A stretch of DNA of 64,000 nt. Origin: Demequina pelophila (GTDB taxonomy: Bacteria > Actinomycetota > Actinomycetes > Actinomycetales > Demequinaceae). The notes below the pieces were generated by a model. That model did no database searches. It had not been told where the DNA came from and saw nothing but the letters and a program-made list of their open reading frames with translations. How positions within the stretch are numbered: position 1 is the stretch's first letter; every line of letters begins with the position of its first letter. Positions 1-64,000 of the stretch are shown piece after piece. The DNA lies in NCBI RefSeq assembly GCF_000971175.1, contig NZ_BBLY01000004.1, positions 430,298 to 494,297 on the forward strand, given 5' to 3'. The position numbers and the translations under genes are program-made.

Positions 1-1
1 C

Positions 2-1495
2 GGCGTGCTCCCGCTCGCCCAGGGGACCAAGGTCGCCGTCGTCGGCGACTTCGCGAAGACCCCGCGCTACCAGGGCGCCGGCTCCTCGCTCGTCAACCCC
101 ACCCAGCTCGACACGGCCCTCGAGGCCATGGCCGGCACCGGCCTGGAGATGACCGCGTACGCGCAGGGCTTCCACCGCCTGGGCGGTCAGGACGAGGCGC
201 TCGCGGCGGAGGCCGTCGAGGCCGCCCGCGGCGCCGACGCCGTGCTGCTCTACCTGGGCCTCGACGAGACCAGCGAGTCCGAGGGCAACGACCGCACCCA
301 CATGCGCCTGCCCTCCAACCAGATCGCGCTGCTGGCGCGCCTGCGCGAGGTCAACGAGAACGTGGTGGTCATCCTCTCCGCGGGCTCCGCGATCGAGATG
401 CCGTGGCTCGAGGACTGCGCCGCCCTGGTGCACGGCTACCTGGGTGGACAGGCCGGCGCGGCCGCCGCCCTCGACGTGGTCACCGGCACGATCAACCCGT
501 CGGGCCGCCTCGCCGAGACCTACCCCGTGCGCCTCGAGGACAACCCGAGCCACCGCTACTACCCGGGCCGCGGCGAGACCGCCGAGTACCGGGAGGGCCT
601 CTTCGCCGGCTACCGCTACTACGCGACCGCGCAGGTGCCGGTGCTGTTCCCGTTCGGCTTCGGCCTCAGCTACACCTCGTTCGAGTACAGCGACCTCGCG
701 GTGACCGATGCGGGGGTCACCTTCACGCTCGAGAACACCGGGGACGTGGCGGGCGCCGAGGTGCCGCAGCTGTACATCGGCCGCGAGGGCGCGGGCGTCC
801 ACCGCCCGGTGCGCGAGCTCAAGGGCTTCGCCAAGGTCGCGCTCGAGCCGGGGGAGAAGACCACGGTCACGCTGCCCTTCGACGCGTACACCTTCCGCCA
901 CTACTCGGTGGCGCAGGGCCGCTGGGCCGTCGAGTCCGGCGAGTACACGGTGTCCGTGGGCGCGAGCGTCGAGGACGTGCGCCTCACCGCCACGCACACG
1001 GTCGAGGGCGACGCGGCACCGGTCGACCGCCGCGACGAGCTGCCCTCGTACCACGCCGCCACCGTGACCGACGTGTCCGACGAGGAGTTCGAGGCCCTGC
1101 TGGGCCGCGAGCTGCCCGCCTCGACCCCTGGTGCCGGCGCGCCGCTGGGCCTCAACTCGCCCCTGCTCGCCATGCACGAGGCCCGCAACCCCGCGGCCCG
1201 CTTCGCGGCGTCGACGCTCAAGCGTCTGATCGACCGCTCGCAGCGCAAGGGCAAGCCGGACCTCAACCTGTACTTCCTCTACAACATGCCGTTCCGCTCC
1301 ATCGCGAAGATGACGAACGGTGCCGCGTCGATGGAGATGGTGGAGGCGATCGTCACGATCGTCAACGGCCGCTCCTTCGCCGGCATCGGCGCTCTCGCCT
1401 CCGGCGCCGTGCGCAATGCGCGCGAGTCGAAGGCCATGGCCGCCGACCTCACCCACCCGACCCCGCAGGCGTCGCAGCCTGCCTCCAACCGCTGA
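2..1495 (+). CDS. Glycoside hydrolase family 3 beta-glucosidase, C-terminal part
   Basis: The reading frame is open to the window edge, so the N-terminal catalytic barrel lies outside. What remains is the GH3 C-terminal alpha/beta sandwich (VVGDF, then GAGSSLVNP), the segment ESEGNDR with the conserved Glu expected to supply the acid/base residue, and the Fn3-like domain (RPVRELKGFAKV). It is a paralogue of the complete GH3 at 48580-50835. It has a further C-terminal extension of about 110 residues after the Fn3-like domain, a region also present in shorter form in the paralogue. The gene sits 12 bp before a GtrA-like gene and is probably cotranscribed with it and the GT2 gene. The substrate is likely a beta-linked oligosaccharide, but specificity cannot be read from the sequence. 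Confidence 0.9.
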   Translation, partial: GVLPLAQGTKVAVVGDFAKTPRYQGAGSSLVNPTQLDTALEAMAGTGLEMTAYAQGFHRLGGQDEALAAEAVEAARGADAVLLYLGLDETSESEGNDRTHMRLPSNQIALLARLREVNENVVVILSAGSAIEMPWLEDCAALVHGYLGGQAGAAAALDVVTGTINPSGRLAETYPVRLEDNPSHRYYPGRGETAEYREGLFAGYRYYATAQVPVLFPFGFGLSYTSFEYSDLAVTDAGVTFTLENTGDVAGAEVPQLYIGREGAGVHRPVRELKGFAKVALEPGEKTTVTLPFDAYTFRHYSVAQGRWAVESGEYTVSVGASVEDVRLTATHTVEGDAAPVDRRDELPSYHAATVTDVSDEEFEALLGRELPASTPGAGAPLGLNSPLLAMHEARNPAARFAASTLKRLIDRSQRKGKPDLNLYFLYNMPFRSIAKMTNGAASMEMVEAIVTIVNGRSFAGIGALASGAVRNARESKAMAADLTHPTPQASQPASNR

Positions 1496-1507
1496 GGGGA
1501 ACCCTTC

Positions 1508-2188
1508 ATGTCCACCATCACCGCCGCGCTCGGCAAGCTCTGGGCGCCCGTGGCGCGCCTGTGGAAGAACTTCGAGACCAAGCGCCCCACCACCGCGCAG
1601 TTCCTCATGTTCTTCCTGCTCAGCAACGGTGTCACCGTGCTGCAGCTGGTGCTCATGCCGGTCATCAAGAGCTGGTTCTACAACACCGACCTGGTCAACA
1701 CCGCGTTCCAGATCTGGCCCGTGGGCTCCAACCTCGACGGCTCGCAGTACTACATCTTCGACTACCCGGCCGGCCCCGTGGACGCGGACGGCATGGGCGG
1801 CGGCCTCGCGTACTTCCTCGCGGTGCAGATCACCATCGCCATCGCGCAGGTCATCAACTTCTTCGCCCAGCGCTCCATCACGTTCAAGGCGAACAACTCG
1901 ATGGCGAAGGCCGCGTTCTGGTACGTCATCGCCTACATCCTCATCACCATCGGTGCGGCGGCCGCGCAGGGCTTCTACAAGGTCCCGATCTACTCGTTCT
2001 GCCAGGACGTGTGGCCCGCGGGCGGCGAGAACGTCGCGGACGTCATCACCATGATCATCAACTCGGCGATCGCCTTCTGGGTGTTCTTCCCGATCTTCAA
2101 GGTGATCTTCAAGCAGGTCCCGGAGGAGCAGGCCTCCGAGACCGCTAAGGTGGCGGATGAGGCGGGCTCCGAGCCCGCCGCCCGCTAA
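1508..2188 (+). CDS. GtrA-like multipass membrane protein
   Basis: This 226-aa protein has about four hydrophobic segments (near residues 35-55, 100-125, 137-160 and 180-205). The loop QVINFFAQRSITFKANNS resembles the conserved N-R-x-x-F-F/K region of GtrA family proteins, which help move lipid-linked sugars across the membrane or act with a GT2 glycosyltransferase. The next gene is a GT2 enzyme 27 bp downstream, which is the usual pairing. It is longer than typical GtrA (about 130-150 aa) because of a polar insert around residues 60-95 (DLVNTAFQIWP...). The GtrA assignment is by motif and context only. A plain hypothetical membrane protein is the alternative. Confidence 0.6.
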   Translation: MSTITAALGKLWAPVARLWKNFETKRPTTAQFLMFFLLSNGVTVLQLVLMPVIKSWFYNTDLVNTAFQIWPVGSNLDGSQYYIFDYPAGPVDADGMGGGLAYFLAVQITIAIAQVINFFAQRSITFKANNSMAKAAFWYVIAYILITIGAAAAQGFYKVPIYSFCQDVWPAGGENVADVITMIINSAIAFWVFFPIFKVIFKQVPEEQASETAKVADEAGSEPAAR

Positions 2189-2215
2189 CCGCGAGCAGGG
2201 ATCCTCGAGGCGATC

Positions 2216-3232
2216 ATGACCACGCTCACCATCGTCGTGCCGAGCTACAACTCGGCCGACTTCATGGACCGCTGCATCGACTCGCTGCTGATCGGCGGCG
2301 ACGATGTCGAGATCCTGATCGTCAACGACGGATCCCGCGACGCGACAGGTGAGATCGCCGACGCGTACGCGGCCCGGTACCCGGGCCGCGTACGCGCGAT
2401 CCACAAGGCCAACGGCGGCCATGGCTCGACCATCAACGTCGGGCTCGCGGAGGCGCGCGGCCGCTACTTCAAGGTGGTCGACTCCGACGACTGGGTCGAC
2501 CAGGACGCCTACCTCGACGTCATCGCCACGCTCAAGCGCCTCGACGGCGAGGACGCGCGCATCGACATGATGCTCACCAACTTCGTCTACGAGAAGGAGG
2601 GCCGCGAGAAGAAGCGCGCGGTCCGGTTCCGCAAGCAGCTGCCGCAGGGGCGCGTCTTCGGGTGGGACGAGGTGGGGCGCCTGCGCAAGACGCAGTACCT
2701 CATCATGCACACCATCGTGTACCGCACGGATTTGCTCCGCCAGGTCGGGCTGCGCCTGCCCGAGCACACCTTCTACGTGGACAACATCTTCGCCTTCATG
2801 CCGCTGCCGGCCGTCGAGCGGATCTACTACCTCGACGTGGACCTCTACCGGTACTTCATCGGCCGCGAGGGGCAGTCCGTGGCGGAGGAGGTCATGATCT
2901 CCCGCCTGGACCAGCAGCTGCGCGTCAACCGCATGATGGCGCAGCACATGACGGACACCGTGCCCAAGGACGCGCCGTGCTACCGCTACATGGCGCACTA
3001 CCTCGAGATCATCACGGCGGTCTCCTCGACGCTGCTGGTGCGCTCGGGCACGGACGAGTCCGTGCTGGCCAAGGAGGCGCTCTGGCGCGAGCTGCGGGAG
3101 CAGGACCGCTACCTGCACCGGCGCCTGCGCCGCGGCGCGCTCGGCCAGATCTGCACCCTGCCGGGCCGTCCCGGCCGCAAGGTGACCCTGGCCGCCTACC
3201 GCGCCGCCCAGTGGCGCGTGGGCTTCAACTGA
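2216..3232 (+). CDS. Family 2 glycosyltransferase
   Basis: A 338-aa GT-A fold enzyme. It has the N-terminal PSYNS segment (9-13), the nucleotide-binding VNDGS (36-40), and VDSDDW (88-93), which carries the DXD-type metal/nucleotide-sugar motif. GT2 enzymes transfer a sugar from a nucleotide sugar to a lipid, glycan or peptidoglycan acceptor on the cytoplasmic face. There are no membrane segments, so membrane association may come from the GtrA-like neighbour. The C-terminal part (residues 230-338) is Arg-rich and helical. It ends 55 bp before the convergent histidine kinase gene, and that gap holds three tandem copies of the GCATCGTCCCC motif. Confidence 0.85.
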   Translation: MTTLTIVVPSYNSADFMDRCIDSLLIGGDDVEILIVNDGSRDATGEIADAYAARYPGRVRAIHKANGGHGSTINVGLAEARGRYFKVVDSDDWVDQDAYLDVIATLKRLDGEDARIDMMLTNFVYEKEGREKKRAVRFRKQLPQGRVFGWDEVGRLRKTQYLIMHTIVYRTDLLRQVGLRLPEHTFYVDNIFAFMPLPAVERIYYLDVDLYRYFIGREGQSVAEEVMISRLDQQLRVNRMMAQHMTDTVPKDAPCYRYMAHYLEIITAVSSTLLVRSGTDESVLAKEALWRELREQDRYLHRRLRRGALGQICTLPGRPGRKVTLAAYRAAQWRVGFN

Positions 3233-3238
3233 GACCGG

Positions 3239-3287
3239 GCATCGTCCCCGGCCCGCGCATCGTCCCCGGCCCGCGCATCGTCCCCGG
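3239..3287. repeat. 18-bp tandem repeat, 2.7 copies, at a convergent gene junction
   Basis: The unit GCATCGTCCCCGGCCCGC starts at 3239, 3257 and 3275. The third copy ends early, at GGTC. Each unit contains the genome-wide motif GGACGATGC on the minus strand. The array is flanked by GACCGGG (3233-3239) and CCCGGTC (3283-3289), so transcripts from either side could fold into a stem. It may serve as a bidirectional terminator. Confidence 0.85.
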
Positions 3288-4619
3288 TCAAGAGGGGATG
3301 GGCACCAGCACCCTCATCACGAACCAGCCGTCCTCGGCGGCGACCGTGAAGGTGCCGTCGTAGCGCTCGACCGCCTGGCGGGTGTTGAGCAGGCCGTAGC
3401 CGTGGTGCGCCTGGTCGTCCTTGGTGGTGCGCGGCAGGCCGTCGTCGAGGTCGAGCTCGCCGCCGAAGTAGTTCTCGAAGCGCAGCAGCGCGAAGCCGCC
3501 CTGGCGGTGGAGCGCGACGCGGCACAGGCGCTGGTCGGGGTCCGGGACCTTCCGGGTGGCCTCGATCGCGTTGTCGAGCGCGTTGCCGAAGATCGCGACG
3601 ATGTCCGCGACCTCCATGAAGTCCACGGCGTGCCCGTCGACCACGCACGTGAACGTGATCCCCAGGTCCTGCGCCTGCGACACCTTGGCCGTCAGCATCG
3701 TGTCGACCACGGGGTTGCCGGTGTCGTAGACCACGTCGTAGCCGCGGATGGTGTCCTCGAGCTGGTCGACCAGGCTCGCGCGCACCTGCGCGTCGCCCTC
3801 GCCGCGCAGCGCCGTGGCGAAGTGCTTGAGGTCGTGGTACTTGCGGTTGACGGAGTCCTGCATGCGGCGGGACTGCTCGTACTGGGCGTGCTGGGCGCGC
3901 AGGAGCGAGTTCATCGACTGGTTGTCGATCGCGCGCTGGAGCTGCAGGCGCTGGGCGCGCATCGCGTACAGCGCGACGAAGCCGCACAGGTCCACGAGGG
4001 TGCGGATGTACAGGATCGACTCGTGGTCGCTGCTGACGAAAGGCGACTCGTCGGTGACGAAGCTCAGGTTGGACATGAGGAACGTCACGATCCCGATGGA
4101 CAGGGTCGCGAGGAACATCCGCGAGTCGATCGCGACGCGCCGCTCGGGAGGGAAGTTGCGCCGCTCCGCGAACCACGCGGCCGCGAGCGCGGACGCGAGC
4201 ATGACCGCCACCGCGGCGAATCTCTCCCACGGCCAGCCGTTGGCGACGAAGAAGTGCTGGTCGATCTGCCACGCGAGCGAGGCCGCGAGCTCCGCGAGCA
4301 CGAAGGCACGCACGAACCGGTCGCCGGCCCGCTGCCACTCCGTGTCCGTGCAGGCCCAGACCAGTCCGTACATCGTGGCGGCGGCCATCACCATGCCCAG
4401 CCACCACCAGCCCAGGTGCAGCGCGCCCGCGAGCAGCTGGACGCCCACGAGGGCGAACAGGCCCGCCACGATGACGCCGATGAGAGGCAGCCGGTCGAGC
4501 CGCTTGGGGGTGAGGGTGATGTAGACGACGCACGCGCCCCACTCGGCTCCGGCGGTGAGCAGGCGGGGGATGTCCTCGAGGATCGGCTCGATGCCGGAGT
4601 TGGCGACCAGGAACGTCAC
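3288..4619 (-). CDS. Sensor histidine kinase, AgrC/LytS-type GHKL family
   Basis: This 443-aa protein has about six membrane segments in residues 25-225 and a cytoplasmic coiled region. The motif KYHDLKHF follows, with the probable phospho-acceptor His262. It then has a GHKL ATPase domain with N-box NALDNAIEA (346-354) and G-box HHGYGLLNTR (405-414). The ATG overlaps the response-regulator stop by 4 bp (ATGA), so the two are translationally coupled. Members of this class sense peptides or envelope state and phosphorylate LytTR regulators. I see no AgrD-like peptide gene or AgrB protease next to it, so the ligand is unknown. Confidence 0.88.
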   Translation of the reverse strand: MTFLVANSGIEPILEDIPRLLTAGAEWGACVVYITLTPKRLDRLPLIGVIVAGLFALVGVQLLAGALHLGWWWLGMVMAAATMYGLVWACTDTEWQRAGDRFVRAFVLAELAASLAWQIDQHFFVANGWPWERFAAVAVMLASALAAAWFAERRNFPPERRVAIDSRMFLATLSIGIVTFLMSNLSFVTDESPFVSSDHESILYIRTLVDLCGFVALYAMRAQRLQLQRAIDNQSMNSLLRAQHAQYEQSRRMQDSVNRKYHDLKHFATALRGEGDAQVRASLVDQLEDTIRGYDVVYDTGNPVVDTMLTAKVSQAQDLGITFTCVVDGHAVDFMEVADIVAIFGNALDNAIEATRKVPDPDQRLCRVALHRQGGFALLRFENYFGGELDLDDGLPRTTKDDQAHHGYGLLNTRQAVERYDGTFTVAAEDGWFVMRVLVPIPS

Positions 4620-5326
4620 ACGCGCCCGCCCATGTGGTCCGCGAGCGCCTCGAGGAAGGCCTTCTTGCGGGGCCGGCTCACCTGGAGGGCGTCCCCGTTC
4701 GCCATCACGGACGTCGACTGGTCGACGCGCGAGACGTGACGGAGGTTGACCAGGTAGCAGTTGTTGGAGCGGAAGAACCCGAACTCCGACAGATCCTCCT
4801 CGAGCGCCTTGAGGGTGCCCGAGAACGTGTAGCGCCGGTCGAAGCAGTGGACGGTGATCTTGTGCTTGTCCGACTCGGCGTAGACCACGTCGTTGGGGTC
4901 GAGCCGAACCAGGGCGTTGTTGACGGACAGCACGATCGCGGGGGTCTCGCGCTTCTTCAGGCGCGACAGCGACCGGCCCAGCTCCTGGGCGAAGGCGAAG
5001 TAGGGGACCGGCTTGAGCAGGTAGGACAGCGCGTCCACCTCGTAGCCCTTGATGGCGAACTGGCCCATGTTGGTGACGAACACGATGATGACGTCCGTGT
5101 CGACCTGGCGGATGGCGTGCGCGGTCTCGAAGCCGTCCATGCCCGCCATCTCGACGTCCAGGAAGAGGACGTCGAACTCGGGGCGGTAGTCGACGGCGAT
5201 CTCCTTGCCGTCCGTGAAGGTCCGCACATCAAAGGGCACCTCGTGCTCCTCGCTGTAGCGCGCGAGGTGGTCGAGCAGGGTGCGGCGGTACGCCTCATCA
5301 TCCTCGACGACGCCGATCCGGATCAC
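4616..5326 (-). CDS. LytTR-family response regulator
   Basis: A 236-aa regulator. It has a receiver domain with acidic pocket EDD (8-10), phospho-acceptor Asp57 in LFLDVEM and Lys105 in LLKP, followed by a LytTR DNA-binding domain (about 132-236). The GTG start has a good GGAGG upstream (GGACGGAGGC on the minus strand, 5331-5340). It is the first gene of the RR-HK operon. It controls unknown targets, and no obvious LytTR direct repeats were confirmed nearby. The leader contains the inverted repeat GTTGC-TGG-GCAAC (5342-5354) and a TACACT box on the minus strand, which could form an autoregulated promoter. Confidence 0.9.
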   Translation of the reverse strand: MIRIGVVEDDEAYRRTLLDHLARYSEEHEVPFDVRTFTDGKEIAVDYRPEFDVLFLDVEMAGMDGFETAHAIRQVDTDVIIVFVTNMGQFAIKGYEVDALSYLLKPVPYFAFAQELGRSLSRLKKRETPAIVLSVNNALVRLDPNDVVYAESDKHKITVHCFDRRYTFSGTLKALEEDLSEFGFFRSNNCYLVNLRHVSRVDQSTSVMANGDALQVSRPRKKAFLEALADHMGGRV

Positions 5327-5506
5327 CCGAGCCTCCGTCCTGTGTTGCTGGGCAACTGTTCAAGTGTACGAGTGGTCTCAGGTGGCATGGAGTGCCGTTC
5401 GTCCCGCCCGCGCGCAGCCCGCCCCCGCCATCACCCAATTGGTAGGTGTTGGTCGCTTCTCGCGAATCTCTGCGCGTGAGGGGTAGATGGTTGTCGTTCG
5501 GCCCGC

Positions 5507-6187
5507 CTACACCGGCTCGACCAGCTCCGCCCCCTGGTTCCTGACGTTGCCCACGTCGCGCCCCACCGCGTGCCACGCGAGCTCCGGCTCCGGGGCGGCC
5601 ATCGCCGCGAACAGGTCGTCGTTCGCGGAGTCCGCATCGAGCCACACGTCCGCCTCCTCGCGGCGCAGCATCACGGGCTGGCGGTCATGGATCCGCGCCA
5701 TCTCACCGCGCGCCGCCGTGGTGACGATCGAGCACGAGGCCAGCCACGGCGCGTCGTCCCCCTTGGCCTTGTCCCGCCAGAACTCGAACAGGCCCGCGAA
5801 GGCGAGCGGCGCATCGTCCGCGGTGTGAATGAAGTACGGGGTCTTGACCCCGTCCTCCGTCTTCCACTCGTAGTAGCCGCTCGCCGGCACCAGGCAACGG
5901 CGCTTGGCGAAGGCCGCGCGGAACGACGGCTTCTCCGCGACCGTCTCGCCGCGGGCGTTGAACATGCGCGAGCCCACGGAGGGATCCTTGGCCCAGGACG
6001 GCACGAGGCCCCAGCGGGCGAGTTCGAGGGAGCGCCCCTCGTCCCTGCGCGCCACGACGATCGCCGCCTCCTGCGTGGGGGCGATGTTGTAACGCGGGGC
6101 GAGCCGGGCATCGTCCGCGATGACGGCGATCTCGAAGGCGTCGATGAGCTCCTGCTCGGTCATGAAATTCGCGTAGCGCCCGCACAT
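5507..6187 (-). CDS. SRAP (HMCES/YedK) abasic-site protein
   Basis: A 226-aa protein of usual length for SOS-response-associated peptidase proteins. These crosslink to abasic sites in single-stranded DNA through Cys2 and shield them. The start was set at MCGRY because Cys2 must become N-terminal after Met removal. An in-frame upstream extension is Ser/Ala-rich and not conserved-looking. Visible active-site residues are Cys2, Asn34 (YNIAPTQ), Glu107 (ASGYYEWK) and His167 (IHDRQPVML). It contains two in-frame copies of the GGACGATGC motif (IADDARLAP and TADDAPLAF). No LexA box was recognised. Confidence 0.92.
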   Translation of the reverse strand: MCGRYANFMTEQELIDAFEIAVIADDARLAPRYNIAPTQEAAIVVARRDEGRSLELARWGLVPSWAKDPSVGSRMFNARGETVAEKPSFRAAFAKRRCLVPASGYYEWKTEDGVKTPYFIHTADDAPLAFAGLFEFWRDKAKGDDAPWLASCSIVTTAARGEMARIHDRQPVMLRREEADVWLDADSANDDLFAAMAAPEPELAWHAVGRDVGNVRNQGAELVEPV

Positions 6188-6278
6188 GTCCCCATGCTGG
6201 CACCCGCCGTCGCTGCCGGTCACGGGGAACAACGCGGCGCGGAGCCCGGTTGTGCACCCCCATGGAGGTGAACGATCG

Positions 6279-7295
6279 ATGAACGAAGCCTGGCCCCTCA
6301 TTCCCAGCGCGGTCGCGCTTGCCCTCGCGGTGGGCGCGGTGATCCTCGTGGGAGTCCGCCTCACGCGCACCGCCGACGAGCTCGCCGACCGCACCGGGAT
6401 GGGAGAGGCGCTCGCGGGCGCGCTGTTCCTGGGCGGCATCACCAGCCTGCCGGGCATCGTGGCGTCCGCGACCGGTGCGCTCCAGGGCGACGCGGCCTTC
6501 GCGCTCGCCAATCCGGTGGGAGGCGTGGCGGTGCAGTCCGTGTGGCTCGCGATCGCGGACCTGCTCTATCGGCGCGCCAACCTCGAACACGCGGCGGCCA
6601 GCCTCGAGAACATCCTGCAGGCGCTCGTGCTGGTCGCGCTGCTGTCGCTGCCGGTGATCGCATTCGCCACCCCGGACCTCACGGTCGGCTGGGTCCATCC
6701 GGTCACGCTGCTGATCCCCGTCCTCTACTTCTACGGGTTGAGGCTCGTGAAGCGGGCGCGCGAGCAGCCGTCGTGGCAGCCCGAGGAGACCGAGGACACC
6801 GTGGGGGACGAGCCGGACGAGCCGTCGGACACGCCCGTGCGCACGCTGTGGCTGCGCCTGGGAGCCTTCGCCGTGCTCATCGGCGTGACGGGATGGGTGA
6901 TCGGTCGCGCGGGACTCGGCGTGGTCGCCGCGACGGGCTGGCCCAGCTCGGTCACCGGCTTCACGCTCACGACCATCATCTCCTCGCTGCCGGAGCTGGT
7001 GACGCTGATCGCCGCCGTCAAGATCGGGGCGCTCACGCTCGGGGTGGGCAACATCATCGGCGGGAACGTGTTCGACACGCTGCTCATCTCCGTCTCCGAC
7101 GTCTTCTACCTCGACGGGCCCATCTACGCCCAGGCGGGCACCTCGAGCCTCGTGCTGCTCGGCGGCACCCTGCTCATCACGGCGATCCTCGCGGCGGGTC
7201 TGCTCGTCAGAGACCGCAAGGGGATCGGCTTCGAGGGCGTCGGGCTGCCGCTCGCCTATGTGGGGACCGCCGCGCTCGCGGTCGTCGTGGCCTAG
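6279..7295 (+). CDS. CaCA-superfamily sodium/calcium exchanger-like protein
   Basis: This 338-aa protein has two inverted repeats of about five membrane segments joined by an acidic cytoplasmic loop (PEETEDTVGDEPDEPSD). The start was chosen at 6279 because GGAGGTG lies 8 bp upstream at 6264-6270. The alpha repeats are divergent. Repeat 1 reads GGITSLPGIVAS where exchangers usually have G-T-S-x-P-E, and repeat 2 reads SSLPELVT followed by GNIIGGNVFD in place of GN-x2-GSN. The catalytic Glu is thus lost in repeat 1 and kept in repeat 2. Ion selectivity may differ from Na/Ca. It is divergent from the SRAP gene. Confidence 0.8.
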   Translation: MNEAWPLIPSAVALALAVGAVILVGVRLTRTADELADRTGMGEALAGALFLGGITSLPGIVASATGALQGDAAFALANPVGGVAVQSVWLAIADLLYRRANLEHAAASLENILQALVLVALLSLPVIAFATPDLTVGWVHPVTLLIPVLYFYGLRLVKRAREQPSWQPEETEDTVGDEPDEPSDTPVRTLWLRLGAFAVLIGVTGWVIGRAGLGVVAATGWPSSVTGFTLTTIISSLPELVTLIAAVKIGALTLGVGNIIGGNVFDTLLISVSDVFYLDGPIYAQAGTSSLVLLGGTLLITAILAAGLLVRDRKGIGFEGVGLPLAYVGTAALAVVVA

Positions 7296-7377
7296 CGGCG
7301 CCACCTTCGTCGCCGCGTGCACGAAGTTCCCCACAGGGGGTGTCCTTTTCAGGGGTTTTGCCGGTAATGTCCCCGCC

Positions 7378-8604
7378 ATGGGGGGAGAGCCTGTCGCTCT
7401 CATCGAAGAGCGGGTACGTGAGGGAGTGCGCGCGGCGGGGATGGACCCGGCGCGCGATGTCGACGCCGTGCGGGCGCTGGTCGAGGCCGCGGTCGACGCC
7501 TGGGAGGAGCGCGCGCTCGTGGGCGACGGCGACCCGCTCGCCGACCGGGCGGCGGTCGCCAAGGCGGTGCACGATGCTGTGGCCGGGCTGGGGCCGCTGC
7601 AGTCCCTGCTCGACGATCCGACGATCGAGGAGATCTGGATCAACTCGCCGCACGAGGTGTACGTCGCCCGCGGCGGGGTGAGCGAGCTCACGAGCCTGCT
7701 GCTCGACGAGGCGACCGTGCGGATGCTGGTCGAGCGGATGCTCGCTGCCGCGGGCCGGCGGCTCGACCTCTCCAGCCCGTTCGTGGATGCCGCGCTCCCG
7801 GGCGGGGAGCGCCTCCACGTCGCGATCCCGGACGTCACCCGCCGTCACTGGGCCGTCAACATCCGCAAGTACGTGGCCCGCGCGACGAGCGTCGACGACC
7901 TGGTGCGCCTGGGCATGCTGCCGGCCCAGGCCGCGGCCTTCCTCGCCGCGTCCGTCGAGGCGGGGCTGACCGTCCTGGTCAGCGGAGGCACCCAGGCGGG
8001 CAAGACCACCACGCTGGGCGCGTTGGCGGGCGCGATTCCCGCGCGCGAACGCGTGGTCACCTGCGAGGAGGTGTTCGAGCTCGCGGTCCCCGTACGGGAC
8101 ACGGTCGCGCTCCAGTGTCGCCAGCCGTCTCTCGAGGGCACGGGCGAGATCCCGCTGCGCCGGCTGGTCAAGGAGGCGCTGCGCATGCGGCCCAGCCGCA
8201 TCATCGTGGGCGAGGTGCGCGAGGCCGAGGCGCTCGACCTCCTCATCGCTCTGAACAGTGGCGTTCCCGGCATGTGCACCATCCACGCGAACTCCGCGCG
8301 GGACGCGCTCGCGAAGATGTGCGCGCTGCCGCTCCTCGCCGGCGGCAACGTCACCGATCGCTTCGTCGTGCCCACCGTCGCCTCTGCCGTGGACCTCATC
8401 GTGCACGTGGGGATAGGCCCCGACGGATCGCGGCGCGTGAGGGAGATCCAGGGCGTCTCCGGCCGCGTCGAATCCGGAGTGATCGAGTTGACTGAATTGT
8501 TCGGGTGGCGGGACGGCGAGCTGCGTCGCGGCGGCGGCTTCCCGCCGCACCCGGACCGCTTCGAGGCGCGCGGCATCAACGTCGCCGGATTGCTCTCCGC
8601 ATGA
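7378..8604 (+). CDS. tadA: Tad pilus assembly ATPase TadA/CpaF
   Basis: A 408-aa secretion ATPase that powers assembly of Tad/Flp pili. The Walker A motif is GGTQAGKTT (203-211), the Walker B region is IIVGEVRE (275-282), and the His-box is GMCTIHANSA. The start at 7378 gives a normal N-terminal domain. No good Shine-Dalgarno precedes it, and TAATGT at 7365-7370 could be a -10 box giving a near-leaderless mRNA. It is the first gene of a seven-gene run with 4-bp overlaps. An upstream septum-site/CpaE-like gene, common in actinobacterial Tad loci, is absent. Confidence 0.93.
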   Translation: MGGEPVALIEERVREGVRAAGMDPARDVDAVRALVEAAVDAWEERALVGDGDPLADRAAVAKAVHDAVAGLGPLQSLLDDPTIEEIWINSPHEVYVARGGVSELTSLLLDEATVRMLVERMLAAAGRRLDLSSPFVDAALPGGERLHVAIPDVTRRHWAVNIRKYVARATSVDDLVRLGMLPAQAAAFLAASVEAGLTVLVSGGTQAGKTTTLGALAGAIPARERVVTCEEVFELAVPVRDTVALQCRQPSLEGTGEIPLRRLVKEALRMRPSRIIVGEVREAEALDLLIALNSGVPGMCTIHANSARDALAKMCALPLLAGGNVTDRFVVPTVASAVDLIVHVGIGPDGSRRVREIQGVSGRVESGVIELTELFGWRDGELRRGGGFPPHPDRFEARGINVAGLLSA

Positions 8605-9461
8605 TGCCGGCGCTCGCGGGGATCGCGCTCGGGCTCGGCCTGCTGCTCGTCTGGCTGTCCGCGTGGGAGGTGCCGCGGCGCGAACGGCCCCCGAGCGCCA
8701 GGGCGCTGCGGGCGGCGGACAGGCTCGCCCAGGCGGGCCTGCCCGGGATCGACCCGCGCGCGGTGCCGGCCGCGGGCGCGGCGGCCGGACTGGTCGCCGG
8801 AGGCGTCGTGGCCGCGACCACCGGCGCGCTCGCCGTCGGGCTGTGCGCGGCCCTGGGGGCGGCGTGGGCGCCGCATGCCTATGTCTCCGCACGGGCGCGC
8901 TCCCGCCGCGGGCGGCTGCGCGGGGTGTGGCCGGACGCGGTGGACCTGGTGCGGTCCGGCGTGCGGGCGGGGCTGTCGCTGCCCGAGGCGCTCGCCGAGC
9001 TGGGGGAGCGCGGCCCGGAGGAGCTGCGCCCGGCCTTCGTCGAGTTCGGGGAGGACTACCGCGCCTCGGGGCGCTTCGATGCCTCGGTCGAGGCGCTCCA
9101 GCGCCGGCTCGCGGACCCCGTCGCGGACCGGATGCTGTCCGCGGTGCGCCTCGCGCGCGACGTGGGCGGCACGGACGTGGGCCGCGTGCTCGACGCCCTG
9201 AGCTCGCACCTGCGCGACGAGGGCCGCACGCGTGCGGAGCTCGAGGCCCGCCAGAGCTGGACCGTCAACGCGGCGCGCCTCGCCGTGGCCGCGCCCTGGG
9301 TGCTGCTCGCGATGCTCGCGAGCCGTCCCTCGAACGTCGAGGCCTTCGACAGTCCCGGCGGCGTGATCGTGCTCGCGGGCGGCGCCGCCGCCTGCGTGGG
9401 CGCGTACCGGCTGATGCGCTACCTGGGACGCCTGCCGGTCGACGAGCGGACGCACGCATGA
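8601..9461 (+). CDS. tadB: Tad pilus inner-membrane protein TadB
   Basis: This 286-aa protein has an N-terminal membrane pair, a cytoplasmic T2SS-F type domain (VDLVRSGVRAGLSLPEAL...) and C-terminal membrane segments. TadB and TadC form the inner-membrane platform on which TadA acts. The ATG at 8601 overlaps the tadA stop (ATGA), and a second Met follows at once. Length and domain order match actinobacterial TadB. Confidence 0.9.
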   Translation: MMPALAGIALGLGLLLVWLSAWEVPRRERPPSARALRAADRLAQAGLPGIDPRAVPAAGAAAGLVAGGVVAATTGALAVGLCAALGAAWAPHAYVSARARSRRGRLRGVWPDAVDLVRSGVRAGLSLPEALAELGERGPEELRPAFVEFGEDYRASGRFDASVEALQRRLADPVADRMLSAVRLARDVGGTDVGRVLDALSSHLRDEGRTRAELEARQSWTVNAARLAVAAPWVLLAMLASRPSNVEAFDSPGGVIVLAGGAAACVGAYRLMRYLGRLPVDERTHA

Positions 9462-10342
9462 TCGCCGCCCTGGCCGCGTGCCTGGCGCTGGGGCTCGCGC
9501 TCGTGCTGGCGTGGGCCGGGACGCGGCGGTTCTCGCTCGAGGCCCGCCTCGCGCCTGCCCTGCGCGGCACCCGTGCCCCGCGCCGCGCGCGGCTTGCGGA
9601 CCGCCTCGCGGCGCCGCTGGCGGACGATGCCCGACGCCTCCTCGCGCGGTGGGCCGCCTCGGGGGACCTCGACGAGCGGCTGGCCCGCGCCGGGCATCCG
9701 CGCACCGGGCCCGCGCACCGGGCGCAGCAGATCGCGGGCGCCGCCGTGGGGCTGGCGGCCGGCCTCGCGCTCGGTGCCGCGCTCGCCGCCGTCCGCGGGG
9801 CGTCGCCGGTCGTCGCGCTCGGCGTCTCCGTGGGCGCGTGCGCCGCGGGTGCCGCGCTGCCCGACGTCCTGCTCGCGAGCGCCGGCACCCGCCGCGTCGC
9901 CCGCATGCGCGCCCAGCTGCCGGGCGCGGCCGAGCTGCTCGCGCTCGCCGTGGTCGCCGGCGCCGGCCTCCCGGTCGCCCTCGAGAGGACCTCCCGCACG
10001 GTGGGCGGGCCCCTGGGCGAGGAGATCGGCGAGGTGCTCGCCACCGCGCGCGAGGGCCGTTCGGTGGCCGCCGCGCTGGACGACTGGGCGGCGCGCGTGC
10101 CCGAGCCCGCCGTCGCGACGTTCGCCGGCGCGGTGTCCGCGGCCCTCGATCGAGGCACGCCGCTCGCGGACGTGCTCCACGCGCAGGCACGCGACGCCAG
10201 GGAGCGGTCCCGCGCCGCGCTCATGGAGGAGGGCGGCAAGCGTGAAATCGCGATGCTCGTGCCCGTCGTCCTCATCATTCTGCCGGTCACGGTGCTGTTC
10301 GCGCTGTATCCGGGACTCATGGCGATCCGGCTGGACCTGTGA
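9458..10342 (+). CDS. tadC: Tad pilus inner-membrane protein TadC
   Basis: A 294-aa T2SS-F domain protein with an N-terminal signal-anchor, a paired helix around residues 90-140 and the characteristic sequence AELLALAVVAGAGLPVALE. Its hydrophobic C-terminus (MLVPVVLIILPVTVLFALYPG) is typical of TadC. It starts inside the tadB stop (ATGA at 9458). It partners TadB in the pilus assembly platform. The first 75 residues are very Ala/Arg-rich and poorly conserved. Confidence 0.9.
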   Translation: MIAALAACLALGLALVLAWAGTRRFSLEARLAPALRGTRAPRRARLADRLAAPLADDARRLLARWAASGDLDERLARAGHPRTGPAHRAQQIAGAAVGLAAGLALGAALAAVRGASPVVALGVSVGACAAGAALPDVLLASAGTRRVARMRAQLPGAAELLALAVVAGAGLPVALERTSRTVGGPLGEEIGEVLATAREGRSVAAALDDWAARVPEPAVATFAGAVSAALDRGTPLADVLHAQARDARERSRAALMEEGGKREIAMLVPVVLIILPVTVLFALYPGLMAIRLDL

Positions 10343-10376
10343 GCGGCGCCCGCCGCCACGCGACGAAGGGGGAGAG

Positions 10377-10562
10377 ATGGACCAGGAAGCAACGATCGAG
10401 CGCCACGGACGGCGCCTGGAACTCGACGACCGCGGAGACGTGCCCGGCTGGGTGCTCATCACGTTGATGAGCGCCGGCTTGGTCGCCACGCTGTGGGCGC
10501 TCGCGGGGCCCGCGCTCAGCGAGCTGTTCACCACCGCCCTTGAATCGGTCACCGGAGGCTGA
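10377..10562 (+). CDS. Small Flp-like pilin candidate of the Tad locus
   Basis: This 61-aa protein has a charged N-terminal third and a single hydrophobic helix (VPGWVLITLMSAGLVATLWALAG). This is the size and layout of actinobacterial Flp-type major pilins and of the small protein found between tadC and tadE. AAGGGGGAGAG at 10366-10376 is a strong ribosome-binding site, stronger than those of its neighbours, which fits high expression. The classic G/XXXXEY processing site is not present. Cleavage after the Gly of RGD or PGW is only a guess. It overlaps the next gene by 23 bp. Confidence 0.75.
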   Translation: MDQEATIERHGRRLELDDRGDVPGWVLITLMSAGLVATLWALAGPALSELFTTALESVTGG

Positions 10563-10917
10563 GCGGGGGAGCGCGCCCGTCGAGTTCGTGCTGGTGACGG
10601 CCTTCGTGCTGGTCGTGGTGCTCGGGCTCATGCAGCTCGCGCTCACCCTGCACGTGCGCCACACCCTGCTCGCCTGCGCCTCCCAGGCCGCCCGCGCGGC
10701 CGCCGTCGCGGCCACCGCCCACGACGCGGTCGGCCGCGCCGACGCGTGCGCGGCGGGCGTGGGCGCCGCGGCGACCGTCGAGGTCGAGGACGTCGCGGTG
10801 GGCGGCCTGCCGGGGGTCCGGGTGACGATGCGCGCGCCGGCCCCCGTGCTGGGCGTGTGGTCCGCGGGGGCCATCGAGGTCGCGGCGCGCGGCGTCCTCG
10901 AGGGGGCCGCACCATGA
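10540..10917 (+). CDS. TadE-like pilus assembly protein
   Basis: A 125-aa protein with the TadE signature at its N-terminus (ERGSAPVEFVLVTAFVLVVVL), a single membrane anchor and an extracytoplasmic beta-rich tail. A TTG start at 10540 lies inside the end of the pilin gene, giving translational coupling. A later GTG (about 10589) would cut the RGSAPVEF motif and is unlikely. TadE proteins are minor pilins needed for assembly or anchoring of Flp pili. Confidence 0.85.
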   Translation: MNRSPEAERGSAPVEFVLVTAFVLVVVLGLMQLALTLHVRHTLLACASQAARAAAVAATAHDAVGRADACAAGVGAAATVEVEDVAVGGLPGVRVTMRAPAPVLGVWSAGAIEVAARGVLEGAAP

Positions 10918-11366
10918 GACGCACCGACGACCGCGGCTCCCTCACCGTCGAGGCCGTCGCGCTCACGCTCCTGCTGCTGATCCCCACGCTCTACCTGGTG
11001 CTCGCGCTCGGCCGCGTCCAGGCGGGCGCCTACGCGGCGGAGTCCGGGGCCTACGCCGCTGCGCGCGCGGCCGTGCTCGCCGGCACCGCCGCGGCCGTCG
11101 ACGGCGCGCGCGTCGGCACGGCCATGGACGATGCGGGGATTGCCGCCGCGCGCCTCGTCGCCGAGGACTTCGGCGTCCCCGCGGACGCGGTGGCCGTGGA
11201 ACTGACGTGCGACCCGGCGTGCCTCGAGCCCGCCTCCGTGGTCGAGGCCGCCGTCACCGTGGCCGTCCCGCTGCCCGGCGTGCCCGCGTTCGCGCGCGGC
11301 GTCCTGCCCCTCGAGGTGACCGTCGCGGCCTCGGCGGCGAGCCCGGTCGAGGGCGTGGCGCCATGA
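10914..11366 (+). CDS. Second TadE/TadF-like minor pilin
   Basis: This 150-aa protein begins MRRTDDRGSLTVEAVALTLLLLIPTLYLVL (first 20 residues are diagnostic: DRGSLTVEAV is a TadE-type prepilin start). The extracytoplasmic part is Ala-rich and has two cysteines (ELTCDPACLEP) that could form a disulphide. The ATG overlaps the previous stop by 4 bp. It contains one in-frame GGACGATGC (MDDAG at 11124-11132). Confidence 0.8.
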   Translation: MRRTDDRGSLTVEAVALTLLLLIPTLYLVLALGRVQAGAYAAESGAYAAARAAVLAGTAAAVDGARVGTAMDDAGIAAARLVAEDFGVPADAVAVELTCDPACLEPASVVEAAVTVAVPLPGVPAFARGVLPLEVTVAASAASPVEGVAP

Positions 11367-11845
11367 CCGCCCCGGAGGGCCGCCGCCGCGCGCCCGCCGC
11401 GCGCCGCGGCAGGCCCACCGACGACGAGGGCTCCGTCGCGGTCGTCGTGATCGGCCTCGTCGCGCTGGTGCTGGCGCTCGTGCTGACCGTCGCCGCCGCC
11501 ACGCACCTCCAGCTCCAGAGGATGCGCCTGGCCCACGCGGCGGATGAGGCCGCGCTCGCGGCCGCGGACGCCATCGACGCGGACGCCTACTACGCCGGCA
11601 CGCTCGACCCGGCCGCTCCCCACCTGTCCCACGACCGGGCCGACGACGAGGCGCGCACCCACTTCCGTGCATCGTCCCTGCGCGAGGGGCTCGGGGAGGC
11701 CCGAGTCGAGAGCGTCGAGATCCGGGCGGACGGCGCGGTGGTCGTGGAGGCGAGCCTGCGCAGCCCGCTCGTCCTCGACCTGGCGTGGCTGCCCGGGACC
11801 GTGGACCTGCGCACAGCCGCGGCGGCACGCATCACGGGCGGCTGA
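11363..11845 (+). CDS. TadG-like (Flp pilus assembly N-terminal domain) protein
   Basis: This 160-aa protein has an N-terminal basic stretch and then DDEGSVAVVVIGLVALVLALVLTVAAA, a single anchor of the Tad secretion-associated N-terminal type. A predicted surface domain with AADEAALAAADAID follows, which is typical of TadG-like and Rv3660c-neighbour proteins. It is the last gene of the Tad run and again starts at ATGA. No terminator hairpin was recognised after it. The 232-bp gap that follows carries the pflB promoter. Confidence 0.78.
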   Translation: MTAPEGRRRAPAARRGRPTDDEGSVAVVVIGLVALVLALVLTVAAATHLQLQRMRLAHAADEAALAAADAIDADAYYAGTLDPAAPHLSHDRADDEARTHFRASSLREGLGEARVESVEIRADGAVVVEASLRSPLVLDLAWLPGTVDLRTAAAARITGG

Positions 11846-11933
11846 CGGCCGCGGTCGCAGGGCCGGGCGAGCGCGCGTAACGTGGTTCCCACGAGTGGCC
11901 GCGAGGGTACCCACCCCCGTATTCGAGCACTCC

Positions 11934-11974
11934 GTGATAACACCGTCACCGAACTCGGGGCACTAGGTCCCGTA
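11934..11974 (+). promoter_or_regulatory. Candidate regulatory palindromes upstream of pflB
   Basis: Two imperfect palindromes are visible in the pflB leader. One is GTGA-N8-TCAC (11934-11937, 11946-11949). The other is TCGGGGCACTAGGTCCCGTA at 11955-11974, which matches about 14 of 20 positions of the mycobacterial DosR consensus TTSGGGACTWWAGTCCCSAA. A redox or hypoxia regulator would make sense for pyruvate formate-lyase. The match is weak and may be chance. Confidence 0.3.
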
Positions 11975-12077
11975 TGGGGTCAGGGCCCCGGTCGTACCGT
12001 GGCACCAATGGCAACAGCCACAGAGCCCTCAGGGGCTCACCCCAGGCCATCATCCACAGGGAGAGGGAGACCAGGCC

Positions 12078-14360
12078 ATGACTACTGAAGCCGTCAACAA
12101 CGACACCATTCAGCCGGAGGAGGGCGACCCCCGCTCGCAGGCGTGGCGCGGCTTCCGCACCGGCGACTGGTGCGACGCGGTCGACGTCCGTGACTTCATC
12201 CAGCTGAACTACGAGCCCTACGAGGGCGACGACTCGTTCCTCGCCGGCGCGACCGAGCGCACCACCGCCGTGTGGGACAAGCTCTCGGCGATGTTCCCGG
12301 AGGAGCGCGAGAAGGGCGTCTACGACGTCGACTTCGAGACCCCCGCGTCGATCACCGCGCACGCGCCGGGCTACATCGACAAGGACAACGAGATCATCGT
12401 CGGCCTCCAGACCGACGCTCCGCTGAAGCGCGCCATCATGCCGTTCGGCGGCTGGCGCATGGTCGTCAAGGAGCTCGAGACCTACGGCTACCCCGTGAAG
12501 CCGGAGCTCGAGGAGATCTTCACCAAGTACCGCAAGACCCACAACGACGGCGTCTTCGACGCGTACCCGCCGAACGTCCGCGCGGCCCGCTCGTCGCACA
12601 TCGTCACCGGTCTCCCGGACGCCTACGGCCGCGGCCGCATCATCGGTGACTACCGCCGCGTCGCCCTGTACGGCGTCGACGCGCTCATCGAGGGCAAGAA
12701 GCTCGAGCGCATGGAGCTCGACATGGAGCGCTCGACCGAGGACATCATTCGCGACCGCGAGGAGAACTCGGAGCAGATCAAGGCGCTCAAGGAGCTCAAG
12801 CAGATGGCGGCCGGCTACGGCTTCGACATCTCGGGCCCCGCGACGAACGCCCGTGAGGCCGTCCAGTGGCTGTACTTCGCGTACCTCGCCGCGGTCAAGG
12901 AGCAGAACGGCGCCGCCATGTCGCTGGGCCGCACCTCGACCTTCATCGACATCTTCATCGAGCGCGACATCGCCGCCGGCGTCCTCACCGAGGAGCAGGC
13001 GCAGGAGATCATCGACGACTTCGTCATCAAGCTGCGCATCGTCCGCTTCCTGCGCACCCCGGAGTACGACGCCCTGTTCTCGGGCGACCCGACCTGGGTC
13101 ACCGAGACCATCGGCGGCATCGGCAAGGACGGTCGCCCGCTGGTGACCCGCACCTCGTTCCGCTACCTGCAGACGCTGTACAACATCGGCCCCGCCCCCG
13201 AGCCGAACCTCACCGTCTTCTGGTCGGACCGCCTGCCCCAGGGCTTCAAGGACTACTGCGCCAAGGTGTCGATCGACACGTCGGCCATCCAGTACGAGTC
13301 CGACGAGCTCATCCGCCCCGTGTGCGGTGACGACGCGGCCATCGCGTGCTGCGTCTCCGCCATGGAGGTCGGCAAGCAGATGCAGTTCTTCGGTGCCCGC
13401 GTCAACCTGGCGAAGGCCCTGCTGTACGCGATCAACGGTGGCCGCGACGAGAACTCGGGCAAGCAGGTCGCCCCGGTCTCCGCGCCCATCACGGACGAGG
13501 TCCTCGACTTCGACCAGGTCATGGCCGCGTACGACAAGCTGCTCGACTGGCTCGCCGAGACCTACGTGGACGCCCTCAACTGCATCCACTTCATGCACGA
13601 CAAGTACGCCTACGAGCGCATCGAGATGGCGCTGCACGACCGCACCATCCTCCGCACCATGGCCTGCGGCATCGCCGGCCTGTCGGTGACGGCGGACTCG
13701 CTGTCGGCCATCAAGCACGCCAAGGTGCGCCCCGTGCGCGACGAGACCGGCCTCGCGGTGGACTACGAGGTCGAGGGCGAGTTCCCGTGCTACGGCAACG
13801 ACGACGACTCCGTCGACTCGATCGCCGTGGACCTGGTCACCCGCTTCATGGAGAAGGTGCGCAAGCAGCCCACCTACCGCAACTCGAAGCACACGCAGTC
13901 GGTGCTCACCATCACCTCGAACGTGGTGTACGGCAAGCACACCGGCAACACGCCCGACGGCCGCCGCTCCGGCGAGCCGTTCTCCCCGGGCGCGAACCCG
14001 ATGAACGGCCGCGACGTGCACGGTGTGCTGGCGTCGGCGCTGTCGGTCGCGAAGCTCCCCTACGAGCAGGCCGAGGACGGCATCTCGCTCACGACCTCGA
14101 TCGTGCCCTCGGGCCTCGGTCGCGACCGTGACGAGCAGGTCAAGAACCTGGTGGGCATCCTCGACGCGTACAACGTGTCGAAGGGCTTCCACGTGAACGT
14201 CAACGTCCTCAACCGCGAGGTGCTCGAGGACGCGATGGAGAACCCGGAGAAGTACCCGCAGCTCACCATCCGCGTGTCGGGCTACGCCGTGAACTTCGTG
14301 CGTCTGACCCGCGAGCAGCAGATGGACGTGCTCTCGCGCACGTTCCACGCCGGCCTGTAA
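12078..14360 (+). CDS. pflB: Pyruvate formate-lyase (formate C-acetyltransferase)
   Basis: A 760-aa glycyl-radical enzyme that cleaves pyruvate with CoA to acetyl-CoA and formate under anaerobic conditions. The two active-site cysteines are Cys424-Cys425 ([11 protein letters not shown]), and the radical glycine is Gly735 in RVSGYAVNF near the C-terminus. Length equals that of E. coli PflB. A GGGAGAGGGAGACC ribosome-binding region lies just upstream. The activating enzyme follows 87 bp downstream, after a very strong hairpin. Codon use is extremely biased to G/C-ending codons, which suggests high expression. Confidence 0.97.
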
Positions 14361-14374
14361 GGACCGCTCTCACC

Positions 14375-14416
14375 GAGGCGCCCCGCCCCCGCATCCGTGC
14401 GGGGGCGGGGCGCCTC
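14375..14416 (+). terminator. 19-bp stem-loop between pflB and pflA
   Basis: A perfect 19-bp stem (14375-14393 with 14398-14416) is closed by a TCCG loop. It starts right after the pflB stop. Only GTTCTCT follows, so there is no clear U-tract. It could partially terminate transcription or protect the pflB mRNA 3' end, lowering pflA relative to pflB. Confidence 0.85.
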
Positions 14417-14447
14417 GTTCTCTACACTCGAACGAGGAGGTCCCTAC

Positions 14448-15269
14448 ATGACCGAGAATTCTGTGCCCGTCGAGCTCATGCCCACCCCGCCCATGGAGAT
14501 CGCGGACGAGGAGGTCGCCGCGTCCGAGCGGATCCGCGACTTCCAGACCGGATCCGTCCACTCCTGGGACCTGGTCACCGGCGCCGACGGCCCGGGCACG
14601 CGCATGACCCTCTTCCTGGCCGGCTGCGGGATGCGCTGCCAGTACTGCCAGAACCCCGACACCTGGTACATGCGCGACGGCAAGCGCCACACAGTCGACG
14701 AGGTGATGGAGCGCGTCACCCGCTACGCGACCATCATGAAGGTCACCGGCGGCGGCCTCACCATCTCCGGCGGGGAGCCGCTGCTGCAGTCGAAGTTCGT
14801 CATGAACATCTTCCGCCGCTGCAAGGACCTCGACATCCACACCGCGCTCGACACGGCCGGGCTGCTGGGCGCGCGCCTGAGCGACGACGACCTCAACTAC
14901 GTCGACCTCACGCTGCTCGACATCAAGTCCGGCATCCCCGAGGTCTACAAGCGCGTCACCGGCCGTCCGCTCCAGCCGACGCTGGACTTCGCGCGGCGCC
15001 TGTCGGACAAGGGCAAGACCATGTGGATCCGGTTCGTCCTGGTCCCGGGATTGACCGATGCGGTGGAGAACGTGGACGCGATCGCGGACTTCGTCGCGAC
15101 CCTGGACGGCGTCGAGCGCCTCGAGGTGCTCCCGTTCCACCAGCTGGGCCGGGACAAGTGGACCGCGACGGGGGAGCCGTACCTGCTGGGCGAGGTCCAG
15201 CCCCCGGGCAAGGAGCTCATCGACCGCGTCAAGGGCCAGTTCGCCGCGCGCGGCATCAACGTCAAGTAG
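14448..15269 (+). CDS. pflA: Pyruvate formate-lyase-activating enzyme (radical SAM)
   Basis: A 273-aa radical-SAM enzyme. The cluster motif Cys60-x3-Cys64-x2-Cys67 (GCGMRCQYC) binds the 4Fe-4S cluster, and GGGLTISGGEPLLQ contributes to SAM binding. It abstracts hydrogen from Gly735 of PflB through 5'-deoxyadenosyl radical. The start at 14448 is set by AACGAGGAGG 7 bp upstream. Its N-terminal 45 residues are longer than in E. coli PflA and acidic. It depends on the pflB promoter unless the region after the hairpin provides its own. Confidence 0.96.
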   Translation: MTENSVPVELMPTPPMEIADEEVAASERIRDFQTGSVHSWDLVTGADGPGTRMTLFLAGCGMRCQYCQNPDTWYMRDGKRHTVDEVMERVTRYATIMKVTGGGLTISGGEPLLQSKFVMNIFRRCKDLDIHTALDTAGLLGARLSDDDLNYVDLTLLDIKSGIPEVYKRVTGRPLQPTLDFARRLSDKGKTMWIRFVLVPGLTDAVENVDAIADFVATLDGVERLEVLPFHQLGRDKWTATGEPYLLGEVQPPGKELIDRVKGQFAARGINVK

Positions 15270-15301
15270 CGCGGTGCCGGCGAGGGACCATGGCGCGCCC
15301 G

Positions 15302-15320
15302 ATACCCCCTGGGGTATAGT
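15302..15320 (+). promoter_or_regulatory. CsoR/CstR-type operator overlapping a -10 box
   Basis: The palindrome ATACCCCCTGGGGTAT (15302-15317) has 7-bp arms. CsoR-family copper and persulfide sensors bind A/T-rich-flanked G/C tracts of this form, and CstR operators look like ATACCCNNNNGGGTAT. The right arm merges with TATAGT (15315-15320), a good -10 box 7 bp before the ATG, so repressor binding would block a leaderless transcript. A near-identical site precedes trxA at 42748. Confidence 0.7.
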
Positions 15321-15327
15321 GGCGGCC

Positions 15328-15783
15328 ATGAACCGACGCATCGTCCCCACCCTCGCCGGCTCCCTGCTCCTCCTCGCCCCCGCGCTGGCGGGCTGCTCGG
15401 GCGACGCCGACGCCCCCGCCGACGTCGCGGCGGTCGAGGCCGCGGCCGATGCGCCGGTCGCCGTGGCCTTCGACGGCGCCCACGTCGATCAGGAGGCCTT
15501 CGTCGCGGCGCTCGACGCTCCCGGCGTCGTGCTGATCGACGTGCGCACCCCCGAGGAGTTCGCCTCCGGGCACCTGCCCGGCGCGCTCAACATCGACATC
15601 AACTCCGCGACGTTCGCCCAGAACGTCGCCGCGCTCGACCCCGAGGCGGACTACGCGGTCTACTGCCGCTCCGCCAACCGCTCGCGCGCCGCGATCGACG
15701 TCATGACGGAGCAGGGGATCGCGCACACGGTCGGTCTCGAGGGCGGCATCGTCGCCTGGACCGGCGACGTGGTCACCGGCTGA
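15328..15783 (+). CDS. Rhodanese-domain lipoprotein
   Basis: This 151-aa protein has a signal peptide with lipobox LAGC (Cys23), so it is anchored outside the membrane. A single rhodanese domain follows, with the VLIDVRTPEEF loop and active-site Cys113 in YCRSANRSR. Single-domain rhodaneses move sulfane sulfur through a Cys persulfide. The CsoR/CstR-type palindrome just upstream links it to sulfide or persulfide stress. It converges with the TDT transporter gene with only 10 bp between stops. Confidence 0.9.
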   Translation: MNRRIVPTLAGSLLLLAPALAGCSGDADAPADVAAVEAAADAPVAVAFDGAHVDQEAFVAALDAPGVVLIDVRTPEEFASGHLPGALNIDINSATFAQNVAALDPEADYAVYCRSANRSRAAIDVMTEQGIAHTVGLEGGIVAWTGDVVTG

Positions 15784-15793
15784 CGCTCCGACC

Positions 15794-16777
15794 TCACCCC
15801 TCCGGGCGCGTGAGCTCGCCCCGGGAGATCGCGACGCCGGTGCGCCACCCGAGCGCGATCACGAGCGCGGTCGCCGCGGTGAGGGCGACGCCGCCCACCC
15901 ACGCCGCGAACACGGTGGCGCCGTCCAGTCGAGCCGCGAACAGCGCCGAGGCGGCGGCCGCCAGCGGGAAGACGTACGCCCAGGCGCTGACGGCGAAGGG
16001 GGTACGGGCCAGGGCGTTCGCCTGCGAGGCGAGCAGCGCGAGCTGGAAGATCACGACGCCCAGCAGCATGGAGGCGAGCGGGTCGTCCCACGAGCCGCCC
16101 AGGCGCACCCACGCGGACGAGGCGACGGCGGGCGGTGCCATGAGGATCGCGAGCGTGGGCGCGAGGCGCGGCGGCACCACGCCCTCGACGAAGAGGCGGT
16201 TGAGGACCACGGGCAGCAGGCCCAGCCAGAACATCACCCCGACGCCGAAGAAGTACCAGCTGATCTCCTCCGGCGCGTGGGCGACGCCCGCGAGCGGCGC
16301 CAGCAGATTGCCGGCGATGGGGATGAACCAGGCGGGATGGACGTGCGTGGCGCGGATGCGGGCGTCCGCGATCCACGTGCGCATGATCGCGACGGTCAGG
16401 ACGAACTGCGTCGCCGCGGCCGTCCACCACAGGCCCGCGGACAGCCGCTCCGCGATCGGCAGGAAGGCGACCGCGAGCACCATCATCGCCGCCGGCAGGG
16501 ACGCGACGAAGGCCGCCTTGACCGGGTGGGACCACTCGTCGGCCACCGCGCGCGGGTGCCGGACCGCCTTGGCGCCGTAGGCGACCAGCGCGACCGCGAG
16601 GACCGCGAGGCTCACCCACGCGAGCGCATTGCCCACGTGGAGGCGCCAGCCGAACGTCTCGACCGCCCTGTGCCACGCGACGGCGGTGCCCCCGCCGCCC
16701 ATGATGATCGCGAAGATGCCCACCGGGAGGTGGGCGAGCGAGTTCTCGGACGATGCGGTGGTGGCCGGTGCGGTCAT
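15794..16777 (-). CDS. TDT-family transporter (TehA/SLAC1-like)
   Basis: A 327-aa protein with about ten membrane segments in the five-hairpin layout of the tellurite-resistance/dicarboxylate transporter family (ISWYFFGVGVMFWLGLLP, HPAWFIPIAGNLLAPLAG). The family includes anion channels and C4-dicarboxylate or sulfite exporters, so the substrate here is open. The start at 16777 is chosen for the AAGGAGCGCC ribosome-binding site. It is divergent from the OFA antiporter and shares a 230-bp regulatory gap. An in-frame GGACGATGC copy encodes ASS near the N-terminus. Confidence 0.82.
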   Translation of the reverse strand: MTAPATTASSENSLAHLPVGIFAIIMGGGGTAVAWHRAVETFGWRLHVGNALAWVSLAVLAVALVAYGAKAVRHPRAVADEWSHPVKAAFVASLPAAMMVLAVAFLPIAERLSAGLWWTAAATQFVLTVAIMRTWIADARIRATHVHPAWFIPIAGNLLAPLAGVAHAPEEISWYFFGVGVMFWLGLLPVVLNRLFVEGVVPPRLAPTLAILMAPPAVASSAWVRLGGSWDDPLASMLLGVVIFQLALLASQANALARTPFAVSAWAYVFPLAAAASALFAARLDGATVFAAWVGGVALTAATALVIALGWRTGVAISRGELTRPEG

Positions 16778-16900
16778 GGCGCTCCTTCGACGCGCGAGCG
16801 GGCGGTGGCGGGGGCGGGGTGCCTCGCCCGCCACCCTAGACGCACCAGGGGCGTCGGCCTGTGAGGTCGGTCACCTCGCGGCTCCGGCCCCGCACGGGGC

Positions 16901-16940
16901 CGTGACCCAAGTCCCGCAACCGTGACCGAAGTCCCAAATC
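16901..16940 (+). promoter_or_regulatory. Two 20-bp direct repeats resembling DosR half-sites
   Basis: CGTGACCCAAGTCCCGCAAC (16901-16920) is followed at once by CGTGACCGAAGTCCCAAATC. On the minus strand each reads GGGACTTNGGTCACG, close to the hypoxia-regulator DosR consensus GGGACTWWAGTCCC in its first half. The 20-bp spacing places both on the same DNA face. They lie 68-107 bp upstream of the OFA antiporter start and also upstream of the divergent TDT gene. Confidence 0.5.
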
Positions 16941-17007
16941 GGACGGCCGCGGGCGCGCGACCATGGCCGAAATGGGGGCAGAGGCGCCCTTGAAAGGAAG
17001 TCCATAG

Positions 17008-18387
17008 ATGTCCATCCTCGACCGCGAACGCACCGTCGCGCCCGCCGGCTACAACCGGTGGCTCGTGCCGCCCGCCGCGCTCGCCGTTCACCTCTCCATC
17101 GGGCAGGTCTACGCCTACTCGGTCCTCAAGGACGCACTGCGCGAGAGCTTCGACGCCTCGAACACGCAGATCGGCGTCATCTTCTCCATCTCGATCGTCA
17201 TGCTCGGCCTGTCGGCCGCGTTCGGCGGCCGCTGGATGGAGAAGCACGGCCCGCGCAAGACCATGGTGATCTCCGCCGCCGCGTGGGTGTCGGGCTTCGC
17301 GCTCGCCGCGCTCGGCGTCTCCGTCGGTCAGCTGTGGGTGGTGTACGTCGGCTACGGCGTCGTCGGCGGCATCGGCCTGGGCCTGGGCTACATCTCCCCG
17401 GTGTCCACGCTCATCAAGTGGTTCCCGGACCGTCCGGGCCTCGCCACGGGTCTCGCGATCATGGGCTTCGGCGGCGGCGCGCTGCTCGCCGCGCCCCTGT
17501 CGCAGTTCCTGCTCGACTTCTACGGCAACGGCGTCGAGGCCGACGGCCTGGTGGGCACCTACCTGACGCTCGGCGCGATCTACGCGGTGCTCATGCTGCT
17601 CGGCGCGGCCGTCATCCGCGTCCCGGAGAAGGGCTGGAAGCCCGAGGGCTGGGTGCCCAAGCAGCACGGCAAGGCGCTGTCGAGCGGCGGCCAGGTGTCC
17701 GCCAAGAACGCGATCAAGACCCTGCCGTTCTGGCTGCTGTGGGTGGTGCTGTTCACCAACGTCACCGCCGGCATCGGCATCCTCGAGAACGCCAAGCCCA
17801 TGGTCGAGGACTACTTCCCGGCCGTGTCCGCGGCCGCGGCCGCGGGCTTCGTGGGCCTCCTGTCGCTCGCCAACATGGGCGGCCGCATCGGCTGGTCGAG
17901 CTTCTCCGACGTCATCGGCCGCAAGGCGACCTACATGATGTACCTGGGCGTCGGCGCCGTCGCCTACGCGGGCGTCGCCTTCTTCGGTCCCGTCGCGATC
18001 GGCCTGTTCGTGCCGCTCGTCGTCCTCATCATCACGTTCTACGGCGGCGGCTTCTCCACCATCCCCGCGTACCTCAAGGACGTCTTCGGCGAGTTCGAGG
18101 TGGGCGCCATCCACGGCCGCCTGCTCACCGCGTGGTCCGCCGCCGGTGTCGCCGGCCCGCTCATCATCAACTCCGTCATCGACGCGCTCGAGGCGCAGGG
18201 CCTCGAGGGGGCGGACCTGTACCGCCCGTCGATGCTGGTGATGGCGGGCATCCTGGTGGTCGGCTTCGTCGCCAACCTCCTGGTCCGTCCCGTCGCCGCC
18301 AAGTGGCACGAGAAGCCCGCCGCGCCGGCGCCCGTCGCGGACGACGCCTCCGAGCAGCCGCTCGTCGCCGCCACGAAGGAGGTGTGA
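17008..18387 (+). CDS. OFA-family MFS transporter (oxalate/formate antiporter-like)
   Basis: A 459-aa, 12-segment major facilitator with the OFA hallmarks: HLSIGQVYAYSVL in segment 1, GIGLGLGYISPVSTLIKWFPD in the first half (quoted partly: GYISPVSTLIKWFPD), and GFSTIPAYLKDVFG in the second. OFA members exchange oxalate, formate, lactate or related monocarboxylates. Between pfl and adhE genes, a fermentation-product transporter is the natural role. AAAGGAAG precedes the start. A 42-aa protein gene begins 1 bp after its stop. Confidence 0.88.
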   Translation: MSILDRERTVAPAGYNRWLVPPAALAVHLSIGQVYAYSVLKDALRESFDASNTQIGVIFSISIVMLGLSAAFGGRWMEKHGPRKTMVISAAAWVSGFALAALGVSVGQLWVVYVGYGVVGGIGLGLGYISPVSTLIKWFPDRPGLATGLAIMGFGGGALLAAPLSQFLLDFYGNGVEADGLVGTYLTLGAIYAVLMLLGAAVIRVPEKGWKPEGWVPKQHGKALSSGGQVSAKNAIKTLPFWLLWVVLFTNVTAGIGILENAKPMVEDYFPAVSAAAAAGFVGLLSLANMGGRIGWSSFSDVIGRKATYMMYLGVGAVAYAGVAFFGPVAIGLFVPLVVLIITFYGGGFSTIPAYLKDVFGEFEVGAIHGRLLTAWSAAGVAGPLIINSVIDALEAQGLEGADLYRPSMLVMAGILVVGFVANLLVRPVAAKWHEKPAAPAPVADDASEQPLVAATKEV

Positions 18388-18388
18388 C

Positions 18389-18517
18389 ATGGACAAGCAG
18401 ACGCAGCCGCGCGTCGGCAACCCGCTCGCCGTCGTGCTGTGGGTGCTCGTCGGCACGGGCCTCGCCTTCGGCATCGGCTCGACCGTCGTCGACGCGATCG
18501 CGCTCTTCACGGGCTGA
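18389..18517 (+). CDS. Small partner subunit of OFA/MFS transporter
   Basis: A 42-aa single-span membrane protein (AVVLWVLVGTGLAFGIGSTV, then VDAIALFTG). It is directly downstream of the OFA gene, with a GAAGGAGG ribosome-binding site inside the end of that gene. Short proteins of this length, with a W-x3-G-x-x-L/F-G helix and a terminal AL-F motif, accompany OFA-type transporters in other bacteria as an MFS small subunit. Role is inferred from position and pattern. It ends just before a strong terminator, so the two genes form a closed operon. Confidence 0.78.
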   Translation: MDKQTQPRVGNPLAVVLWVLVGTGLAFGIGSTVVDAIALFTG

Positions 18518-18533
18518 CGCCCGACGCTCTCCA

Positions 18534-18569
18534 CGCGGGGCCGGCATCCTTCGGGGTGCCGGCCCCGCG
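18534..18569 (+). terminator. Strong stem-loop after the OFA operon
   Basis: A 13-bp perfect stem (CGCGGGGCCGGCA, 18534-18546, with 18557-18569) is extended by a U-G pair and two C-G pairs onto a TTCG tetraloop. Together they make a very stable hairpin just after the small-subunit gene. Confidence 0.88.
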
Positions 18570-18878
18570 GCGCGTCCGGGTGCCGATGCGCGACACCGCA
18601 GGCAGGTGCGCGAAACACCGGCCGCCCGCCCGCGCCCGCCGGGGCTGGGGTATAACAGTGTCATGGGCGCACGGCCGCCGGGTGGCATCGTCGCGTTCGA
18701 GCGAAGTCCCTGGTAGGGCGCCCTGTTTGTCGCTGTCGCGGCAGGCGGATCCGGCGTCTGGGCCCATGGTCCCCGGGACCTTCGCCCAGGCATAACGCCA
18801 CTATTCCGGCGTAACGTGAACGAACGGGATCGAGGCCCGGAGGGGGCCGGAACCCATGCCAGAGGAGCGAATCTAGAG
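18570..18878 (+). promoter_or_regulatory. adhE upstream region
   Basis: This 309-bp stretch has no convincing gene. Visible items are a TATAAC -10-like box at 18651-18656, a perfect inverted repeat GGTCCC-C-GGGACC (18768-18780), and AACGCC-N8-GGCGTA (18794-18799, 18808-18813). AGTCCC and GGGACC elements recall the repeats before the OFA gene. AGAGGAGCG at 18861-18869 is the adhE ribosome-binding site. Operator functions are guesses. Confidence 0.4.
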
Positions 18879-21602
18879 ATGACTACCACCGCCCCGGAGA
18901 GCAAGGCTGCGGAGACCTCCGTCGCCGACGCCATTGACGCACTCGTCGCGAACGCGCAGCAGGCTCTGAAGGCCTACGCGAACGTGACGCAGGACGACGT
19001 CAACCTCTTCGTCAAGAAGGCCTCGGTGGCCGCCCTGAACCAGCACGGCGAGCTCGCCGTTCTCGCGGTCGAGGAGACCGGCCGCGGCGTGTTCGAGGAC
19101 AAGGCCGTCAAGAACATCTTCGCGTGCGAGCACGTGACCCACTCGATGGCCGAGATGAAGACGGTCGGCGTGATCAACGAGGACCCGATCAAGGGCATCA
19201 TCGAGATCGCGGAGCCCGTCGGCGTCGTCGCCGGTGTCACCCCCGTGACCAACCCGACCTCGACCGCGATCTTCAAGTCGCTCATCGCGCTGAAGACCCG
19301 CAACCCGATCATCTTCGCGTTCCACCCGAGCGCCCAGAAGTCCTCCGTGGCCGCCGCGAAGATCGTGCGCGACGCCGCGATCGAGGCCGGCGCCCCCGAG
19401 AACTGCATCCAGTGGGTCGAGACCCCCTCGATCGAGGGCACCAACACCCTGATGAACCACGACGGCGTCGCGCTCATCCTCGCGACCGGTGGTAACGCGA
19501 TGGTCAAGGCCGCGTACTCGTGCGGCAAGCCCGCCCTGGGCGTCGGCGCGGGCAACGTGCCCGCCTACGTGCACAAGTCGGCCAACCTCAAGCGCTCGAT
19601 CAACGACCTGGTGATCTCGAAGGCGTTCGACAACGGCATGGTGTGCGCCTCGGAGCAGGCCGTCATCCTCGACGCGGAGATCTACGACGAGGCGCTGTCG
19701 CTCTTCGACCGCCTCCACGCCTACAAGGCCACCCCCGACGAGAAGGCCAAGCTCGAGGACTTCATCTTCGGCACCCAGGCCTTCGGCGAGAACTGCGCCG
19801 GCGCCAAGCTCAACCCGAACGTGGTCGGCAAGACCCCGCAGTGGATCGCCGAGCAGGCCGGCTTCTCCGTCCCGGAGGAGACCTCGATCATCCTCGCCGA
19901 GGTCTCGACCGTGGGCGTCGACGAGCCCCTCACCCGCGAGAAGCTCGCGCCGGTGCTCGCCGTCCTCAAGTCCGAGTCGACCGAGCAGGGCCTCGACTAC
20001 GCCGAGCGCATGGTCGAGTTCAACGGCCTGGGCCACTCGGCCGCGATCCACGCGACCGACGACGAGCTCATCCGCGAGTTCGGCAAGCGCTGCAAGGCCG
20101 TCCGCATCATCGTCAACTCGCCGTCGTCGCACGGCGGCATCGGCGACATCTACAACGCCTTCATGCCGTCGCTCACGCTCGGCTGCGGCTCGTACGGTCG
20201 CAACTCGGTGTCCGCGAACGTCACCGCCGTCAACCTGATCAACGTGAAGCGCATCGGCCGGAGGAACAACAACATGCAGTGGTTCAAGGTTCCGGCGAAG
20301 ACCTACTTCGAGCCGAACGCGATCCAGTACCTGCACGACATGAACGCCGTCGAGCGCGTCACGATCATCACCGACGCGACCATGACCCGCATCGGCATCG
20401 TCGACAAGGTCCTGGACGTCCTGAACCGCCGCTCGAACAACGTGTCGGTCCAGATCATCGACAACGTCGAGCCCGAGCCGAGCGTCGCGACCGTCCGCAA
20501 GGGCGCCGAGACCCTCCGCGCGTTCAAGCCGGACACCATCATCGCCGTCGGCGGTGGCTCGCCCATGGACGCCGCCAAGGTCATGTGGCTGCTCTACGAG
20601 CACCCGGAGACCAACTTCTCCGACCTCAAGGAGAAGTTCTTCGACGTCCGCAAGCGCGCGTTCCAGTTCCCGAAGCTGGGCGACCTCGCCAAGCTCGTCT
20701 GCATCCCGACCACGTCGGGCACCGGCTCCGAGGTCACCCCGTTCGCGGTCATCTCCGACCCCGAGAACGGCCGCAAGTACCCGCTCGCCGACTACGCGCT
20801 CACCCCGCACGTCGCGATCGTTGACCCGGTCCTCACCGCGGCGCTCCCGTCGCGCGTGGCCGCCGACTCCGGCATGGATGCCCTGACGCACGCCACCGAG
20901 GCGTACGTCTCGGTCTACGCGAACGACTTCACCGACGGCCTCGCCCTGCAGGCCATCAAGATGGTCTTCGAGTACATCGCCGAGTCGGTCAACAACGGCC
21001 CCGACGCGATGAAGGCCCGCGAGAAGATGCACAACGCCGCGACGATCGCCGGTATGGCGTTCGCCAACGCGTTCCTGGGCCTCGTGCACGCCATGTCGCA
21101 CGTGACCGGCTCGACGTTCCACGTCGCGCACGGCCGCACCAACGCGATCTACCTCCCGCACGTGATCCGCTACAACGGCAAGGTTCCCACCAAGCCCACG
21201 TCGTGGCCCAAGGCGGAGTCGTACGTCGCGCCGGAGCGCTACCAGGACATCGCGAAGATGCTCGGTCTGCCGGCCTCGACCCCCGAGGAGGGCGTCGAGT
21301 CCTACGCGAAGGCCGTCGAGGAGCTGCGCGCCGCGGTCAACATCGAGGCGTCCTTCCAGGAGGTCGGCGTCGACGAGGCCGACTTCATGGCGTCGCTCGA
21401 CACCCTCGCGATGAACGCCTACGCGGACCAGTGCGCCCCCGCCAACCCGCGTCTGCCCATCCTCGAGGACATGAAGATCATGATGGAGGCCGCGTACTTC
21501 GGCACCACGTGGGACGAGGTCAAGGCCGGCCGCAAGACGGAGGAGGCCCCCAAGGCCGCCGCCAAGAAGGCGCCCGCCAAGAAGGCCGCGACCAAGAAGT
21601 AA
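18879..21602 (+). CDS. adhE: Bifunctional acetaldehyde-CoA/alcohol dehydrogenase
   Basis: A 907-aa fusion of an N-terminal CoA-acylating aldehyde dehydrogenase and a C-terminal iron-dependent alcohol dehydrogenase. The aldehyde dehydrogenase part has catalytic Cys256 in NGMVCASEQ and the GVGAGNVP nucleotide loop. The alcohol dehydrogenase part has GGGSPMDAAK for NAD, and the Asp/His ligands sit in DSGMDALTHATEAY and in HAMSHVTGSTFHVAHG. It reduces acetyl-CoA to ethanol and regenerates NAD+, balancing PflB. The last 22 residues are a Lys/Ala tail (KKAPAKKAATKK) not usual for AdhE. The start is chosen at 18879 for its ribosome-binding site. Confidence 0.96.
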   Translation: MTTTAPESKAAETSVADAIDALVANAQQALKAYANVTQDDVNLFVKKASVAALNQHGELAVLAVEETGRGVFEDKAVKNIFACEHVTHSMAEMKTVGVINEDPIKGIIEIAEPVGVVAGVTPVTNPTSTAIFKSLIALKTRNPIIFAFHPSAQKSSVAAAKIVRDAAIEAGAPENCIQWVETPSIEGTNTLMNHDGVALILATGGNAMVKAAYSCGKPALGVGAGNVPAYVHKSANLKRSINDLVISKAFDNGMVCASEQAVILDAEIYDEALSLFDRLHAYKATPDEKAKLEDFIFGTQAFGENCAGAKLNPNVVGKTPQWIAEQAGFSVPEETSIILAEVSTVGVDEPLTREKLAPVLAVLKSESTEQGLDYAERMVEFNGLGHSAAIHATDDELIREFGKRCKAVRIIVNSPSSHGGIGDIYNAFMPSLTLGCGSYGRNSVSANVTAVNLINVKRIGRRNNNMQWFKVPAKTYFEPNAIQYLHDMNAVERVTIITDATMTRIGIVDKVLDVLNRRSNNVSVQIIDNVEPEPSVATVRKGAETLRAFKPDTIIAVGGGSPMDAAKVMWLLYEHPETNFSDLKEKFFDVRKRAFQFPKLGDLAKLVCIPTTSGTGSEVTPFAVISDPENGRKYPLADYALTPHVAIVDPVLTAALPSRVAADSGMDALTHATEAYVSVYANDFTDGLALQAIKMVFEYIAESVNNGPDAMKAREKMHNAATIAGMAFANAFLGLVHAMSHVTGSTFHVAHGRTNAIYLPHVIRYNGKVPTKPTSWPKAESYVAPERYQDIAKMLGLPASTPEEGVESYAKAVEELRAAVNIEASFQEVGVDEADFMASLDTLAMNAYADQCAPANPRLPILEDMKIMMEAAYFGTTWDEVKAGRKTEEAPKAAAKKAPAKKAATKK

Positions 21603-21642
21603 CCTGACCGGCCCGACCGACTGACGGTCGCGCCGCTCGCAC

Positions 21643-21684
21643 AGGGCCCCGATCCCGTCCACTGAGGACGAGGGTCGGGGCCCT
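21643..21684 (+). terminator. Hairpin after adhE
   Basis: AGGGCCCCGA (21643-21652) pairs with TCGGGGCCCT (21675-21684) around a 22-nt loop that can pair further internally. Its 3' half starts the duplicated non-coding module, and the second copy at 22033 has lost this pairing. Confidence 0.65.
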
Positions 21685-22200
21685 GATGCGTGTCCGGGCT
21701 GTGCCTGTGCCGGTGCCCGTGCTCACCCCGCGCCTACGCCTGCACCTGCGCCCGCCGCCCGCCGCCGCCCACCGCCCGCCGCGCCTCCCGCCCGCCGCGC
21801 CTCCCGCCCGCCGCGCCTCCCGCCTGCCGTGCCTCCCGTGTGACGGACGATGCGCGGGTTTGTCCGTCATGCGGGTCGGCCCGGGCACGTATGGCGGACG
21901 ATGCGGCGAAGAGTCCGACATCCGAGCCCCCGGTAGCCGCGGCGGGAGTGGCCGTGACGGTGCCGGTGCCGGTGCTGGAGATGGGGCGCCCGTCCTGCCA
22001 CCGATGCCGCCACTTGCGCCCGCCCCCCCGCGGAGGACGAGGGTCGCGGCCCTGGTGCGTGTCCGGGCTGCGCCGCGCCTCCCCTGTGACGGACGATGCG
22101 CGGGTTCATCCGCCATACGTGCTCACGCCAACCCGTATGGCGGACGATGCAGAGAAGAGTCCGACATCCGAGCTGGTGGCACCGCCAGCGGTAGCCCCGC
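21664..22200. repeat. Duplicated palindromic non-coding module carrying the GGACGATGC motif
   Basis: Two diverged copies lie in this gene-free stretch. GAGGACGAGGGTC...GTCCGGGCTG occurs at 21664 and 22033. GAAGAGTCCGACATCCGAG occurs at 21908-21926 and 22154-22172. Each copy has a central inverted repeat around the motif. In copy 1 it is TGACGGAC/GTCCGTCA (21841-21848, 21862-21869) and in copy 2 it is TCCGCCATACG/CGTATGGCGGA (22109-22119, 22134-22144). GGACGATGC appears four times (21845, 21896, 22091, 22142). Copy 1 also has three 15-bp C-rich tandem units near 21780-21825. No plausible protein is encoded. It resembles a REP/BIME-type extragenic element. Confidence 0.75.
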
Positions 22201-22278
22201 CGGAGAGGGAACCCGGCGCCGACCGCACGCGTTGAACCACCGCATCGGATCCCCGAAGCGACCCCCGAGAGGACCGCC

Positions 22279-22707
22279 ATGACCCCGCCCACCGTCCGCC
22301 GCCTCGCCACGCGCGTCGGCGCGATCGCCGGCGCCGCCGCGCTCGTGGCAGCGCTCGCCGCCTGCGCGCCGGACCGCGACGAGGCCGACGCCGCGGACAC
22401 CGACGCGGACCGGTGGGAGCAGGAGCTCGAGCAGTGGACCGAGCGGGTCGAGGAGTGGGCGGACGATGCGGCCGACGAGGTCGAGCGCGCCGTCGCCGAG
22501 GGCGAGCACTGGGTGGAGGAGCGCGGCCGCGAGGCGGTCGAGGGCAAGGCCGAGGACTGGATCGAAGGCCTCGGCGACGCGATGGACGATGCGCGGGCCC
22601 ACATCGAGCGGTGGCTCGACGAGCACAGCCAGGACGCCCGGGCGTGGATCGACGAGCAGGCGGGCGCCATCACCGCCTGGGTCGACGGACTCCACGACGC
22701 CGAGTAG
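22279..22707 (+). CDS. Hypothetical Trp-striped acidic lipoprotein
   Basis: I do not recognise this 142-aa protein. It has a signal peptide ending in the lipobox LAAC (Cys28 region), so it should be a surface lipoprotein. The mature part looks like one long acidic helix. Tryptophans recur at spacings 7, 7, 18, 16, 18, 11 and 11, mostly whole numbers of helical turns, which would make an aromatic stripe suited to membrane, glycan or protein binding. GAGAGGA precedes the ATG. Two in-frame GGACGATGC copies encode its DDA triplets. It lies between two repeat tracts, so it may be lineage-specific. Confidence 0.7.
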   Translation: MTPPTVRRLATRVGAIAGAAALVAALAACAPDRDEADAADTDADRWEQELEQWTERVEEWADDAADEVERAVAEGEHWVEERGREAVEGKAEDWIEGLGDAMDDARAHIERWLDEHSQDARAWIDEQAGAITAWVDGLHDAE

Positions 22708-22709
22708 CG

Positions 22710-22790
22710 CCCGGCCCTCCGCCGGACCCCGGCCCTCCGCCGGAACCCGGCCCGCCACCGGAACCCGGCCCGCCACCGGAACCCGGCCTC
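22710..22790. repeat. 18-bp tandem repeat downstream of the lipoprotein gene
   Basis: Four and a half units of CCCGGCCCTCCGCCGGAC/CCCGGCCCGCCACCGGAA start at 22710, 22728, 22746, 22764 and 22782. They begin 2 bp after the stop. Each unit contains self-complementary GGCC/CCGG stretches, so the transcript could form stems. Copy number may vary between strains. Confidence 0.85.
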
Positions 22791-22854
22791 CGCATCGGCC
22801 CGGGACACCCCGCCGGCGGGACCCCCGGACCCGTCCCGACTAGACTGACTCCTC

Positions 22855-23967
22855 GTGACCGCCGACTTTCCCGTTGAGATCTCGCACCTGCGCTCCACCT
22901 TCTCCCAGATCGAGGCGGTGACCGACCCCGCGACGCTCAAGCAGCGCATCGCGGCGCTCGAGGAGCAGGCCGCCGCGCCGGACCTGTGGGACGACCAGGA
23001 GAACGCCCAGGCGGTTACCAGCCAGCTCAGCCAGGCGAACGCGGAGCTGGAGCGCCTCACGCGCATGGGCTCGCGCATCGACGATCTCGAGGTGCTGGTC
23101 GAGCTGGGCACCGAGGGCGAGGACGAGGACACCCTCGCGGAGGCCGAGTCCGAGCTCGAGGTCCTCAAGAAGGACCTCGCGGCGATGGAGGTCCGCACCC
23201 TCATGACGGGGGAGTGGGACGAGCGCAACGCGGTGGTCACCATCCGCTCCGGCGCCGGCGGCGACGACGCCACCGACTTCGCGGAGATGCTGCTGCGCAT
23301 GTACCTGCGCTGGGCCGAGCGTCACGGCTACGCGACCAAGGTGCTCGACACCTCGTACGCGGAGGGCGCCGGCATCAAGTCCGCGACCTTCGAGGTGAAG
23401 GCGCCGTACGCCTTCGGCACCATGTCCGTCGAGGCGGGCACGCACCGCCTCGCGCGCATCAGCCCGTTCGGCTCGGCGGACAAGCGCCAGACGTCGTTCG
23501 CGGCCGTCGAGGTGGTCCCGGAGATCGAGTCCACCGACCACATCGACGTGCCCGAGGCGGAGATCAAGGTGGACGTGTTCCGCTCGTCCGGCCCGGGCGG
23601 CCAGTCGGTCAACACCACCGACTCGGCGGTGCGCCTCACCCACCTTCCCACCGGCATCGTCGTCTCGATGCAGGACGAGAAGTCGCAGATCCAGAACCGC
23701 GCCGCCGCCATGCGCGTGCTCCAGTCGCGTCTCCTCATGCTCAAGAAGGAGGAGGAGGCCGCGCAGAAGAAGGAGCTCGCCGGCGACATCAAGGCGAGCT
23801 GGGGCGACCAGATGCGCTCGTACTTCCTCTACGGCCAGCAGCTGGTCAAGGACCTGCGCACCGGCTACGAGTCCGGCAACCCCGCCACCGTCTTCGACGG
23901 CGACCTCGACGGCTTCATCGACGCCGGCATCCGCTGGCGCCGCCAGCAGCAGGCCCAGCAGGACTGA
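22855..23967 (+). CDS. prfB: Peptide chain release factor 2
   Basis: A 370-aa class I release factor that reads UGA and UAA and hydrolyses peptidyl-tRNA. The GGQ motif is at 248-250 ([16 protein letters not shown]) and the anticodon-like region includes [13 protein letters not shown]. It is a single open frame: no in-frame UGA and no programmed +1 frameshift site near codon 26, as usual for actinobacteria. The GTG start follows TAGACT (22841-22846) by 8 bp, so the mRNA is probably leaderless. It heads the conserved prfB-ftsE-ftsX-smpB order. Confidence 0.96.
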
Positions 23968-24208
23968 CCCCGGCCCCGCCTCACCGGACACCCCGCACGG
24001 AGTGTCCGGCGACACGCCGTGTCCAGGGACGATGCGCGGGTCGCCGTCCCGCGCGTCGCGCCTCAATCCGTGCGGAGTGTCCGGGTAGCGGGCCTGTGTG
24101 ACGAAATGGTCACGGACGGGGGCGGCGCGCCTGCCCCCGGGCCGGGACCGCGCGCTCCTACCATGCTGTGGAGGCACGGGTCCTACCCCTCGTGCCGCAC
24201 ACCGCCTC

Positions 24209-24901
24209 ATGATTCGATTCGACAACGCCACCAAGGTGTACAAGCGCGGCGCCCGGCCGGCGCTCGACTCCGCCTCGGTGGAGATCGAGCGGGGGGACTT
24301 CGTGTTCCTCGTCGGCTCGTCCGGCTCCGGCAAGTCCACCTTCCTCAAGCTCATCCTGCGCGAGGAGCGACCCACGGGTGGCGACGTCTACGTGGCGGGG
24401 CGGCACCTCAACAAGCTGTCCGCCTGGCGCGTGCCGCACCTGCGCCGCGAGATCGGCGCGGTGTTCCAGGACTTCCGCCTGCTGCCCAACAAGACGGTGT
24501 ACCAGAACGTGGCGTTCGCGCTGCAGGTGATCGGCAAGTCGCGCCACCACATCCAGACGACGGTGCCGGAGATGCTCGAGCTCGTGGGACTCGCGGGCAA
24601 GGAGCGGCGCATGCCGCACGAGCTGTCGGGAGGCGAGCAGCAGCGCGTGGCGATCGCGCGCGCGTTCGTCAACCACCCGCCCATCCTGCTCTGCGACGAG
24701 CCGACCGGAAACCTCGACCCGGGCACCTCCGTGGGCATCATGCGCCTGCTGGACCGCATCAACCGCACGGGCACCACGGTGCTCATGGCGACGCACGACG
24801 ACGAGATCGTCGACCAGATGCGCAAGCGCGTCATCGAGCTGCGCGGCGGCCAGGTGGTCCGTGACCAGGACCGCGGCGTCTACGGATTGGAGCGGGTGTG
24901 A
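24209..24901 (+). CDS. ftsE: Cell-division ABC ATPase FtsE
   Basis: A 230-aa ABC ATPase with Walker [10 protein letters not shown] (36-44), Q-loop FQDFRLLP, signature LSGGEQQ, Walker [12 protein letters not shown] and a switch His (THDDE). With FtsX it transmits ATP-driven conformational changes across the membrane to activate peptidoglycan hydrolases during division. The M23 protein two genes on is the likely target. The start is at MIRFDN. The 241-bp gap from prfB contains CCGGACAC/GTGTCCGG (23984-24009) and a GGACGATGC copy. Confidence 0.96.
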
Positions 24902-25809
24902 GGCTCCGGTTCATCCTGGGCGAGGTCTTCAACGGCCTTCGCCGCAACTCCACCATGGCCCTGTCCGTGGTGCTCGTGACGTTCGTGTCGCTCACCTTCG
25001 TGGGCGCGGCCGCGCTCATCCAGATGCAGATCGACCAGCTCAAGGACGACTGGTACGGCAAGGTCGAGATCTCGATCTTCCTGTGCCCGGAGTCCAGCCG
25101 CAACGAGCGCTGCGCCGAAGGCGCGGTCACCACCGCCCAGGAGGACGCGATCCGCGAGGTCCTCGAGGAGGGCGCGCTCGAGCCCATGGTGGACGAGGTC
25201 TACTACGAGTCCCGCGAGGAGGCGTACGAGAAGTTCATCGCGAACGACTCGGACGGCATCTGGAGCTCGCTCACCGCGGAGCAGATGCAGCCCAGCTTCC
25301 GCGTCAAGCTCACCGATCCGGAGCAGTACCAGGTGGTCGCCGATGCGACGCAGGGCCTGCCCGGCGTCGACACCGTGCGCGACCAGCGCGAGATCTTCTC
25401 CGAGCTGTTCCGCTTCCTCAACGCCGCGACCATCGTCGCCGCCGCGCTCGCGGCCGTCATGTCCGTGGCCGCCATGCTGCTCATCACCACGACCATCCGT
25501 CTGTCCGCGCTGAGCCGGCGCCGGGAGACGCAGATCATGCGCATGGTCGGCTCCTCGAGGTCGCTCATCCAGATGCCGTTCATGCTGGAGGGGGCCGTGG
25601 CCGCCACTACCGGCGCGGGCCTCGCTATCGGTACGCTGTACCTGGGGGTTCGCTACATGATCGACGATTGGCTGAAGGCGTCGGTGACGTGGGTCGACTA
25701 TGTCGGGTCGGCCGACGTGTGGACCGTCGCGCCCTGGCTCCTGGTCATCGCGGTCGCGCTCGCCGGAATCTCCTCGATCGTGACGCTCGGGAAGTACACG
25801 CGCGCATGA
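24898..25809 (+). CDS. ftsX: Cell-division membrane protein FtsX
   Basis: A 303-aa FtsX-type permease: one N-terminal membrane segment, a large extracytoplasmic loop (about residues 45-175), then three segments. The loop holds two cysteines ([12 protein letters not shown]) that may pair and is expected to contact the hydrolase coiled coil. The GTG start overlaps the ftsE stop (GTGA). The short amphipathic C-terminal segment ends KYTRA. Confidence 0.94.
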
Positions 25810-27224
25810 TCCGAAACCGCCTCCTCGCCGTCGCCGCCGCCGGTGTGTGCGGGCTGCTGCTCGCCGTGGGCTCGGTGGTCTCCTCCGCCGATGCGATGGG
25901 CGGGTTCCAGGCGTCGTCCTACGACGACGACATCGCGAACGCCAAGGACCGCCAGACGAAGCTCGCCAAGGAGATCGAGGAGCTCGAGGCAGCGCTCGAG
26001 AACACGGACGCGGAAATCGTCGAGGCCGCGAAGAAGCTCGCCGAGACCGAGGCGAAGATCCCCGCCGCGCAGCAGGAGCTCGACGAGGCGACCGAGGCGC
26101 TCGACGCCGCCCTCGTGGAACAGCAGCTGGTGGCCGACAAGCTCGAGGCGGCGGAGGCCCAGGACCGCGCGATCACGCAGCAGATCGAGGCCGACGAGGA
26201 TCGCATCGGCGAGCTCCAGGACATCGTCGCCGAGCTCGCCCGGGCCCAGTACCAGGGCGTGGGCGACGACGAGGCGCTGTCGCTGGTGTTCGGCTCCGCC
26301 ACCTCGGAGGAGTTCATCGACCGCTTCGCCGCCGACCACAACGCCGCGCGCGTGCAGTCGAACGCGCTCGCGGACGTCGAGGAGATCGCGGCCGTCAACC
26401 GCAACCGCGGGTCGCGCCAGGAGGCCGTCCGCGAGTACATCGTCGAGCTCAAGGCGGAGGCCGATGCGCTGGTCGAGCTGACCACGCGGCTGAGGGCCGA
26501 GGCGCAGGCCAAGCGCGACGAGCTCGACCGCATCGTCGACGAGCAGAAGCGCATCACCGCGGAGCTCGAGGCCAAGCGCGACGAGGTGCTCGAGCAGCAG
26601 CGCGATCTCACCGCCAAGCAGGACGCCGTCATGGCGGAGATCAAGGAACTGGTCGAGAAGAAGCTCGCCGAGGAGGCCGAGCGCAAGCGCCGCGAGGAGG
26701 AGGCCCGCCGCAAGGCCGAGGAGGAGGCGCGGCGCAAGGCCGAGGAGGAGGCCGCCGCGGCGGCCGGCTCCGGCTCGTCGAGCTCGGGCTCGACGAGCTC
26801 CGGCACCGGCAGCTCGCTCACCAAGGGCGCCCTCGCGTACCCGACGGCGCTGAAGTACATCACGTCGTCCTACGGCATGCGCTTCCACCCGGTGCTCCAG
26901 TACTGGCGGCTCCACGCCGGCACCGACTTCCGGGCCTACTGCGGCACGCCCATCCTCGCGGCACGCTCCGGCACCGTGATCTGGGCGACCTACCAGCCGG
27001 GCTTCGGCAACCAGGTGATGCTGGACCACGACATCGTGGGCGGCAAGGTGCTCATGACGAGCTACAACCACCTCACGAGCTTCTCCGTGCGGTCGGGCCA
27101 GACGGTGAGCAAGGGCCAGGTGGTCGGCTACTCCGGCAACACCGGCACCTCGACCGCCTGCCACCTGCACTTCGAGACGTACGTCAACGGGGCCACGGTG
27201 GACCCGATGACGCTCGTCGGCTGA
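25806..27224 (+). CDS. M23 peptidoglycan hydrolase with coiled coil (FtsEX partner)
   Basis: This 472-aa protein has a signal peptide (1-30), a long coiled coil (about 40-330, ending in a RRKAEEEARRKAEEEAA run), a Ser/Gly linker and a LytM/M23 domain. Zinc ligands are visible in HAGTD and HLHFET, with the upstream His in RFHP. It cuts peptidoglycan cross-links. The coiled-coil plus LytM layout and the ATGA overlap with ftsX mark it as the EnvC/RipC-like effector controlled by FtsEX. All catalytic residues appear present, unlike degenerate EnvC. Confidence 0.92.
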   Translation: MIRNRLLAVAAAGVCGLLLAVGSVVSSADAMGGFQASSYDDDIANAKDRQTKLAKEIEELEAALENTDAEIVEAAKKLAETEAKIPAAQQELDEATEALDAALVEQQLVADKLEAAEAQDRAITQQIEADEDRIGELQDIVAELARAQYQGVGDDEALSLVFGSATSEEFIDRFAADHNAARVQSNALADVEEIAAVNRNRGSRQEAVREYIVELKAEADALVELTTRLRAEAQAKRDELDRIVDEQKRITAELEAKRDEVLEQQRDLTAKQDAVMAEIKELVEKKLAEEAERKRREEEARRKAEEEARRKAEEEAAAAAGSGSSSSGSTSSGTGSSLTKGALAYPTALKYITSSYGMRFHPVLQYWRLHAGTDFRAYCGTPILAARSGTVIWATYQPGFGNQVMLDHDIVGGKVLMTSYNHLTSFSVRSGQTVSKGQVVGYSGNTGTSTACHLHFETYVNGATVDPMTLVG

Positions 27225-27294
27225 CCCTTCGCGCCGGTATACTGTCGCGTCCGGCGGAGGTCGCCGGGATCGGCGAGCGCACGGGAGGTGAGCC

Positions 27295-27765
27295 ATGGCC
27301 GAGGACATCAAGGTCATCGCCAACAACCGGGCCGCGCGCCACGACTTCTTCATCGACGACACCTATGAGGCCGGCATCGTCCTGCGCGGCACCGAGGTGA
27401 AGTCGCTGCGCCAGGGGCGCGCGACCATCGGCGACGGCTACGTGTACGTCGATGGGGGAGAGGCCTGGGCGGAGAACCTCCACATCCCCGAGTACTCCCA
27501 GGGCACGTGGACCAACCACGCGCCGCGTCGCAAGCGCAAGCTGCTGCTGCACGCCCACGAGATCGACGAGCTGCTCCACAAGACGCGGGAGAAGGGCTTC
27601 ACGATCGTCCCGCTGCGGATGTACTTCCTCAACGGACGCGCCAAGCTCGAGATCGGCATCGCCCGAGGCAAGAAGCTCCACGACAAGCGCCAGGCGCTGC
27701 GGGAGAAGCAGGACAAGCGCGAGGCCGAGCGGGCCTTCGGCACCCAGCGCCGCGTCAATCGCTAG
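27295..27765 (+). CDS. smpB: SsrA-binding protein SmpB
   Basis: A 156-aa OB-fold protein that binds tmRNA and brings it to stalled ribosomes. Typical segments are [31 protein letters not shown], and the basic C-terminal tail [22 protein letters not shown], which mimics mRNA in the channel (quoted here in part: [13 protein letters not shown]). GGGAGGTGAGCC precedes the ATG. A TATACT box lies about 55 bp upstream. The tmRNA gene is 3.7 kb downstream, separated by the MMPL/TetR pair. Confidence 0.96.
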
Positions 27766-27805
27766 CCGCGCACTTCCTGCGCCCGCCGCTCAGGAGCGCC
27801 GCACA

Positions 27806-27845
27806 CGACGAGGGCCCGCGACCGAACGGTCGCGGGCCCTCGTCG
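27806..27845. terminator. Bidirectional terminator between smpB and the MMPL gene
   Basis: A perfect 19-bp stem (27806-27824 with 27827-27845) with a 2-nt centre lies between two convergent genes. It can serve both strands. Confidence 0.9.
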
Positions 27846-27865
27846 CGTGAAGCGGGAGGCGGGGA

Positions 27866-30649
27866 TCAGGCCTTGGCGGCCTCCGCATCGTCCCCGGTGG
27901 AGGAGCCGGCGGGGTGCTCGCCTCCGGGCTCGTCACCCTCGACCGCGTGCGGCACGGGGTGCGCGCGCTCCAGCTCGGAGCCCTCGACGTCCACGTTGGG
28001 CAGCAGCCGGTCGAGCCACGCGGGCATCCACCAGGCGGCGTTGCCGACCAGGTGCATGAGCGACGGCACGATCACCATGCGGACCAGGAACGCGTCGAAT
28101 AGCACGCCCACCGCGAGGCCGAAGCCGATCGCCCGGATGGTCGCGATGTGCGAGAACACGAAGCCGCCGAAGACGGAGATCATGATGATCGCCGCCGCGG
28201 TGACCACGGCGCGGCCGTGGCGCAGGCCCGCCATGACGGACTCGCGCGCGGTCGAGCCGTGGGCGAACGCCTCGCGCATACCCACCGTGATGAACAGCTG
28301 GTAGTCCATCGCGAGGCCGAACAGGATGCCCGTGAGCAGGATGGGCAGGAAGCTCAGCACCGGGCCCGGGTCGTGGACGCCGAAGAGCGAGCCGAGCCAG
28401 CCCCACTGATAGACCGCGGTGACCGCGCCGAACGCCGCGAAGAGCGACAGCACGAAGCCGGCGGTCGCGATGATCGGGACCAGCAGCGAGCGGAACACGA
28501 CGATGAGGATGACCACAGAGAGCCCCACCACGATCGCCAGGTACAGGGGCAGCACCGAGTCGAGCTTCTCCGACACGTCGATGTTGCCGCTGGCCTGGCC
28601 GGCGACGCCGATCTCGGTGCCGTCGTCGAGGGGGGAGAGGTCGCGCAGGTCGTGGACCAGCTGGGCCGTCGACTCGCTCGACGGGCCCTCGCGGGGGATC
28701 ACCTGGAATGCGAGGAAGTCGTAGTCGTCCGAGATGCCGATGGTGGCGAGATCCGCATCGTCCATGTCTCCCGCGGGGGAGACGACCGTGACGTCCTCGT
28801 TCTCCATGAGCATCATCGCGATGTCCACCTGCGCGGCGACCGCCTCCTGCTCGGTGGTGCCCTCGGGCAGCCTGGCGGTCACCAGCAGCGTCCCGTTCAC
28901 GCCCTCGCCGAACTTCTGGTCGATGGTCGTGTAGGCGACGTACTGCGTGGAGTCCTGGGGCTCCTGGAGGCCGTCGGGCAGGCCCAGGCGCATCGACATC
29001 GCGGGGATGGCGATGACCAGCAGCGCGGCGGCTGCCGCGACGAAGGCCACCAGCGCGGTCGCCGTCCTCATGGGCTTGACCGGCGGCTCCGCGTGCTCGG
29101 GGGCGCCGATGCTCGCACGGGCCTTGCGGCTGACGACGCGGGTGCCCAGCAGGCCGAGCACCGCGGGCGTGAGGGTGATGGCGACGAGCACCGCGACCAG
29201 CACCGAGAACGCGGCGACCGTGCCCATGATGCCCAGGAACGGCACGCCGGTGACGTTCAGGGCGAGCAGCGCGATCATCACCGTGACGCCCGCGAACACC
29301 ACCGCGTTGCCGGAGGTGCCGTTGGCGAGTCCGGCGGACTCGTGGACGTTCATGCCCGCGCGCACCTGCTTGCGGTGGCGGTTGACGATGAACAGGGAGT
29401 AGTCGATGCCCACCGCGAGGCCGAGCATGACGCCCAGGACCGGGGTGACGGAGGACATCTCGACGGTGCCGGAGAACGCCAGCGCGGTGAGGGCACCCAC
29501 GCCGACGCCCAGGACCGACGTGACGATCGGCTGGATGGCGGGCAGGAGCGCACGCATCATGACGAGCAGCACGATGAAGGCCAGGCCCACGCCGATGACC
29601 TCGCCGGCGCCCATGACGCCCTCGACGGAGGTCGCGATGTCCGCGGAGAAGTCCACCCGGATGCCGTCCGGCACGTTGGCGGACACGGTCTCCATGACCT
29701 CGGTCTTGTCCTCCTGGACCACCTCGTAGATGGGGGTCGCGAAGCGGATCATGCCGCGCGCGGTGGTGCCGTCGCCCGACACGAAGTGCATGTCGGCGGC
29801 CGCCTCGGCGAGCGGGCCGCGGGTCTCGAGCGCGGCCTCGGCGGCGTCGAGCTCGGCGAGGCCCTCGTCGAGCTCCTCCTGGGCCGCCTCGAGCTCGGCG
29901 AGGCCGTCGTCGATCTGCTGCTGCGCGGCGTCGAGCTCGGCGACTCCCCGGTCGATCTCCTCCTGCGCGGCGTCGAGCTCGGCCTGGTTGGCATCGAGCT
30001 GCGCCTGCTGCGCCTCGAACTGGGCCTGCGCGAACTCGTACGTGCCGGCCTCCTTCGCCTCCTCGATCGCGGCGTCGAGCTGCGCCTGACCCGCGTCGAG
30101 CTGCTCCTGGCCGGCGTCGATCTGCGCCTGACCGGCCTCCAGCTGGGCCTCGGCCGCCTCGCGCTGCGCGTCGAGCTGCGCCTGCCCGGCCTCGAGCTCC
30201 GCACGGCCGGCGTCGATCTGGGCCTGGCCGGCCTCCGCCTGCGCGCGGCCGTCCGCGATCTGCTGCGGCGCGTCCTCGAGCTGTGCGGTCTGGTCGGCGA
30301 TCTGCGCCTCCGTGGCGAACGGCTCCACGATCCCCACCACGGAGGGTGTGTCCTCGGCCGTGGCGAGCGCCTGGGCGATGCCGTCGGCCTGCTCGTCGGT
30401 GATCGCCGAGCCGTCGGTGGTCTGGAAGACGGCGTTGGCGGTGCCGCCGTCCAGTCCCTGGATCTCCTCGGAGAGCTCGTTGGCGACGCGCTCGGTCTCG
30501 AGACCCGGGATGGAGAAGCTGTCGGTGAGGGTGCCGCCGAACGCGACGAAGCCGCCGCCGGCGGCCCCGAGCGCGAGCACCCACGCGATGATCGCGATAA
30601 GGGGTCGCATCGCCGACGAGCGGCCGATGCGGTAGAGCAGGTTGGCCAC
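27866..30649 (-). CDS. MMPL/RND-family exporter with long periplasmic heptad repeats
   Basis: This 927-aa transporter has two MMPL halves of about six membrane segments each and GIDYSLFIVNRHR-type and AMDYQLFITV-type proton-relay segments. The first extracytoplasmic loop (about residues 120-285) consists of repeats like AGQAQLDAG and AELDAAQ, a probable long coiled coil of the kind seen in YdgH/YhgE-like exporters. MMPL proteins move lipids, siderophores or drugs with the proton gradient. The GTG start has AAAGGTG upstream. It is divergent from a TetR regulator that probably represses it. Confidence 0.9.
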   Translation of the reverse strand: MANLLYRIGRSSAMRPLIAIIAWVLALGAAGGGFVAFGGTLTDSFSIPGLETERVANELSEEIQGLDGGTANAVFQTTDGSAITDEQADGIAQALATAEDTPSVVGIVEPFATEAQIADQTAQLEDAPQQIADGRAQAEAGQAQIDAGRAELEAGQAQLDAQREAAEAQLEAGQAQIDAGQEQLDAGQAQLDAAIEEAKEAGTYEFAQAQFEAQQAQLDANQAELDAAQEEIDRGVAELDAAQQQIDDGLAELEAAQEELDEGLAELDAAEAALETRGPLAEAAADMHFVSGDGTTARGMIRFATPIYEVVQEDKTEVMETVSANVPDGIRVDFSADIATSVEGVMGAGEVIGVGLAFIVLLVMMRALLPAIQPIVTSVLGVGVGALTALAFSGTVEMSSVTPVLGVMLGLAVGIDYSLFIVNRHRKQVRAGMNVHESAGLANGTSGNAVVFAGVTVMIALLALNVTGVPFLGIMGTVAAFSVLVAVLVAITLTPAVLGLLGTRVVSRKARASIGAPEHAEPPVKPMRTATALVAFVAAAAALLVIAIPAMSMRLGLPDGLQEPQDSTQYVAYTTIDQKFGEGVNGTLLVTARLPEGTTEQEAVAAQVDIAMMLMENEDVTVVSPAGDMDDADLATIGISDDYDFLAFQVIPREGPSSESTAQLVHDLRDLSPLDDGTEIGVAGQASGNIDVSEKLDSVLPLYLAIVVGLSVVILIVVFRSLLVPIIATAGFVLSLFAAFGAVTAVYQWGWLGSLFGVHDPGPVLSFLPILLTGILFGLAMDYQLFITVGMREAFAHGSTARESVMAGLRHGRAVVTAAAIIMISVFGGFVFSHIATIRAIGFGLAVGVLFDAFLVRMVIVPSLMHLVGNAAWWMPAWLDRLLPNVDVEGSELERAHPVPHAVEGDEPGGEHPAGSSTGDDAEAAKA

Positions 30650-30763
30650 GAGGGCACCTTTCCGTTCAGGGAGTGAAGGGGAGCGGCGTCAGCGCCGATG
30701 CGACGCCTGGCGCGGTGCGCGGGCGTCGGCTGCGATCAGCGTACGTCGGCGACGGAAGATTCG

Positions 30764-30775
30764 CAACAGGTGTTG
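30764..30775. promoter_or_regulatory. Candidate TetR operator
   Basis: CAACAGGTGTTG has 5-bp inverted arms (CAACA/TGTTG) and lies in the 159-bp gap between the divergent MMPL and TetR genes. It is followed by the AT-rich GTTAAAT. Position and symmetry suit a TetR operator controlling both genes. Confidence 0.5.
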
Positions 30776-30808
30776 GTTAAATCGACGCGAGGTGGCACAA
30801 TCGCCGAC

Positions 30809-31372
30809 ATGGACGCCCGCGTCGTGAGAACCCGTCGCCGCCTGCAGGCCGCGCTCTTCGAGCTCGCGCGCGAGCGCGGCCTCGATGCGGTCTCCGTGAG
30901 CGACATCGCCGCGCGCGCGGGGATCAACCGCAGCACCTTCTACCAGCACTACTCCGACAAGGAGACCCTGCTGGCGGACGCCCTCGAGCACATCGCGGAC
31001 GAGTCGGGCGCGACCCTGGGCGCGATCGACCTGCTCGCCGCGGACCCTCCCGCCGTGCTCGTGAGCTTCCTCGCTCACCTCGACCAGAACCATGCGGTCT
31101 ACGGGCGGGTGTTCACCGAGCCCGGCTACGGCGCCGTGCTTGCCCGCCTGCGCACCACCATGCGCGAGTCGATTCGGGGCCTCGCGCCCGTCGCCGAGCG
31201 GGTCATGCCCCGCACGGTGCCCGTCGACATCGCCGCCGCGGGCGTCACCGGCCTGGTGCTCGGCGTGATCGGGGAGTGGCTCGCGCTCGAGGACCGCCCC
31301 GGACCGGAGGTGGCGGCCGCGTGGATCTGGCACACCGCGCTGGGGATGCCGGGCCTCTCGCCCGAGGCCTGA
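30809..31372 (+). CDS. TetR-family transcriptional regulator
   Basis: A 187-aa regulator. The N-terminal helix-turn-helix (about 18-50) reads VSVSDIAARAGINRSTFYQHYSDKE, of which NRSTFYQHY is the recognition helix. The C-terminal ligand domain is short and resembles TetR_C_7/AcrR-type domains. The start at 30809 is preceded by CACAAT 7 bp upstream and no ribosome-binding site, so leaderless translation is likely. It is divergent from the MMPL exporter and is the likely repressor of it. Confidence 0.9.
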   Translation: MDARVVRTRRRLQAALFELARERGLDAVSVSDIAARAGINRSTFYQHYSDKETLLADALEHIADESGATLGAIDLLAADPPAVLVSFLAHLDQNHAVYGRVFTEPGYGAVLARLRTTMRESIRGLAPVAERVMPRTVPVDIAAAGVTGLVLGVIGEWLALEDRPGPEVAAAWIWHTALGMPGLSPEA

Positions 31373-31392
31373 CGGCCCGCCCGGGCGGGCCG
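31373..31392 (+). terminator. 20-bp perfect palindrome after the tetR gene
   Basis: CGGCCCGCCCGGGCGGGCCG spans 31373-31392, directly after the stop codon. It can fold into a hairpin terminator. A minus-oriented GGACGATGC copy follows at 31394. Confidence 0.6.
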
Positions 31393-31437
31393 CGCATCGT
31401 CCCCTGGCCCATGCATCGGCCCCGGTTGCCGGGGGTG

Positions 31438-31466
31438 TTGGCCGCTGTCGGTCGCCCCGGTAGAAT
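31438..31466 (+). promoter_or_regulatory. Promoter of the tmRNA gene
   Basis: TTGGCC (31438-31443) and TAGAAT (31461-31466) are spaced by 17 bp. The mature tmRNA 5' end lies 18 bp beyond the -10 box, consistent with a short leader removed by RNase P. Confidence 0.7.
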
Positions 31467-31483
31467 GGGGGCACAACTGCACA

Positions 31484-31846
31484 GGGGATGATCGGTTTCG
31501 ACGTGTGCCTACTCGTCGGGGGAAGCGGGCCGAGGATGCTCGGTTATCTCGCAAACGCCCCGAGCAAACCATAGGTGCCGATAACAAGCGCACCGACTTC
31601 GCCCTCGCTGCCTAAGCGAGCCCCGAAGTCCGTCAGCCCGGGCGTGTTCCCGTCCCGGATCCTGGCGTCATTTAGGGAACTTGCTTCAGCTCCTCGTCAT
31701 TGGGAGTTGCGGGACTTTTAGATGACTGAGCCCGCTCGTTGTGCGCCTGACCGCGAGCGAGGGGCCGAGAAAACCATAGTCAGGCTGCGCCCGGAGAAGA
31801 CCTGGCGATATGCATGCGGACGCGGGTTCGATTCCCGCCATCTCCA
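31484..31846 (+). ncRNA. ssrA: Transfer-messenger RNA (tmRNA)
   Basis: The 5' GGGGATGATCGGTTTCGAC and the 3' GGGTTCGATTCCCGCC...ATCTCCA close the tRNA-like domain. The acceptor stem pairs GGGGATG with CATCTCC. The tag frame starts at GCC 31577 and ends at TAA 31613-31615, encoding ADNKRTDFALAA, with the terminal ALAA recognised by ClpXP. With SmpB it rescues stalled ribosomes. The 3' CCA is not encoded (CTC follows), so it must be added. Confidence 0.96.
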
Positions 31847-31865
31847 CTCATCCCTGTCTGGATAG

Positions 31866-31900
31866 AACGGCCGCCGCACCCCTCGGGGTGGGCGGCCGTT
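31866..31900 (+). terminator. tmRNA terminator
   Basis: AACGGCCGCC (31866-31875) pairs with GGCGGCCGTT (31891-31900), and the inner CACCCC pairs with GGGGTG, leaving one bulged G. This gives a 16-bp stem. Confidence 0.88.
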
Positions 31901-31993
31901 CGCGCGTTCCGGCGCCCGGCGCGGGCGCGGACGCGGGCCTACCCTGGAGGGGTGGGAGTACCACCTCGTCAGCGTGGAGAGGGGGTGAGAACG

Positions 31994-32488
31994 ATGACTG
32001 ACGTGATGACATACGTCGACGAATCGGTCCACATCGACGCGACGCCGCGTGACGTGTTCACGTACTGCCTCGACCCGCACCGGCTGTTCGCGGGTGACCC
32101 CAAGCACGTGGTCGAGTCCGACGTGGTCGATGGCGGCCAGGGCACCACGGCGCGCCTGTCGCTGAAGACGGGCCCCGTCGAGGAGGACGATGCGCTGGAG
32201 TACGTCGACGTCGTGCCCGACGCTCGCATCGAGATCGCGATGCGGCCGACCATGCACCTGCGGGGCGGCCACGGCAAGGGCCACGAGACGGCGCTGTTCA
32301 GCCTGGTGCACACGTTCGTGCCGGACGGCGCGGGCACCACGATGAGCCTGACGGTCGAGGTTCACGACCCGCCGGCCTACGAGCGGATGATGAGCAGGCT
32401 CGAGCACGGCGGCGCCGAGAAGCTGGTGAGGAACCGGCTGCAGCGGGTCAAGGAGGCGGTCGAGACCTGGAAGTCCGACGAGGTCTGA
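31994..32488 (+). CDS. SRPBCC/START-like domain protein
   Basis: A 164-aa protein of the Bet v1-like SRPBCC fold (ESVHIDATPRDVFTYCLDPHRL at the start, long C-terminal helix RNRLQRVKEAVETW). The fold binds hydrophobic ligands or catalyses cyclase/hydrolase reactions, and the ligand is unknown. GAGAGGGGGTGAGAACG precedes the ATG. The next gene encodes a related protein, so the pair probably arose by duplication and may be one operon. Confidence 0.75.
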   Translation: MTDVMTYVDESVHIDATPRDVFTYCLDPHRLFAGDPKHVVESDVVDGGQGTTARLSLKTGPVEEDDALEYVDVVPDARIEIAMRPTMHLRGGHGKGHETALFSLVHTFVPDGAGTTMSLTVEVHDPPAYERMMSRLEHGGAEKLVRNRLQRVKEAVETWKSDEV

Positions 32489-32545
32489 CGGCGGCCGGCG
32501 GCGGGGCGCCTCGACGCGTTCCGCCGTGGAGAGGAAGGAGATGTC

Positions 32546-32980
32546 ATGACCACCAACAAGCACCACCACGTCATCGGGATCGATGCGCCGCCGGGCAAGG
32601 TCTACGCGTACGTCGCGGACCCCTCCCACCTCGTCGCCGCGATGCCCGCGTCGAACAAGGCTCACCTGGTGAGCGTCGACCGGACGGACGACGGCCGGGT
32701 CGCCGGCTTCTCCGTCGAGTTCAAGATGCTGCCCGGCGTCAAGAGGACCGCGGTGTTCACCCGCGAGGAGGACGTGCCGGGGAGGAGGATCGTCGATCAC
32801 AACTCGCTCGGGGTGGTGTTCGACTACGGCATCGCGCCCGAGGCGGGAGGCGCGACCCTCACCTTCGACTGGGACGGGCCGCGCATGATGAAGGCGCTCG
32901 ACGCCGCCTTCTCGCACTCGGACCGTGACCTGGACGCCATTCTCGAGGACTACAAGCGCGCGATCGAGGCGACCGTCTAG
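32546..32980 (+). CDS. Second SRPBCC domain protein
   Basis: This 144-aa protein shares the start pattern (HHHVIGIDAPPGKVYAYVADPSHL) and C-terminal helix of the gene before it. It has a very good ribosome-binding site (GAGAGGAAGGAGAT). The two proteins are about 55 bp apart and likely cotranscribed, ending at the hairpin at 33036. No catalytic residues are recognised. Confidence 0.75.
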   Translation: MTTNKHHHVIGIDAPPGKVYAYVADPSHLVAAMPASNKAHLVSVDRTDDGRVAGFSVEFKMLPGVKRTAVFTREEDVPGRRIVDHNSLGVVFDYGIAPEAGGATLTFDWDGPRMMKALDAAFSHSDRDLDAILEDYKRAIEATV

Positions 32981-33035
32981 CGCCGCCGTGACTACCGGGG
33001 CCGCACCGGTGCTGCCGAGCGGCCCCGGAGCCGCG

Positions 33036-33064
33036 CCGCCCGCTCCCCTCGGGGCGGCGGGCGG
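33036..33064 (+). terminator. Hairpin after the SRPBCC pair
   Basis: CCGCCCGC (33036-33043) and CCCC pair with GGGG and GCGGGCGG (33057-33064) around a 2-nt loop, with a small internal bulge. Confidence 0.7.
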
Positions 33065-33139
33065 TTCCGCGTGAGCCCGTGGTCACTCCCCGGACCTTCG
33101 TACCGGCCCCAATGGTTGTATGAGTCGTAACTTTGTTCT

Positions 33140-34003
33140 GTGCTGACTCTTCCCGAAACCGTCGATGTCCACGCGCAGGCCGCCACCAAGAAGGTGAAGC
33201 TCTCGCGCACCCCGCTCCGGCTCCTCGTCTCCGCGATGCTCGCCGGCATGTGGATCGGGGTGGGCGACGTGCTCATGTGGTCCACGGCGGGCCCCATGCA
33301 TGTGGCGGACTCGGCCGCGGAGAAGCTGGTCGCCGGTGGCGTCTTCGCCGCCGCGCTCACGATCGTGGTGTTCGCCGGCTCGGAGCTCGCGACCTCCGCG
33401 ATGATGATCCTGCCGATCGGCGCGCTGCGGGGCGTGATCTCCTGGTGGGAGGCGGCCCGCACCCTCCTCGCGATCTTCTTCTCCAACATGGTCGGCGCCT
33501 TCGCGCTCGCGTGGGTGCTGCTCCAGACCGGGGTCCTGCACCACGGCGCGGCCGGCGAGTACTTCGCGGACTACCTGGCCGGCAAGATCTCGCACACCCC
33601 GAGCGAGCTGTTCTTCCGCGGCGTCATGTGCAACGTCCTCGTGTGCTGCGCGATCTGGGCGGCCGCGCGCCTCAAGTCCGAGGTCGCCAAGGCCATCATC
33701 ATCTTCTGGTGCGTGCTCGCGTTCATCGCGGCCGGCTTCGAGCACGTCGTGGCGAACATGACCACGTTCGCCCTGGCGCTCATCGGCGGCGGCGCCCACG
33801 CGAGCTGGCTCGACTTCGGCACCAACATGCTGTTCGTGGGCCTGGGCAACCTCGTCGGCGGCGGCGTGGTGATCGGGCTCGCATACTCGTTCGTCGCCGG
33901 TCGCGCCTCGGCGGCCTCCGACGACGACCTCGAGCACCTCGACGCGCAGCTCGAGAGCGCCGAGAACATCGAGGCGGAGCTTCAGGCGCAGCACGGGGCC
34001 TGA
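33140..34003 (+). CDS. Formate/nitrite transporter (FNT/FocA family)
   Basis: A 287-aa, six-segment channel of the FocA/NirC family. Repeat motifs include FAGSELATSAMMI (first half) and GFEHVVANMTTF (second half), the latter the FNT signature with the central His that controls anion protonation. In an organism with PflB, formate export is the likeliest role, although nitrite or hydrosulfide is possible. The GTG start follows TAACTT (33128-33133) by 6 bp, so the mRNA is probably leaderless. The 25-residue C-terminal tail is acidic. Confidence 0.9.
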   Translation: MLTLPETVDVHAQAATKKVKLSRTPLRLLVSAMLAGMWIGVGDVLMWSTAGPMHVADSAAEKLVAGGVFAAALTIVVFAGSELATSAMMILPIGALRGVISWWEAARTLLAIFFSNMVGAFALAWVLLQTGVLHHGAAGEYFADYLAGKISHTPSELFFRGVMCNVLVCCAIWAAARLKSEVAKAIIIFWCVLAFIAAGFEHVVANMTTFALALIGGGAHASWLDFGTNMLFVGLGNLVGGGVVIGLAYSFVAGRASAASDDDLEHLDAQLESAENIEAELQAQHGA

Positions 34004-34075
34004 CCGGCGGTGCCCATCGGGCGTGCGCCCGCGGCCGTGTGGCAATAACGCGCGCACCGCGGCTAGCCTCACGCC

Positions 34076-35161
34076 ATGGCATTGGCGATCCTCGCGACAC
34101 TCCTCGGCCTCGCCCTCGTGGCGTGGAGCGCCGACAAGTTCGTCGACGGCGCCGCCGCCGTCGCCCAGCACCTGGGCATGGCGCCCCTCCTCGTCGGCAT
34201 GGTGATCATCGGCTTCGGCACCTCCGCGCCGGAGCTCGCCGTGTCCGCCTTCGCCGCGGCCGACGGCGAGCCGGGACTCGCCCTGGGCAACGCGATCGGC
34301 TCGAACATCGCGAACATCGGTCTGATCCTGGGCGCGACGGCGATCGTCATGCCCATCGCCGTGCGCCGCGGCGTCCTGCGCAGCGAGTTGCCGTTCGTCC
34401 TGCTCGTCACGGTGCTCCTCGCCGGGCTCCTCGTCGACCGTCACCTGTCGCGCGCCGACGCGATGATCCTGGTGGCCGTGCTCGTCGGCTACCTCGCGTG
34501 GTCCATCTGGCGCGGCACCCGCCGCGAGGATGCGCCCGGCGGCGCGGCCGCCCCGCCCGGCGGCGCGCCCGTGGACGCGCCGGGTGCCCCTCCCGCGGAC
34601 GCGCCCGGCGCCGAGCCGGAGCCCGCGACCCCCGCATCGTCCGCGGACCGTGATCCCCTGGTGGCGACCGTGGTCGCGGAGGAGGAGCGCATCGGGCTGT
34701 CCAAGAAGGCCGCCTGGACCTGGACGCTCGTGGGCATGGCGCTACTGATCGTCGCCTCGCGCGTGCTCGTGTGGGGCGCGACCGGGATCGCGGAGCGGCT
34801 CGGATGGTCGGAACTGGTGATCGGCCTGACGGTGGTCGCCATCGGCACGTCGGCGCCCGAGCTGGCCGCAGGCCTCGCCGCGGCCCGCCGGGGCGCCGCG
34901 GACCTGGTGCTCGGCAACGTGATCGGCTCCAACCTCTTCAACGCGCTCGGCGTCGTCGGACTGGCGGGCCTCATCGCGCCGACGGCGGTCGAGGACGTCG
35001 CCCTCACCCGCGACATTCCCGCGCTGCTCGTGATCACGGTCGCCCTGATCCTCATGGCCTACCACCCGCGCCGCGACGGCCGGATCAACCGCATCGAGGG
35101 CGGCGTGCTGCTGGTCGCATGGATCGGCTACACGGTCGTGCTCATCGCGACCGCGGGCTGA
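34076..35161 (+). CDS. Calcium/sodium antiporter (YrbG-like CaCA family)
   Basis: A 361-aa exchanger with two canonical alpha repeats (GFGTSAPELAVS with GNAIGSNIANIG, and AIGTSAPELAAG with GNVIGSNLFNAL). A Pro/Ala/Gly-rich cytoplasmic linker of about 60 residues separates the halves. It keeps every catalytic acidic and Asn residue that the protein at 6279 has lost, so it is probably the working cation exchanger. TAGCCT sits 6 bp before the ATG. The linker contains an in-frame GGACGATGC copy (ASSAD). Confidence 0.9.
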   Translation: MALAILATLLGLALVAWSADKFVDGAAAVAQHLGMAPLLVGMVIIGFGTSAPELAVSAFAAADGEPGLALGNAIGSNIANIGLILGATAIVMPIAVRRGVLRSELPFVLLVTVLLAGLLVDRHLSRADAMILVAVLVGYLAWSIWRGTRREDAPGGAAAPPGGAPVDAPGAPPADAPGAEPEPATPASSADRDPLVATVVAEEERIGLSKKAAWTWTLVGMALLIVASRVLVWGATGIAERLGWSELVIGLTVVAIGTSAPELAAGLAAARRGAADLVLGNVIGSNLFNALGVVGLAGLIAPTAVEDVALTRDIPALLVITVALILMAYHPRRDGRINRIEGGVLLVAWIGYTVVLIATAG

Positions 35162-35211
35162 CGGTCGCCCCCGGCCTGTCGCCGCGCCGTCACCCGGCCT
35201 AACCTGGGCAC

Positions 35212-35976
35212 ATGACCGGCGCCGCGGCCCCCGCCCTCCAGCTGCGAGGGCTGTCCAAGCGCTTCGGCGCGACCGTGGCCGTGGATCGGCTCGACCTCGA
35301 CATCCCCGCGGGCTCCTTCTATGGCGTGGTGGGTCCCAACGGGGCCGGCAAGACCACCACGCTGTCGATGGCGACGGGCCTGCTGCGCCCCGACGCCGGC
35401 AGCGTGGGCGTGCTGGGCATCAACCTGTGGTCGCGCCCCGCGGAGGCGAAGGCCCTGCTGGGCGTGCTCCCCGACGGGCTCCACACGTTCGACCGGCTGA
35501 CCGGGGCGGAGCTCATCTCCTACGCCGGGCGCCTGCGCGGACTCGACCGGGCCACGGTCCGCGCCCGCCGCGACGACCTGCTGGCCGCGCTCGACCTCGC
35601 CGACGCCGCCTCCACCCTGGTGATGGACTACTCCGCCGGCATGACCAAGAAGATCGGGCTCGCGTGCGCGCTGGTGCACGCCCCGCGCGTGCTGGTCCTC
35701 GACGAGCCGTTCGAGGCCGTCGACCCGGTCTCGGGCGCCGCGATCCGCCACCTGCTCGCCGGCTTCGTCGAGGCGGGCGGCACGGTGGTCCTGTCCTCGC
35801 ACGTGATGGCCCTGGTCGAGCGCCTGTGCGACCGCGTCGCGATCGTGGGCGGCGGTCGCGTGCTCGCCGCGGGCACGCTCGACCAGGTGCGGGCGGGGGC
35901 GAGCCTCGAGGAGCGCTTCGTCGCGTGGGTGGGCGGTCCCCAGGAGAGGGATCTCGCGTGGCTGCGGCGGTCATAG
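35212..35976 (+). CDS. ABC exporter ATP-binding protein
   Basis: A 254-aa ABC ATPase: Walker A GPNGAGKTT, degenerate signature YSAGMTKKI in place of LSGGQ, Walker B VLVLDEPFEAVDP and switch His (SSHVM). It is of the CcmA/NatA type that pairs with ABC-2-like permeases. The ATG is preceded by TAACCT at 6 bp (leaderless). It overlaps the permease gene by 19 bp. Substrate is unknown. Confidence 0.9.
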   Translation: MTGAAAPALQLRGLSKRFGATVAVDRLDLDIPAGSFYGVVGPNGAGKTTTLSMATGLLRPDAGSVGVLGINLWSRPAEAKALLGVLPDGLHTFDRLTGAELISYAGRLRGLDRATVRARRDDLLAALDLADAASTLVMDYSAGMTKKIGLACALVHAPRVLVLDEPFEAVDPVSGAAIRHLLAGFVEAGGTVVLSSHVMALVERLCDRVAIVGGGRVLAAGTLDQVRAGASLEERFVAWVGGPQERDLAWLRRS

Positions 35977-37547
35977 GGATCCGGCTGCGCTCGCAGGCCC
36001 ACCTGCTCGCCCGCGAGCCGTGGCGCGCGGTGATCCTGGGGCTCGGCCTGGTGTGGCTGCTGCTCATGCTGCCGTCCCTGGTGTGGGGCCGCACCGCCCT
36101 CGCGCTGCAGCCGGGCGACATCAGGGCCGATGCGCTGGTGGCCGTCTTCACCCTCGTCGCCGTGGGGTGGGTGGTCGTGCCCATCGCGACCTCCGGCCTC
36201 GACGACACGCTGGACCCCGCCCGCTTCCGCAGCCTGGGCGTGGCCGCGGGCCGGCTCATGCCGGGCCTGGCCGCGGGCGCGCTCCTCACCATTCCCGCGA
36301 TCGCCACCAGCGTCGCGCTCGCCGGGCTCGCGACCTCCTGGGCCGCCGACGGCGTCGGGGCGCTCGCGGTCGCGCTCGCGGGCGCGGTCCTGACGGTCGC
36401 GTGCCTCGTCGTGGGCGCACGCGTGGCCGCCGCGTGGACGGCCGATGCGCTGTCCTCCTCGCGCTCCCGCCTCACCACCCTGGTGCTCGCCGCCGTCGGC
36501 GTCGCCGCGCTCGTGCCCGCCGCCTGGCAGTTGCACGCGCAGGGACTCGAGGCCTTCATCGAGGTCGACGCGGACACGCTCATCCACCAGCTGGGCCTCA
36601 CCCCGCTGGGCGCCGGGGCGGCCGCGCCGCTGGCGCTCGTGGCCGGCGACCCCCTGGGCGTGGTGTGGCGGCTGGGCATGCAGGCCGCCTGGCTCGCGCT
36701 CCTGCTGGGCGCCTGGCGCGCCATCGTCGACCGCGCGCTGGTGGCGCCGCCCTCGATCGGCACGGGCACCCGCCGCACCCGGGACGAGGTGCTCGACCCC
36801 CGTCCGAGCCTCTTCGCCCCCCGGGAGTCCGCCGCCCGCGCTGTCCGCACCCGCCTGCGCCGCGCCTGGCGCACCGACCCGCGCTACCTGGCCATGCTCG
36901 CGGGGGCGTTCATCCTCCCGGCGCTGCTGGGACTGGTCGCCGTGCCCGGGCTGGGCCTCGACGAGCGTTGGCTGTACGTGTGCCCCCTCGCGCTCGCGGC
37001 ATCGTCGGGCTGGGGCCGCCACAACGACGTCGCGTACGACTCGACCGCGGTGTGGATGGATGTGACCGCCGGCAGTCTGGGGCCGGCGGTGATGCGTGGG
37101 CGCATGTCCGCAGCGCTCGCGTGGGCGGCGCCGTCCGTCGCGGTCGTGGCGCTCGCGATGCTCGCGGTGACCGGTCGCTGGGCCGACGCGCCCGGCCTCC
37201 TGGGCGCGTGCGCGGGCGTGATGGGACTGACGCTGGGGATCTCCGCGGTCGCCTCCGTGCTGGTGCCGTACCGCGTGCCCGCGCCGGGGCAGAGCCCCTT
37301 CGGCGCCGAGGTGGGATCCGTGGGCGCGGGCCTGCTCGCCCAGCTCGCCTCGTCAGCGGCCACCCTGGCGCTGGTGCCGCTGGTCCTCGCGCCATTCATC
37401 CTGTCGCTCGTGGTCGCGCCCTGGTGGGGCGCGGTCGCCCTCGCCCTGGGCGTGGTCGTCGGGGTGGGTGGCTACCTGGGCGGGGTGCGGCTCGGGGGAG
37501 CGGCGTACGATGCGCGGGCCGGGGCCCTGCTCGCCGCCGTCGCCTAG
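35958..37547 (+). CDS. ABC exporter permease, large
   Basis: A 529-aa Ala/Leu-rich protein with about twelve predicted membrane segments in two blocks, split by a basic cytoplasmic stretch (about 255-305). The GTG start at 35958 has AGGAGAGG 8 bp upstream, inside the end of the ATPase gene. The size suggests two fused permease halves. It forms a transporter with the preceding ATPase. No substrate clue is present nearby. Confidence 0.75.
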   Translation: MAAAVIGIRLRSQAHLLAREPWRAVILGLGLVWLLLMLPSLVWGRTALALQPGDIRADALVAVFTLVAVGWVVVPIATSGLDDTLDPARFRSLGVAAGRLMPGLAAGALLTIPAIATSVALAGLATSWAADGVGALAVALAGAVLTVACLVVGARVAAAWTADALSSSRSRLTTLVLAAVGVAALVPAAWQLHAQGLEAFIEVDADTLIHQLGLTPLGAGAAAPLALVAGDPLGVVWRLGMQAAWLALLLGAWRAIVDRALVAPPSIGTGTRRTRDEVLDPRPSLFAPRESAARAVRTRLRRAWRTDPRYLAMLAGAFILPALLGLVAVPGLGLDERWLYVCPLALAASSGWGRHNDVAYDSTAVWMDVTAGSLGPAVMRGRMSAALAWAAPSVAVVALAMLAVTGRWADAPGLLGACAGVMGLTLGISAVASVLVPYRVPAPGQSPFGAEVGSVGAGLLAQLASSAATLALVPLVLAPFILSLVVAPWWGAVALALGVVVGVGGYLGGVRLGGAAYDARAGALLAAVA

Positions 37548-37634
37548 CGAAGGGGGTCGGGTGGGCCGTCGCAACCACCGCATCGTCCCCCGTCCTTGGG
37601 GGGCGTGTCGCCCCGCGCGCGTAGACTGGCGCGC

Positions 37635-37916
37635 ATGAGCGAGACCCTCGAGCCGAACCCGCTGCCGCAGGGCGGCACCGCCACCATCGAGCGCACCGTC
37701 ACCCGCGAGGTCGTGGAGCCGGGCGACGCCGAGCGCTTCGCGCACTACGTGAAGAAGGACAAGATCATGGAGTCCGCGATGACGGGCGAGCCCGTGATCG
37801 CGCTGTGCGGCAAGGTGTGGGTGCCCGGCCGCGACCCGAACAAGTTCCCGGTCTGCCCGCAGTGCAAGGAGATCCTCGACGCCGCGTTCGGCAACGACGA
37901 CAACGGCGGCGAGTAA
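37635..37916 (+). CDS. DUF3039 protein
   Basis: A 93-aa actinobacterial protein of unknown function. The core FAHYVKKDKIMESAMTGEPV, then ALCGKVWVPGRDP and CPQCKEI, is very conserved, and the Cys-x(n)-CPxC set suggests a small zinc site. It is the usual neighbour of clpS in this phylum. TAGACT (37622-37627) precedes the ATG by 7 bp with no ribosome-binding site. Confidence 0.88.
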   Translation: MSETLEPNPLPQGGTATIERTVTREVVEPGDAERFAHYVKKDKIMESAMTGEPVIALCGKVWVPGRDPNKFPVCPQCKEILDAAFGNDDNGGE

Positions 37917-37952
37917 CGGCGCGTGACTGCAGCCCCGACGTACGCTGGGGGC

Positions 37953-38240
37953 GTGGACACGAGCGAGAGTCACGAGGTCGAGGGCTCCGTCGCGACGCGG
38001 ACCGACGATCCGTGGGTCACCATCGTGTGGAACGACCCCGTGAACCTCATGAGCTACGTGACCCGCGTGTTCCAGGAGTACTTCGTGATGCCGCGGCAGG
38101 AGGCGGAGTCGCGCATGCGCGAGGTCCACGAGCGCGGCCGCTCCGTGCTGAGCACCGGCTCGCGCGAGCAGATGGAGGTCGACGTGCAGGCCATGCACGG
38201 CTACGGGCTGTGGGCGACCCTGCAGCGGAGCGGCGAGTGA
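37953..38240 (+). CDS. clpS: ATP-dependent Clp protease adaptor ClpS
   Basis: A ~95-aa adaptor with the ClpS core (VTIVWNDPVNLMSYVTRVFQ, HERGRSVLSTGSREQMEVD) that delivers N-degron substrates to ClpC/ClpA-ClpP. The GTG at 37953 is preferred because TACGCT (37941-37946) ends 6 bp before it, as at other leaderless genes here. An in-frame GTG at 37923 would add ten residues. Its stop overlaps the DUF2017 start. No Clp ATPase gene is in the window. Confidence 0.9.
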   Translation: MDTSESHEVEGSVATRTDDPWVTIVWNDPVNLMSYVTRVFQEYFVMPRQEAESRMREVHERGRSVLSTGSREQMEVDVQAMHGYGLWATLQRSGE

Positions 38241-38890
38241 GGGGCTTCCGGGACGTCGGCGGTCTCGCGGTCGCGTCGCTGGACGAGGAGGAGCGGCTGG
38301 TCATCGCGCGCATCGTCGCGGATGTGGGCGCGATGCTCGGCGGCGACGGCTTCGGCGACGAGCACCCGGGCGCCCGGCCCGAGCGCGAGGAGCTCGCGGA
38401 TGCGCTCGCGTTCCTCGAGCGCGCGGACGAGTCGCCGCGTGAGCCCGACGACCCGGCGCTGCTGCGCCTGCTGCCCACCGCGGCCCCCACGGACGCGGAC
38501 GTGTCCGAGGAGTTCCGCCGCCTGACCGAGGGCGACCTGCGCGACCTGAAGATCGCGCGGCTGCGCCGGATGTGGGCGCAGTTGAGCACCGGGGAGGGGC
38601 GCTGGGAGGTGGGCCCCGCGGAGGTGATGCCCACCGCGGCCGCGCTCACGGACGTGCGCCTGGTGGTCGCCTCCCGCCTGGGCCTGGACTCCGAGGAGGA
38701 CGCCCAGGCGCTGCACAACGACCTCGCCGCCGCGGCCGCCGCGATCCAGTCCGGGGAGGCGGCCGACGGCGCGCTCGCCGGCACCTCCGAGGCGGACGCG
38801 GAGCGGCTGTGGCTCGGCATGCTCTACGACGCGCTCACGTGGCTGCAGGAGTCCCTCGTGTCCCTCAACCTGGGAGGGCTCGATGACTGA
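38237..38890 (+). CDS. DUF2017 protein
   Basis: A 217-aa Ala/Glu-rich helical protein with the actinobacterial DUF2017 pattern ([16 protein letters not shown] at the start, LNLGGLDD at the end). Function is unknown. Its fixed position between clpS and murI suggests a link to proteolysis or cell-wall control. GTG start overlaps the clpS stop (GTGA), and its end overlaps murI by 8 bp. Confidence 0.85.
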
Positions 38891-39701
38891 CGCGCCCATC
38901 GGCGTGTTCGACTCGGGCGTGGGCGGTCTCACCGTCGCCCGCGCCATCATGGACACGCTCCCCGCGGAGTCGGTGCACTACGTGGGCGACACCGCCCACG
39001 GCCCCTACGGTCCGCTGCCCATCGCCCAGGTGCGCCGGCACGCGCTCGAGATCATGGACGCGCTGGTCGAGGACGGTGTGAAGATGCTCGTCATCGCCTG
39101 CAACACCGCGTCCGCCGCGGTGCTGCGCGACGCCCGCGAGAGGTTCTCTCGCGAGAAGGGCGTGCCGGTCGTCGAGGTGATCGTGCCCGCGGTGCGCCGC
39201 GCGGCAGCCAACACCCGCTCGGGGCATGTGGGAGTCATCGGCACGCGCGCGACCATCACCTCGGGCGCCTACTCGGACGCGCTGGCCGGCAACCCCGACA
39301 TCCTGGTGACCAGCCAGGCATGCCCGCGCTTCGTCGAGCTCGTCGAGGCCGGGGTCACCGCGGGCCCCGAGGTCGAGCGCATCGCGCGCGAGTACCTCGC
39401 CCCCCTCAAGGCCGCGCGCGTCGACACGCTCGTGCTGGGCTGCACGCACTACCCGCTGCTCGCAGGCGCGATCGGCTACGTGATGGGACCGGAGGTCACC
39501 TTGGTCGACTCGGCATCGGAGACGGCGCGCGACGTGTATCGCGTGCTCGCCGCCAACGGGATGGAGAACCCCGGCGACACGCCGCCCGTGCACCGCTTCG
39601 CGGCCACCGGCCCGCGCGACCGCTTCGAGGCGCTCGCGCAGCGATTCCTGGGCCCCGTGGTGGGCTCGGTGGAGTCGCTGACGATCGGCAGCCCCGCATG
39701 A
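38883..39701 (+). CDS. murI: Glutamate racemase
   Basis: A 272-aa cofactor-independent racemase making D-glutamate for peptidoglycan. Catalytic cysteines are Cys73 (VIACNTAS) and Cys188 (LGCTHYP), with Asp10-Ser11 in the N-terminal [12 protein letters not shown]. Length is normal. It is translationally coupled to DUF2017 upstream and to the MBL-fold gene downstream (ATGA). Confidence 0.96.
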
Positions 39702-40477
39702 GGCTCACCGTGATCGGCTCGGCGGGCTCGACCGCCGGCCCCGACTCGCCGCCGTCGTGCTATCTGATCGAGGCCGACCACGAGGGCCGGACGTGGCGCA
39801 TCGTCCTCGACCTGGGTCCCGGGACGCTGGGACCGCTCCAGAGGCTGTGCGACCCCACGGCCGTCGACGCCGTGGTGGTCTCGCACGGGCACCCCGACCA
39901 CTGCGCGGATCTCGCGTCGCTGTCCGTGCTGTTCCGGTACGGCCCGGCCGCGGGGGAGGGCCGCGCGCCCGTTCCGCTCTACGGCCCGGCGGGCATCGAC
40001 CGGCGCGTCGTGCAGATCGCCGGGTCCGAGGACGACCGCGACCTCGAGGCCTTCGCCTTCACCGCCGTGGGCGCGGGGGACCGCGCGCAGGTGGGCCCGT
40101 TCACGCTCGACTTCGCGTCCGCATGGCACCCCGTGCCGGCGAACGCCGTGCGGGTGACCGGCCCGTCCGTGGCCGGTGGCGCGGTGTCCCTGGTCTACAC
40201 GGGGGACACGGACCGCTGCGACACGGTGCTCGACCTCGCGCGCGGCGCCGACGCGCTTCTCGCGGAGGCCGGCTGGGCGCACCAGGCGGTCAACCCGCCC
40301 GGCATCCACATGACCGGCACCCAGGCGGGCGAGCTCGCCCGCGAGGCCGGGGTGCGTGCCCTGATCGTCACGCACGTGGCCTCGTGGGTGGATCCCGCGC
40401 AGACGCTCGAGCACGCGGCCGCCGCCTTCGGTGCGGCCGTGACCCACGCGCACCCGGGCGCCGTCGCGGATCTGTAG
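39698..40477 (+). CDS. MBL-fold metallo-hydrolase, RNase Z-like
   Basis: A 259-aa beta-lactamase-fold hydrolase with the zinc motif [11 protein letters not shown] and a later His in LIVTHVASW and Asp in YTGDT. It resembles the RNase Z/cyclic-phosphodiesterase branch found downstream of murI and before rph in actinobacteria. Substrate is unknown; RNA or a cyclic nucleotide is plausible. Starts within the murI stop. Confidence 0.85.
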
Positions 40478-40517
40478 GCCGCGCGCGTCACCTCTGCCCG
40501 GGCCGGGGCCCGCGCGC

Positions 40518-40635
40518 GTCACCCCTCCACACGTGGCAGTCGGAAAACGCCGCGAAAATGCTGATATCCGCGCGACACGCCGACGACACGCCGGGCGCTG
40601 TGTGGGCCAGTGAAGGTTTCGTGTGGAGGGGTGAC
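40518..40635. repeat. 118-bp element bounded by 15-bp perfect inverted repeats
   Basis: GTCACCCCTCCACAC (40518-40532) and its exact reverse complement (40621-40635) bracket 88 bp. The inside is more A/T-rich than its surroundings (GGAAAACGCCGCGAAAATG). It lies between the MBL-fold gene and rph. No protein is encoded. It could be a MITE-like insertion or a pair of operators for a looping regulator. The left flank also holds a near-copy, CGCGCGTCACCTCTGCCC, near 40484. Confidence 0.65.
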
Positions 40636-40696
40636 ATGGGCAGGCCGCACCGGTGCCCGGAAGCCGCCGCACTCCCGCGCGGTTAGGCTCGTCCCC

Positions 40697-41428
40697 ATGA
40701 CTGCCATCCGCGCGGACGGCCGCGCCCCCGACCAGCTCCGCCCCGTGACCTTCGAGCGCGGCTTCCAGCGCAACGCCGAGGGCTCGTGCCTGGTCACGTT
40801 CGGCAACACGCGCGTGCTGTGCTCCGCGTCCTTCACGGCGGGCGTGCCGCGGTGGAAGAAGGGCTCTGGCTCGGGCTGGGTCACCGCCGAGTACGCGATG
40901 CTTCCGCGCTCGACCAACACCCGCAACGACCGCGAGTCGGTCCGCGGCAAGATCGGCGGCCGCACGCACGAGATCTCCCGCCTCATCGGCCGCTCGCTGC
41001 GCGCGGTGATCGACGTCGAGGCGCTGGGCGAGAACACCATTGTGCTCGACTGCGACGTGCTCGACGCGGACGGCGGCACCCGCACCGCCGCGATCACGGG
41101 CGCGTACGTCGCGCTCGCGGACGCGGTCTCGTGGGCGAAGCGCGAGAAGCTCGTCAAGGCCTCCGCGAAAGTGCTCACCGGTTCGGTGTCCGCGATCTCC
41201 GTGGGCATCATCGACGGCACCCCCATGCTCGACCTGCCGTACGTCGAGGACGTGCGCGCGGAGACGGACATGAACGTGGTGATGACCGGCGCCGGCGGCT
41301 TCGTCGAGGTGCAGGGCACCGCCGAGGGCGCGCCGTTCTCCAAGGCGGAGCTCGACGCCCTGCTCGCGCTCGCGACCGACGGCACCGCGGAGCTCGCGCG
41401 CCTGCAGGCCGCCGCGCTCGAGGCGTGA
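40697..41428 (+). CDS. rph: Ribonuclease PH
   Basis: A 243-aa phosphorolytic 3'-5' exoribonuclease that trims tRNA 3' ends. Conserved segments include [35 protein letters not shown] and the phosphate-binding [16 protein letters not shown]. The start at 40697 follows TAGGCT (40684-40689) by 7 bp, again leaderless. It is followed without a gap by rdgB, the standard pairing. Confidence 0.96.
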
Positions 41429-42045
41429 CCGTGCCCCGCCTCGCGATCGCGACGCGCAACGCCCACAAGGTCGATGAGATCTGGGCGATCCTCGCCCCGC
41501 ACCTGCCCGGGGTCGAGCGCCACGACGTCGCGTCCGCGATCGACCTCGACGCGCCGTCGCCCGTCGAGGACGGCGTGACGTTCGAGGCCAACGCGCTCAT
41601 CAAGGCCCGCGCGCTCGCGGCCGCGTCCGGCATGCCCGCCATCGCGGACGACTCCGGGATCGCCGTGGACGTCCTGGGCGGCGCGCCCGGTGTGTTCTCG
41701 GCCCGGTGGGCGGGATCGCATGGGGACGATGCGGCCAACCTCGCGCTCCTGCTCGACCAGGTGGGCGACGTGCCCGACGAGCATCGCGGGGCCCAGTTCG
41801 TGTGCGCCGCCGCGCTCGCGACCCCGGACGGGGGCGACGTGGTGGTGCTGGGCCGCATGCCCGGCCGCCTGGTCCGCGCCCCGCGCGGCGAGGGCGGCTT
41901 CGGCTACGACCCGATCTTCGTCGCCGAAGGCGAGGAGGTCACCAACGCGGAGCTCTCGCCCGAGCGCAAGAACGAGATCTCGCACCGGGGCGCGGCCTTC
42001 CGCGCGCTCGGGCCGCACGTGGCGGCGGTGCTCGGGCTGCGCTGA
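41425..42045 (+). CDS. rdgB: dITP/XTP pyrophosphatase (Ham1 family)
   Basis: A 206-aa enzyme that hydrolyses dITP and XTP to keep deaminated purines out of nucleic acids. Motifs are [37 protein letters not shown] (core DDSGIAVD) and GFGYDPIF with [10 protein letters not shown]. The GTG at 41425 overlaps the rph stop (GTGA); a second in-frame GTG lies 6 bp on. It contains an in-frame GGACGATGC (HGDDAANL). Confidence 0.95.
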
Positions 42046-42072
42046 GTCCCCGTCGGGAGACGGCGCGCTCGG

Positions 42073-42107
42073 GGGACGATGCGGCGGCCGGGTGGCCGCA
42101 TCGTCCC
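42073..42107. terminator. Bidirectional hairpin made of two inverted GGACGATGC copies
   Basis: GGGACGATGCGGC (42073-42085) pairs perfectly with GCCGCATCGTCCC (42095-42107). It lies between the convergent rdgB and NUDIX genes. The 13-bp stem consists mainly of the genome-wide 9-mer in inverted orientation. Confidence 0.85.
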
Positions 42108-42109
42108 GC

Positions 42110-42652
42110 CTACAGCAGGACGCCGCAGTGGGCGAGCGCCTGGCGCACCAGGTGGTGCTGGCCCCCGGCCATCTCTGCCGCCACGTCGTCGGAGGCCGCC
42201 TCCTCGGGCGACAGCCAGGTGAGGTCGAGCGCGTCCTGGCTGGGCTCGCACGGCCCCTGGACGGGCACCACATAGGCGAGCGCGACCGCGTGCTGGCGCG
42301 AGTCGTGGAAGGGGCCGGCGCCCTTGGACGGGAAGTACTCCGCGACCGCGAAGGGCGTGGGGGACAGCGGCACCTGCGGCAGCGCGCCGATGCCCAGGTC
42401 CTTCTCGATGTTGCGCACGATCGCGTCGCGGATGGACTCGTGGTAGAGCACCCGGCCGGCGACGATCGCCCGTGAGATCGCGCCGTCGTAGGCGCGCAGC
42501 AGCAGCCCGACGTTCGTGACCTTGCCCATGGGACTAATCCGCACGGGGATGACGTTCACGTACACCACAGGGAGTTGGCCCCGCACATGCTGCAGTTCTC
42601 GATCGGACATCCACCCGGTGGGCTCGTCAGGGAGCTCGGCCATGTCGGTCAT
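42110..42652 (-). CDS. NUDIX-family protein (DUF4916 type)
   Basis: This 180-aa protein resembles the actinobacterial NUDIX-related family DUF4916 (SDRELQHVRGQLPVVYVNVIPV, VTNVGLLLRAYDG). The canonical Nudix box GX5EX7REUXEEXGU is not intact: the region YHESIRDAIVRNIEKDLGIG keeps only part of it. Enzyme activity is therefore uncertain. Two ATGs (42652, 42643) are possible starts. Confidence 0.78.
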   Translation of the reverse strand: MTDMAELPDEPTGWMSDRELQHVRGQLPVVYVNVIPVRISPMGKVTNVGLLLRAYDGAISRAIVAGRVLYHESIRDAIVRNIEKDLGIGALPQVPLSPTPFAVAEYFPSKGAGPFHDSRQHAVALAYVVPVQGPCEPSQDALDLTWLSPEEAASDDVAAEMAGGQHHLVRQALAHCGVLL

Positions 42653-42747
42653 GACTCTTTTCTACCCTCTCGGCGAGGTGGTTCGGACCACCGCGCCGAG
42701 ACTGGCAGGCTCGGGGTAGGACGTTCCGCACGCGGGGCGCTGATAGG

Positions 42748-42766
42748 ATACCCCCTAGGGTATAAG
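42748..42766 (+). promoter_or_regulatory. CsoR/CstR-type operator with -10 box upstream of trxA
   Basis: ATACCCCCTAGGGTAT (42748-42763) has 6-bp arms and overlaps TATAAG (42761-42766), a likely -10 box. It is almost the same as the site at 15302 before the rhodanese gene, which suggests one sulfur- or copper-responsive repressor for both. Confidence 0.7.
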
Positions 42767-42784
42767 ACCGCAGGAGAGGAACCC

Positions 42785-43156
42785 ATGGCAACGATCGATC
42801 TGACCACCGAGACCTTCGATTCCACCGTCGGCAAGGACGGCATCGTGCTCGTCGACTTCTGGGCCGAGTGGTGCGGTCCGTGCAAGCGCTTCGCGCCCAT
42901 CTTCGAGCAGTCCTCGGAGGCCAAGCCGGAGATCACGCACGCCAAGGTCGACACCGAGGCGCACCCGGAGCTGTCCGTGAAGTTCGGCGTCACCGCGATC
43001 CCGACGCTCATGGCGTTCCGCGACGGCATCATGGTCTTCAACCAGGCCGGCGCGCTGCCCGGCCCGGCCCTGCAGCAGCTGGTCGACGCGGTCGAGGGTC
43101 TCGACATGGACGAGGTCCGCGCGAAGCTCGCGGAGCACGAGGCCGCCCAGAACTAG
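42785..43156 (+). CDS. trxA: Thioredoxin
   Basis: A 123-aa thioredoxin with active site WCGPC (Cys30, Cys33) and cis-Pro in TAIPT. It reduces protein disulfides in the cytoplasm. A 16-residue helical tail follows the usual fold. GGAGAGGA gives a good ribosome-binding site. The CsoR/CstR-type palindrome in its promoter suggests induction by persulfide or metal stress. A strong hairpin follows. Confidence 0.95.
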   Translation: MATIDLTTETFDSTVGKDGIVLVDFWAEWCGPCKRFAPIFEQSSEAKPEITHAKVDTEAHPELSVKFGVTAIPTLMAFRDGIMVFNQAGALPGPALQQLVDAVEGLDMDEVRAKLAEHEAAQN

Positions 43157-43167
43157 GCCCGTTCGCG

Positions 43168-43209
43168 CCGCAGGCCCGGCCGCCCCGTGGAGGGGCGCCG
43201 GGCCTGCGG
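43168..43209 (+). terminator. trxA terminator
   Basis: CCGCAGGCCCGGC (43168-43180) pairs with GCCGGGCCTGCGG (43197-43209), and GCCCC pairs with GGGGC inside. It may also serve the convergent tRNA-Leu. Confidence 0.88.
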
Positions 43210-43214
43210 TCGTC

Positions 43215-43299
<85 letters not shown>

Positions 43300-43336
43300 G
43301 CCCGTCAAGGATAGTGGGGCGCGTGAGGACGATGCG

Positions 43337-43804
43337 TCAGTCGAGCTTGAGGTCCCGGCGCAGCTTGGCGACGTGGCCGGTGGCCTTGACGTTGTACTGC
43401 GCGAGCGCGACCTTGCCGTCCTCGTCGATCACGATGGTCGAGCGGATCGAGCCCTCGACCTCCTTGCCGTAGAGCTTCTTGATCCCCCACGCGGCGTAGG
43501 CCTCCTGGATCGCGCGGTCCTCGTCGGAGACGAGCGTGAAGGTGAGGCCCTCCTTCTCGCGGAAGGCGGCGAGCTTCTCCGGCGAGTCCTTGGAGACGCC
43601 GACGACCTCGTACCCGGCTGCGCCGAGCGCGTCGAGCGAGTCACGGAAGTCGCACGCCTCGGTGGTGCAGCCCGGGGTCATGGCGGCGGGGTAGAAGTAG
43701 AGGATCACCTTGCGGCCGCGGAGGTCCGCGAGGGTGAAGGTGCCGGTGTCGGTGGGGGCGGTGAAGTCGGGTGCGGCGTCGCCGGGGATCAGTCGAGTGC
43801 TCAT
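43337..43804 (-). CDS. bcp: Thiol peroxidase / peroxiredoxin, Bcp family
   Basis: A 155-aa peroxiredoxin with peroxidatic Cys46 and resolving Cys51 (MTPGCTTEACDFRD), which reduces peroxides using thioredoxin. The nearby trxA fits as electron donor. The start at 43804 is preferred over an upstream TTG because TAGGTT lies 7 bp before it (minus strand, complement of 43812-43817). Confidence 0.94.
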   Translation of the reverse strand: MSTRLIPGDAAPDFTAPTDTGTFTLADLRGRKVILYFYPAAMTPGCTTEACDFRDSLDALGAAGYEVVGVSKDSPEKLAAFREKEGLTFTLVSDEDRAIQEAYAAWGIKKLYGKEVEGSIRSTIVIDEDGKVALAQYNVKATGHVAKLRRDLKLD

Positions 43805-43911
43805 GGTGCTCAACCTAACGTTGCGGCACTCGATGGCCTTCCCGCCGGGTTCGATTTCGCATCCGTCACGATTTCTGGTAGTGTTTTCTCTCGCGCCGCG
43901 ATGCGGCCGAT

Positions 43912-43987
<76 letters not shown>

Positions 43988-43990
43988 GGT

Positions 43991-44027
43991 AGAAGGCAGT
44001 GACCAGCGGTTTTGGTCACTGCCTTCT
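43991..44027 (+). terminator. tRNA-Lys terminator
   Basis: AGAAGGCAGTGACCA (43991-44005) pairs perfectly with TGGTCACTGCCTTCT (44013-44027). CTGTTTTC follows, giving a classical intrinsic terminator. Confidence 0.93.
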
Positions 44028-44333
44028 CTGTTTTCAGCGCTCTTCACGGTCGAACTCCCCAAGAACTCGCGGAAAACGTGCGGGACGATGCGGCATCGGG
44101 GTCTGCCCTGAGCCCGGTTGACGATCGGGGGATGCGGTCGTCAGCCCGCGGTCGCGGCGGTGCCTTGGAGTTCGAAGTGGGCATTGATCTGCTCGCCGTC
44201 GACGTGAGGGCGCAGCTGTGCTGCACCCTCCTCTCCGACGTCGATCTTGTTGCGGTTCCCGCACCTTGATTTCGTATCAATTCTAAGTTGTATGGGCTAA
44301 CTTGGATTCGAGACGTAAAAGAATGGGGTTGCG
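44028..44333. other. Gene-poor lower-GC stretch before the fic gene
   Basis: I see no credible gene here. Short frames on both strands are low in complexity. One GGACGATGC copy is at 44083. TTGAT-N5-ATCAA (44266-44270, 44276-44280) and the A/T-rich TTCTAAGTTGTATGGGCTAA just upstream of fic look like its promoter and operator. The tRNA-Lys 3' end next door is a common integration target, but I found no second copy of it. Confidence 0.5.
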
Positions 44334-45698
44334 GTGGGGTTCTACGTCGAGATGGTGCGGCCTGGCGATCCGTATGGTCCTCGTGCTGCGCGCCGCGATG
44401 TGCCGTATCGGGCGTACGTGCCGGAGTTCATCGTGGACCTTGAGTACCAGCCACAGGGTGCAGCTGCTGAGGCGCTGATTGCTGCGGCGGAGCAGGCGAG
44501 CCGCCTCGACGCGCGCGCTGAGGGGTCACAGGCGCGCATTTCGCGGTTGATGGGGCTCTTGTGCCGTAGTGAGGGTGTGGGGTCTTCGACGATCGAGGGC
44601 TATCGGACATCGATGGCGAAGATCGTGACCGCGGAGGCGACTGGGGAGTCGCCGCATTCGCCGACGACAGCCACGATCATCCGTGACGGGATTCGTGCGG
44701 TCGAGGAGACTCTGGCAAGTCTCGGTGACCCCGCGACGGCGTTGACGCCGGCCGCGATCGAGCAGGTCCAGCGGAATCTGATGCGCAACCAGCGCACTGC
44801 GCTGCAGGGGTACCGGACGGGGCCGGTGCAGGTGGGTGGCGATGCGACGGACCCGAATACGGCTGACTTCGTGCCACCGCCGGCTGACCGGGTCTCCGAC
44901 CTGATGGATGACCTGTGCGCGTTCATGGCGCGCACCGATGAGGCGCTTCACCCGATCGTGCGGGCGGCGATTGCTCATGCCCAGTTCGAGACGATCCACC
45001 CGTTCCCTGACGGCAACGGCCGGGTAGGCCGCTCGTTGATTCAGGCGATGCTGCGTCGTGAGGGAGTGACGGCAACCGCGATCCTGCCGGTCTCGCTGGC
45101 GATCGCGGACTCTGACGAGTCGCGGCGTGCGTACGTGAGAGCGCTCGACGCGCTGCGTGGTGATGAGACGGGCGCGGCCGACTTGGATCTGGTGGTGGCG
45201 ACGTTCGCCGACTTCGTGTCGCATGCGGCGGGGCGGGCGATGAAGTTGATCGACGCGGCTGACCGTGTGTACGACGAGCTCGTGGCTACCGTGAACGCGA
45301 ACACGCGTGCAAATGCGGCGGCGCGCGGGCTCGTGGACGTGGTGGCCGCCCACGTGGGGGTGACGGTGGCGGCGGCAGCCGCTGATGCCGGTGTGACGGA
45401 GCAGACTGCCCGCAATGGTCTCGAGCGGATGTGTGAGTTGGGGCTGGTCGAGCATCGCTCAGGCGGCCGTTTCGGCAAGGTCTACTTCTCGCCAGCGCTG
45501 ATCGCTCTGTTGGAGGACGCGAGCGGCGCGCCGGTGGTCGACACCGCCGACATGGCCGGCACGGCTGCCACCACGGCGGCCGTGGGCGCAGGCCGCGGAA
45601 GGCCGCGCAAGGGCCCCCGCTGCGGCAAGCCGCTGCGGACAGGCGGCACGTGCATGCGCAGCGAGAGCCACACCGGCGGTTGCCGCGGCAGGCCGTGA
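44334..45698 (+). CDS. Fic-domain protein with inhibitory helix, winged helix, AT-hook and Cys-rich tail
   Basis: A 454-aa class II Fic protein. SSTIEG (84-89) is the N-terminal inhibitory motif whose Glu blocks ATP, and HPFPDGNGR (222-230) is an intact catalytic loop with catalytic His222 for AMP or nucleotide transfer to target proteins. A winged-helix DNA-binding region follows (about 335-390). The tail has an AT-hook-like GRGRPRKG (about 420-427) and a Cys/His set (CGKPLRTGGTCMR...HTGGC) that could bind zinc. Codon use is richer in T/A third positions than its neighbours, which suggests transfer. The GTG start lacks a strong ribosome-binding site. Confidence 0.9.
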   Translation: MGFYVEMVRPGDPYGPRAARRDVPYRAYVPEFIVDLEYQPQGAAAEALIAAAEQASRLDARAEGSQARISRLMGLLCRSEGVGSSTIEGYRTSMAKIVTAEATGESPHSPTTATIIRDGIRAVEETLASLGDPATALTPAAIEQVQRNLMRNQRTALQGYRTGPVQVGGDATDPNTADFVPPPADRVSDLMDDLCAFMARTDEALHPIVRAAIAHAQFETIHPFPDGNGRVGRSLIQAMLRREGVTATAILPVSLAIADSDESRRAYVRALDALRGDETGAADLDLVVATFADFVSHAAGRAMKLIDAADRVYDELVATVNANTRANAAARGLVDVVAAHVGVTVAAAAADAGVTEQTARNGLERMCELGLVEHRSGGRFGKVYFSPALIALLEDASGAPVVDTADMAGTAATTAAVGAGRGRPRKGPRCGKPLRTGGTCMRSESHTGGCRGRP

Positions 45699-46198
45699 CG
45701 AGGCGGGGCGGGTGCCGACTCCTGCCCCGTGAAGGCGCGCAGCTACCGGGAATCGAGTGCGCAGACGGTGCGCAACTGGGCCCACCCGGCGCCGAGCAGG
45801 AGGAAGCAGAGGTCTCTTCCGCGCGCCCGTCGCTGGCCGACAAGCAGGAGAGTCGTGGCCCCGTACCTGCGGACGCGATCGTGCCCTCGCGGTCTTGGGG
45901 CCCCGCGGACCGGCCTGTCGCTGAGCGCCTGCCCCAACGTCATGGAGAAGACGTCGAGGTTTCACAGAGGGGAAACCCCTGGCCCTCTGTATCCACGCAG
46001 GTAGATCCCAAGCGCGAGGATGTCGCCAGCGGAATCCTCGCGATTGCTTGCGAAGGTGTTCACGATTGGGAAGCTCAGGGCGGTGATGTCACTCTTCAAG
46101 GGTGGTGGGGCCGCCTTGAGTCGTCTCCGGCGGTCACCCCGGGTGCCCGCCGCTGTCGGCGAGGTCGCTCGTGGCGGGGAGTGGTCGAGGCGTCGCCC
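45699..46198. other. 500-bp gene-free stretch of atypical composition
   Basis: No recognisable gene. Short frames on both strands (for example a minus-strand frame through about 46000-46110 reading SFPIVNTFASNREDSAGDIL) look partly protein-like but have no start and no familiar motif. They may be remains of decayed genes between the fic island and the LacI regulator. No tRNA, clear hairpin or repeat was seen. Confidence 0.4.
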
Positions 46199-47173
46199 TC
46201 ACGTGGACTCGCGCTTGACCAGGCTGAACCCCATGGCGGGTGCCGATGCGGACGTCTCGCGGTCATGGATCGTGCCAGGCGTCGGCGTGGGGCCTTCGGG
46301 GCGCGCTACCACAGTGGTGAGCGGCGGCCAGGCTGCGGCCGCGAGAGCGAGATCGTCGACGCCGATCACGGCGAGATCCTCGGGCACGCGCAGCCCGAGC
46401 CGGTGCGCCGCCTGGAGCACGACCAGCGCGACCTCGTCGTTGTACGCCGCCACCGCGGTGGGGCGAGGATCCTCGGCCCGCGCCCGTGCGAGCGCATCCA
46501 CGAGAGCAACACCCTGATCCAGGTCGCGCACGGACATGCCGTGACCTGCGGCGGCTTCGATCAGGCCGTCGCGGCGTGCCGCGTTCGTGCGCGCCAGGGC
46601 GGGATCGGATGCGCCGGCGTATGCGACCCGAACGTGCCCGCCGGCGGCCAGATGCTCCGCCTGGACGCGCGCGGCCGCGGCGATGGTCGCGTCGAAGTCC
46701 GCGTGCGATCCCACCAAGTCGATCACGCGTTCGACGCCGGTGGCGCGCAGGGCGGCTGCGACGTCGTCGGGCACTCGCGTCGCGGTGACCACGGCGAACG
46801 GCGACAGCGAGCGGGCGAGGCGGATCAGGCGTTCGAGTGCATCGTCTCCCGAGGACTCGACCACGAGAGGGAGGTAGCCCCCCTCCTCGAAGTCGTGCGC
46901 CATCGCGCGCACGCCGTGGTCGATTGCCTCGCCGTGCGGGACCTGCCCCACGTCGATGAGCACCACCTTCGACTGGCCGCGTACCAGCGCCTGGGCGGCG
47001 GCCGAGGGCTCATATCCGATCGCCGCGGCGGCCGCGAGCACTCGCTCGCGCGTGGCCGGCGAGATGCTCTGGCGGGGATCGGAGTTGAGGACGTAGCTCA
47101 CCGTGGCGGCCGAGACACCGCTCTCCCGCGCGACGGCCGCCATGGTGGGTCGACCGGCGGCGCGGGAGCTCAT
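46199..47173 (-). CDS. LacI-family transcriptional regulator
   Basis: A 324-aa regulator. The N-terminal LacI HTH reads PTMAAVARESGVSAATVSYVLN (core VSAATVSYVLN), with the hinge RVLAAAAAIGYEPS, and a periplasmic-binding-protein-like effector domain follows. It is divergent from the MFS-GH3 operon and likely represses it until a glucoside binds. The start is taken as MSSRAAGRP at 47173, as a longer frame lacks a signal. The C-terminus (SLVKREST) matches family endings. Confidence 0.92.
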   Translation of the reverse strand: MSSRAAGRPTMAAVARESGVSAATVSYVLNSDPRQSISPATRERVLAAAAAIGYEPSAAAQALVRGQSKVVLIDVGQVPHGEAIDHGVRAMAHDFEEGGYLPLVVESSGDDALERLIRLARSLSPFAVVTATRVPDDVAAALRATGVERVIDLVGSHADFDATIAAAARVQAEHLAAGGHVRVAYAGASDPALARTNAARRDGLIEAAAGHGMSVRDLDQGVALVDALARARAEDPRPTAVAAYNDEVALVVLQAAHRLGLRVPEDLAVIGVDDLALAAAAWPPLTTVVARPEGPTPTPGTIHDRETSASAPAMGFSLVKREST

Positions 47174-47210
47174 CGCATCATCGTTCCACACGCCGGCCGC
47201 CTGCCTCGAA

Positions 47211-47238
47211 TTGACTTACTTAATCGCATAAGTACGAT
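47211..47238 (+). promoter_or_regulatory. Promoter of the glucoside operon with internal operator
   Basis: TTGACT (47211-47216) and TACGAT (47233-47238) are spaced by 16 bp. Between them lies ACTTA-N6-TAAGT (47218-47222, 47229-47233), an inverted repeat rare in this GC-rich context. A LacI dimer there would block RNA polymerase directly. Confidence 0.7.
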
Positions 47239-47291
47239 GGCCGCAGCGGGCACCGCAGCCCGTATCGCACATCAGCCTCAAAGGAGTGGCA

Positions 47292-48578
47292 GTGTCACAG
47301 CTCGATCAGGCGCCTCCCCCCGCGGCGGTCGCCGCGCCGGAGCGCCCCCGGGTCTCGAAGGGGACCGTCGCATCGTTCATGAGCGCCTACATGGGCGCGT
47401 ACCTCATCCTCATCGTCCCGCTGGTCACCACGCTCGCGATCCGCGTCGACGAGATCGCCCCGGACAACCGCGAGGCGTCGCTCGGCATCATCATGGGCAT
47501 CGGCGCGATGTGCGCGATGGTGTCCAACCCGATCATCGGCTCTCTGAGCGACCGCACGACCTCGCGCTATGGACGCCGTCGTCCGTGGGTCGTCGCCGGC
47601 GTGCTGGGCGGCATGCTGTCGGTGCTCGTCATGGCTTTTGGTCCATCGATCGTCCTGGTCGGCTTGGGCTGGGTCCTCACCCAGATCACCATGAACGCCG
47701 TGCTCGCGGCGCTAGCCGCTTTCATCCCCGACCGTGTGCCGGAAGAGCAGCGCGGCAAGGTCTCGGCGCTCGCGGGCATCGCGCAGCAGGTCACCCCGCT
47801 CGTGGGCCTCGCGATCGCGAACATCGCGCTCGCGCTCGGCGGCGGCACCGTGGGCATGTTCCTCGCGCCGGCCTTCATCGGACTCGTCATGGTGATGATC
47901 TACGCGATCCGGGTCGACGACCCCGCAATGTCCGCCGCGGGCCGTGAGCCCTTCCGCGTGCTCGACATCTTCAAGGCGTTCCTGTTCAACCCGCGCCAGC
48001 ACCCCGACTTCGGCTGGGCCTGGCTCGGCCGCTTCGTCATGACGCTCTCCTACGCGTCGCTGATGACCTACCAGGTGTACTTCATCAACGCGCGCTTCGG
48101 GATTCCGATCGCGGAGGTGGTGACCATCCAGCTGGCGATCATGGTGATGACCGCGACACTGCTCGCGCTCAGCGCCTCGGTCGCCGGCTCGCTCTCCGAC
48201 CGATTCAAGCGCCGCAAGGCTTTCGTGTTCTTCGCCTCCGCGCTCATCGCGGTGGGCCACGTGGTCACGGCGTTCTCCTTCTCGCTCCCCATGTTCTGGG
48301 TCGCGTCCGCCATCGGCGCGATCGCGATGGGCGCGTACTACGCCGTCGACCTGGCGCTGATCACCGACGTGCTCCCCGACAAGGAGGGCTCGGCCGGCAA
48401 GAACATGGGAATCGTCAACATCGCGAACGCCCTTCCCCAGTCCCTCGCACCCGCACTCGCGCCGTTCGCCCTCGCTATCGGCGGCGGCGACGCGAACTAC
48501 ACCGCGCTGTTCCTCATCGCTGCCGTCATCGGCGTGCTGGGGGCGCTGACCGTCATTCCGATCAAGGGAGTCCGCTGA
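47292..48578 (+). CDS. MFS sugar transporter (SLC45/GPH-like)
   Basis: A 428-aa, 12-segment transporter with the cytoplasmic loop SDRTTSRYGRRRPWVVAG typical of GPH- and SLC45-type glycoside symporters, and SDRFKRRKAF in the second half. AAGGAG at 47281-47286 places the start at GTG 47292, not at the in-frame GTG two codons earlier. The downstream beta-glucosidase starts 1 bp after its stop, so it likely imports the glucoside that enzyme cleaves. Confidence 0.88.
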   Translation: MSQLDQAPPPAAVAAPERPRVSKGTVASFMSAYMGAYLILIVPLVTTLAIRVDEIAPDNREASLGIIMGIGAMCAMVSNPIIGSLSDRTTSRYGRRRPWVVAGVLGGMLSVLVMAFGPSIVLVGLGWVLTQITMNAVLAALAAFIPDRVPEEQRGKVSALAGIAQQVTPLVGLAIANIALALGGGTVGMFLAPAFIGLVMVMIYAIRVDDPAMSAAGREPFRVLDIFKAFLFNPRQHPDFGWAWLGRFVMTLSYASLMTYQVYFINARFGIPIAEVVTIQLAIMVMTATLLALSASVAGSLSDRFKRRKAFVFFASALIAVGHVVTAFSFSLPMFWVASAIGAIAMGAYYAVDLALITDVLPDKEGSAGKNMGIVNIANALPQSLAPALAPFALAIGGGDANYTALFLIAAVIGVLGALTVIPIKGVR

Positions 48579-48579
48579 C

Positions 48580-50835
48580 ATGACCCACCACACCATCCAC
48601 CCCACAGTCGCCGTGCTCACGCTCGAGGAGAAGGCCACGTTGGTCTCCGGCGCCAGCTTCTGGAACACCGAGGACGTCGAGCGCGTGGGCATCCGCGGCG
48701 CGCTGATGACCGACGGCCCGCACGGCGTGCGCCTCCAGCGCACCTCCGCCGACAACCTGGGCATCTTCGACTCGGAGCCCGCGACCGGCTTCCCCACGGC
48801 CTGCGCCACGGCGTCGACCTGGGACCCGGAGCTTCTCGAGGCGATGGGCGAGGCGCTCGGCCGCGAGTCCCGCGCGCTCGGCGTCGACGTGCTACTCGGC
48901 CCCGGCGTCAACATGAAGCGCTCGCCGCTGTGCGGGCGCAACTTCGAGTACTTCTCGGAGGACCCGTTCCTCGCCGGCCGCATGGCGGCCGGGCTGGTGC
49001 GCGGCATCCAGTCCACGGGCACGGGCGCCTCGGTCAAGCACTTCGCGGCGAACAACCAGGAGAAGGACCGTTTCCGCGTCAGCGCGAACGTGGACGAGCG
49101 CACCCTGCGCGAGATCTACCTACCCGCCTTCGAGCACGTCGTCACCGAGACCCAGCCCGCCACGGTCATGTGCGCGTACAACCGCCTCAACGGCGTGTAC
49201 GCGTCGCAGCACCGCTGGCTGCTCACCGAGGTCCTGCGCGACGAGTGGGGCTTCGAGGGCTACGTCGTCTCCGACTGGGGCGCCGTGGTTGACCCTGTCG
49301 CCGCCGTGGCCGCCGGCCTGGACCTCGAGATGCCCTCGCCGGGCGAGGCGAGCGCCACGCGCATCGTCGCCGCGGTGAACGACGGCACGCTCGACGTCTC
49401 GCTGCTCGACCTGGCCGTGTCGCGGATCCTTACCGTCCACGACCGCCTCCGCGAGACCCAGGCGGAGACCACGCCCGACTTCGACGCGCACCACGCGCTC
49501 GCCCGCCGCATCGCGGCGGACAGCACCGTGATGCTCGCGAACGACGGCGACCTGCTGCCGCTCGACGCTGCCGCCGGCGGTGCCATCGCGCTGGTGGGCG
49601 AGTTCGCCCGCGAGCCGCGCTTCCAGGGCGCGGGCAGCTCGTTCATCAACCCGACCCGCCTTGACCGCGCAGTCGACACGATCGCCGAGGCGACCTCGCG
49701 TGAGGTGGTCTTCGCGCCCGGCTACCGCATCGACGGCACGCCCGACGCGAAGCTGGTGCGCGAGGCCGTGGCCGCCGCCGAGCGGGCGGAGGCCGTGGTC
49801 CTGTTCCTGGGCCTGCCCGCGAAGTGGGAGTCCGAGGGCTTCGACCGCGAGCACATGCACCTTCCCGCGGACCAGGTGGCACTGCTCGAGGCGCTGGCGG
49901 CGGTCAACCCGTCCATCATCGTGGTGCTGTCCAACGGCGGCGTGGTGACGCTCGACGGCGTCGCGGGCCGTGCGCCCGCGATCCTCGAGACCTGGCTGTC
50001 CGGCCAGGCAGGGGCGTCCGCTGTCGCGGACATCGTGTTCGGCGCCGCCGAGCCCGGCGGCCGCCTGGCGGAGACCATCCCGTTCCGCCTCGAGCACAAC
50101 CCCGCGCACCTCAACTGGGCGGGCACGGGACTCGAGGTGAACTACGGCGAGCGCGTCTACATCGGCTACCGCTGGTACGACGCCACGGACCGCGACGTCG
50201 CGTACCCGTTCGGCCACGGACTCGGCTACACGACCTTCCGGTACGACGACCTCGCGGTGACGGTGCAGGACCCGGCCGTCGCCGAGGCGATCGTCGAGGT
50301 CTCGGTCACCAACGTGGGCGAGCGTGCCGGCGCCGAGGTGGTCCAGGCCTACGTGGGCGACCCCGAGTCGGCCGTCGACCGCCCGGTGCGCGAGCTCAAG
50401 GGCTTCGCGAAGGTCCGGCTGGAGCCGGGCGAGACCGCACGCGTGCGCATCGAGCTCGATCGTCGCGCTTTCGCCTACTGGGGTGAGCGCGGCTGGACCG
50501 TCGACCCGGGTGCGTTCCTGGTTGAGGTCGGCGCCTCCTCGCGGGACATCCGTGCGTCGCAGCGGATCGTGCTCGACGTGGTGCCGGTCGTGGCGTCGCT
50601 GCGCCCCGACTCCTCGTTGCGCGAGTGGCTCGACCACCCGGTCGGCGGCCCCGTCATTCGCGCAGCGTTCGAGGCGATGGGGCCCATGGGTGAGGCCTTC
50701 ACCAGCGAGGAGATGCTCGCGATGATGGCCGACACCCCGATCAGCAACCTCATGAAGTTCGGCGGCAACACCGACGTCGAGGGCGCGGTTGCCGCGCTGC
50801 TGAGCCAGGTCGAGGAGGCCTCGGTCACCGCCTGA
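48580..50835 (+). CDS. Glycoside hydrolase family 3 beta-glucosidase
   Basis: A complete 751-aa GH3 enzyme with no signal peptide, hence cytoplasmic. The N-terminal barrel has KHFAANNQE and the nucleophile Asp232 in VVSDWG. The alpha/beta sandwich has GAGSSFINP and ESEGFDR with the probable acid/base Glu, and the Fn3-like domain has RPVRELKGFAKV. It hydrolyses beta-glucosides brought in by the upstream MFS transporter. It is a paralogue of the truncated gene at the window start. LacI controls the operon. Confidence 0.95.
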   Translation: MTHHTIHPTVAVLTLEEKATLVSGASFWNTEDVERVGIRGALMTDGPHGVRLQRTSADNLGIFDSEPATGFPTACATASTWDPELLEAMGEALGRESRALGVDVLLGPGVNMKRSPLCGRNFEYFSEDPFLAGRMAAGLVRGIQSTGTGASVKHFAANNQEKDRFRVSANVDERTLREIYLPAFEHVVTETQPATVMCAYNRLNGVYASQHRWLLTEVLRDEWGFEGYVVSDWGAVVDPVAAVAAGLDLEMPSPGEASATRIVAAVNDGTLDVSLLDLAVSRILTVHDRLRETQAETTPDFDAHHALARRIAADSTVMLANDGDLLPLDAAAGGAIALVGEFAREPRFQGAGSSFINPTRLDRAVDTIAEATSREVVFAPGYRIDGTPDAKLVREAVAAAERAEAVVLFLGLPAKWESEGFDREHMHLPADQVALLEALAAVNPSIIVVLSNGGVVTLDGVAGRAPAILETWLSGQAGASAVADIVFGAAEPGGRLAETIPFRLEHNPAHLNWAGTGLEVNYGERVYIGYRWYDATDRDVAYPFGHGLGYTTFRYDDLAVTVQDPAVAEAIVEVSVTNVGERAGAEVVQAYVGDPESAVDRPVRELKGFAKVRLEPGETARVRIELDRRAFAYWGERGWTVDPGAFLVEVGASSRDIRASQRIVLDVVPVVASLRPDSSLREWLDHPVGGPVIRAAFEAMGPMGEAFTSEEMLAMMADTPISNLMKFGGNTDVEGAVAALLSQVEEASVTA

Positions 50836-50841
50836 CCGCCG

Positions 50842-50908
50842 ACGGGCGTCGCCGTCGCTCCGCCAAGCTCTGTCCCCCGGCAGGCATAGGAGCGGCGGCG
50901 ACGCCCGT
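50842..50908 (+). terminator. Terminator of the glucoside operon
   Basis: ACGGGCGTCGCCGTCGCTCC (50842-50861) pairs with 50889-50908 over 20 positions with one G-U wobble. The loop is 27 nt. Confidence 0.8.
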
Positions 50909-51203
50909 TCGCGCGCGAAATCGGCGTCGCGCCATTGCCAAGGTGCTACAAAATGCGCTAAGACTGTGAACGTGGGCAAATAGGACAAAGTTCCCTCGCG
51001 TGGCGAGGGGCGAACGGTCGGCCCGCGGAGCGAGGGTACTTGCCGAGAGAGTGGCGTGACGCTTGCTTCTGGGGGCGGCGCGTGGTTCGGCTGAGGGGTC
51101 CAGAATCAGTTCGAATTGCGTGTCGATAGCGCCGGGTGTCGACAAGGGCGAGGCATCGGGCGGCCTGCAGTGACACGCGCGCCTGGGGGGGAAGGTCACG
51201 GAG
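50909..51203 (+). promoter_or_regulatory. Upstream region of the sugar-nucleotide dehydratase gene
   Basis: No gene is recognised. TTGCCA (50935-50940) and TAAGAC (50959-50964) with 18-bp spacing are a possible promoter, leaving a long leader of about 230 nt. GGGGGGGAAGG near 51185-51195 could be the ribosome-binding site. Confidence 0.4.
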
Positions 51204-52298
51204 TTGCCTCACGAGTACTTTGGCGATCCGGTGTTCGCCGGCAAGACGGTGTTCATCACGGGACACAGCGGATTCATCGGTGCGTGGCTGTGCACCGTGC
51301 TCGCGCATCAGGGCGCGACCGTCGTCGGCTACTCCGTCTCGGACGATCCGGACACCCGGGCCCGCGAGGAGTGGCTGGGCGAGCTTGGGATCACCCAGTT
51401 GCGCGGCGACGTCCGCGACAGCGCTGCAATGTGGGGGGCGATGCGGCTCATGGAGCCCGACATCACCTTCCACCTCGCCGCCCAGGCGTTGCTGTGTCGC
51501 GGGTTCGACGAACCTCACGCGACGTTCGACGTCAACCTCAACGGGTCGCTCAACGTGCTCGAGGCGGCGCGGATGGGCCTCACGGGCGCGCTCGTCCATG
51601 TCACCTCCGACAAGTGCTACGTCCCCATGGAGGACGCGGCGCAGGTCCTGACGGAGACGAGTCCGCTGGGCGGGCACACGCCCTATCCGTCGTCCAAGGC
51701 CATCGCGGAGATGCTCTTCGCCGAGTTCGCGCGCATGACGCGTTTCGATGGTGCCGCGAATCGGCTGGTGTCCGTCCGGCTCGGGAACGTCATCGGCGGC
51801 GGGGACTGGGCGGATCGACTGGTCCCCAACTGCCTCCGCGCGTTCCAGGAGGGGCGCGAGTTCTCCCTGCGCGATCCCGCGGCGGTCCGTCCCTATCAGC
51901 ACGTCCTCGACGTGGTCGCGGGGCTCGTGCTGCTGGGCGAGCGGCTGCTCGGCGCCGAGGCCGAGCTGGTCGATGCGTTGAACTTCGCGCCGCCCACGCT
52001 TGGTCACGCGTGCTCCGAGATGGTGGAGGAGCTCGCGCGCGCCTGGGGGCCGGACGCCCGGCTGGGCGTCGAGTGCGAGGCGTCCGCCTTCCCCGAGGAC
52101 AAGTTCCTGGTGCTCGACGGCTCGCGCGCGGCGGCGATGCTCGGCTGGCGCCATCGATTCGGCCTCGCGCAGTCCGCGGACCGCATCGTCGAGTGGGTGC
52201 GCATGGTGGAGGCCGGGGCGACGCCCGCCGAGGCGACGCACCGGCAGGTGGTCGACTACTACGCCGCCCGGGTCGCGACCAAGGCCGAGGCCGCCTAG
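51204..52298 (+). CDS. NAD-dependent sugar-nucleotide dehydratase (CDP-glucose 4,6-dehydratase-like)
   Basis: A 364-aa extended SDR with NAD motif TGHSGFIG, catalytic YPSSK, VTSDKCYVP and VRLGNVIGGGDWADRLVPN. The last two follow the CDP-glucose 4,6-dehydratase (RfbG) pattern and not GalE or RmlB. It would make a 4-keto-6-deoxy sugar for a surface glycan. It stands alone without other sugar-pathway genes. The start is TTG; no better in-frame start is upstream. Confidence 0.85.
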   Translation: MPHEYFGDPVFAGKTVFITGHSGFIGAWLCTVLAHQGATVVGYSVSDDPDTRAREEWLGELGITQLRGDVRDSAAMWGAMRLMEPDITFHLAAQALLCRGFDEPHATFDVNLNGSLNVLEAARMGLTGALVHVTSDKCYVPMEDAAQVLTETSPLGGHTPYPSSKAIAEMLFAEFARMTRFDGAANRLVSVRLGNVIGGGDWADRLVPNCLRAFQEGREFSLRDPAAVRPYQHVLDVVAGLVLLGERLLGAEAELVDALNFAPPTLGHACSEMVEELARAWGPDARLGVECEASAFPEDKFLVLDGSRAAAMLGWRHRFGLAQSADRIVEWVRMVEAGATPAEATHRQVVDYYAARVATKAEAA

Positions 52299-52337
52299 GG
52301 CACTCGCGCGCGAGGCGCGAAGGCCCCGCCCATGACT

Positions 52338-52367
52338 ACGGCCCGCCCCCAAGAGGGGGCGGGCCGT
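52338..52367. terminator. Bidirectional terminator between dehydratase and osmoprotectant operon
   Basis: ACGGCCCGCCCCC (52338-52350) pairs with GGGGGCGGGCCGT (52355-52367) over 13 bp with an AAGA loop, between convergent genes. Confidence 0.9.
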
Positions 52368-52385
52368 CCATCGTCCCCTAATCGG

Positions 52386-53393
52386 CTACCCGAGCGCGCC
52401 GTCCGAGGAGAAGACCAGCCCGACCATGACCTGACCCTGCTGGATCGCGGTCTTGGTGAGCGGGCCGCCCGCGTCGAGCGACTCGAACTGGACGATCTCG
52501 ATGCCGTACTCCTCCTCGAGGCCCAGGCCGCAGAAGGTGCGCTCGGGGCACTCCGGCGGGCCGCCCAGCGAGATCTCGCCGCAGGTCTCGGCGAGCTCCG
52601 TCAGCGAGGTCACCTCGTACTCGTCGGCGAAGTCCTGGGTGACGGCGAAGGCATTCTGGTCCTGCGCCTCCGAGGCGGCGCCGAACACCAGGCCCGACTC
52701 CTCGGCGAGGGGCTCCAGGGCCGCGACGGTCTCGGCGATGTCGCCCGAGGCCACGGGGTCCGCCTCGGCGCCGTTGATGGACCGGTTGAGGAACTCGGTG
52801 ACGGTGGCGGCGTACTCGGGCACGATGTCGACCTCGCCGCCGGTGAGCGCCGGCAGGTAGGTCTCGCGGTTGCCCACGGTGCGCACCTCGACGTCGAAGC
52901 CCGCGTCCTGCAGCACCGTCGCGTAGATCTCGCCCACGGTGATGTTCTCGGAGAAGTTCGCGGTGCCCACCACGAGCGAGCCCGAGCCGGTCGCGGGCGA
53001 GGTGATGCCCTCGGCCTCGACGAACGCGACCGCGGCCTCCTTGGAGGTCTGGCGGTCGATGTCGACGGCCTTGTTCAGCGCGATGAGGTCCTCGGTGGTG
53101 AGCACCGCGGAGACCGCGTCGAGCGCCGCGACCACCTCGTCGGAGGCGGCGTCCGCGTTGATCGCCGGGATCATGTTGTCAGAGTTCTGCAGCATCAGGT
53201 CGTCATCGAGGACCACGATCGACTCGCCCGGCACGGGCTGGCATTGAACGGCGGCCGCGGTGGCGTCGCCGGAGGTGCCGGTCGTGGCGTCGGAGGCGGC
53301 GTCCTCCGTCGCCTCGGTCTCGGACCCGGAGCCGCAGCCCGCGAGGATGAGGGCGGCGGCCGTGGCCGCCGCGAGCATTCCGGTGGTGCGCAT
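52386..53393 (-). CDS. Osmoprotectant (glycine betaine/choline) binding lipoprotein, permuted
   Basis: A 335-aa lipoprotein (lipobox LAGC) of the OpuAC/ProX family that delivers quaternary amines to the permeases encoded next. The order of segments is unusual. The part normally at the C-terminus (VVLDDDLMLQNSDNMIPAIN through DLIALNKAVDIDRQ) comes first. The usual N-terminal part (LVVGTANFSENITVGEIYA) follows, and the protein ends at VGLVFSSDGALG, where other members continue into VVLEDD. This is a circular permutation. I believe similar forms occur in other actinobacteria. Confidence 0.88.
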   Translation of the reverse strand: MRTTGMLAAATAAALILAGCGSGSETEATEDAASDATTGTSGDATAAAVQCQPVPGESIVVLDDDLMLQNSDNMIPAINADAASDEVVAALDAVSAVLTTEDLIALNKAVDIDRQTSKEAAVAFVEAEGITSPATGSGSLVVGTANFSENITVGEIYATVLQDAGFDVEVRTVGNRETYLPALTGGEVDIVPEYAATVTEFLNRSINGAEADPVASGDIAETVAALEPLAEESGLVFGAASEAQDQNAFAVTQDFADEYEVTSLTELAETCGEISLGGPPECPERTFCGLGLEEEYGIEIVQFESLDAGGPLTKTAIQQGQVMVGLVFSSDGALG

Positions 53394-53461
53394 GGTCTCT
53401 AACCTCCGTCGGTGATGTCCCTGGTGTCAACCCTGGTCCACGCGGGCCTATTTCGCCGGCC

Positions 53462-54199
53462 TCACGCGCCGGCCGTCGCCCGCGCCGCCGCCCGCAGGGG
53501 AGCGGGGGTGACGCGGCGCTGCAGCCGGGCGAGCAGTGCATCGGTCCCCAGCGCGAGCGCGGCGACCAGGAGGCCGCCCGCGAGGACCTGTCCGTACCGC
53601 TGCGTCGCGAGCCCGTTGTTGATGATCACGCCCAGCCCGCCGCCGGCGACCAGCGCCGCGAGCGGCACCGTGGCGACGGTCTGCGTCGCCGAGGTGCGCA
53701 GCCCCGCCGCGACGAGCGGCACCGCGAGGGGCAGCTCCACGCGCAGCGCCACCTGGCGGCGCGACATCCCCTGCCCGAACGCCGCGTCGCGCACGTCCCG
53801 GTCGACACCCGCCATGCCCGTGTACGCGTTGGTGAGGATGGGCGGGAAGGCGAAGATCGCGGCGGCGATGATGACCGCGCGGTTGCCGAACCCGATGGAC
53901 GATGCGGCGAACAGGGTCAGCAGCGCGACCGTCGGCATCGCTCGGGAGACGTTGGAGACCACGGTGGTCGCGGTGCCGCCCCGGCGCAGGTGGCCCAGCC
54001 ACAGCCCGAGCGGTAGCGCGATCGCGGTCGCGATCCCCACCGCGGCGATGGACATGTAGAGGTGCTCGAGCGTGAGCGCGAGGATCGAGTCGCGCTGGAA
54101 GCGCACCGACCCGTCGAAGTTCTCCCCGAACATGCCGTTCGCGCCCACCCAGCTGAAGGGGTCGGTGAGGTAGTCCCACGCGTCGGCCAGGACGCTCAT
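53462..54199 (-). CDS. Osmoprotectant ABC transporter permease (OpuCB/ProW type)
   Basis: A 245-aa permease with about five to six membrane segments and the EAA loop GVDRDVRDAAFGQGMSRRQV. It pairs with the other permease and the ATPase at 55059. The ATG (54199) overlaps the stop of the upstream permease gene by 4 bp. One in-frame GGACGATGC copy encodes ASS. The binding protein follows 68 bp downstream. Confidence 0.9.
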   Translation of the reverse strand: MSVLADAWDYLTDPFSWVGANGMFGENFDGSVRFQRDSILALTLEHLYMSIAAVGIATAIALPLGLWLGHLRRGGTATTVVSNVSRAMPTVALLTLFAASSIGFGNRAVIIAAAIFAFPPILTNAYTGMAGVDRDVRDAAFGQGMSRRQVALRVELPLAVPLVAAGLRTSATQTVATVPLAALVAGGGLGVIINNGLATQRYGQVLAGGLLVAALALGTDALLARLQRRVTPAPLRAAARATAGA

Positions 54200-54885
54200 G
54201 CGGCGGACTCCGGGGATGCCGCGCGGGAGGCGCGGCGGCGCGTGCGCGTCCACGGCATGGCCCACCGGGCGAGCAGGAGGATGAGCACGTCGAGCACCAG
54301 CGCCAGCGCGATGCACAGCAGGGAGCTGGTCGCGATCTGCGCGCGGTAGTTGGACTGCAGTCCGCGGAACATCAGCTGGCCCAGGCCGCCGTAGCCGACC
54401 ACCACGCCCACCGTCACGAGCGCCACCGTGGTCACCGTGGCGAGGCGCAGGCCGGCGACGATGCTGGGCAGCGCGTTGGGGAGCTCGACCGTGAAGAGCA
54501 GGCGGGTGCGCGAGTATCCGAGCCCGCGGGCGGCGTCGACCACGTCCCGGTCGACGCCCTCGAGCCCCACGATGGTGTTCCGCACCAGCACCAGCAGCGC
54601 GTACGCGACGAGCCCGATCAGCACGGTGGTGCGCCCGATGCCCGTGTAGGGCGCGAGGAGCGCGAACAGCGCGAGCGAGGGGATCGTGTAGAGCACGCCG
54701 GTCACACCCAGGATGGGGCCGGACAGGCGCGGCAGGCGCCGCGCGAGGATCGCCAGCGGCAGCGCGATCGCCAGGGCGATGGCCACCGCCTGGAGCGTGA
54801 GGGAGACGTGGATGAGGAGGTGGTCGAGCACCTCGTCGCCGCTGCGCCGCAGGTAGTCGAGCGACAGCCAGGGGTTGTCATCCAC
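54196..54885 (-). CDS. Osmoprotectant ABC transporter permease, second subunit
   Basis: A 229-aa permease with EAA loop GVDRDVVDAARGLGYSRTRL. First gene of the minus-strand operon. Of two adjacent GTG codons (54888, 54885) the second lies 6 bp after TACGGT (complement of 54892-54897), matching the leaderless spacing seen elsewhere. The divergent ATPase gene begins about 170 bp away across an 8-bp repeat array. Confidence 0.9.
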   Translation of the reverse strand: MDDNPWLSLDYLRRSGDEVLDHLLIHVSLTLQAVAIALAIALPLAILARRLPRLSGPILGVTGVLYTIPSLALFALLAPYTGIGRTTVLIGLVAYALLVLVRNTIVGLEGVDRDVVDAARGLGYSRTRLLFTVELPNALPSIVAGLRLATVTTVALVTVGVVVGYGGLGQLMFRGLQSNYRAQIATSSLLCIALALVLDVLILLLARWAMPWTRTRRRASRAASPESAA

Positions 54886-54900
54886 CACTCGACCGTACAG

Positions 54901-54990
54901 GGTTGCGGGGGCACGGGGATGCAGGGGCACGGGGTCGCAGGGTCGCAGGGTCGCAGGGTCGCAGGGTCGCAGGGTTGCGGGGGCACTGGG
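54901..54990. repeat. 8-bp tandem repeat array between divergent osmoprotectant promoters
   Basis: GGTCGCAG occurs five times in perfect tandem (54933-54972) followed by one imperfect copy (GGTTGCGG, 54973-54980). The array is flanked by near-identical 18-mers, GGTTGCGGGGGCACGGGG (54901-54918) and GGTTGCGGGGGCACTGGG (54973-54990). It lies between the permease promoter (minus) and the ATPase promoter (plus). Confidence 0.9.
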
Positions 54991-55058
54991 TTGAGGCGGG
55001 GTGCGGAGCGAGCGGGGGCGCGGCGGGCCGCCCACGCCGCGCACGATAGCGTGGAGGA

Positions 55059-55811
55059 ATGGACACCGGCATCGCCCTGGACTCCGTCCGCAAGGTCTAC
55101 GCCGACGGCACCGTCGCCGTCGACGCGCTCGATCTCGAGGTGCGCGGCGGGGAGGTGCTCGCACTGGTGGGCCCGTCGGGCTGCGGCAAGTCGACCACCC
55201 TGCGCATGATCAACCGCCTGGTCGAGCCCAGCGACGGCGCCATCCGCGTGGGCGGCGAGGACGTCACCGCGGCGGACCCCGTCGAGCTGCGCCGGGGGAT
55301 CGGCTACGTCATCCAGCACGTGGGCCTGTTCCCGCACCGGACGGTCGCGCAGAACGTCGGCACCGTGCCGCGGCTGCTCAAGTGGGAGCGCGACCGCATC
55401 CGGTCGCGGGTTCGCGAGCTGCTGGAACTGGTGGGGCTGCCGCAGGACACCTACGGCGACCGCTACCCCCACGAGCTGTCGGGGGGCGAGCGTCAGCGCG
55501 TGGGCGTCGCCCGGGCGCTCGCGGCCAGGCCGCCGGTGATGCTCATGGACGAGCCGTTCGGCGCGGTGGACCCGCAGGGCCGACGCCGACTCCAGGGCGA
55601 GTTCCAGGCCCTGCAGCGCGAGCTGGGCACCACGGTGGTCATGGTCACCCACGACATGCGCGAGGCGGTGCTGCTCGCGGACCGGATCGCGGTCATGGGA
55701 AGCGGGGGAGTGCTGCAGCAGCTCGGGACCCCGCGCGAGGTCACCGAGGCCCCCGCCAACGACTTCGTCGCGGACTTCCTCGCCGACTTCGGCGAGCCGC
55801 GCGCGGCCTGA
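55059..55811 (+). CDS. Osmoprotectant ABC transporter ATPase (OpuCA/ProV type)
   Basis: A 250-aa ATPase: Walker A GPSGCGKST, Q-loop VIQHVGLFPH, signature LSGGERQR, Walker B MLMDEPFGAVDP, switch His THDMRE. It lacks the C-terminal CBS pair found in many OpuCA proteins, so ionic-strength gating may be absent. TAGCGT (55047-55052) ends 6 bp before the ATG. It is divergent from its permease and binding-protein genes, an unusual split. Confidence 0.92.
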   Translation: MDTGIALDSVRKVYADGTVAVDALDLEVRGGEVLALVGPSGCGKSTTLRMINRLVEPSDGAIRVGGEDVTAADPVELRRGIGYVIQHVGLFPHRTVAQNVGTVPRLLKWERDRIRSRVRELLELVGLPQDTYGDRYPHELSGGERQRVGVARALAARPPVMLMDEPFGAVDPQGRRRLQGEFQALQRELGTTVVMVTHDMREAVLLADRIAVMGSGGVLQQLGTPREVTEAPANDFVADFLADFGEPRAA

Positions 55812-55824
55812 GCCCGCGCATCGT

Positions 55825-55848
55825 CCCCGGCCGTTGCCTCGGCCGGGG
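55825..55848. terminator. Hairpin between the ATPase and DUF4126 genes
   Basis: CCCCGGCCG (55825-55833) pairs with CGGCCGGGG (55840-55848) around a 6-nt loop. The left arm overlaps the end of a minus-oriented GGGGACGATGC (55818). Confidence 0.75.
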
Positions 55849-55856
55849 CGGGCGCG

Positions 55857-56522
55857 TCAGCGCCAGCGGCCCCTCCACCAGGGCGCCTTCATGCCCGCCG
55901 CGGCGCGTTCCTCGCGCTCGGCGCGCTCCTCCGCCTCCAGCAGGGCGCGGCGCCGCCGGCGCCGCCGACCCGTGGTGACGATGCGATAGAAGACCACCCC
56001 CATCGCGATGAGCACGAACACGACCAGCACGGGGACGAAGATCGCGACGAGGCTCAGGCCCACCGAGGTGGCGTCCTCCGCGAACGACGCGAGCGGCGCG
56101 CCCGTGCCGGCCGTCGCGGCGTTGACCGCGGGGCGCGAGGCCGCCTTGCCGGCGTGGATGAGCGCCGCGACGATCGCGCCGACGATGCCGGCGATGAGCG
56201 GGTTGTCCTGCCAGAAGTTCGACTGGTCGATCACCTCCGCCGCGGCCGTCGCGGCGAAGATCACGCCTCCCACGACGGGGCGGATGAGCGACTGGAGCAG
56301 GTCGTTGATGTGGTCGACGCCGGGGATCTTGTCCAGGACGAGCTCGAGCGCCAGCAGGCCCAGCCCGATGATGATCGCGGGCCACGACTGCAGCCAGTCG
56401 AGGTGGTCGGGGAGGACGATGAAGTCCGTGAAGCGCGCGAACAATCCCACCAGCACGAGCGGGATGAACGCGTTGAGGCCCGCCGCCGCGGACAGGCCGA
56501 CGCCCGTGAGGGCTGCGAACAT
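55857..56522 (-). CDS. DUF4126 membrane protein
   Basis: A 221-aa protein with about five membrane segments and the DUF4126 pattern (GLNAFIPLVLVGLFARF, DKIPGVDHINDLLQSLIRPVVGG; cores GLNAFIPL and DKIPGVDHIND). Function is unknown. The C-terminal 40 residues are strongly charged (a run of eight arginines, then an acidic helix). AGGAGG 6 bp before the ATG is an excellent ribosome-binding site. Confidence 0.88.
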   Translation of the reverse strand: MFAALTGVGLSAAAGLNAFIPLVLVGLFARFTDFIVLPDHLDWLQSWPAIIIGLGLLALELVLDKIPGVDHINDLLQSLIRPVVGGVIFAATAAAEVIDQSNFWQDNPLIAGIVGAIVAALIHAGKAASRPAVNAATAGTGAPLASFAEDATSVGLSLVAIFVPVLVVFVLIAMGVVFYRIVTTGRRRRRRRALLEAEERAEREERAAAGMKAPWWRGRWR

Positions 56523-56620
56523 TTTTCCTCCTAGGACCTTGCGCCGTGCCGCAGCGCGGACCCCAGGATAGTCTCCTCATGCCGGCGTGTGACCGGCGTC
56601 ACATCGATAGGGAGAACACC

Positions 56621-56881
56621 ATGGGCTGGCTTCTGACCATCCTCGCCGGTCTCGGCATCGGCATCCTTGCTCGCGTCATCATGCCGGGCAAGCAGAACAT
56701 CGGCATCCTCGTCACCATCCTGCTGGGTGTGGGCGGCGCGATCGGTGGCCGCTTCGTCTGGACCAACCTGCTGGGCGGCGGCGACACCGACGGCATCGAC
56801 TGGATCTCGCTCGGCCTGAGCGTGGCCGTCGCGATGGTGCTCATCGCGATCTGGACCGCGGTCTTCTCGAAGAAGTCCTAG
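56621..56881 (+). CDS. GlsB/YeaQ/YmgE-family small membrane protein
   Basis: An 86-aa, three-segment membrane protein with the family pattern GLGIGILARVIMPGKQNIG and GVGGAIGG. Such proteins are stress-induced, and in Firmicutes some anchor Asp23-type proteins. No Asp23 gene is nearby. AGGGAG precedes the ATG. Confidence 0.85.
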   Translation: MGWLLTILAGLGIGILARVIMPGKQNIGILVTILLGVGGAIGGRFVWTNLLGGGDTDGIDWISLGLSVAVAMVLIAIWTAVFSKKS

Positions 56882-56896
56882 GCCCTCAGGCCTCCC

Positions 56897-56930
56897 GAGG
56901 CCCTCGACCGCTGCGGCGGTCGGGGGCCTC
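56897..56930 (+). terminator. Terminator after the small membrane protein
   Basis: GAGGCCCTCGACCGC (56897-56911) pairs with GCGGTCGGGGGCCTC (56916-56930) with one G-U pair and a TGCG loop. Confidence 0.85.
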
Positions 56931-56974
56931 GTTGCGTGTACGGGCGGGCTCGGTGCTCGTGCCCCAGGCACGAC

Positions 56975-57004
56975 GAAGGCCCCCTCCGGATGGAGGGGGC
57001 CTTC
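56975..57004. terminator. Terminator of tRNA-His (convergent)
   Basis: GAAGGCCCCCTCC (56975-56987) pairs with GGAGGGGGCCTTC (56992-57004). It lies just 3' of the minus-strand tRNA-His. Confidence 0.88.
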
Positions 57005-57011
57005 GGCTCGG

Positions 57012-57085
57012 GGTGGCTAACGGGACTTGAACCCGCGGCCCCCGCGACCACAACGCGGTGCTCTACCAACTGAGCTATAGCCACC
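57012..57085 (-). tRNA. tRNA-His (anticodon GUG)
   Basis: On the minus strand, GTGGCTA pairs with TAGCCAC. The anticodon stem-loop is CCGCG-TTGTGGT-CGCGG with GUG, and the T arm reads CGGGTTCAAGTCCCG. The extra 5' G (-1) typical of tRNA-His is encoded and faces a C discriminator. CCA is not encoded. TACACT about 25 bp upstream is a possible -10 box. Confidence 0.95.
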
Positions 57086-57193
57086 ATTGGCCCCAAAGGG
57101 CCGGAGACCAGTGTAACGGACCTGGACCGGGACCTGTGACAGTCCCGCCGGGACCGGCCGGCGGTGTCGCTCCGGGCCCGTCGGCCGGCCGAC

Positions 57194-57805
57194 CTAGGAC
57201 GATGCGGCGGTCGCCGCGACGCGCTCGGCGGCGGCCTTGGCGGCGTCCGAGTCCGGGCCGGGGAGCGGCGCGAGCACCGTCTCGCGGTAGTAGCGCAGCT
57301 CCGTGAGCGAGTCGCGGATGTCGCCCAGCGCGCGGTGCCCGCCGGTCTTGGCGGGGGCCTGGAAGAACACTCGCGGGTACCACCGGCGCACGAGCTCCTT
57401 GAGCGAGCTCACGTCCACCACGCGGTAGTGGAGGTGGCCGATCACCTCGGGCATGTCGCGCTCGAGGAACAGACGGTCCATGCCCACGGTGTTGCCCGCG
57501 AGGTGCGCCTTGCCGGCGACCGGGACGTGCTCCTTGATGTAGGCGAGCACGCGCGCCTGCGCGTCCTCCACGGTGGTGCCGTGCGCGAGCTCGGGCATGA
57601 GGCCCGACGTGACGTGCATGTTCCGCACGAAGTCGCTCATGCCGGCGAGCGCCTCGTCGGAGGGCTTGATCACCACGGAGACGCCGTCGCCCAGCACGTT
57701 GAGCTCGGCGTCCGTGACCAGGCACGCCACCTCGACCAGGGCGTCGGTCCCCACGTCGAGGCCCGTCATCTCGCAGTCGATCCAGACCAGGGGGGTGTCA
57801 GTCAT
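57194..57805 (-). CDS. orn: Oligoribonuclease
   Basis: A 203-aa DEDDh exonuclease degrading 2-5 nt RNAs and linear di-nucleotides. Asp10 and Glu12 (WIDCEMTG), later Asp residues and HRALGDIRDS carry the active site. The start at 57805 is preceded by TACAGT at 7 bp (complement of 57813-57818), so it is leaderless. The last codons (TAASS) contain GGACGATGC. A 14-bp palindrome GTCGGCCGGCCGAC (57180-57193) follows the stop. Confidence 0.95.
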   Translation of the reverse strand: MTDTPLVWIDCEMTGLDVGTDALVEVACLVTDAELNVLGDGVSVVIKPSDEALAGMSDFVRNMHVTSGLMPELAHGTTVEDAQARVLAYIKEHVPVAGKAHLAGNTVGMDRLFLERDMPEVIGHLHYRVVDVSSLKELVRRWYPRVFFQAPAKTGGHRALGDIRDSLTELRYYRETVLAPLPGPDSDAAKAAAERVAATAASS

Positions 57806-57872
57806 GGCGACCACTGTAGTGGCGGGGCGGTGGGACCTCCGGGGGCGGGCCGATGCGCGGGCCGGGTTCGGC

Positions 57873-57920
57873 TTGACGCCCGCGCCACCCCGTGATTTAG
57901 TTAGTTAGGTCAGTAACTAA
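57873..57920 (+). promoter_or_regulatory. Promoter and palindromic operator of the GntR-ABC operon
   Basis: TTGACG (57873-57878) and TTTAGT (57897-57902) make a -35/-10 pair with 18-bp spacing. TTAGTTA-N6-TAACTAA (57901-57907, 57914-57920) overlaps the -10 region. This A/T-rich perfect inverted repeat is exceptional in this genome and fits a YtrA-type GntR operator for autoregulation. Confidence 0.75.
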
Positions 57921-57941
57921 CCAATAAACCGGAGGCGTGGC

Positions 57942-58298
57942 GTGGACGACGAGCGGCCGATCTTTCTTCAGATCGCGCAGCTGCTCGAGGATCAGATCCT
58001 CGACGGCTCGAGCCCCGAGGGCGCGCAGGTGCCCTCGATCAACGAGCTCGCCGCCTTCCACCGCATCAACCCGGCGACCGCGCTCAAGGGCGTCAACCGA
58101 CTGGTGGACGCCGGGGTGCTCATCAAGCGAAGGGGAGTAGGCATGTTCGTGGCAGACGGCGCGCGGGACCGGCTGGTCGCGCAGCGTCAGGAGGCGTTCA
58201 GCGCGCAGTATGTGCGCCCGCTGATCGCGGAGGCGGCGCGGCTCGGCATCGACGCCGACCGCCTTCGGGACATGATCCGGACGGAGGCGACGCGATGA
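57942..58298 (+). CDS. YtrA-subfamily GntR regulator
   Basis: A 118-aa short GntR regulator: winged HTH (VPSINELAAFHRINPATALKGVNRL, core NPATALKGVNRL) and a short helical dimer tail, without an effector domain. This is the YtrA layout that represses its own ABC operon, often in response to cell-wall antibiotics. GGAGG lies 6 bp before GTG 57942. The stop overlaps the ATPase start (ATGA). Confidence 0.92.
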   Translation: MDDERPIFLQIAQLLEDQILDGSSPEGAQVPSINELAAFHRINPATALKGVNRLVDAGVLIKRRGVGMFVADGARDRLVAQRQEAFSAQYVRPLIAEAARLGIDADRLRDMIRTEATR

Positions 58299-59200
58299 CG
58301 GCGGTCGAGGCCACCCGGGTCACCAAGACGTTCGGCGCCGTCACGGCCGTGGACGCGGCGAGCTTCGCGATCCCGGAGGGCGCCATCACGGGCCTGCTGG
58401 GCCGCAACGGCGCCGGCAAGACCACCCTGATGAACCTCATCACGGGGCAGGACTTCGCCACCTCCGGGACCCTGCGGGTCTTCGGGGAGCGCCCGGTCGA
58501 GAACCCGCGCGTGCTGTCGCGCGTGTGCTTCATCAAGGAGTCGCAGAGCTACCCGGACTCGTACCGGGGCCGCCACGTGCTGGCGATGGCGCCGCACTTC
58601 TTCCCCCACTACGACGCCGCGCTCGCGGACCGCCTGGTCGCGGACTTCGACGTGCCGCTGTCGCGCCCGGTGAAGAAGATGTCGCGCGGTCAGCGCTCGG
58701 CGCTCGGCGCCATCGTGGGCATCGCCTCGCGGGCGGAGCTCACGCTGCTCGACGAGCCCTACGCCGGGCTCGACGCCGTCGCCCGGCACGTCTTCTACGA
58801 CCGCCTGCTCGAGGACTATGCCGAGCACCCCCGCACCGTGGTGCTCTCGACGCACCTCATCGACGAGGCGGCGGACCTGCTCGAGCGGGTGATCGTGATC
58901 CACGGCGGCCGGATCGTCATCGACGAGGAGGCCGAGGACCTGCGCGGCACCGCCTCCACCGTGGTGGGCCGTCACGCGGACGTCGAGGCGTTCGTCGCCG
59001 GCCGGGACGTCATGAGCCGCGAGCGGGTGGGCGGCATCGCGTCGGCCACGGTCGCCGGCCTGTCCGCGCACGACAAGGCGCGCGCCGCGGAGTCCGGGCT
59101 CGAGGTCACCGCCGTCTCGCTCCAGCAGCTCATCGTCCGCCGCACCGGCGGCGACCCCCACGACGCCCGCACCCACACCACCGAGGAGGCCTCGTCATGA
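58295..59200 (+). CDS. ABC transporter ATPase of the YtrA-type operon
   Basis: A 301-aa ATPase with Walker A GRNGAGKTT, signature MSRGQRSAL (variant of LSGGQ), Walker B LTLLDEPYAGLD and switch His STHLI. A C-terminal extension of about 80 residues follows. It couples to the permease encoded next. Likely role is export of an antimicrobial or adaptation to envelope stress, by analogy to YtrB/BcrA systems. Confidence 0.9.
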   Translation: MTAVEATRVTKTFGAVTAVDAASFAIPEGAITGLLGRNGAGKTTLMNLITGQDFATSGTLRVFGERPVENPRVLSRVCFIKESQSYPDSYRGRHVLAMAPHFFPHYDAALADRLVADFDVPLSRPVKKMSRGQRSALGAIVGIASRAELTLLDEPYAGLDAVARHVFYDRLLEDYAEHPRTVVLSTHLIDEAADLLERVIVIHGGRIVIDEEAEDLRGTASTVVGRHADVEAFVAGRDVMSRERVGGIASATVAGLSAHDKARAAESGLEVTAVSLQQLIVRRTGGDPHDARTHTTEEASS

Positions 59201-59955
59201 CCGCCCTCGCCCACGAGCGCCCCGCCGCGCTCTCCTCGCCCGGCCGGCGCATCGGCAACGTCATGCGCATGCACGTGGCCAACCCGTGGCCCGCGGTCCT
59301 GCTGCCGTGGCTCATCCTGTTCGCCATCCACGCGATGATGCTCGCGATCTGGGCGATCATCAGCCACTACGCCGGGCCGGACCTGGACGCGGACGCGTTC
59401 CGCTACAGCGGCGGCATCTCCTGGATCGTCTTCTACCTCATGTCGATCGCGATCCAGGCGACCAACGCGACGTTCCGCTTCGCGCTCGGATTCTCGGCCA
59501 CGCGGCGCGACTACTACCTGGGCACGCTCGCCTTCTTCCTCATCACGGCGGCGATGTTCTCCACGGGCATCGGAGTGCTGGCTCTGGTCGAGCGCGCGAC
59601 CGACGGCTGGGGGATGGGCGGCTCGCTGTACGCCCCGGCGTACCTGTACGACCGCTCCTTCGGGGAGATCGTCTTCCACTTCTTCACGCTCATCGCGTTG
59701 TTCGCCGTGATCGGCCTGCTCATCGGGGCGATGTACGTGCGGTGGCGCGCCACGGGGCTGTACGCCTTCTTCGGCGCGCTGTCCCTGGTCCTGCTGGGCC
59801 TGACCTGGTGGCTCCTGGACGCGGGGTGGGGGCCGGTGGGCCGCTTCTTCACGGAGACCCCGCTGGTGGGGATCCTCGCCTGGACCCTCCCGGTCACCGT
59901 GGTGCTCGCGGTCCTGGGCTGGGTGGCGCTGCGGCGCGCACCCGCCCGCGGGTAG
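59197..59955 (+). CDS. ABC transporter permease of the YtrA-type operon
   Basis: A 252-aa protein with six predicted membrane segments, no sequence motif of its own. The ATG overlaps the ATPase stop (ATGA), so the three genes GntR-ATPase-permease form one translational unit. A hairpin made from the GGACGATGC motif follows at 59969. Confidence 0.85.
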   Translation: MTALAHERPAALSSPGRRIGNVMRMHVANPWPAVLLPWLILFAIHAMMLAIWAIISHYAGPDLDADAFRYSGGISWIVFYLMSIAIQATNATFRFALGFSATRRDYYLGTLAFFLITAAMFSTGIGVLALVERATDGWGMGGSLYAPAYLYDRSFGEIVFHFFTLIALFAVIGLLIGAMYVRWRATGLYAFFGALSLVLLGLTWWLLDAGWGPVGRFFTETPLVGILAWTLPVTVVLAVLGWVALRRAPARG

Positions 59956-59968
59956 TCCTGCGCCCGGC

Positions 59969-60008
59969 CCGGCCGGTGCATCGTTCCTGGGGACGATGCA
60001 CCGGCCGG
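59969..60008. terminator. 19-bp hairpin terminator containing inverted GGACGATGC
   Basis: Left arm 59969-59987 (CCGGCCGGTGCATCGTTCC) pairs with right arm 59990-60008 with one T-G wobble. The right arm holds a perfect GGACGATGC (59991-59999) and the left arm its one-mismatch complement. It separates the convergent permease and OYE genes. Confidence 0.9.
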
Positions 60009-60016
60009 TCTCGCGT

Positions 60017-61123
60017 TCAGTCCTCCGCGTGCGTGAGGCTGGGGCGGGCGTCGAACGGCGCGCGCCGGTACTGGACGGGCCAGTAGTCGATGTCGACGTC
60101 CAGCTCGTGCGCCGCGCGCAGCGCGAAGTGCGGGTCGCGCATGAACTCCCGGCCGGCGAAGACCGCGTCCGCCTGGCCGGAGGCGACGATCTCCTCGGCC
60201 TGGCGGGCGTCCGCGATGAGGCCGACGGCCGTGGTGACGATCCCGGCGCCCGAGCGGATCGCCTCCGCGTGCGGCACCTGGTAGCCCGGGCCCACGGGGA
60301 TCGAGGCGAGCAGCAGCCCGCCGGTCGACGTGTCGATGACGTCCGCGCCGGCCTCGCTCAGCCAGCCCGCGACCGTGACGGACTCGTCGAGGGTCCAGCC
60401 CGCGGGCTCGATCCAGTCGGTCGCGGACACGCGCACCAGCACGGGCACCCCGTCGCCCGCGACCTCGCGCACGCGCCGCGTGACCTCGAGCAGCAGGCGC
60501 GCGCGGTTCTCGAGCGAGCCGCCCCACCGGTCGGTGCGCACGTTGGAGGCGGGGGAGAGGAACTGATGGAGCAGGTAGCCGTGCGCGGCGTGGACCTCGA
60601 GCACCGCGAAGCCGGCGTCGAGCGCGCGCCGCGCGGCCGCCGCGAAGGCCTCGACGACGTCCGCGATGCCGCCCTCGTCGAGCGCGACCGGCGGCTCGTA
60701 GCCTGGGAAGGCGATGGGCGACGGCGCGACCGTGGTCCAGCCGCCGTCCTCGGCGGGCACCGTGCCTCGGCCGGACCACTCGCGGTACGTCGAGGCCTTG
60801 CGGCCGGCGTGCGCGAGCTGGATCGCGGGCACCGCGCCCTGGCCCGCGATGAAGTCGGTGACGCGGCGCCAGGCCTGGACCTGTGCGTCGTCCCAGATCC
60901 CCGTGTCCCAGGGAGAGATGCGGCCCTCGGGGACCACCGCCGTGGCCTCCGCCATGACGAGGCCCGCGCCGCCGCGCGCGAAGGAGCCCAGGTGGACCAG
61001 GTGCCAGTCGTTCGGCACGCCGTCGCGCTCCTCGCACGAGTACTGGCACAGCGGGCTCACCCACAGGCGGTTGCGGACCGTCACGTCGCGCAGGGGGATC
61101 GGGGTGAAGAGCGCGGCGCTCAT
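60017..61123 (-). CDS. NADH:flavin oxidoreductase, YqjM-type old yellow enzyme
   Basis: A 368-aa FMN-dependent ene-reductase. Cys26 and Tyr28 (SPLCQYS) are the YqjM-class flavin-tuning residues, and the substrate-binding His pair lies in a HAxH-type segment (EVHAAHGYLLHQFLSP). It reduces activated alkenes, probably in detoxification. The ATG overlaps the stop of the TetR gene upstream (ATGA), so regulator and enzyme share an operon. Confidence 0.92.
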   Translation of the reverse strand: MSAALFTPIPLRDVTVRNRLWVSPLCQYSCEERDGVPNDWHLVHLGSFARGGAGLVMAEATAVVPEGRISPWDTGIWDDAQVQAWRRVTDFIAGQGAVPAIQLAHAGRKASTYREWSGRGTVPAEDGGWTTVAPSPIAFPGYEPPVALDEGGIADVVEAFAAAARRALDAGFAVLEVHAAHGYLLHQFLSPASNVRTDRWGGSLENRARLLLEVTRRVREVAGDGVPVLVRVSATDWIEPAGWTLDESVTVAGWLSEAGADVIDTSTGGLLLASIPVGPGYQVPHAEAIRSGAGIVTTAVGLIADARQAEEIVASGQADAVFAGREFMRDPHFALRAAHELDVDIDYWPVQYRRAPFDARPSLTHAED

Positions 61124-61728
61124 GCGGGGGCCTCCTCGGAGTCGAACCATCGCGGCGAGACCGCGTCCATGATCACGGTGACCGCGTCGTCCAGCGGGAG
61201 CATCCGCGGTGCCGCGAGCCACGCCCGGAACGCGCCGACCACGCCGTGGCTCTGGAACGAGGCCCGCATGGCCAGCCGGGCGGACTCCTCCGGGTCCGCC
61301 GGGGCGGTGCCCAGCGTCTCACGGTAGGCGGCGAGGGTGTCCTCGATGTGCTGCGCCAGCAGCTCGGCGAGGGCCGTGCCGTCCCGGTCCGCCGACGGCG
61401 CGAGGCCGGCGCGGTACACGGCCTCGTGGCGCAGGATGTGCCGCGCGACGTCGGTCGTCGAGCTCCGCCAGGACTCGGCGATGTGCCGGCGATCCGCCTC
61501 GACGTCTGCGAGGAAGCGGGCGCGCATCTCGTCCAGCTCGTCGCCCAGCGCGGCCGCGAGCAGCGCCTGCGGCGACGTCGCGTGGTTGTAGAACGTCGCC
61601 CTCGTCACCCCGGCGCGGCGGGCGATCTCCGTCACGGCGACGCGCTCGATCGGCTGCTCCGCGGCCAATTCCAGCACGGCCTCGCGGAGGGCGTCCGCGG
61701 AGCGGACGAAACGGGGGTCGATTGCCAT
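61120..61728 (-). CDS. TetR-family regulator of the OYE gene
   Basis: A 202-aa TetR regulator with HTH VAVTEIARRAGVTRATFYNHATS (core GVTRATFYNH). The start at MAIDPRF is set by TAGGCT 7 bp upstream (complement of 61736-61741). First gene of a two-gene operon with the ene-reductase, likely autorepressed and induced by an electrophile. Confidence 0.9.
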   Translation of the reverse strand: MAIDPRFVRSADALREAVLELAAEQPIERVAVTEIARRAGVTRATFYNHATSPQALLAAALGDELDEMRARFLADVEADRRHIAESWRSSTTDVARHILRHEAVYRAGLAPSADRDGTALAELLAQHIEDTLAAYRETLGTAPADPEESARLAMRASFQSHGVVGAFRAWLAAPRMLPLDDAVTVIMDAVSPRWFDSEEAPA

Positions 61729-61848
61729 GGCGGCCAGCCTAGTCGCGCGACCAGGTGCCCAGGCCGATGCGGGTCCCACCCGGCCCGCGCATCGTCCCCG
61801 GTCCCGCCCCGCCCGGCCACCGCATCGTCCCTGGTCAAGGGACGCGAA

Positions 61849-61882
61849 ACGGCCCCGCCTCCCTCGCGGGAGACGGGGCCGT
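61849..61882. terminator. Terminator downstream of pntB
   Basis: ACGGCCCCG (61849-61857) pairs with CGGGGCCGT (61874-61882), with an inner CTCCC/GGGAG extension. Two minus-oriented GGACGATGC copies lie just outside (61789, 61822). Confidence 0.82.
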
Positions 61883-61896
61883 CGACCGGCGGGAGG

Positions 61897-63327
61897 CTAG
61901 GCCCCGACGCCCTGCTGCGTGCGCAGCGAGGTGACGATCTCCTCGACCTGGGCCTTGGCGTCGCCGAACAGCATCGCCGTGTTCTCGCGGAAGAACAGCG
62001 GGTTCTGGACGCCCGCGTAGCCGGTGGCCATCGAGCGCTTGAACACGATGCACTGCTTCGCGTTCCACACCTCGAGGACGGGCATGCCGGCCAGCGGCGA
62101 GCCCGGGTCCTCCATGGCCGAGGGGTTGACCACGTCGTTCGCGCCGATCACGAGGACCACGTCCGTCTCCGGGAAGTCGTCGTTGATCTCGTCCATCTCG
62201 AGCACGATGTCGTACGGCACCTTCGCCTCGGCGAGGAGCACGTTCATGTGACCCGGCAGGCGGCCGGCGACGGGGTGGACGCCGAAGCGCACCTCGACGC
62301 CGTGCGAACGCAGGTTCTCGACGAGCTCCGCGACCGGGTACTGCGCCTTCGCGACGGCCATGCCGTAGCCCGGCACGATGACCACCGAGCGGGCGCCGGC
62401 GAGCAGCTCCGCGGCCTCGGGCGACTTGACCTCGCGGTGGTCGCCCTGCGGGCCCGCGGACGATGCGGCGGTCGCCGTGGCGCCGAACCCGCCCAGGATG
62501 ACGGACAGGAAGGCGCGGTTCATCGCCTTGCACATGATGTACGAGAGGATCGCGCCGGACGAGCCGACGAGCGCGCCGGTGACGATGAGCAGGTCGTTCT
62601 CGAGCATGAGGCCCGCGGCGGCCGCGGCCCAGCCGGAGTACGAGTTGAGCATCGACACGACGACGGGCATGTCGCCGCCGCCGATCGCGGCCACCAGGTG
62701 GAAGCCGAGCACGAGGGCGATGATCGTCATGATGATCAGCGGGATGAGGCCCGCCGAGTCGTCCGCGAACGCGCCGGTCGTGAGGAACCAGCCCATGAGG
62801 CCCAGGCTGACCACCACGGCGCCCATGTTCAGCAGGTTGCGGCCGGGCAGCGTGAGCGGGCTCGACTTCATCTTCGCGGACAGCTTGAGGTACGCGACGA
62901 TCGAGCCGGTGAACGTGATGGCACCGATGAACACGCCCAGGAAGACCTCGACCTGGTGGACGGCGTCCGCGTGGTCGGCCTCGAGGTAGGAGTTGAAGCC
63001 CACGAGCACGGCCGCGAGTCCCACGAAGGAGTGGAGCATCGCGATGAGCTCGGGCATCTGGGTCATCTCGACGGTGCGGGCGCGCCACATGCCCACGGTG
63101 ATGCCGATGAGGAACACGCCCGCGATGAGCAGGGCGGTGACGAGCACGGAGCGCTCGGACTGCTCGAGGGCGAGCACCACGGTCGCCGCGAGGGCCAGGC
63201 CCATGCCGATCATGCCGAGGATGTTGCCGCGCTTGGCGGTGTCCTCCTTGGCCAGGCCCGCGAGGGACAGGATGAAGAGCACCGCGGCGACCACGTAGGT
63301 CGCCTGGGCGAGGGAGACGAGGGTCAT
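61897..63327 (-). CDS. pntB: NAD(P) transhydrogenase subunit beta
   Basis: A 476-aa subunit with about nine membrane segments (domain II) and a soluble NADP(H)-binding domain III ([22 protein letters not shown], core [11 protein letters not shown]; also [12 protein letters not shown]). With PntA it couples hydride transfer between NAD(H) and NADP(H) to proton translocation. The ATG overlaps the pntA stop (ATGA). The linker before domain III contains an in-frame GGACGATGC (AASSAGP). Confidence 0.95.
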
Positions 63328-63998
63328 GACGCGTCCTTCCGGAACATGCCGAGCATCCGGTAGGTGACCAGGAAGCCACCGAAGATGTTGATGCTGGCGA
63401 CTGCGGCCGCGATGAACGCGAGCGTGGAGACGATCACGTCGGACGAGCCGATCTGCAGCAGCGCGCCCACGAGGATGATTCCCGAGATCGCGTTGGTCTG
63501 GGACATCAGCGGCGTGTGCAGCGAGTGCTTGACGTTGGAGATGACGTAGAAGCCCACGATCACCGCGAGGGCGAGCACCGTGAGGTGCTTGACCGTCTCC
63601 TCGTCGGAGAAGGTGAGCAGCGCCAGGGCGGCGAGCGCGCCTGCGCCGTACAGCCAGTTGCGGCGCTTGGCCTTGCGCTCGGCTGCGGCCTGGGCCGCGG
63701 CGGCCTGCTCGGCGAGCTCCTCCGCGGTGGGGCCCTGCGGGGCGGCGGCCGGGGCGGCCGAGACCGCGACGGGCGGCGGCGGCCACATGATGTCGCCGGC
63801 GTGCGCGACGGTCATGCCGCGCTGGACCGGGTCCTCGAAGTTCAGCGTGAGCTCGCCGTCCTTCTCGGGGGTGACGAGCGCCATGAGGTGGACGATGTTC
63901 GTGCCGAACAGCTGCGAGGTGTGACGCGGCATGCGGCTCGTGAGGTCGGTGTACCCGATCACGGTCACGCCGTTGTCCGAGACGATGGTCTCGCCCGG
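63324..63998 (-). CDS. pntA: NAD(P) transhydrogenase subunit alpha, C-terminal part
   Basis: The frame runs off the window edge. What is visible is the end of the NAD-binding domain I ([20 protein letters not shown]), an Ala/Pro/Glu linker, and the membrane domain with about four segments ([21 protein letters not shown] is the conserved stretch; core [13 protein letters not shown]). Domain I and the membrane part are fused, as in single-chain PntA. No promoter is visible. Confidence 0.93.
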
Positions 63999-64000
63999 GA

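Follow-up and report, generated by a model that had tools for sequence, protein, structure and literature searches.

A tandem-duplicated element of paired 51-nt palindromes, dispersed between genes in Demequina

Results and discussion

The adhE-prfB locus

The window, i.e., the whole stretch of 64,000 nucleotides of the Demequina pelophila genome (2.68 Mb) that was analysed, had a G+C content of 71% and contained a repeated module between the adhE stop codon (21602) and a small lipoprotein-like open reading frame (22279–22707, forward strand). The adhE gene, encoding a bifunctional aldehyde/alcohol dehydrogenase, occupied 18816–21602 on the forward strand and had orthologues of 83–91% identity in sister species; it was followed by a G+C-rich inverted repeat (21642–21685, forward strand), which is a probable terminator and had equivalent hairpins in those species. 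The lipoprotein-like frame had no Pfam match and tblastn found no match to it in sister species; small lipoprotein-like frames were seen at the equivalent place, as judged by eye. Beyond it lay prfB, encoding release factor 2 (22855–23967, forward strand; orthologues 78–91% identical). An earlier note, made from the sequence of the window, had described the module as lying where no gene is present, and this was correct, the next reading frame beginning only at 22279.

The same note had described the module as a duplication, and all of the strings it quoted were located in the window. Thus, GAGGACGAGGGTC occurred at 21664 and 22033, GAAGAGTCCGACATCCGAG at 21908 and 22154, and the 9-mer GGACGATGC four times on the forward strand (21845–21853, 21896–21904, 22091–22099 and 22142–22150). 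For a 19-mer of the module, the chance expectation in the window was 0.02 at three or fewer mismatches. The module consisted of two diverged copies of one unit, comprising a 52-nt flank and a 123-nt core. The flanks (21654–21705 and 22023–22074, direct repeats on the forward strand) were 87% identical, and the 3' half of the inverted repeat after adhE belonged to this duplicated flank; the cores (21826–21948 and 22072–22194) were 77% identical over 123 nt. Spacing between copies was unequal, being 369 nt for the flank and 246 nt for the core, because the first copy had gained a C-rich stretch that included a 16-bp direct tandem repeat (21766–21845, forward strand). The two copies arose when one element, flank included, was duplicated in tandem, and not through two independent insertions.

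In the sister species examined, the spacer between adhE and prfB contained neither copy. A search of 21500–22400 with Rfam covariance models (E up to 1) produced no match, and when relatives were searched with the entire module by BLAST, the matches were mainly of low complexity. The spacer of D. rhizosphaerae (L035, 7215–7926) contained an unrelated long palindrome, ACTTCGAGGATTCCGGG...CCCGGAATCCCCGAAGT, and sequences resembling AATGACACAGGTGACAGG were seen in the same spacer at L032, L036 and L039; Demequina may possess other palindrome families besides the 102-nt element described next.

Structure of the element

Each core contained an element of 102 nt, which was identified by covariance models R1 and R2 and was not assigned to a strand. 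Element A (21830–21931) and element B (22076–22177, also evident from pairing counts) were each composed of two abutting 51-nt palindromes (21830–21880 and 21881–21931; 22076–22126 and 22127–22177). The inverted-repeat arms quoted previously, TGACGGAC/GTCCGTCA at 21841/21862 and TCCGCCATACG/CGTATGGCGGA at 22109/22134, were present. The description could be refined, in that GTCCGACATCCG is the 3' arm of a second hairpin (CGTATGGCGGAC-13 nt-GTCCGACATCCG); each copy therefore has four arms, spaced rigidly as 27-24-27 (A: 21842–21848/21862–21868 and 21893–21899/21913–21919; B: 22088–22094/22108–22114 and 22139–22145/22159–22165).

Across 54 ungapped copies (see below) the consensus of the 51-nt palindrome was CCGGCCCGYATGTCGGACCGATC-NNN-GATCGGTCCGACATRCGGGCCGG, and the usual loop was CGATC-NNN-GATCG. 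The units formed 14.8 pairs per 20, against 8.6 and 7.7 for the adjoining 51-nt blocks and 7.9 for random DNA; since the adjoining blocks paired no better than random, the element is exactly a dimer. Being a dimer of palindromes, a single strand could fold either as two hairpins of about 20 bp or as one long hairpin, and covariation supported both forms. These alternatives account for the differing pairing partners that the earlier note had reported for the two copies. As RNA, element A was predicted to favour the two-hairpin form (z = -3.2). Element B folded weakly (z = -0.5), its best pairing being through the central arms, which was better than that of hairpin 1, and its minus strand was predicted to fold as a long hairpin.

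Distribution of the family

Copies of the module palindromes elsewhere in the genome were first revealed by BLAST of the genome against itself. An exact pattern (GTCGGACN{3,28}GTCCGAC) produced only three matches in the genome, approximately the level in other genomes, and was insufficient because the family is degenerate; a covariance model was therefore needed. A template with four arms of 7 nt, spaced 27-24-27, found eight copies in four genomes, from which model 1 was built, while model 2 was built from 54 copies. Model 1 identified about ten copies in the D. pelophila genome, all arranged alike over 102 nt and including A and B; the others were at C11:142825, C8:328683, C11:1057315, C7:362161, C8:223181, C7:297225, C7:298434 and C4:64505. 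Three further matches (G000:C2, 24786, 25008 and 25149) were set aside, being in a repetitive stretch and agreeing at only 25–27 of 40 template positions. Model 2 found no additional strong copy over 1.26 Mb of this genome.

Among sister Demequina, model 1 identified about 66 copies in seven species (G002, G006, G022, G024, G025, G026 and G030), all of them rich in GGACGATGC, and model 2 added one more Demequina (G265). Applied to 297 genomes of the order, with 94 genera sampled, model 2 found nothing outside Demequina; a weak model 1 match in G047, outside the genus, was absent with the larger model and was taken as chance. Phage and plasmid records contained no match to the consensus, and a literature search found no REP/REPIN-like family for Demequina. 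Copy number was about 2–24 per genome. Only two elements were found in G026, 3.8 kb apart (C1:2452783 and C1:2456574), the second of which looks like a single 51-nt palindrome.

Covariation and constraint

The earlier note had supposed that structure is kept more than sequence, and the aligned copies bore this out. Of the 40 pairs in the two-hairpin form, 33 showed changes on both sides; 74.1% of cells were paired, compared with 68.8% in shuffled alignments, and double changes occupied 179 cells, compared with 103. The covariation score was 0.246 against 0.158 when shuffled, a value reached by none of 500 shuffles, and at most 0.109 when the structure was slid along the alignment; all measures of covariation were far above these slid controls. 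When orthologous copies were compared, there were 49 double compensations against 5–11 in slid controls. The same comparison found 208 broken pairs, exceeding the 96 changes that kept pairing, and structural constraint is therefore real but moderate.

Broken pairs in such number would also be expected of neutral quasipalindromes, i.e., old dimers with neither function nor mobiliser, tolerated as junk at the 3' ends of genes, in which correction by template switching at replication had maintained the complementarity of the arms. Template switching is a mutational process that perfects imperfect palindromes. It would leave unexplained both the exact 51+51 length and the presence of one arm sequence per species at sites where sister species have other arms (see below), and a neutral origin is considered unlikely.

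Position relative to genes

None of 77 copies laid out against predicted genes was inside one; all were intergenic. At the 73 copies with both neighbours called, gene orientation was convergent in 37 cases, co-directional in 28 and divergent in 8; in a sample of the D. pelophila genome 162 of 1115 gene pairs were convergent (14.5%), and this enrichment is only indicative, since gene calling relied on a simple script based on codon usage, and the non-independence of copies at shared sites makes the p-values for convergent sites too small. Several convergent spacers were almost wholly filled by the element; at L118, the distances between the element and the two stop codons were 9 and 26 nt.

Such positions are what plain bidirectional host terminators would produce, the copies resembling each other only as G+C-rich hairpins. 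That explanation has no need of a fixed 102-nt dimer, a shared CGATC-NNN-GATCG loop or species-specific arms, nor does it suit the 28 of 73 copies between co-directional genes and the 8 of 73 between divergent genes; it is judged improbable. In the window, the element lay 240 nt past adhE, behind an ordinary terminator hairpin, and so is not the primary terminator there. The most likely role of the element would be that of a 3'-end hairpin, i.e., a structured 3'-end part of transcripts that might act as a bidirectional stop or as a stabiliser between convergent genes.

Shared sites and species-specific arms

Many copies could be matched by their flanking sequences to a site common to between two and four species, as with L103/L140/L159/L175 and L121/L126/L153/L166. 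Arm sequences were characteristic of each genome: GTCGGA-type and GCAGGA-type arms numbered 23 and 3 in D. pelophila (G000), 14 and 0 in G002, and 41 and 4 in G022, whereas G024 had 32 GCAGGA-type arms and none of the GTCGGA type. G030 contained additional subsets of GTCGCA and TGCGGG/CGCGGG arms. At the same sites, GCAGGA arms were found in G024 where its sister species had GTCGGA. The sites are old, and within a genome the sequences move together.

Species-specific arms at common sites are evidence against host terminators that are independent of one another, and favour a recognising factor or else homogenisation from copy to copy. Homogenisation within genomes is proposed because one arm sequence is common to the G024 copies and another is found in sister copies at the same sites; copies would be kept alike by a sequence-specific factor or by copy-to-copy conversion, and such a factor would not be a RAYT. 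The preferred interpretation, to which about even chances are given, is that of a tandem-duplicated, dispersed extragenic element, which would be a BIME/REPIN-like structured 3'-end element with its copies homogenised within each genome. With shared sites and species-specific arms, Demequina provides a natural system for testing how short repeats of this palindromic kind stay uniform within a genome, and whether they act at transcript ends.

Comparison with REP, BIME and REPIN sequences

REPINs are extragenic paired palindromes in lineage-specific families, with tandem duplications that include flanking sequence and compensatory changes in their stems (PMC3116915). The Demequina element resembled those of Pseudomonas and E. 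coli in each of these respects, having a two-palindrome unit, extragenic and dispersed copies, a tandem duplication including flank, compensatory stem changes and a lineage-specific distribution. It differed in having no RAYT, no GTAG end, and tens rather than hundreds of copies; its palindromes, moreover, were symmetric, 51 nt long and exactly abutting, where a REPIN consists of two REPs around a spacer. BIMEs and repeats tagged with GTAG or CGTC include palindrome dimers in which each palindrome may fold by itself or both may form a single large hairpin, and their placement relative to flanking genes has been surveyed, without mention of actinobacteria (PMC3733652). The Demequina element had the same alternative folds, yet neither tag was fixed at any position, GTAG being present in only 4–7 of 54 copies.

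These shared features are also the case for a classical REP/REPIN mobilised by a RAYT, the Y1 tyrosine transposase, for which the earlier note had suggested a search. None was found: PF01797 (Y1_Tnp, RAYT) had no match in 37 Demequina genomes, while control genomes were positive. With no GTAG or CGTC tag at a fixed position, and about 2–24 copies per genome rather than more than 100, this explanation is largely refuted and is regarded as very remote. The 'REP/BIME-like' description therefore stood insofar as the family is dispersed, intergenic and conserved in structure, but not with respect to the RAYT gene and tag: without these the element is REPIN/BIME-like in kind, and probably works like one, while membership of the class does not follow. 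The family lacks both the only known mobiliser and the usual sequence tag.

One gene recurred near the elements. It had similarity to AbiEi_4 and REase_MTES_1575, both below Pfam cut-offs, and in three species, which together represent two loci, it lay between two elements. These were L109/L110 in D. pelophila (L109, 1501–2810, equivalent to G000:C7:297225–298534, with elements at C7:297225 and C7:298434), L141 in G022 (269–1602) and L164 in G030 (378–1602). A gene of this type also adjoined elements in G030 (L158) and G002 (L169). This recalls the position of RAYT genes beside REPs; the association is suggestive only, since these loci were chosen for the elements they contain and a more distant REase_MTES_1575-type homologue in the D. 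pelophila sample (L262) had no element beside it, which rules the gene out as an obligatory partner. It is tentatively suggested, as a rather unlikely possibility, that the family is a REPIN-like system without RAYT, where a trans-acting factor would recognise the arms and keep the genome on one dialect, such that sites switch together; the AbiEi/REase_MTES_1575-type protein would be the candidate.

The 9-mer as a genome-wide word

The earlier note had listed four copies of the 9-mer in the module. These were genuine, but the word was not specific to the module: there were 38 copies in the window against 1.9 expected (e.g., at 42074–42106 and 59991) and 1294 in the genome. These were divided 641/653 between the strands, while the reversed word, used as a control, occurred 13 times (4/9). 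In 464 kb of the genome it was the most over-represented 9-mer (243 copies against 16 expected), and its density was about fourfold higher between genes (1.42 per kb) than within them (0.36 per kb); it sometimes formed inverted pairs after genes.

Such pairs at gene ends, an over-representation of about 40-fold between genes and the four copies in the module would together suit a module that was merely a cluster of this word in inverted repeats. The 9-mer occurred in only 14 of 77 elements, however, and so does not define them; the usual loops were CGATC-NNN-GATCG and the 102-nt layout was unrelated to the 9-mer. As a full account, a cluster of 9-mers is refuted and is given a very low probability, a shared origin for part of the loop sequence being possible. 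GGACGATGC is a genome-wide signal separate from the element family.

Strong over-representation, equal on both strands, is characteristic of an uptake sequence, and ComEC was present in nearly all genomes. Sister Demequina carried GGCCGATGC or GCCCGACGCTG in place of GGACGATGC, in a manner resembling the dialects of DUS; GGCCGATGC occurred about 2000 times in G015 and some 1700 times in G023, and another sister word, CCCGACGCTG, had 663 copies in G009. Dialects of uptake words have been described for Pasteurellaceae and Neisseriaceae. The resemblance to the DUS of Neisseria and the USS of Haemophilus lies in the roughly 1300 9-mers, their equal strands, their greater density between genes, the inverted pairs and the species-specific words; the differences are an actinobacterial host and a word unlike both known words. 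GGACGATGC and its sister words thus look like uptake-sequence dialects, and Demequina genomes with the repeat family would also carry an uptake-sequence-like word with dialects of its own. In G026, the ComEC homologue (C1:423579–424363) was split into two matches, one of which contained an in-frame TGA.

Follow-up and report, generated by a model that had tools for sequence, protein, structure and literature searches.

The window analysed here, a 64,000-nt stretch of Demequina pelophila DNA to whose numbering all window coordinates refer, holds an rdgB/Ham1-family gene and a DUF4916/NUDIX gene that converge on a gap of 64 nt (Table 1). Genes were called with a codon-based gene finder and not taken from annotation, and the finder missed that the NUDIX gene starts further upstream. 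Two exact 13-mers lie inverted in the gap and are complementary at 13/13 positions, which confirmed the perfect 13-bp stem between convergent genes described in the original prediction. The hairpin starts 27 nt past the stop codon of rdgB and 2 nt past that of the NUDIX gene. RNA folding of 45 nt gave −34.4 kcal/mol on the forward strand and −30.6 kcal/mol on the reverse strand (z of −5.0 and −5.5 against 200 shuffles), and the stem had 13 or more pairs on either strand.

Table 1. Features at and around the hairpin site, in window coordinates
Feature	Position	Strand	Evidence or remark
rdgB/Ham1-family gene	41431..42045	+	Pfam Ham1p_like 9.6e-61
Lone exact 13-mer copy within rdgB	41723..41735	+	exact match
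Motif copy GGGACGATGCGGC, 5' arm of stem	42073..42085	+	exact match; core 42074-42082
Loop of 9 nt separating the stem arms	42086..42094
Inverted motif copy, 3' arm of stem	42095..42107	-	exact match; folds on both strands
DUF4916/NUDIX gene, convergent with rdgB	42110..42652	-	Pfam DUF4916 4.6e-75, NUDIX 3.4e-05
Lone exact 13-mer copy near the hairpin site	44082..44094	+	exact match

As a GC-rich stem-loop just 3' of two convergent stop codons, the site shows a feature of intrinsic terminators and resembles a Rho-independent bidirectional terminator, but it differs from the latter in that no U-tract was seen on either side of the hairpin when the sequence was inspected. The terminator scan of the window did not list the hairpin, and it had no match in Rfam, whose matches in the window were a tmRNA gene (31484-31849) and three tRNAs only. 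Meanwhile, the scan and Rfam together placed a stem with a U-rich tail at 43991-44027, just 3' of a tRNA. Hence, U-tract terminator-like sites are present in the D. pelophila genome.

The NUDIX loci of 23 Demequina-like relatives were then compared at the same site. The gene directly adjoining the NUDIX gene was rdgB in seven of them (L016, L021, L022, L024, L025, L027 and L029), while rdgB lay at least 508 nt away in the other 16. None of the seven carried a facing motif pair at the site. A lone dialect copy, lying in the gap or at the stop codon, was present in three of the seven: GGCCGATGC in D. aestuarii, GGACGATGC in D. oxidasica and GCCCGACGCT, overlapping the stop codon, in isolate Ww84. 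Because the pair was found in 0/7 relatives and single copies in three, the rdgB/NUDIX hairpin is, as judged from these loci, not a conserved terminator but a local pairing of a word that appears and disappears. The proposal of a bidirectional terminator was supported only in part: a GC-rich stem-loop lies at the convergent stops, but a U-tract was absent here and at 30/30 facing pairs of this genome (described below), and the hairpin was not seen at the site in relatives.

Abundance and pairing of the motif in D. pelophila

The 13-mer had at first been taken as the repeat unit; the repeated core is instead GGACGATGC(G), whose flanks are weaker. Across the 2.68 Mb of the whole genome, the core GGACGATGC occurs 1,294 times (641+653), compared with 13 times (4+9) for the reversed-motif control, while the exact 13-mer occurs 65 times genome-wide against 0 for its reversed control. 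With up to two mismatches, 33 copies of the 13-mer were found in the window versus 11.1 in shuffles. GGACGATGC was the top over-represented 9-mer of the window (38 versus 2.0 expected) and ranked first again over 400 kb of the same genome (182 versus 12.7).

In a 464-kb sample of 220 copies, 156 were coding, 63 intergenic and one straddling, so the motif was about three times denser between genes (1.13/kb) than within them (0.38/kb). Weak flank preferences were observed before GCATCGTCC (C at −8, G at −7, C at −5, −4 and −1) and after it (C at 10, G at 12), with at most about 0.5 bit of information per base. They were similar in the 156 coding and the 64 other copies and are therefore not a codon effect; a codon-usage artefact was rejected on this ground. 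The alike flanks and the threefold intergenic density indicate a constraint at the DNA level independent of the coding frame. Both strands were used without orientation bias (F:R 80:102, counted in 50-kb bins over 400 kb of one contig), and the spacing of copies was exponential (mean 2,155 nt, sd 2,155 nt). Since the longest motif-free gap, 12.7 kb, was as expected from such spacing, motif-free gaps were discarded as marks of foreign DNA. Two local groupings were observed in the window. Three same-direction copies with 18-nt spacing lie at 3239-3283 inside a 55-nt convergent gap, and a 676-nt intergenic stretch contains, at 21845-22150, a pair of longer direct repeats, in each of which two motif copies stand 42 nt apart.

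Two copies within 30 nt were counted as a pair, the facing arrangement being GGACGATGC...GCATCGTCC. The original prediction had held that inverted pairs should exceed what single-copy density provides, and they did: D. pelophila has 30 facing pairs and 14 of the opposite inverted arrangement, each against 4.8 expected from density. Allowing for the higher intergenic density raised the facing-pair expectation only to about 6 (hand calculation). Direct pairs were in excess as well (43 versus 9.7), and thus not all clustering in this genome is hairpin-related. Across 16 motif-rich genomes, for which the expectations in relatives use rounded genome sizes, the two inverted arrangements numbered 407 and 310 against 88.3 each, and direct pairs 525 against 176.7. 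When the two outliers G004 and G038 were left out, the remaining 14 genomes gave 374 and 270 inverted pairs against 74.4 each, and 228 direct pairs against 148.9. Inversion itself, beyond mere clustering, is favoured in most genomes. The two outliers contained 141 and 156 close direct pairs versus 11 and 17 expected, which may be tandem arrays. Some facing pairs abut without a spacer and form an 18-bp perfect palindrome, GGACGATGCGCATCGTCC, in D. pelophila, G002 and others.

The 30 facing pairs of D. pelophila comprised 25 intergenic pairs (9 convergent, 14 tandem and 2 divergent) and 5 coding ones. Their leaning towards stop codons, likewise anticipated, was confirmed by the genome-wide scan: 18 of the 25 intergenic pairs start within 40 nt of the upstream stop, compared with 15% of positions placed at random in the gaps between genes of the 464-kb sample (p about 3e-10), and 14 of the 25 start within 20 nt, compared with 8.5% (p about 2e-9). 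All 63 intergenic copies of that sample showed a weaker lean, with 17 within 20 nt and 26 within 40 nt. The stem extended beyond the core by a mean of 3.8 bp over the 30 pairs versus 2.4 bp for random intergenic pairs, which is only modestly above random, as simulated means reached up to 4.3 bp in 2,000 runs.

Dialects of the word across the genus

Three clade-specific words that share a core, GCATCGTCC, GCATCGGCC and GCGTCGGGC, were found within the genus. GGACGATGCG occurred in 711-1,564 copies in 15 of the 44 genus genomes and in 10-235 copies in the others, and at most 80 times in each of 105 searched genomes outside the genus. D. sediminis (G026) had 235 copies of the 10-mer and 984 of the 9-mer; its 10-mer count is low because the preceding base is mostly G. 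GCATCGGCC reached 718-2,018 copies in 16 other congeners, with reversed controls near 100. G009 contained 908 copies of AGCGTCGGGC (control 11) and G012 254, while other congeners had at most 52. About 11 of the 44 congeners showed no clear strong dialect; the genome of G041 is only 50% complete.

Outside the genus, most counts of GCATCGGCC differed from the control by no more than two- to three-fold. Some ratios were higher (for example 227 versus 22 in G073, 276 versus 58 in G083 and 127 versus 27 in G044) and are read as probable composition effects. D. pelophila itself also carries 664 copies of GCATCGGCC (control 111), and these copies of another dialect resemble the 'peregrine' DUS of Neisseria, a term used in the part of PMC3630211 that was available.

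The dialect words have GC-R-TCG and an upstream CC in common, and in 8/8 sets examined C was more frequent than any other base at both −5 and −4. When k-mers were surveyed with no word chosen beforehand, the dialect words ranked first or close to it in most of the genomes sampled; the fragments obtained for G008 were left out, and G010 and G014 were included after resampling. The samples of G001, G018 and G021 yielded weak words, and that of G003 no more than a weak excess of AGCGTCGGC. In a tree of AlaS sequences from 10 genomes, the sequences having been recognised by eye, the three GCATCGTCC genomes formed one clade (support 100/99) and two GCATCGGCC genomes paired (95/93), with G009 on a long branch. 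A second abundant word, CTCCGCCACAC, was noted in samples L096, L097 and L124-L128 of D. sediminis (16 in 140 kb), perhaps from one repeat array.

A candidate uptake-sequence system

Genes for DNA uptake are widespread in the genus. ComEC was found in 43 of the 44 genomes, and in D. pelophila it adjoins ComEA (SLBB + HHH_3). The pilus cluster of this strain encodes PilB, PilT, PilC, PilA, minor pilins, a PilX-like protein, PilD and PilM, as for type IVa pili, next to genes that we take, by eye, to be aroE and aroC. Each of the 10 genomes searched, that of the sister genus (G044) among them, had paired pilus ATPase genes, and both the ATPases and ComEC also occur in G003 and G018, congeners without a strong word. 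As nearly all genomes have both, the presence of ComEC and T2SSE was rejected as a discriminator between motif-rich and motif-poor genomes. Such machinery would permit uptake, without demonstrating it. The ComP receptor is electropositive; PilA, two minor pilins, the PilX-like protein and ComEA of D. pelophila are all acidic (pI 4.0-4.7), and no basic ComP-like pilin was found in its pilus cluster.

Uptake sequences are a textbook case of self-tagged DNA. The original idea that the motif is such a signature sequence is strongly supported by the genome-wide counts, the dialects and the excess of inverted pairs at gene ends. We therefore regard the motif as probably a DUS/USS-like uptake word of Demequina, whose inverted pairs would double as 3'-end hairpins. 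As with the DUS of Neisseriaceae, a short non-palindromic word is present in about 1,000-2,000 copies on both strands, varies by clade around a shared core (here GC-R-TCG), is enriched between genes and forms facing pairs at gene ends, in a genome with type IV pili and ComEA/ComEC. Differences exist as well: the Demequina word is unrelated and GC-rich, its host is a Gram-positive actinobacterium, the pairs in D. pelophila have no U-tract, and the pilins examined are acidic. The word also resembles the USS of Pasteurellaceae in its core 9-mer with weaker spaced flanks, its high copy number and its clade subtypes. The flanks of the Pasteurellaceae USS are A/T-rich, whereas those in Demequina are C/G, and sequence and phylum are unrelated. 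Apart from the U-tract and a recognisable receptor, the Demequina word follows the DUS pattern in those features that are accessible to sequence analysis, and we suggest, with fair confidence, that it works like a DUS system. In the available parts of the respective papers, DUS are reported to lie often in close inverted repeats acting as terminators (Treangen 2008, PMC2397512) and to comprise eight dialects built on a common core, with inverted pairs present in every DUS genome (Frye 2013, PMC3630211).

Under this uptake-word reading, some component of the type IVa pilus would have a binding preference for motif-bearing DNA; retraction by PilT would draw this DNA in, ComEA/ComEC would hand it on, and recombination would follow. 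Preferred uptake would let the word accumulate genome-wide as a tag of self-DNA, with a wording that drifts by clade, and copies would become densest where they are tolerated, that is, between genes and just past stop codons. Where two copies face each other, as between rdgB and the convergent NUDIX gene, they could provide both genes with a shared GC-rich 3'-end hairpin that is terminator-like or RNA-stabilising.

An unlikely but still serious alternative is that the word is a binding or methylation site of some DNA-maintenance protein, which drifts by clade without any link to transformation. Strand balance, exponential spacing and high copy number would suit any genome-wide site of this kind, and HIP1 of cyanobacteria is likewise a very abundant short word that varies between species. 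However, HIP1 is palindromic and the Demequina word is not; the extended spaced flank of the latter, the gathering of facing pairs just past stop codons and the parallel between its clade dialects and those of DUS also speak against a HIP1-like site.

We consider it improbable that the motif is solely a transcription-end element, that is, a preferred stem for gene-end hairpins copied by selection, of which the single copies would be decayed halves. This would account for the crowding of facing pairs near stops (within 20-40 nt) and for the excess of both inverted arrangements over expectation in each of the 16 genomes counted. But at most about 60 of the 1,294 copies in D. pelophila belong to the 30 facing pairs, and 156 of the 220 sampled copies lie inside coding sequence, where a terminator would harm.

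A polar replication or recombination motif, Chi-like or KOPS/FRS-like, would share the high copy number of a non-palindromic 8-10-mer, but it is very improbable and was rejected, as orientation skew was absent both in the 400 kb of D. pelophila and in spaced samples of G009, G026 and G015, and clade dialects occur inside one genus. Equally improbable is a dispersed, REP/MITE-like mobile repeat, the hairpin site then showing its palindromic ends: clustered direct copies do exist, notably in G004 and G038, but most copies lie in genes and the low flank information leaves no conserved unit beyond the core, so that this candidate was rejected too.

With the uptake-word reading thus preferred, the evidence leans slightly towards a third origin of self-DNA tagging beside Neisseriaceae and Pasteurellaceae, namely an uptake-sequence system that evolved independently in Actinomycetota, formed dialects there and is recognised by the type IVa pilus of a one-membrane cell. 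If so, an unrelated dialect-forming word in an actinobacterium would mean that uptake tagging evolves repeatedly and that an outer membrane is not required, and it would offer a new system for finding the receptor and for testing why self-DNA tags spread. Uptake sequences were discussed for Neisseriaceae and Pasteurellaceae in the accessible portions of the literature found. No uptake sequence in Actinobacteria was described in the literature searched, though one may nevertheless have been published. PMC6370729 describes ComP and also the Flp pilus of Micrococcus luteus, an actinobacterial model of transformation for which the portion at hand names no uptake sequence.

Two minor observations concern the machinery genes. 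ComEC matches were split in two at the loci of G009 and G026 (L171, L174), with an internal stop in G026, owing to either real decay or sequencing error. The window itself encodes, at 7585-8403 (G000:C8:437882-438700), a T2SSE-family ATPase that probably belongs to a Tad pilus, the type serving transformation in M. luteus.
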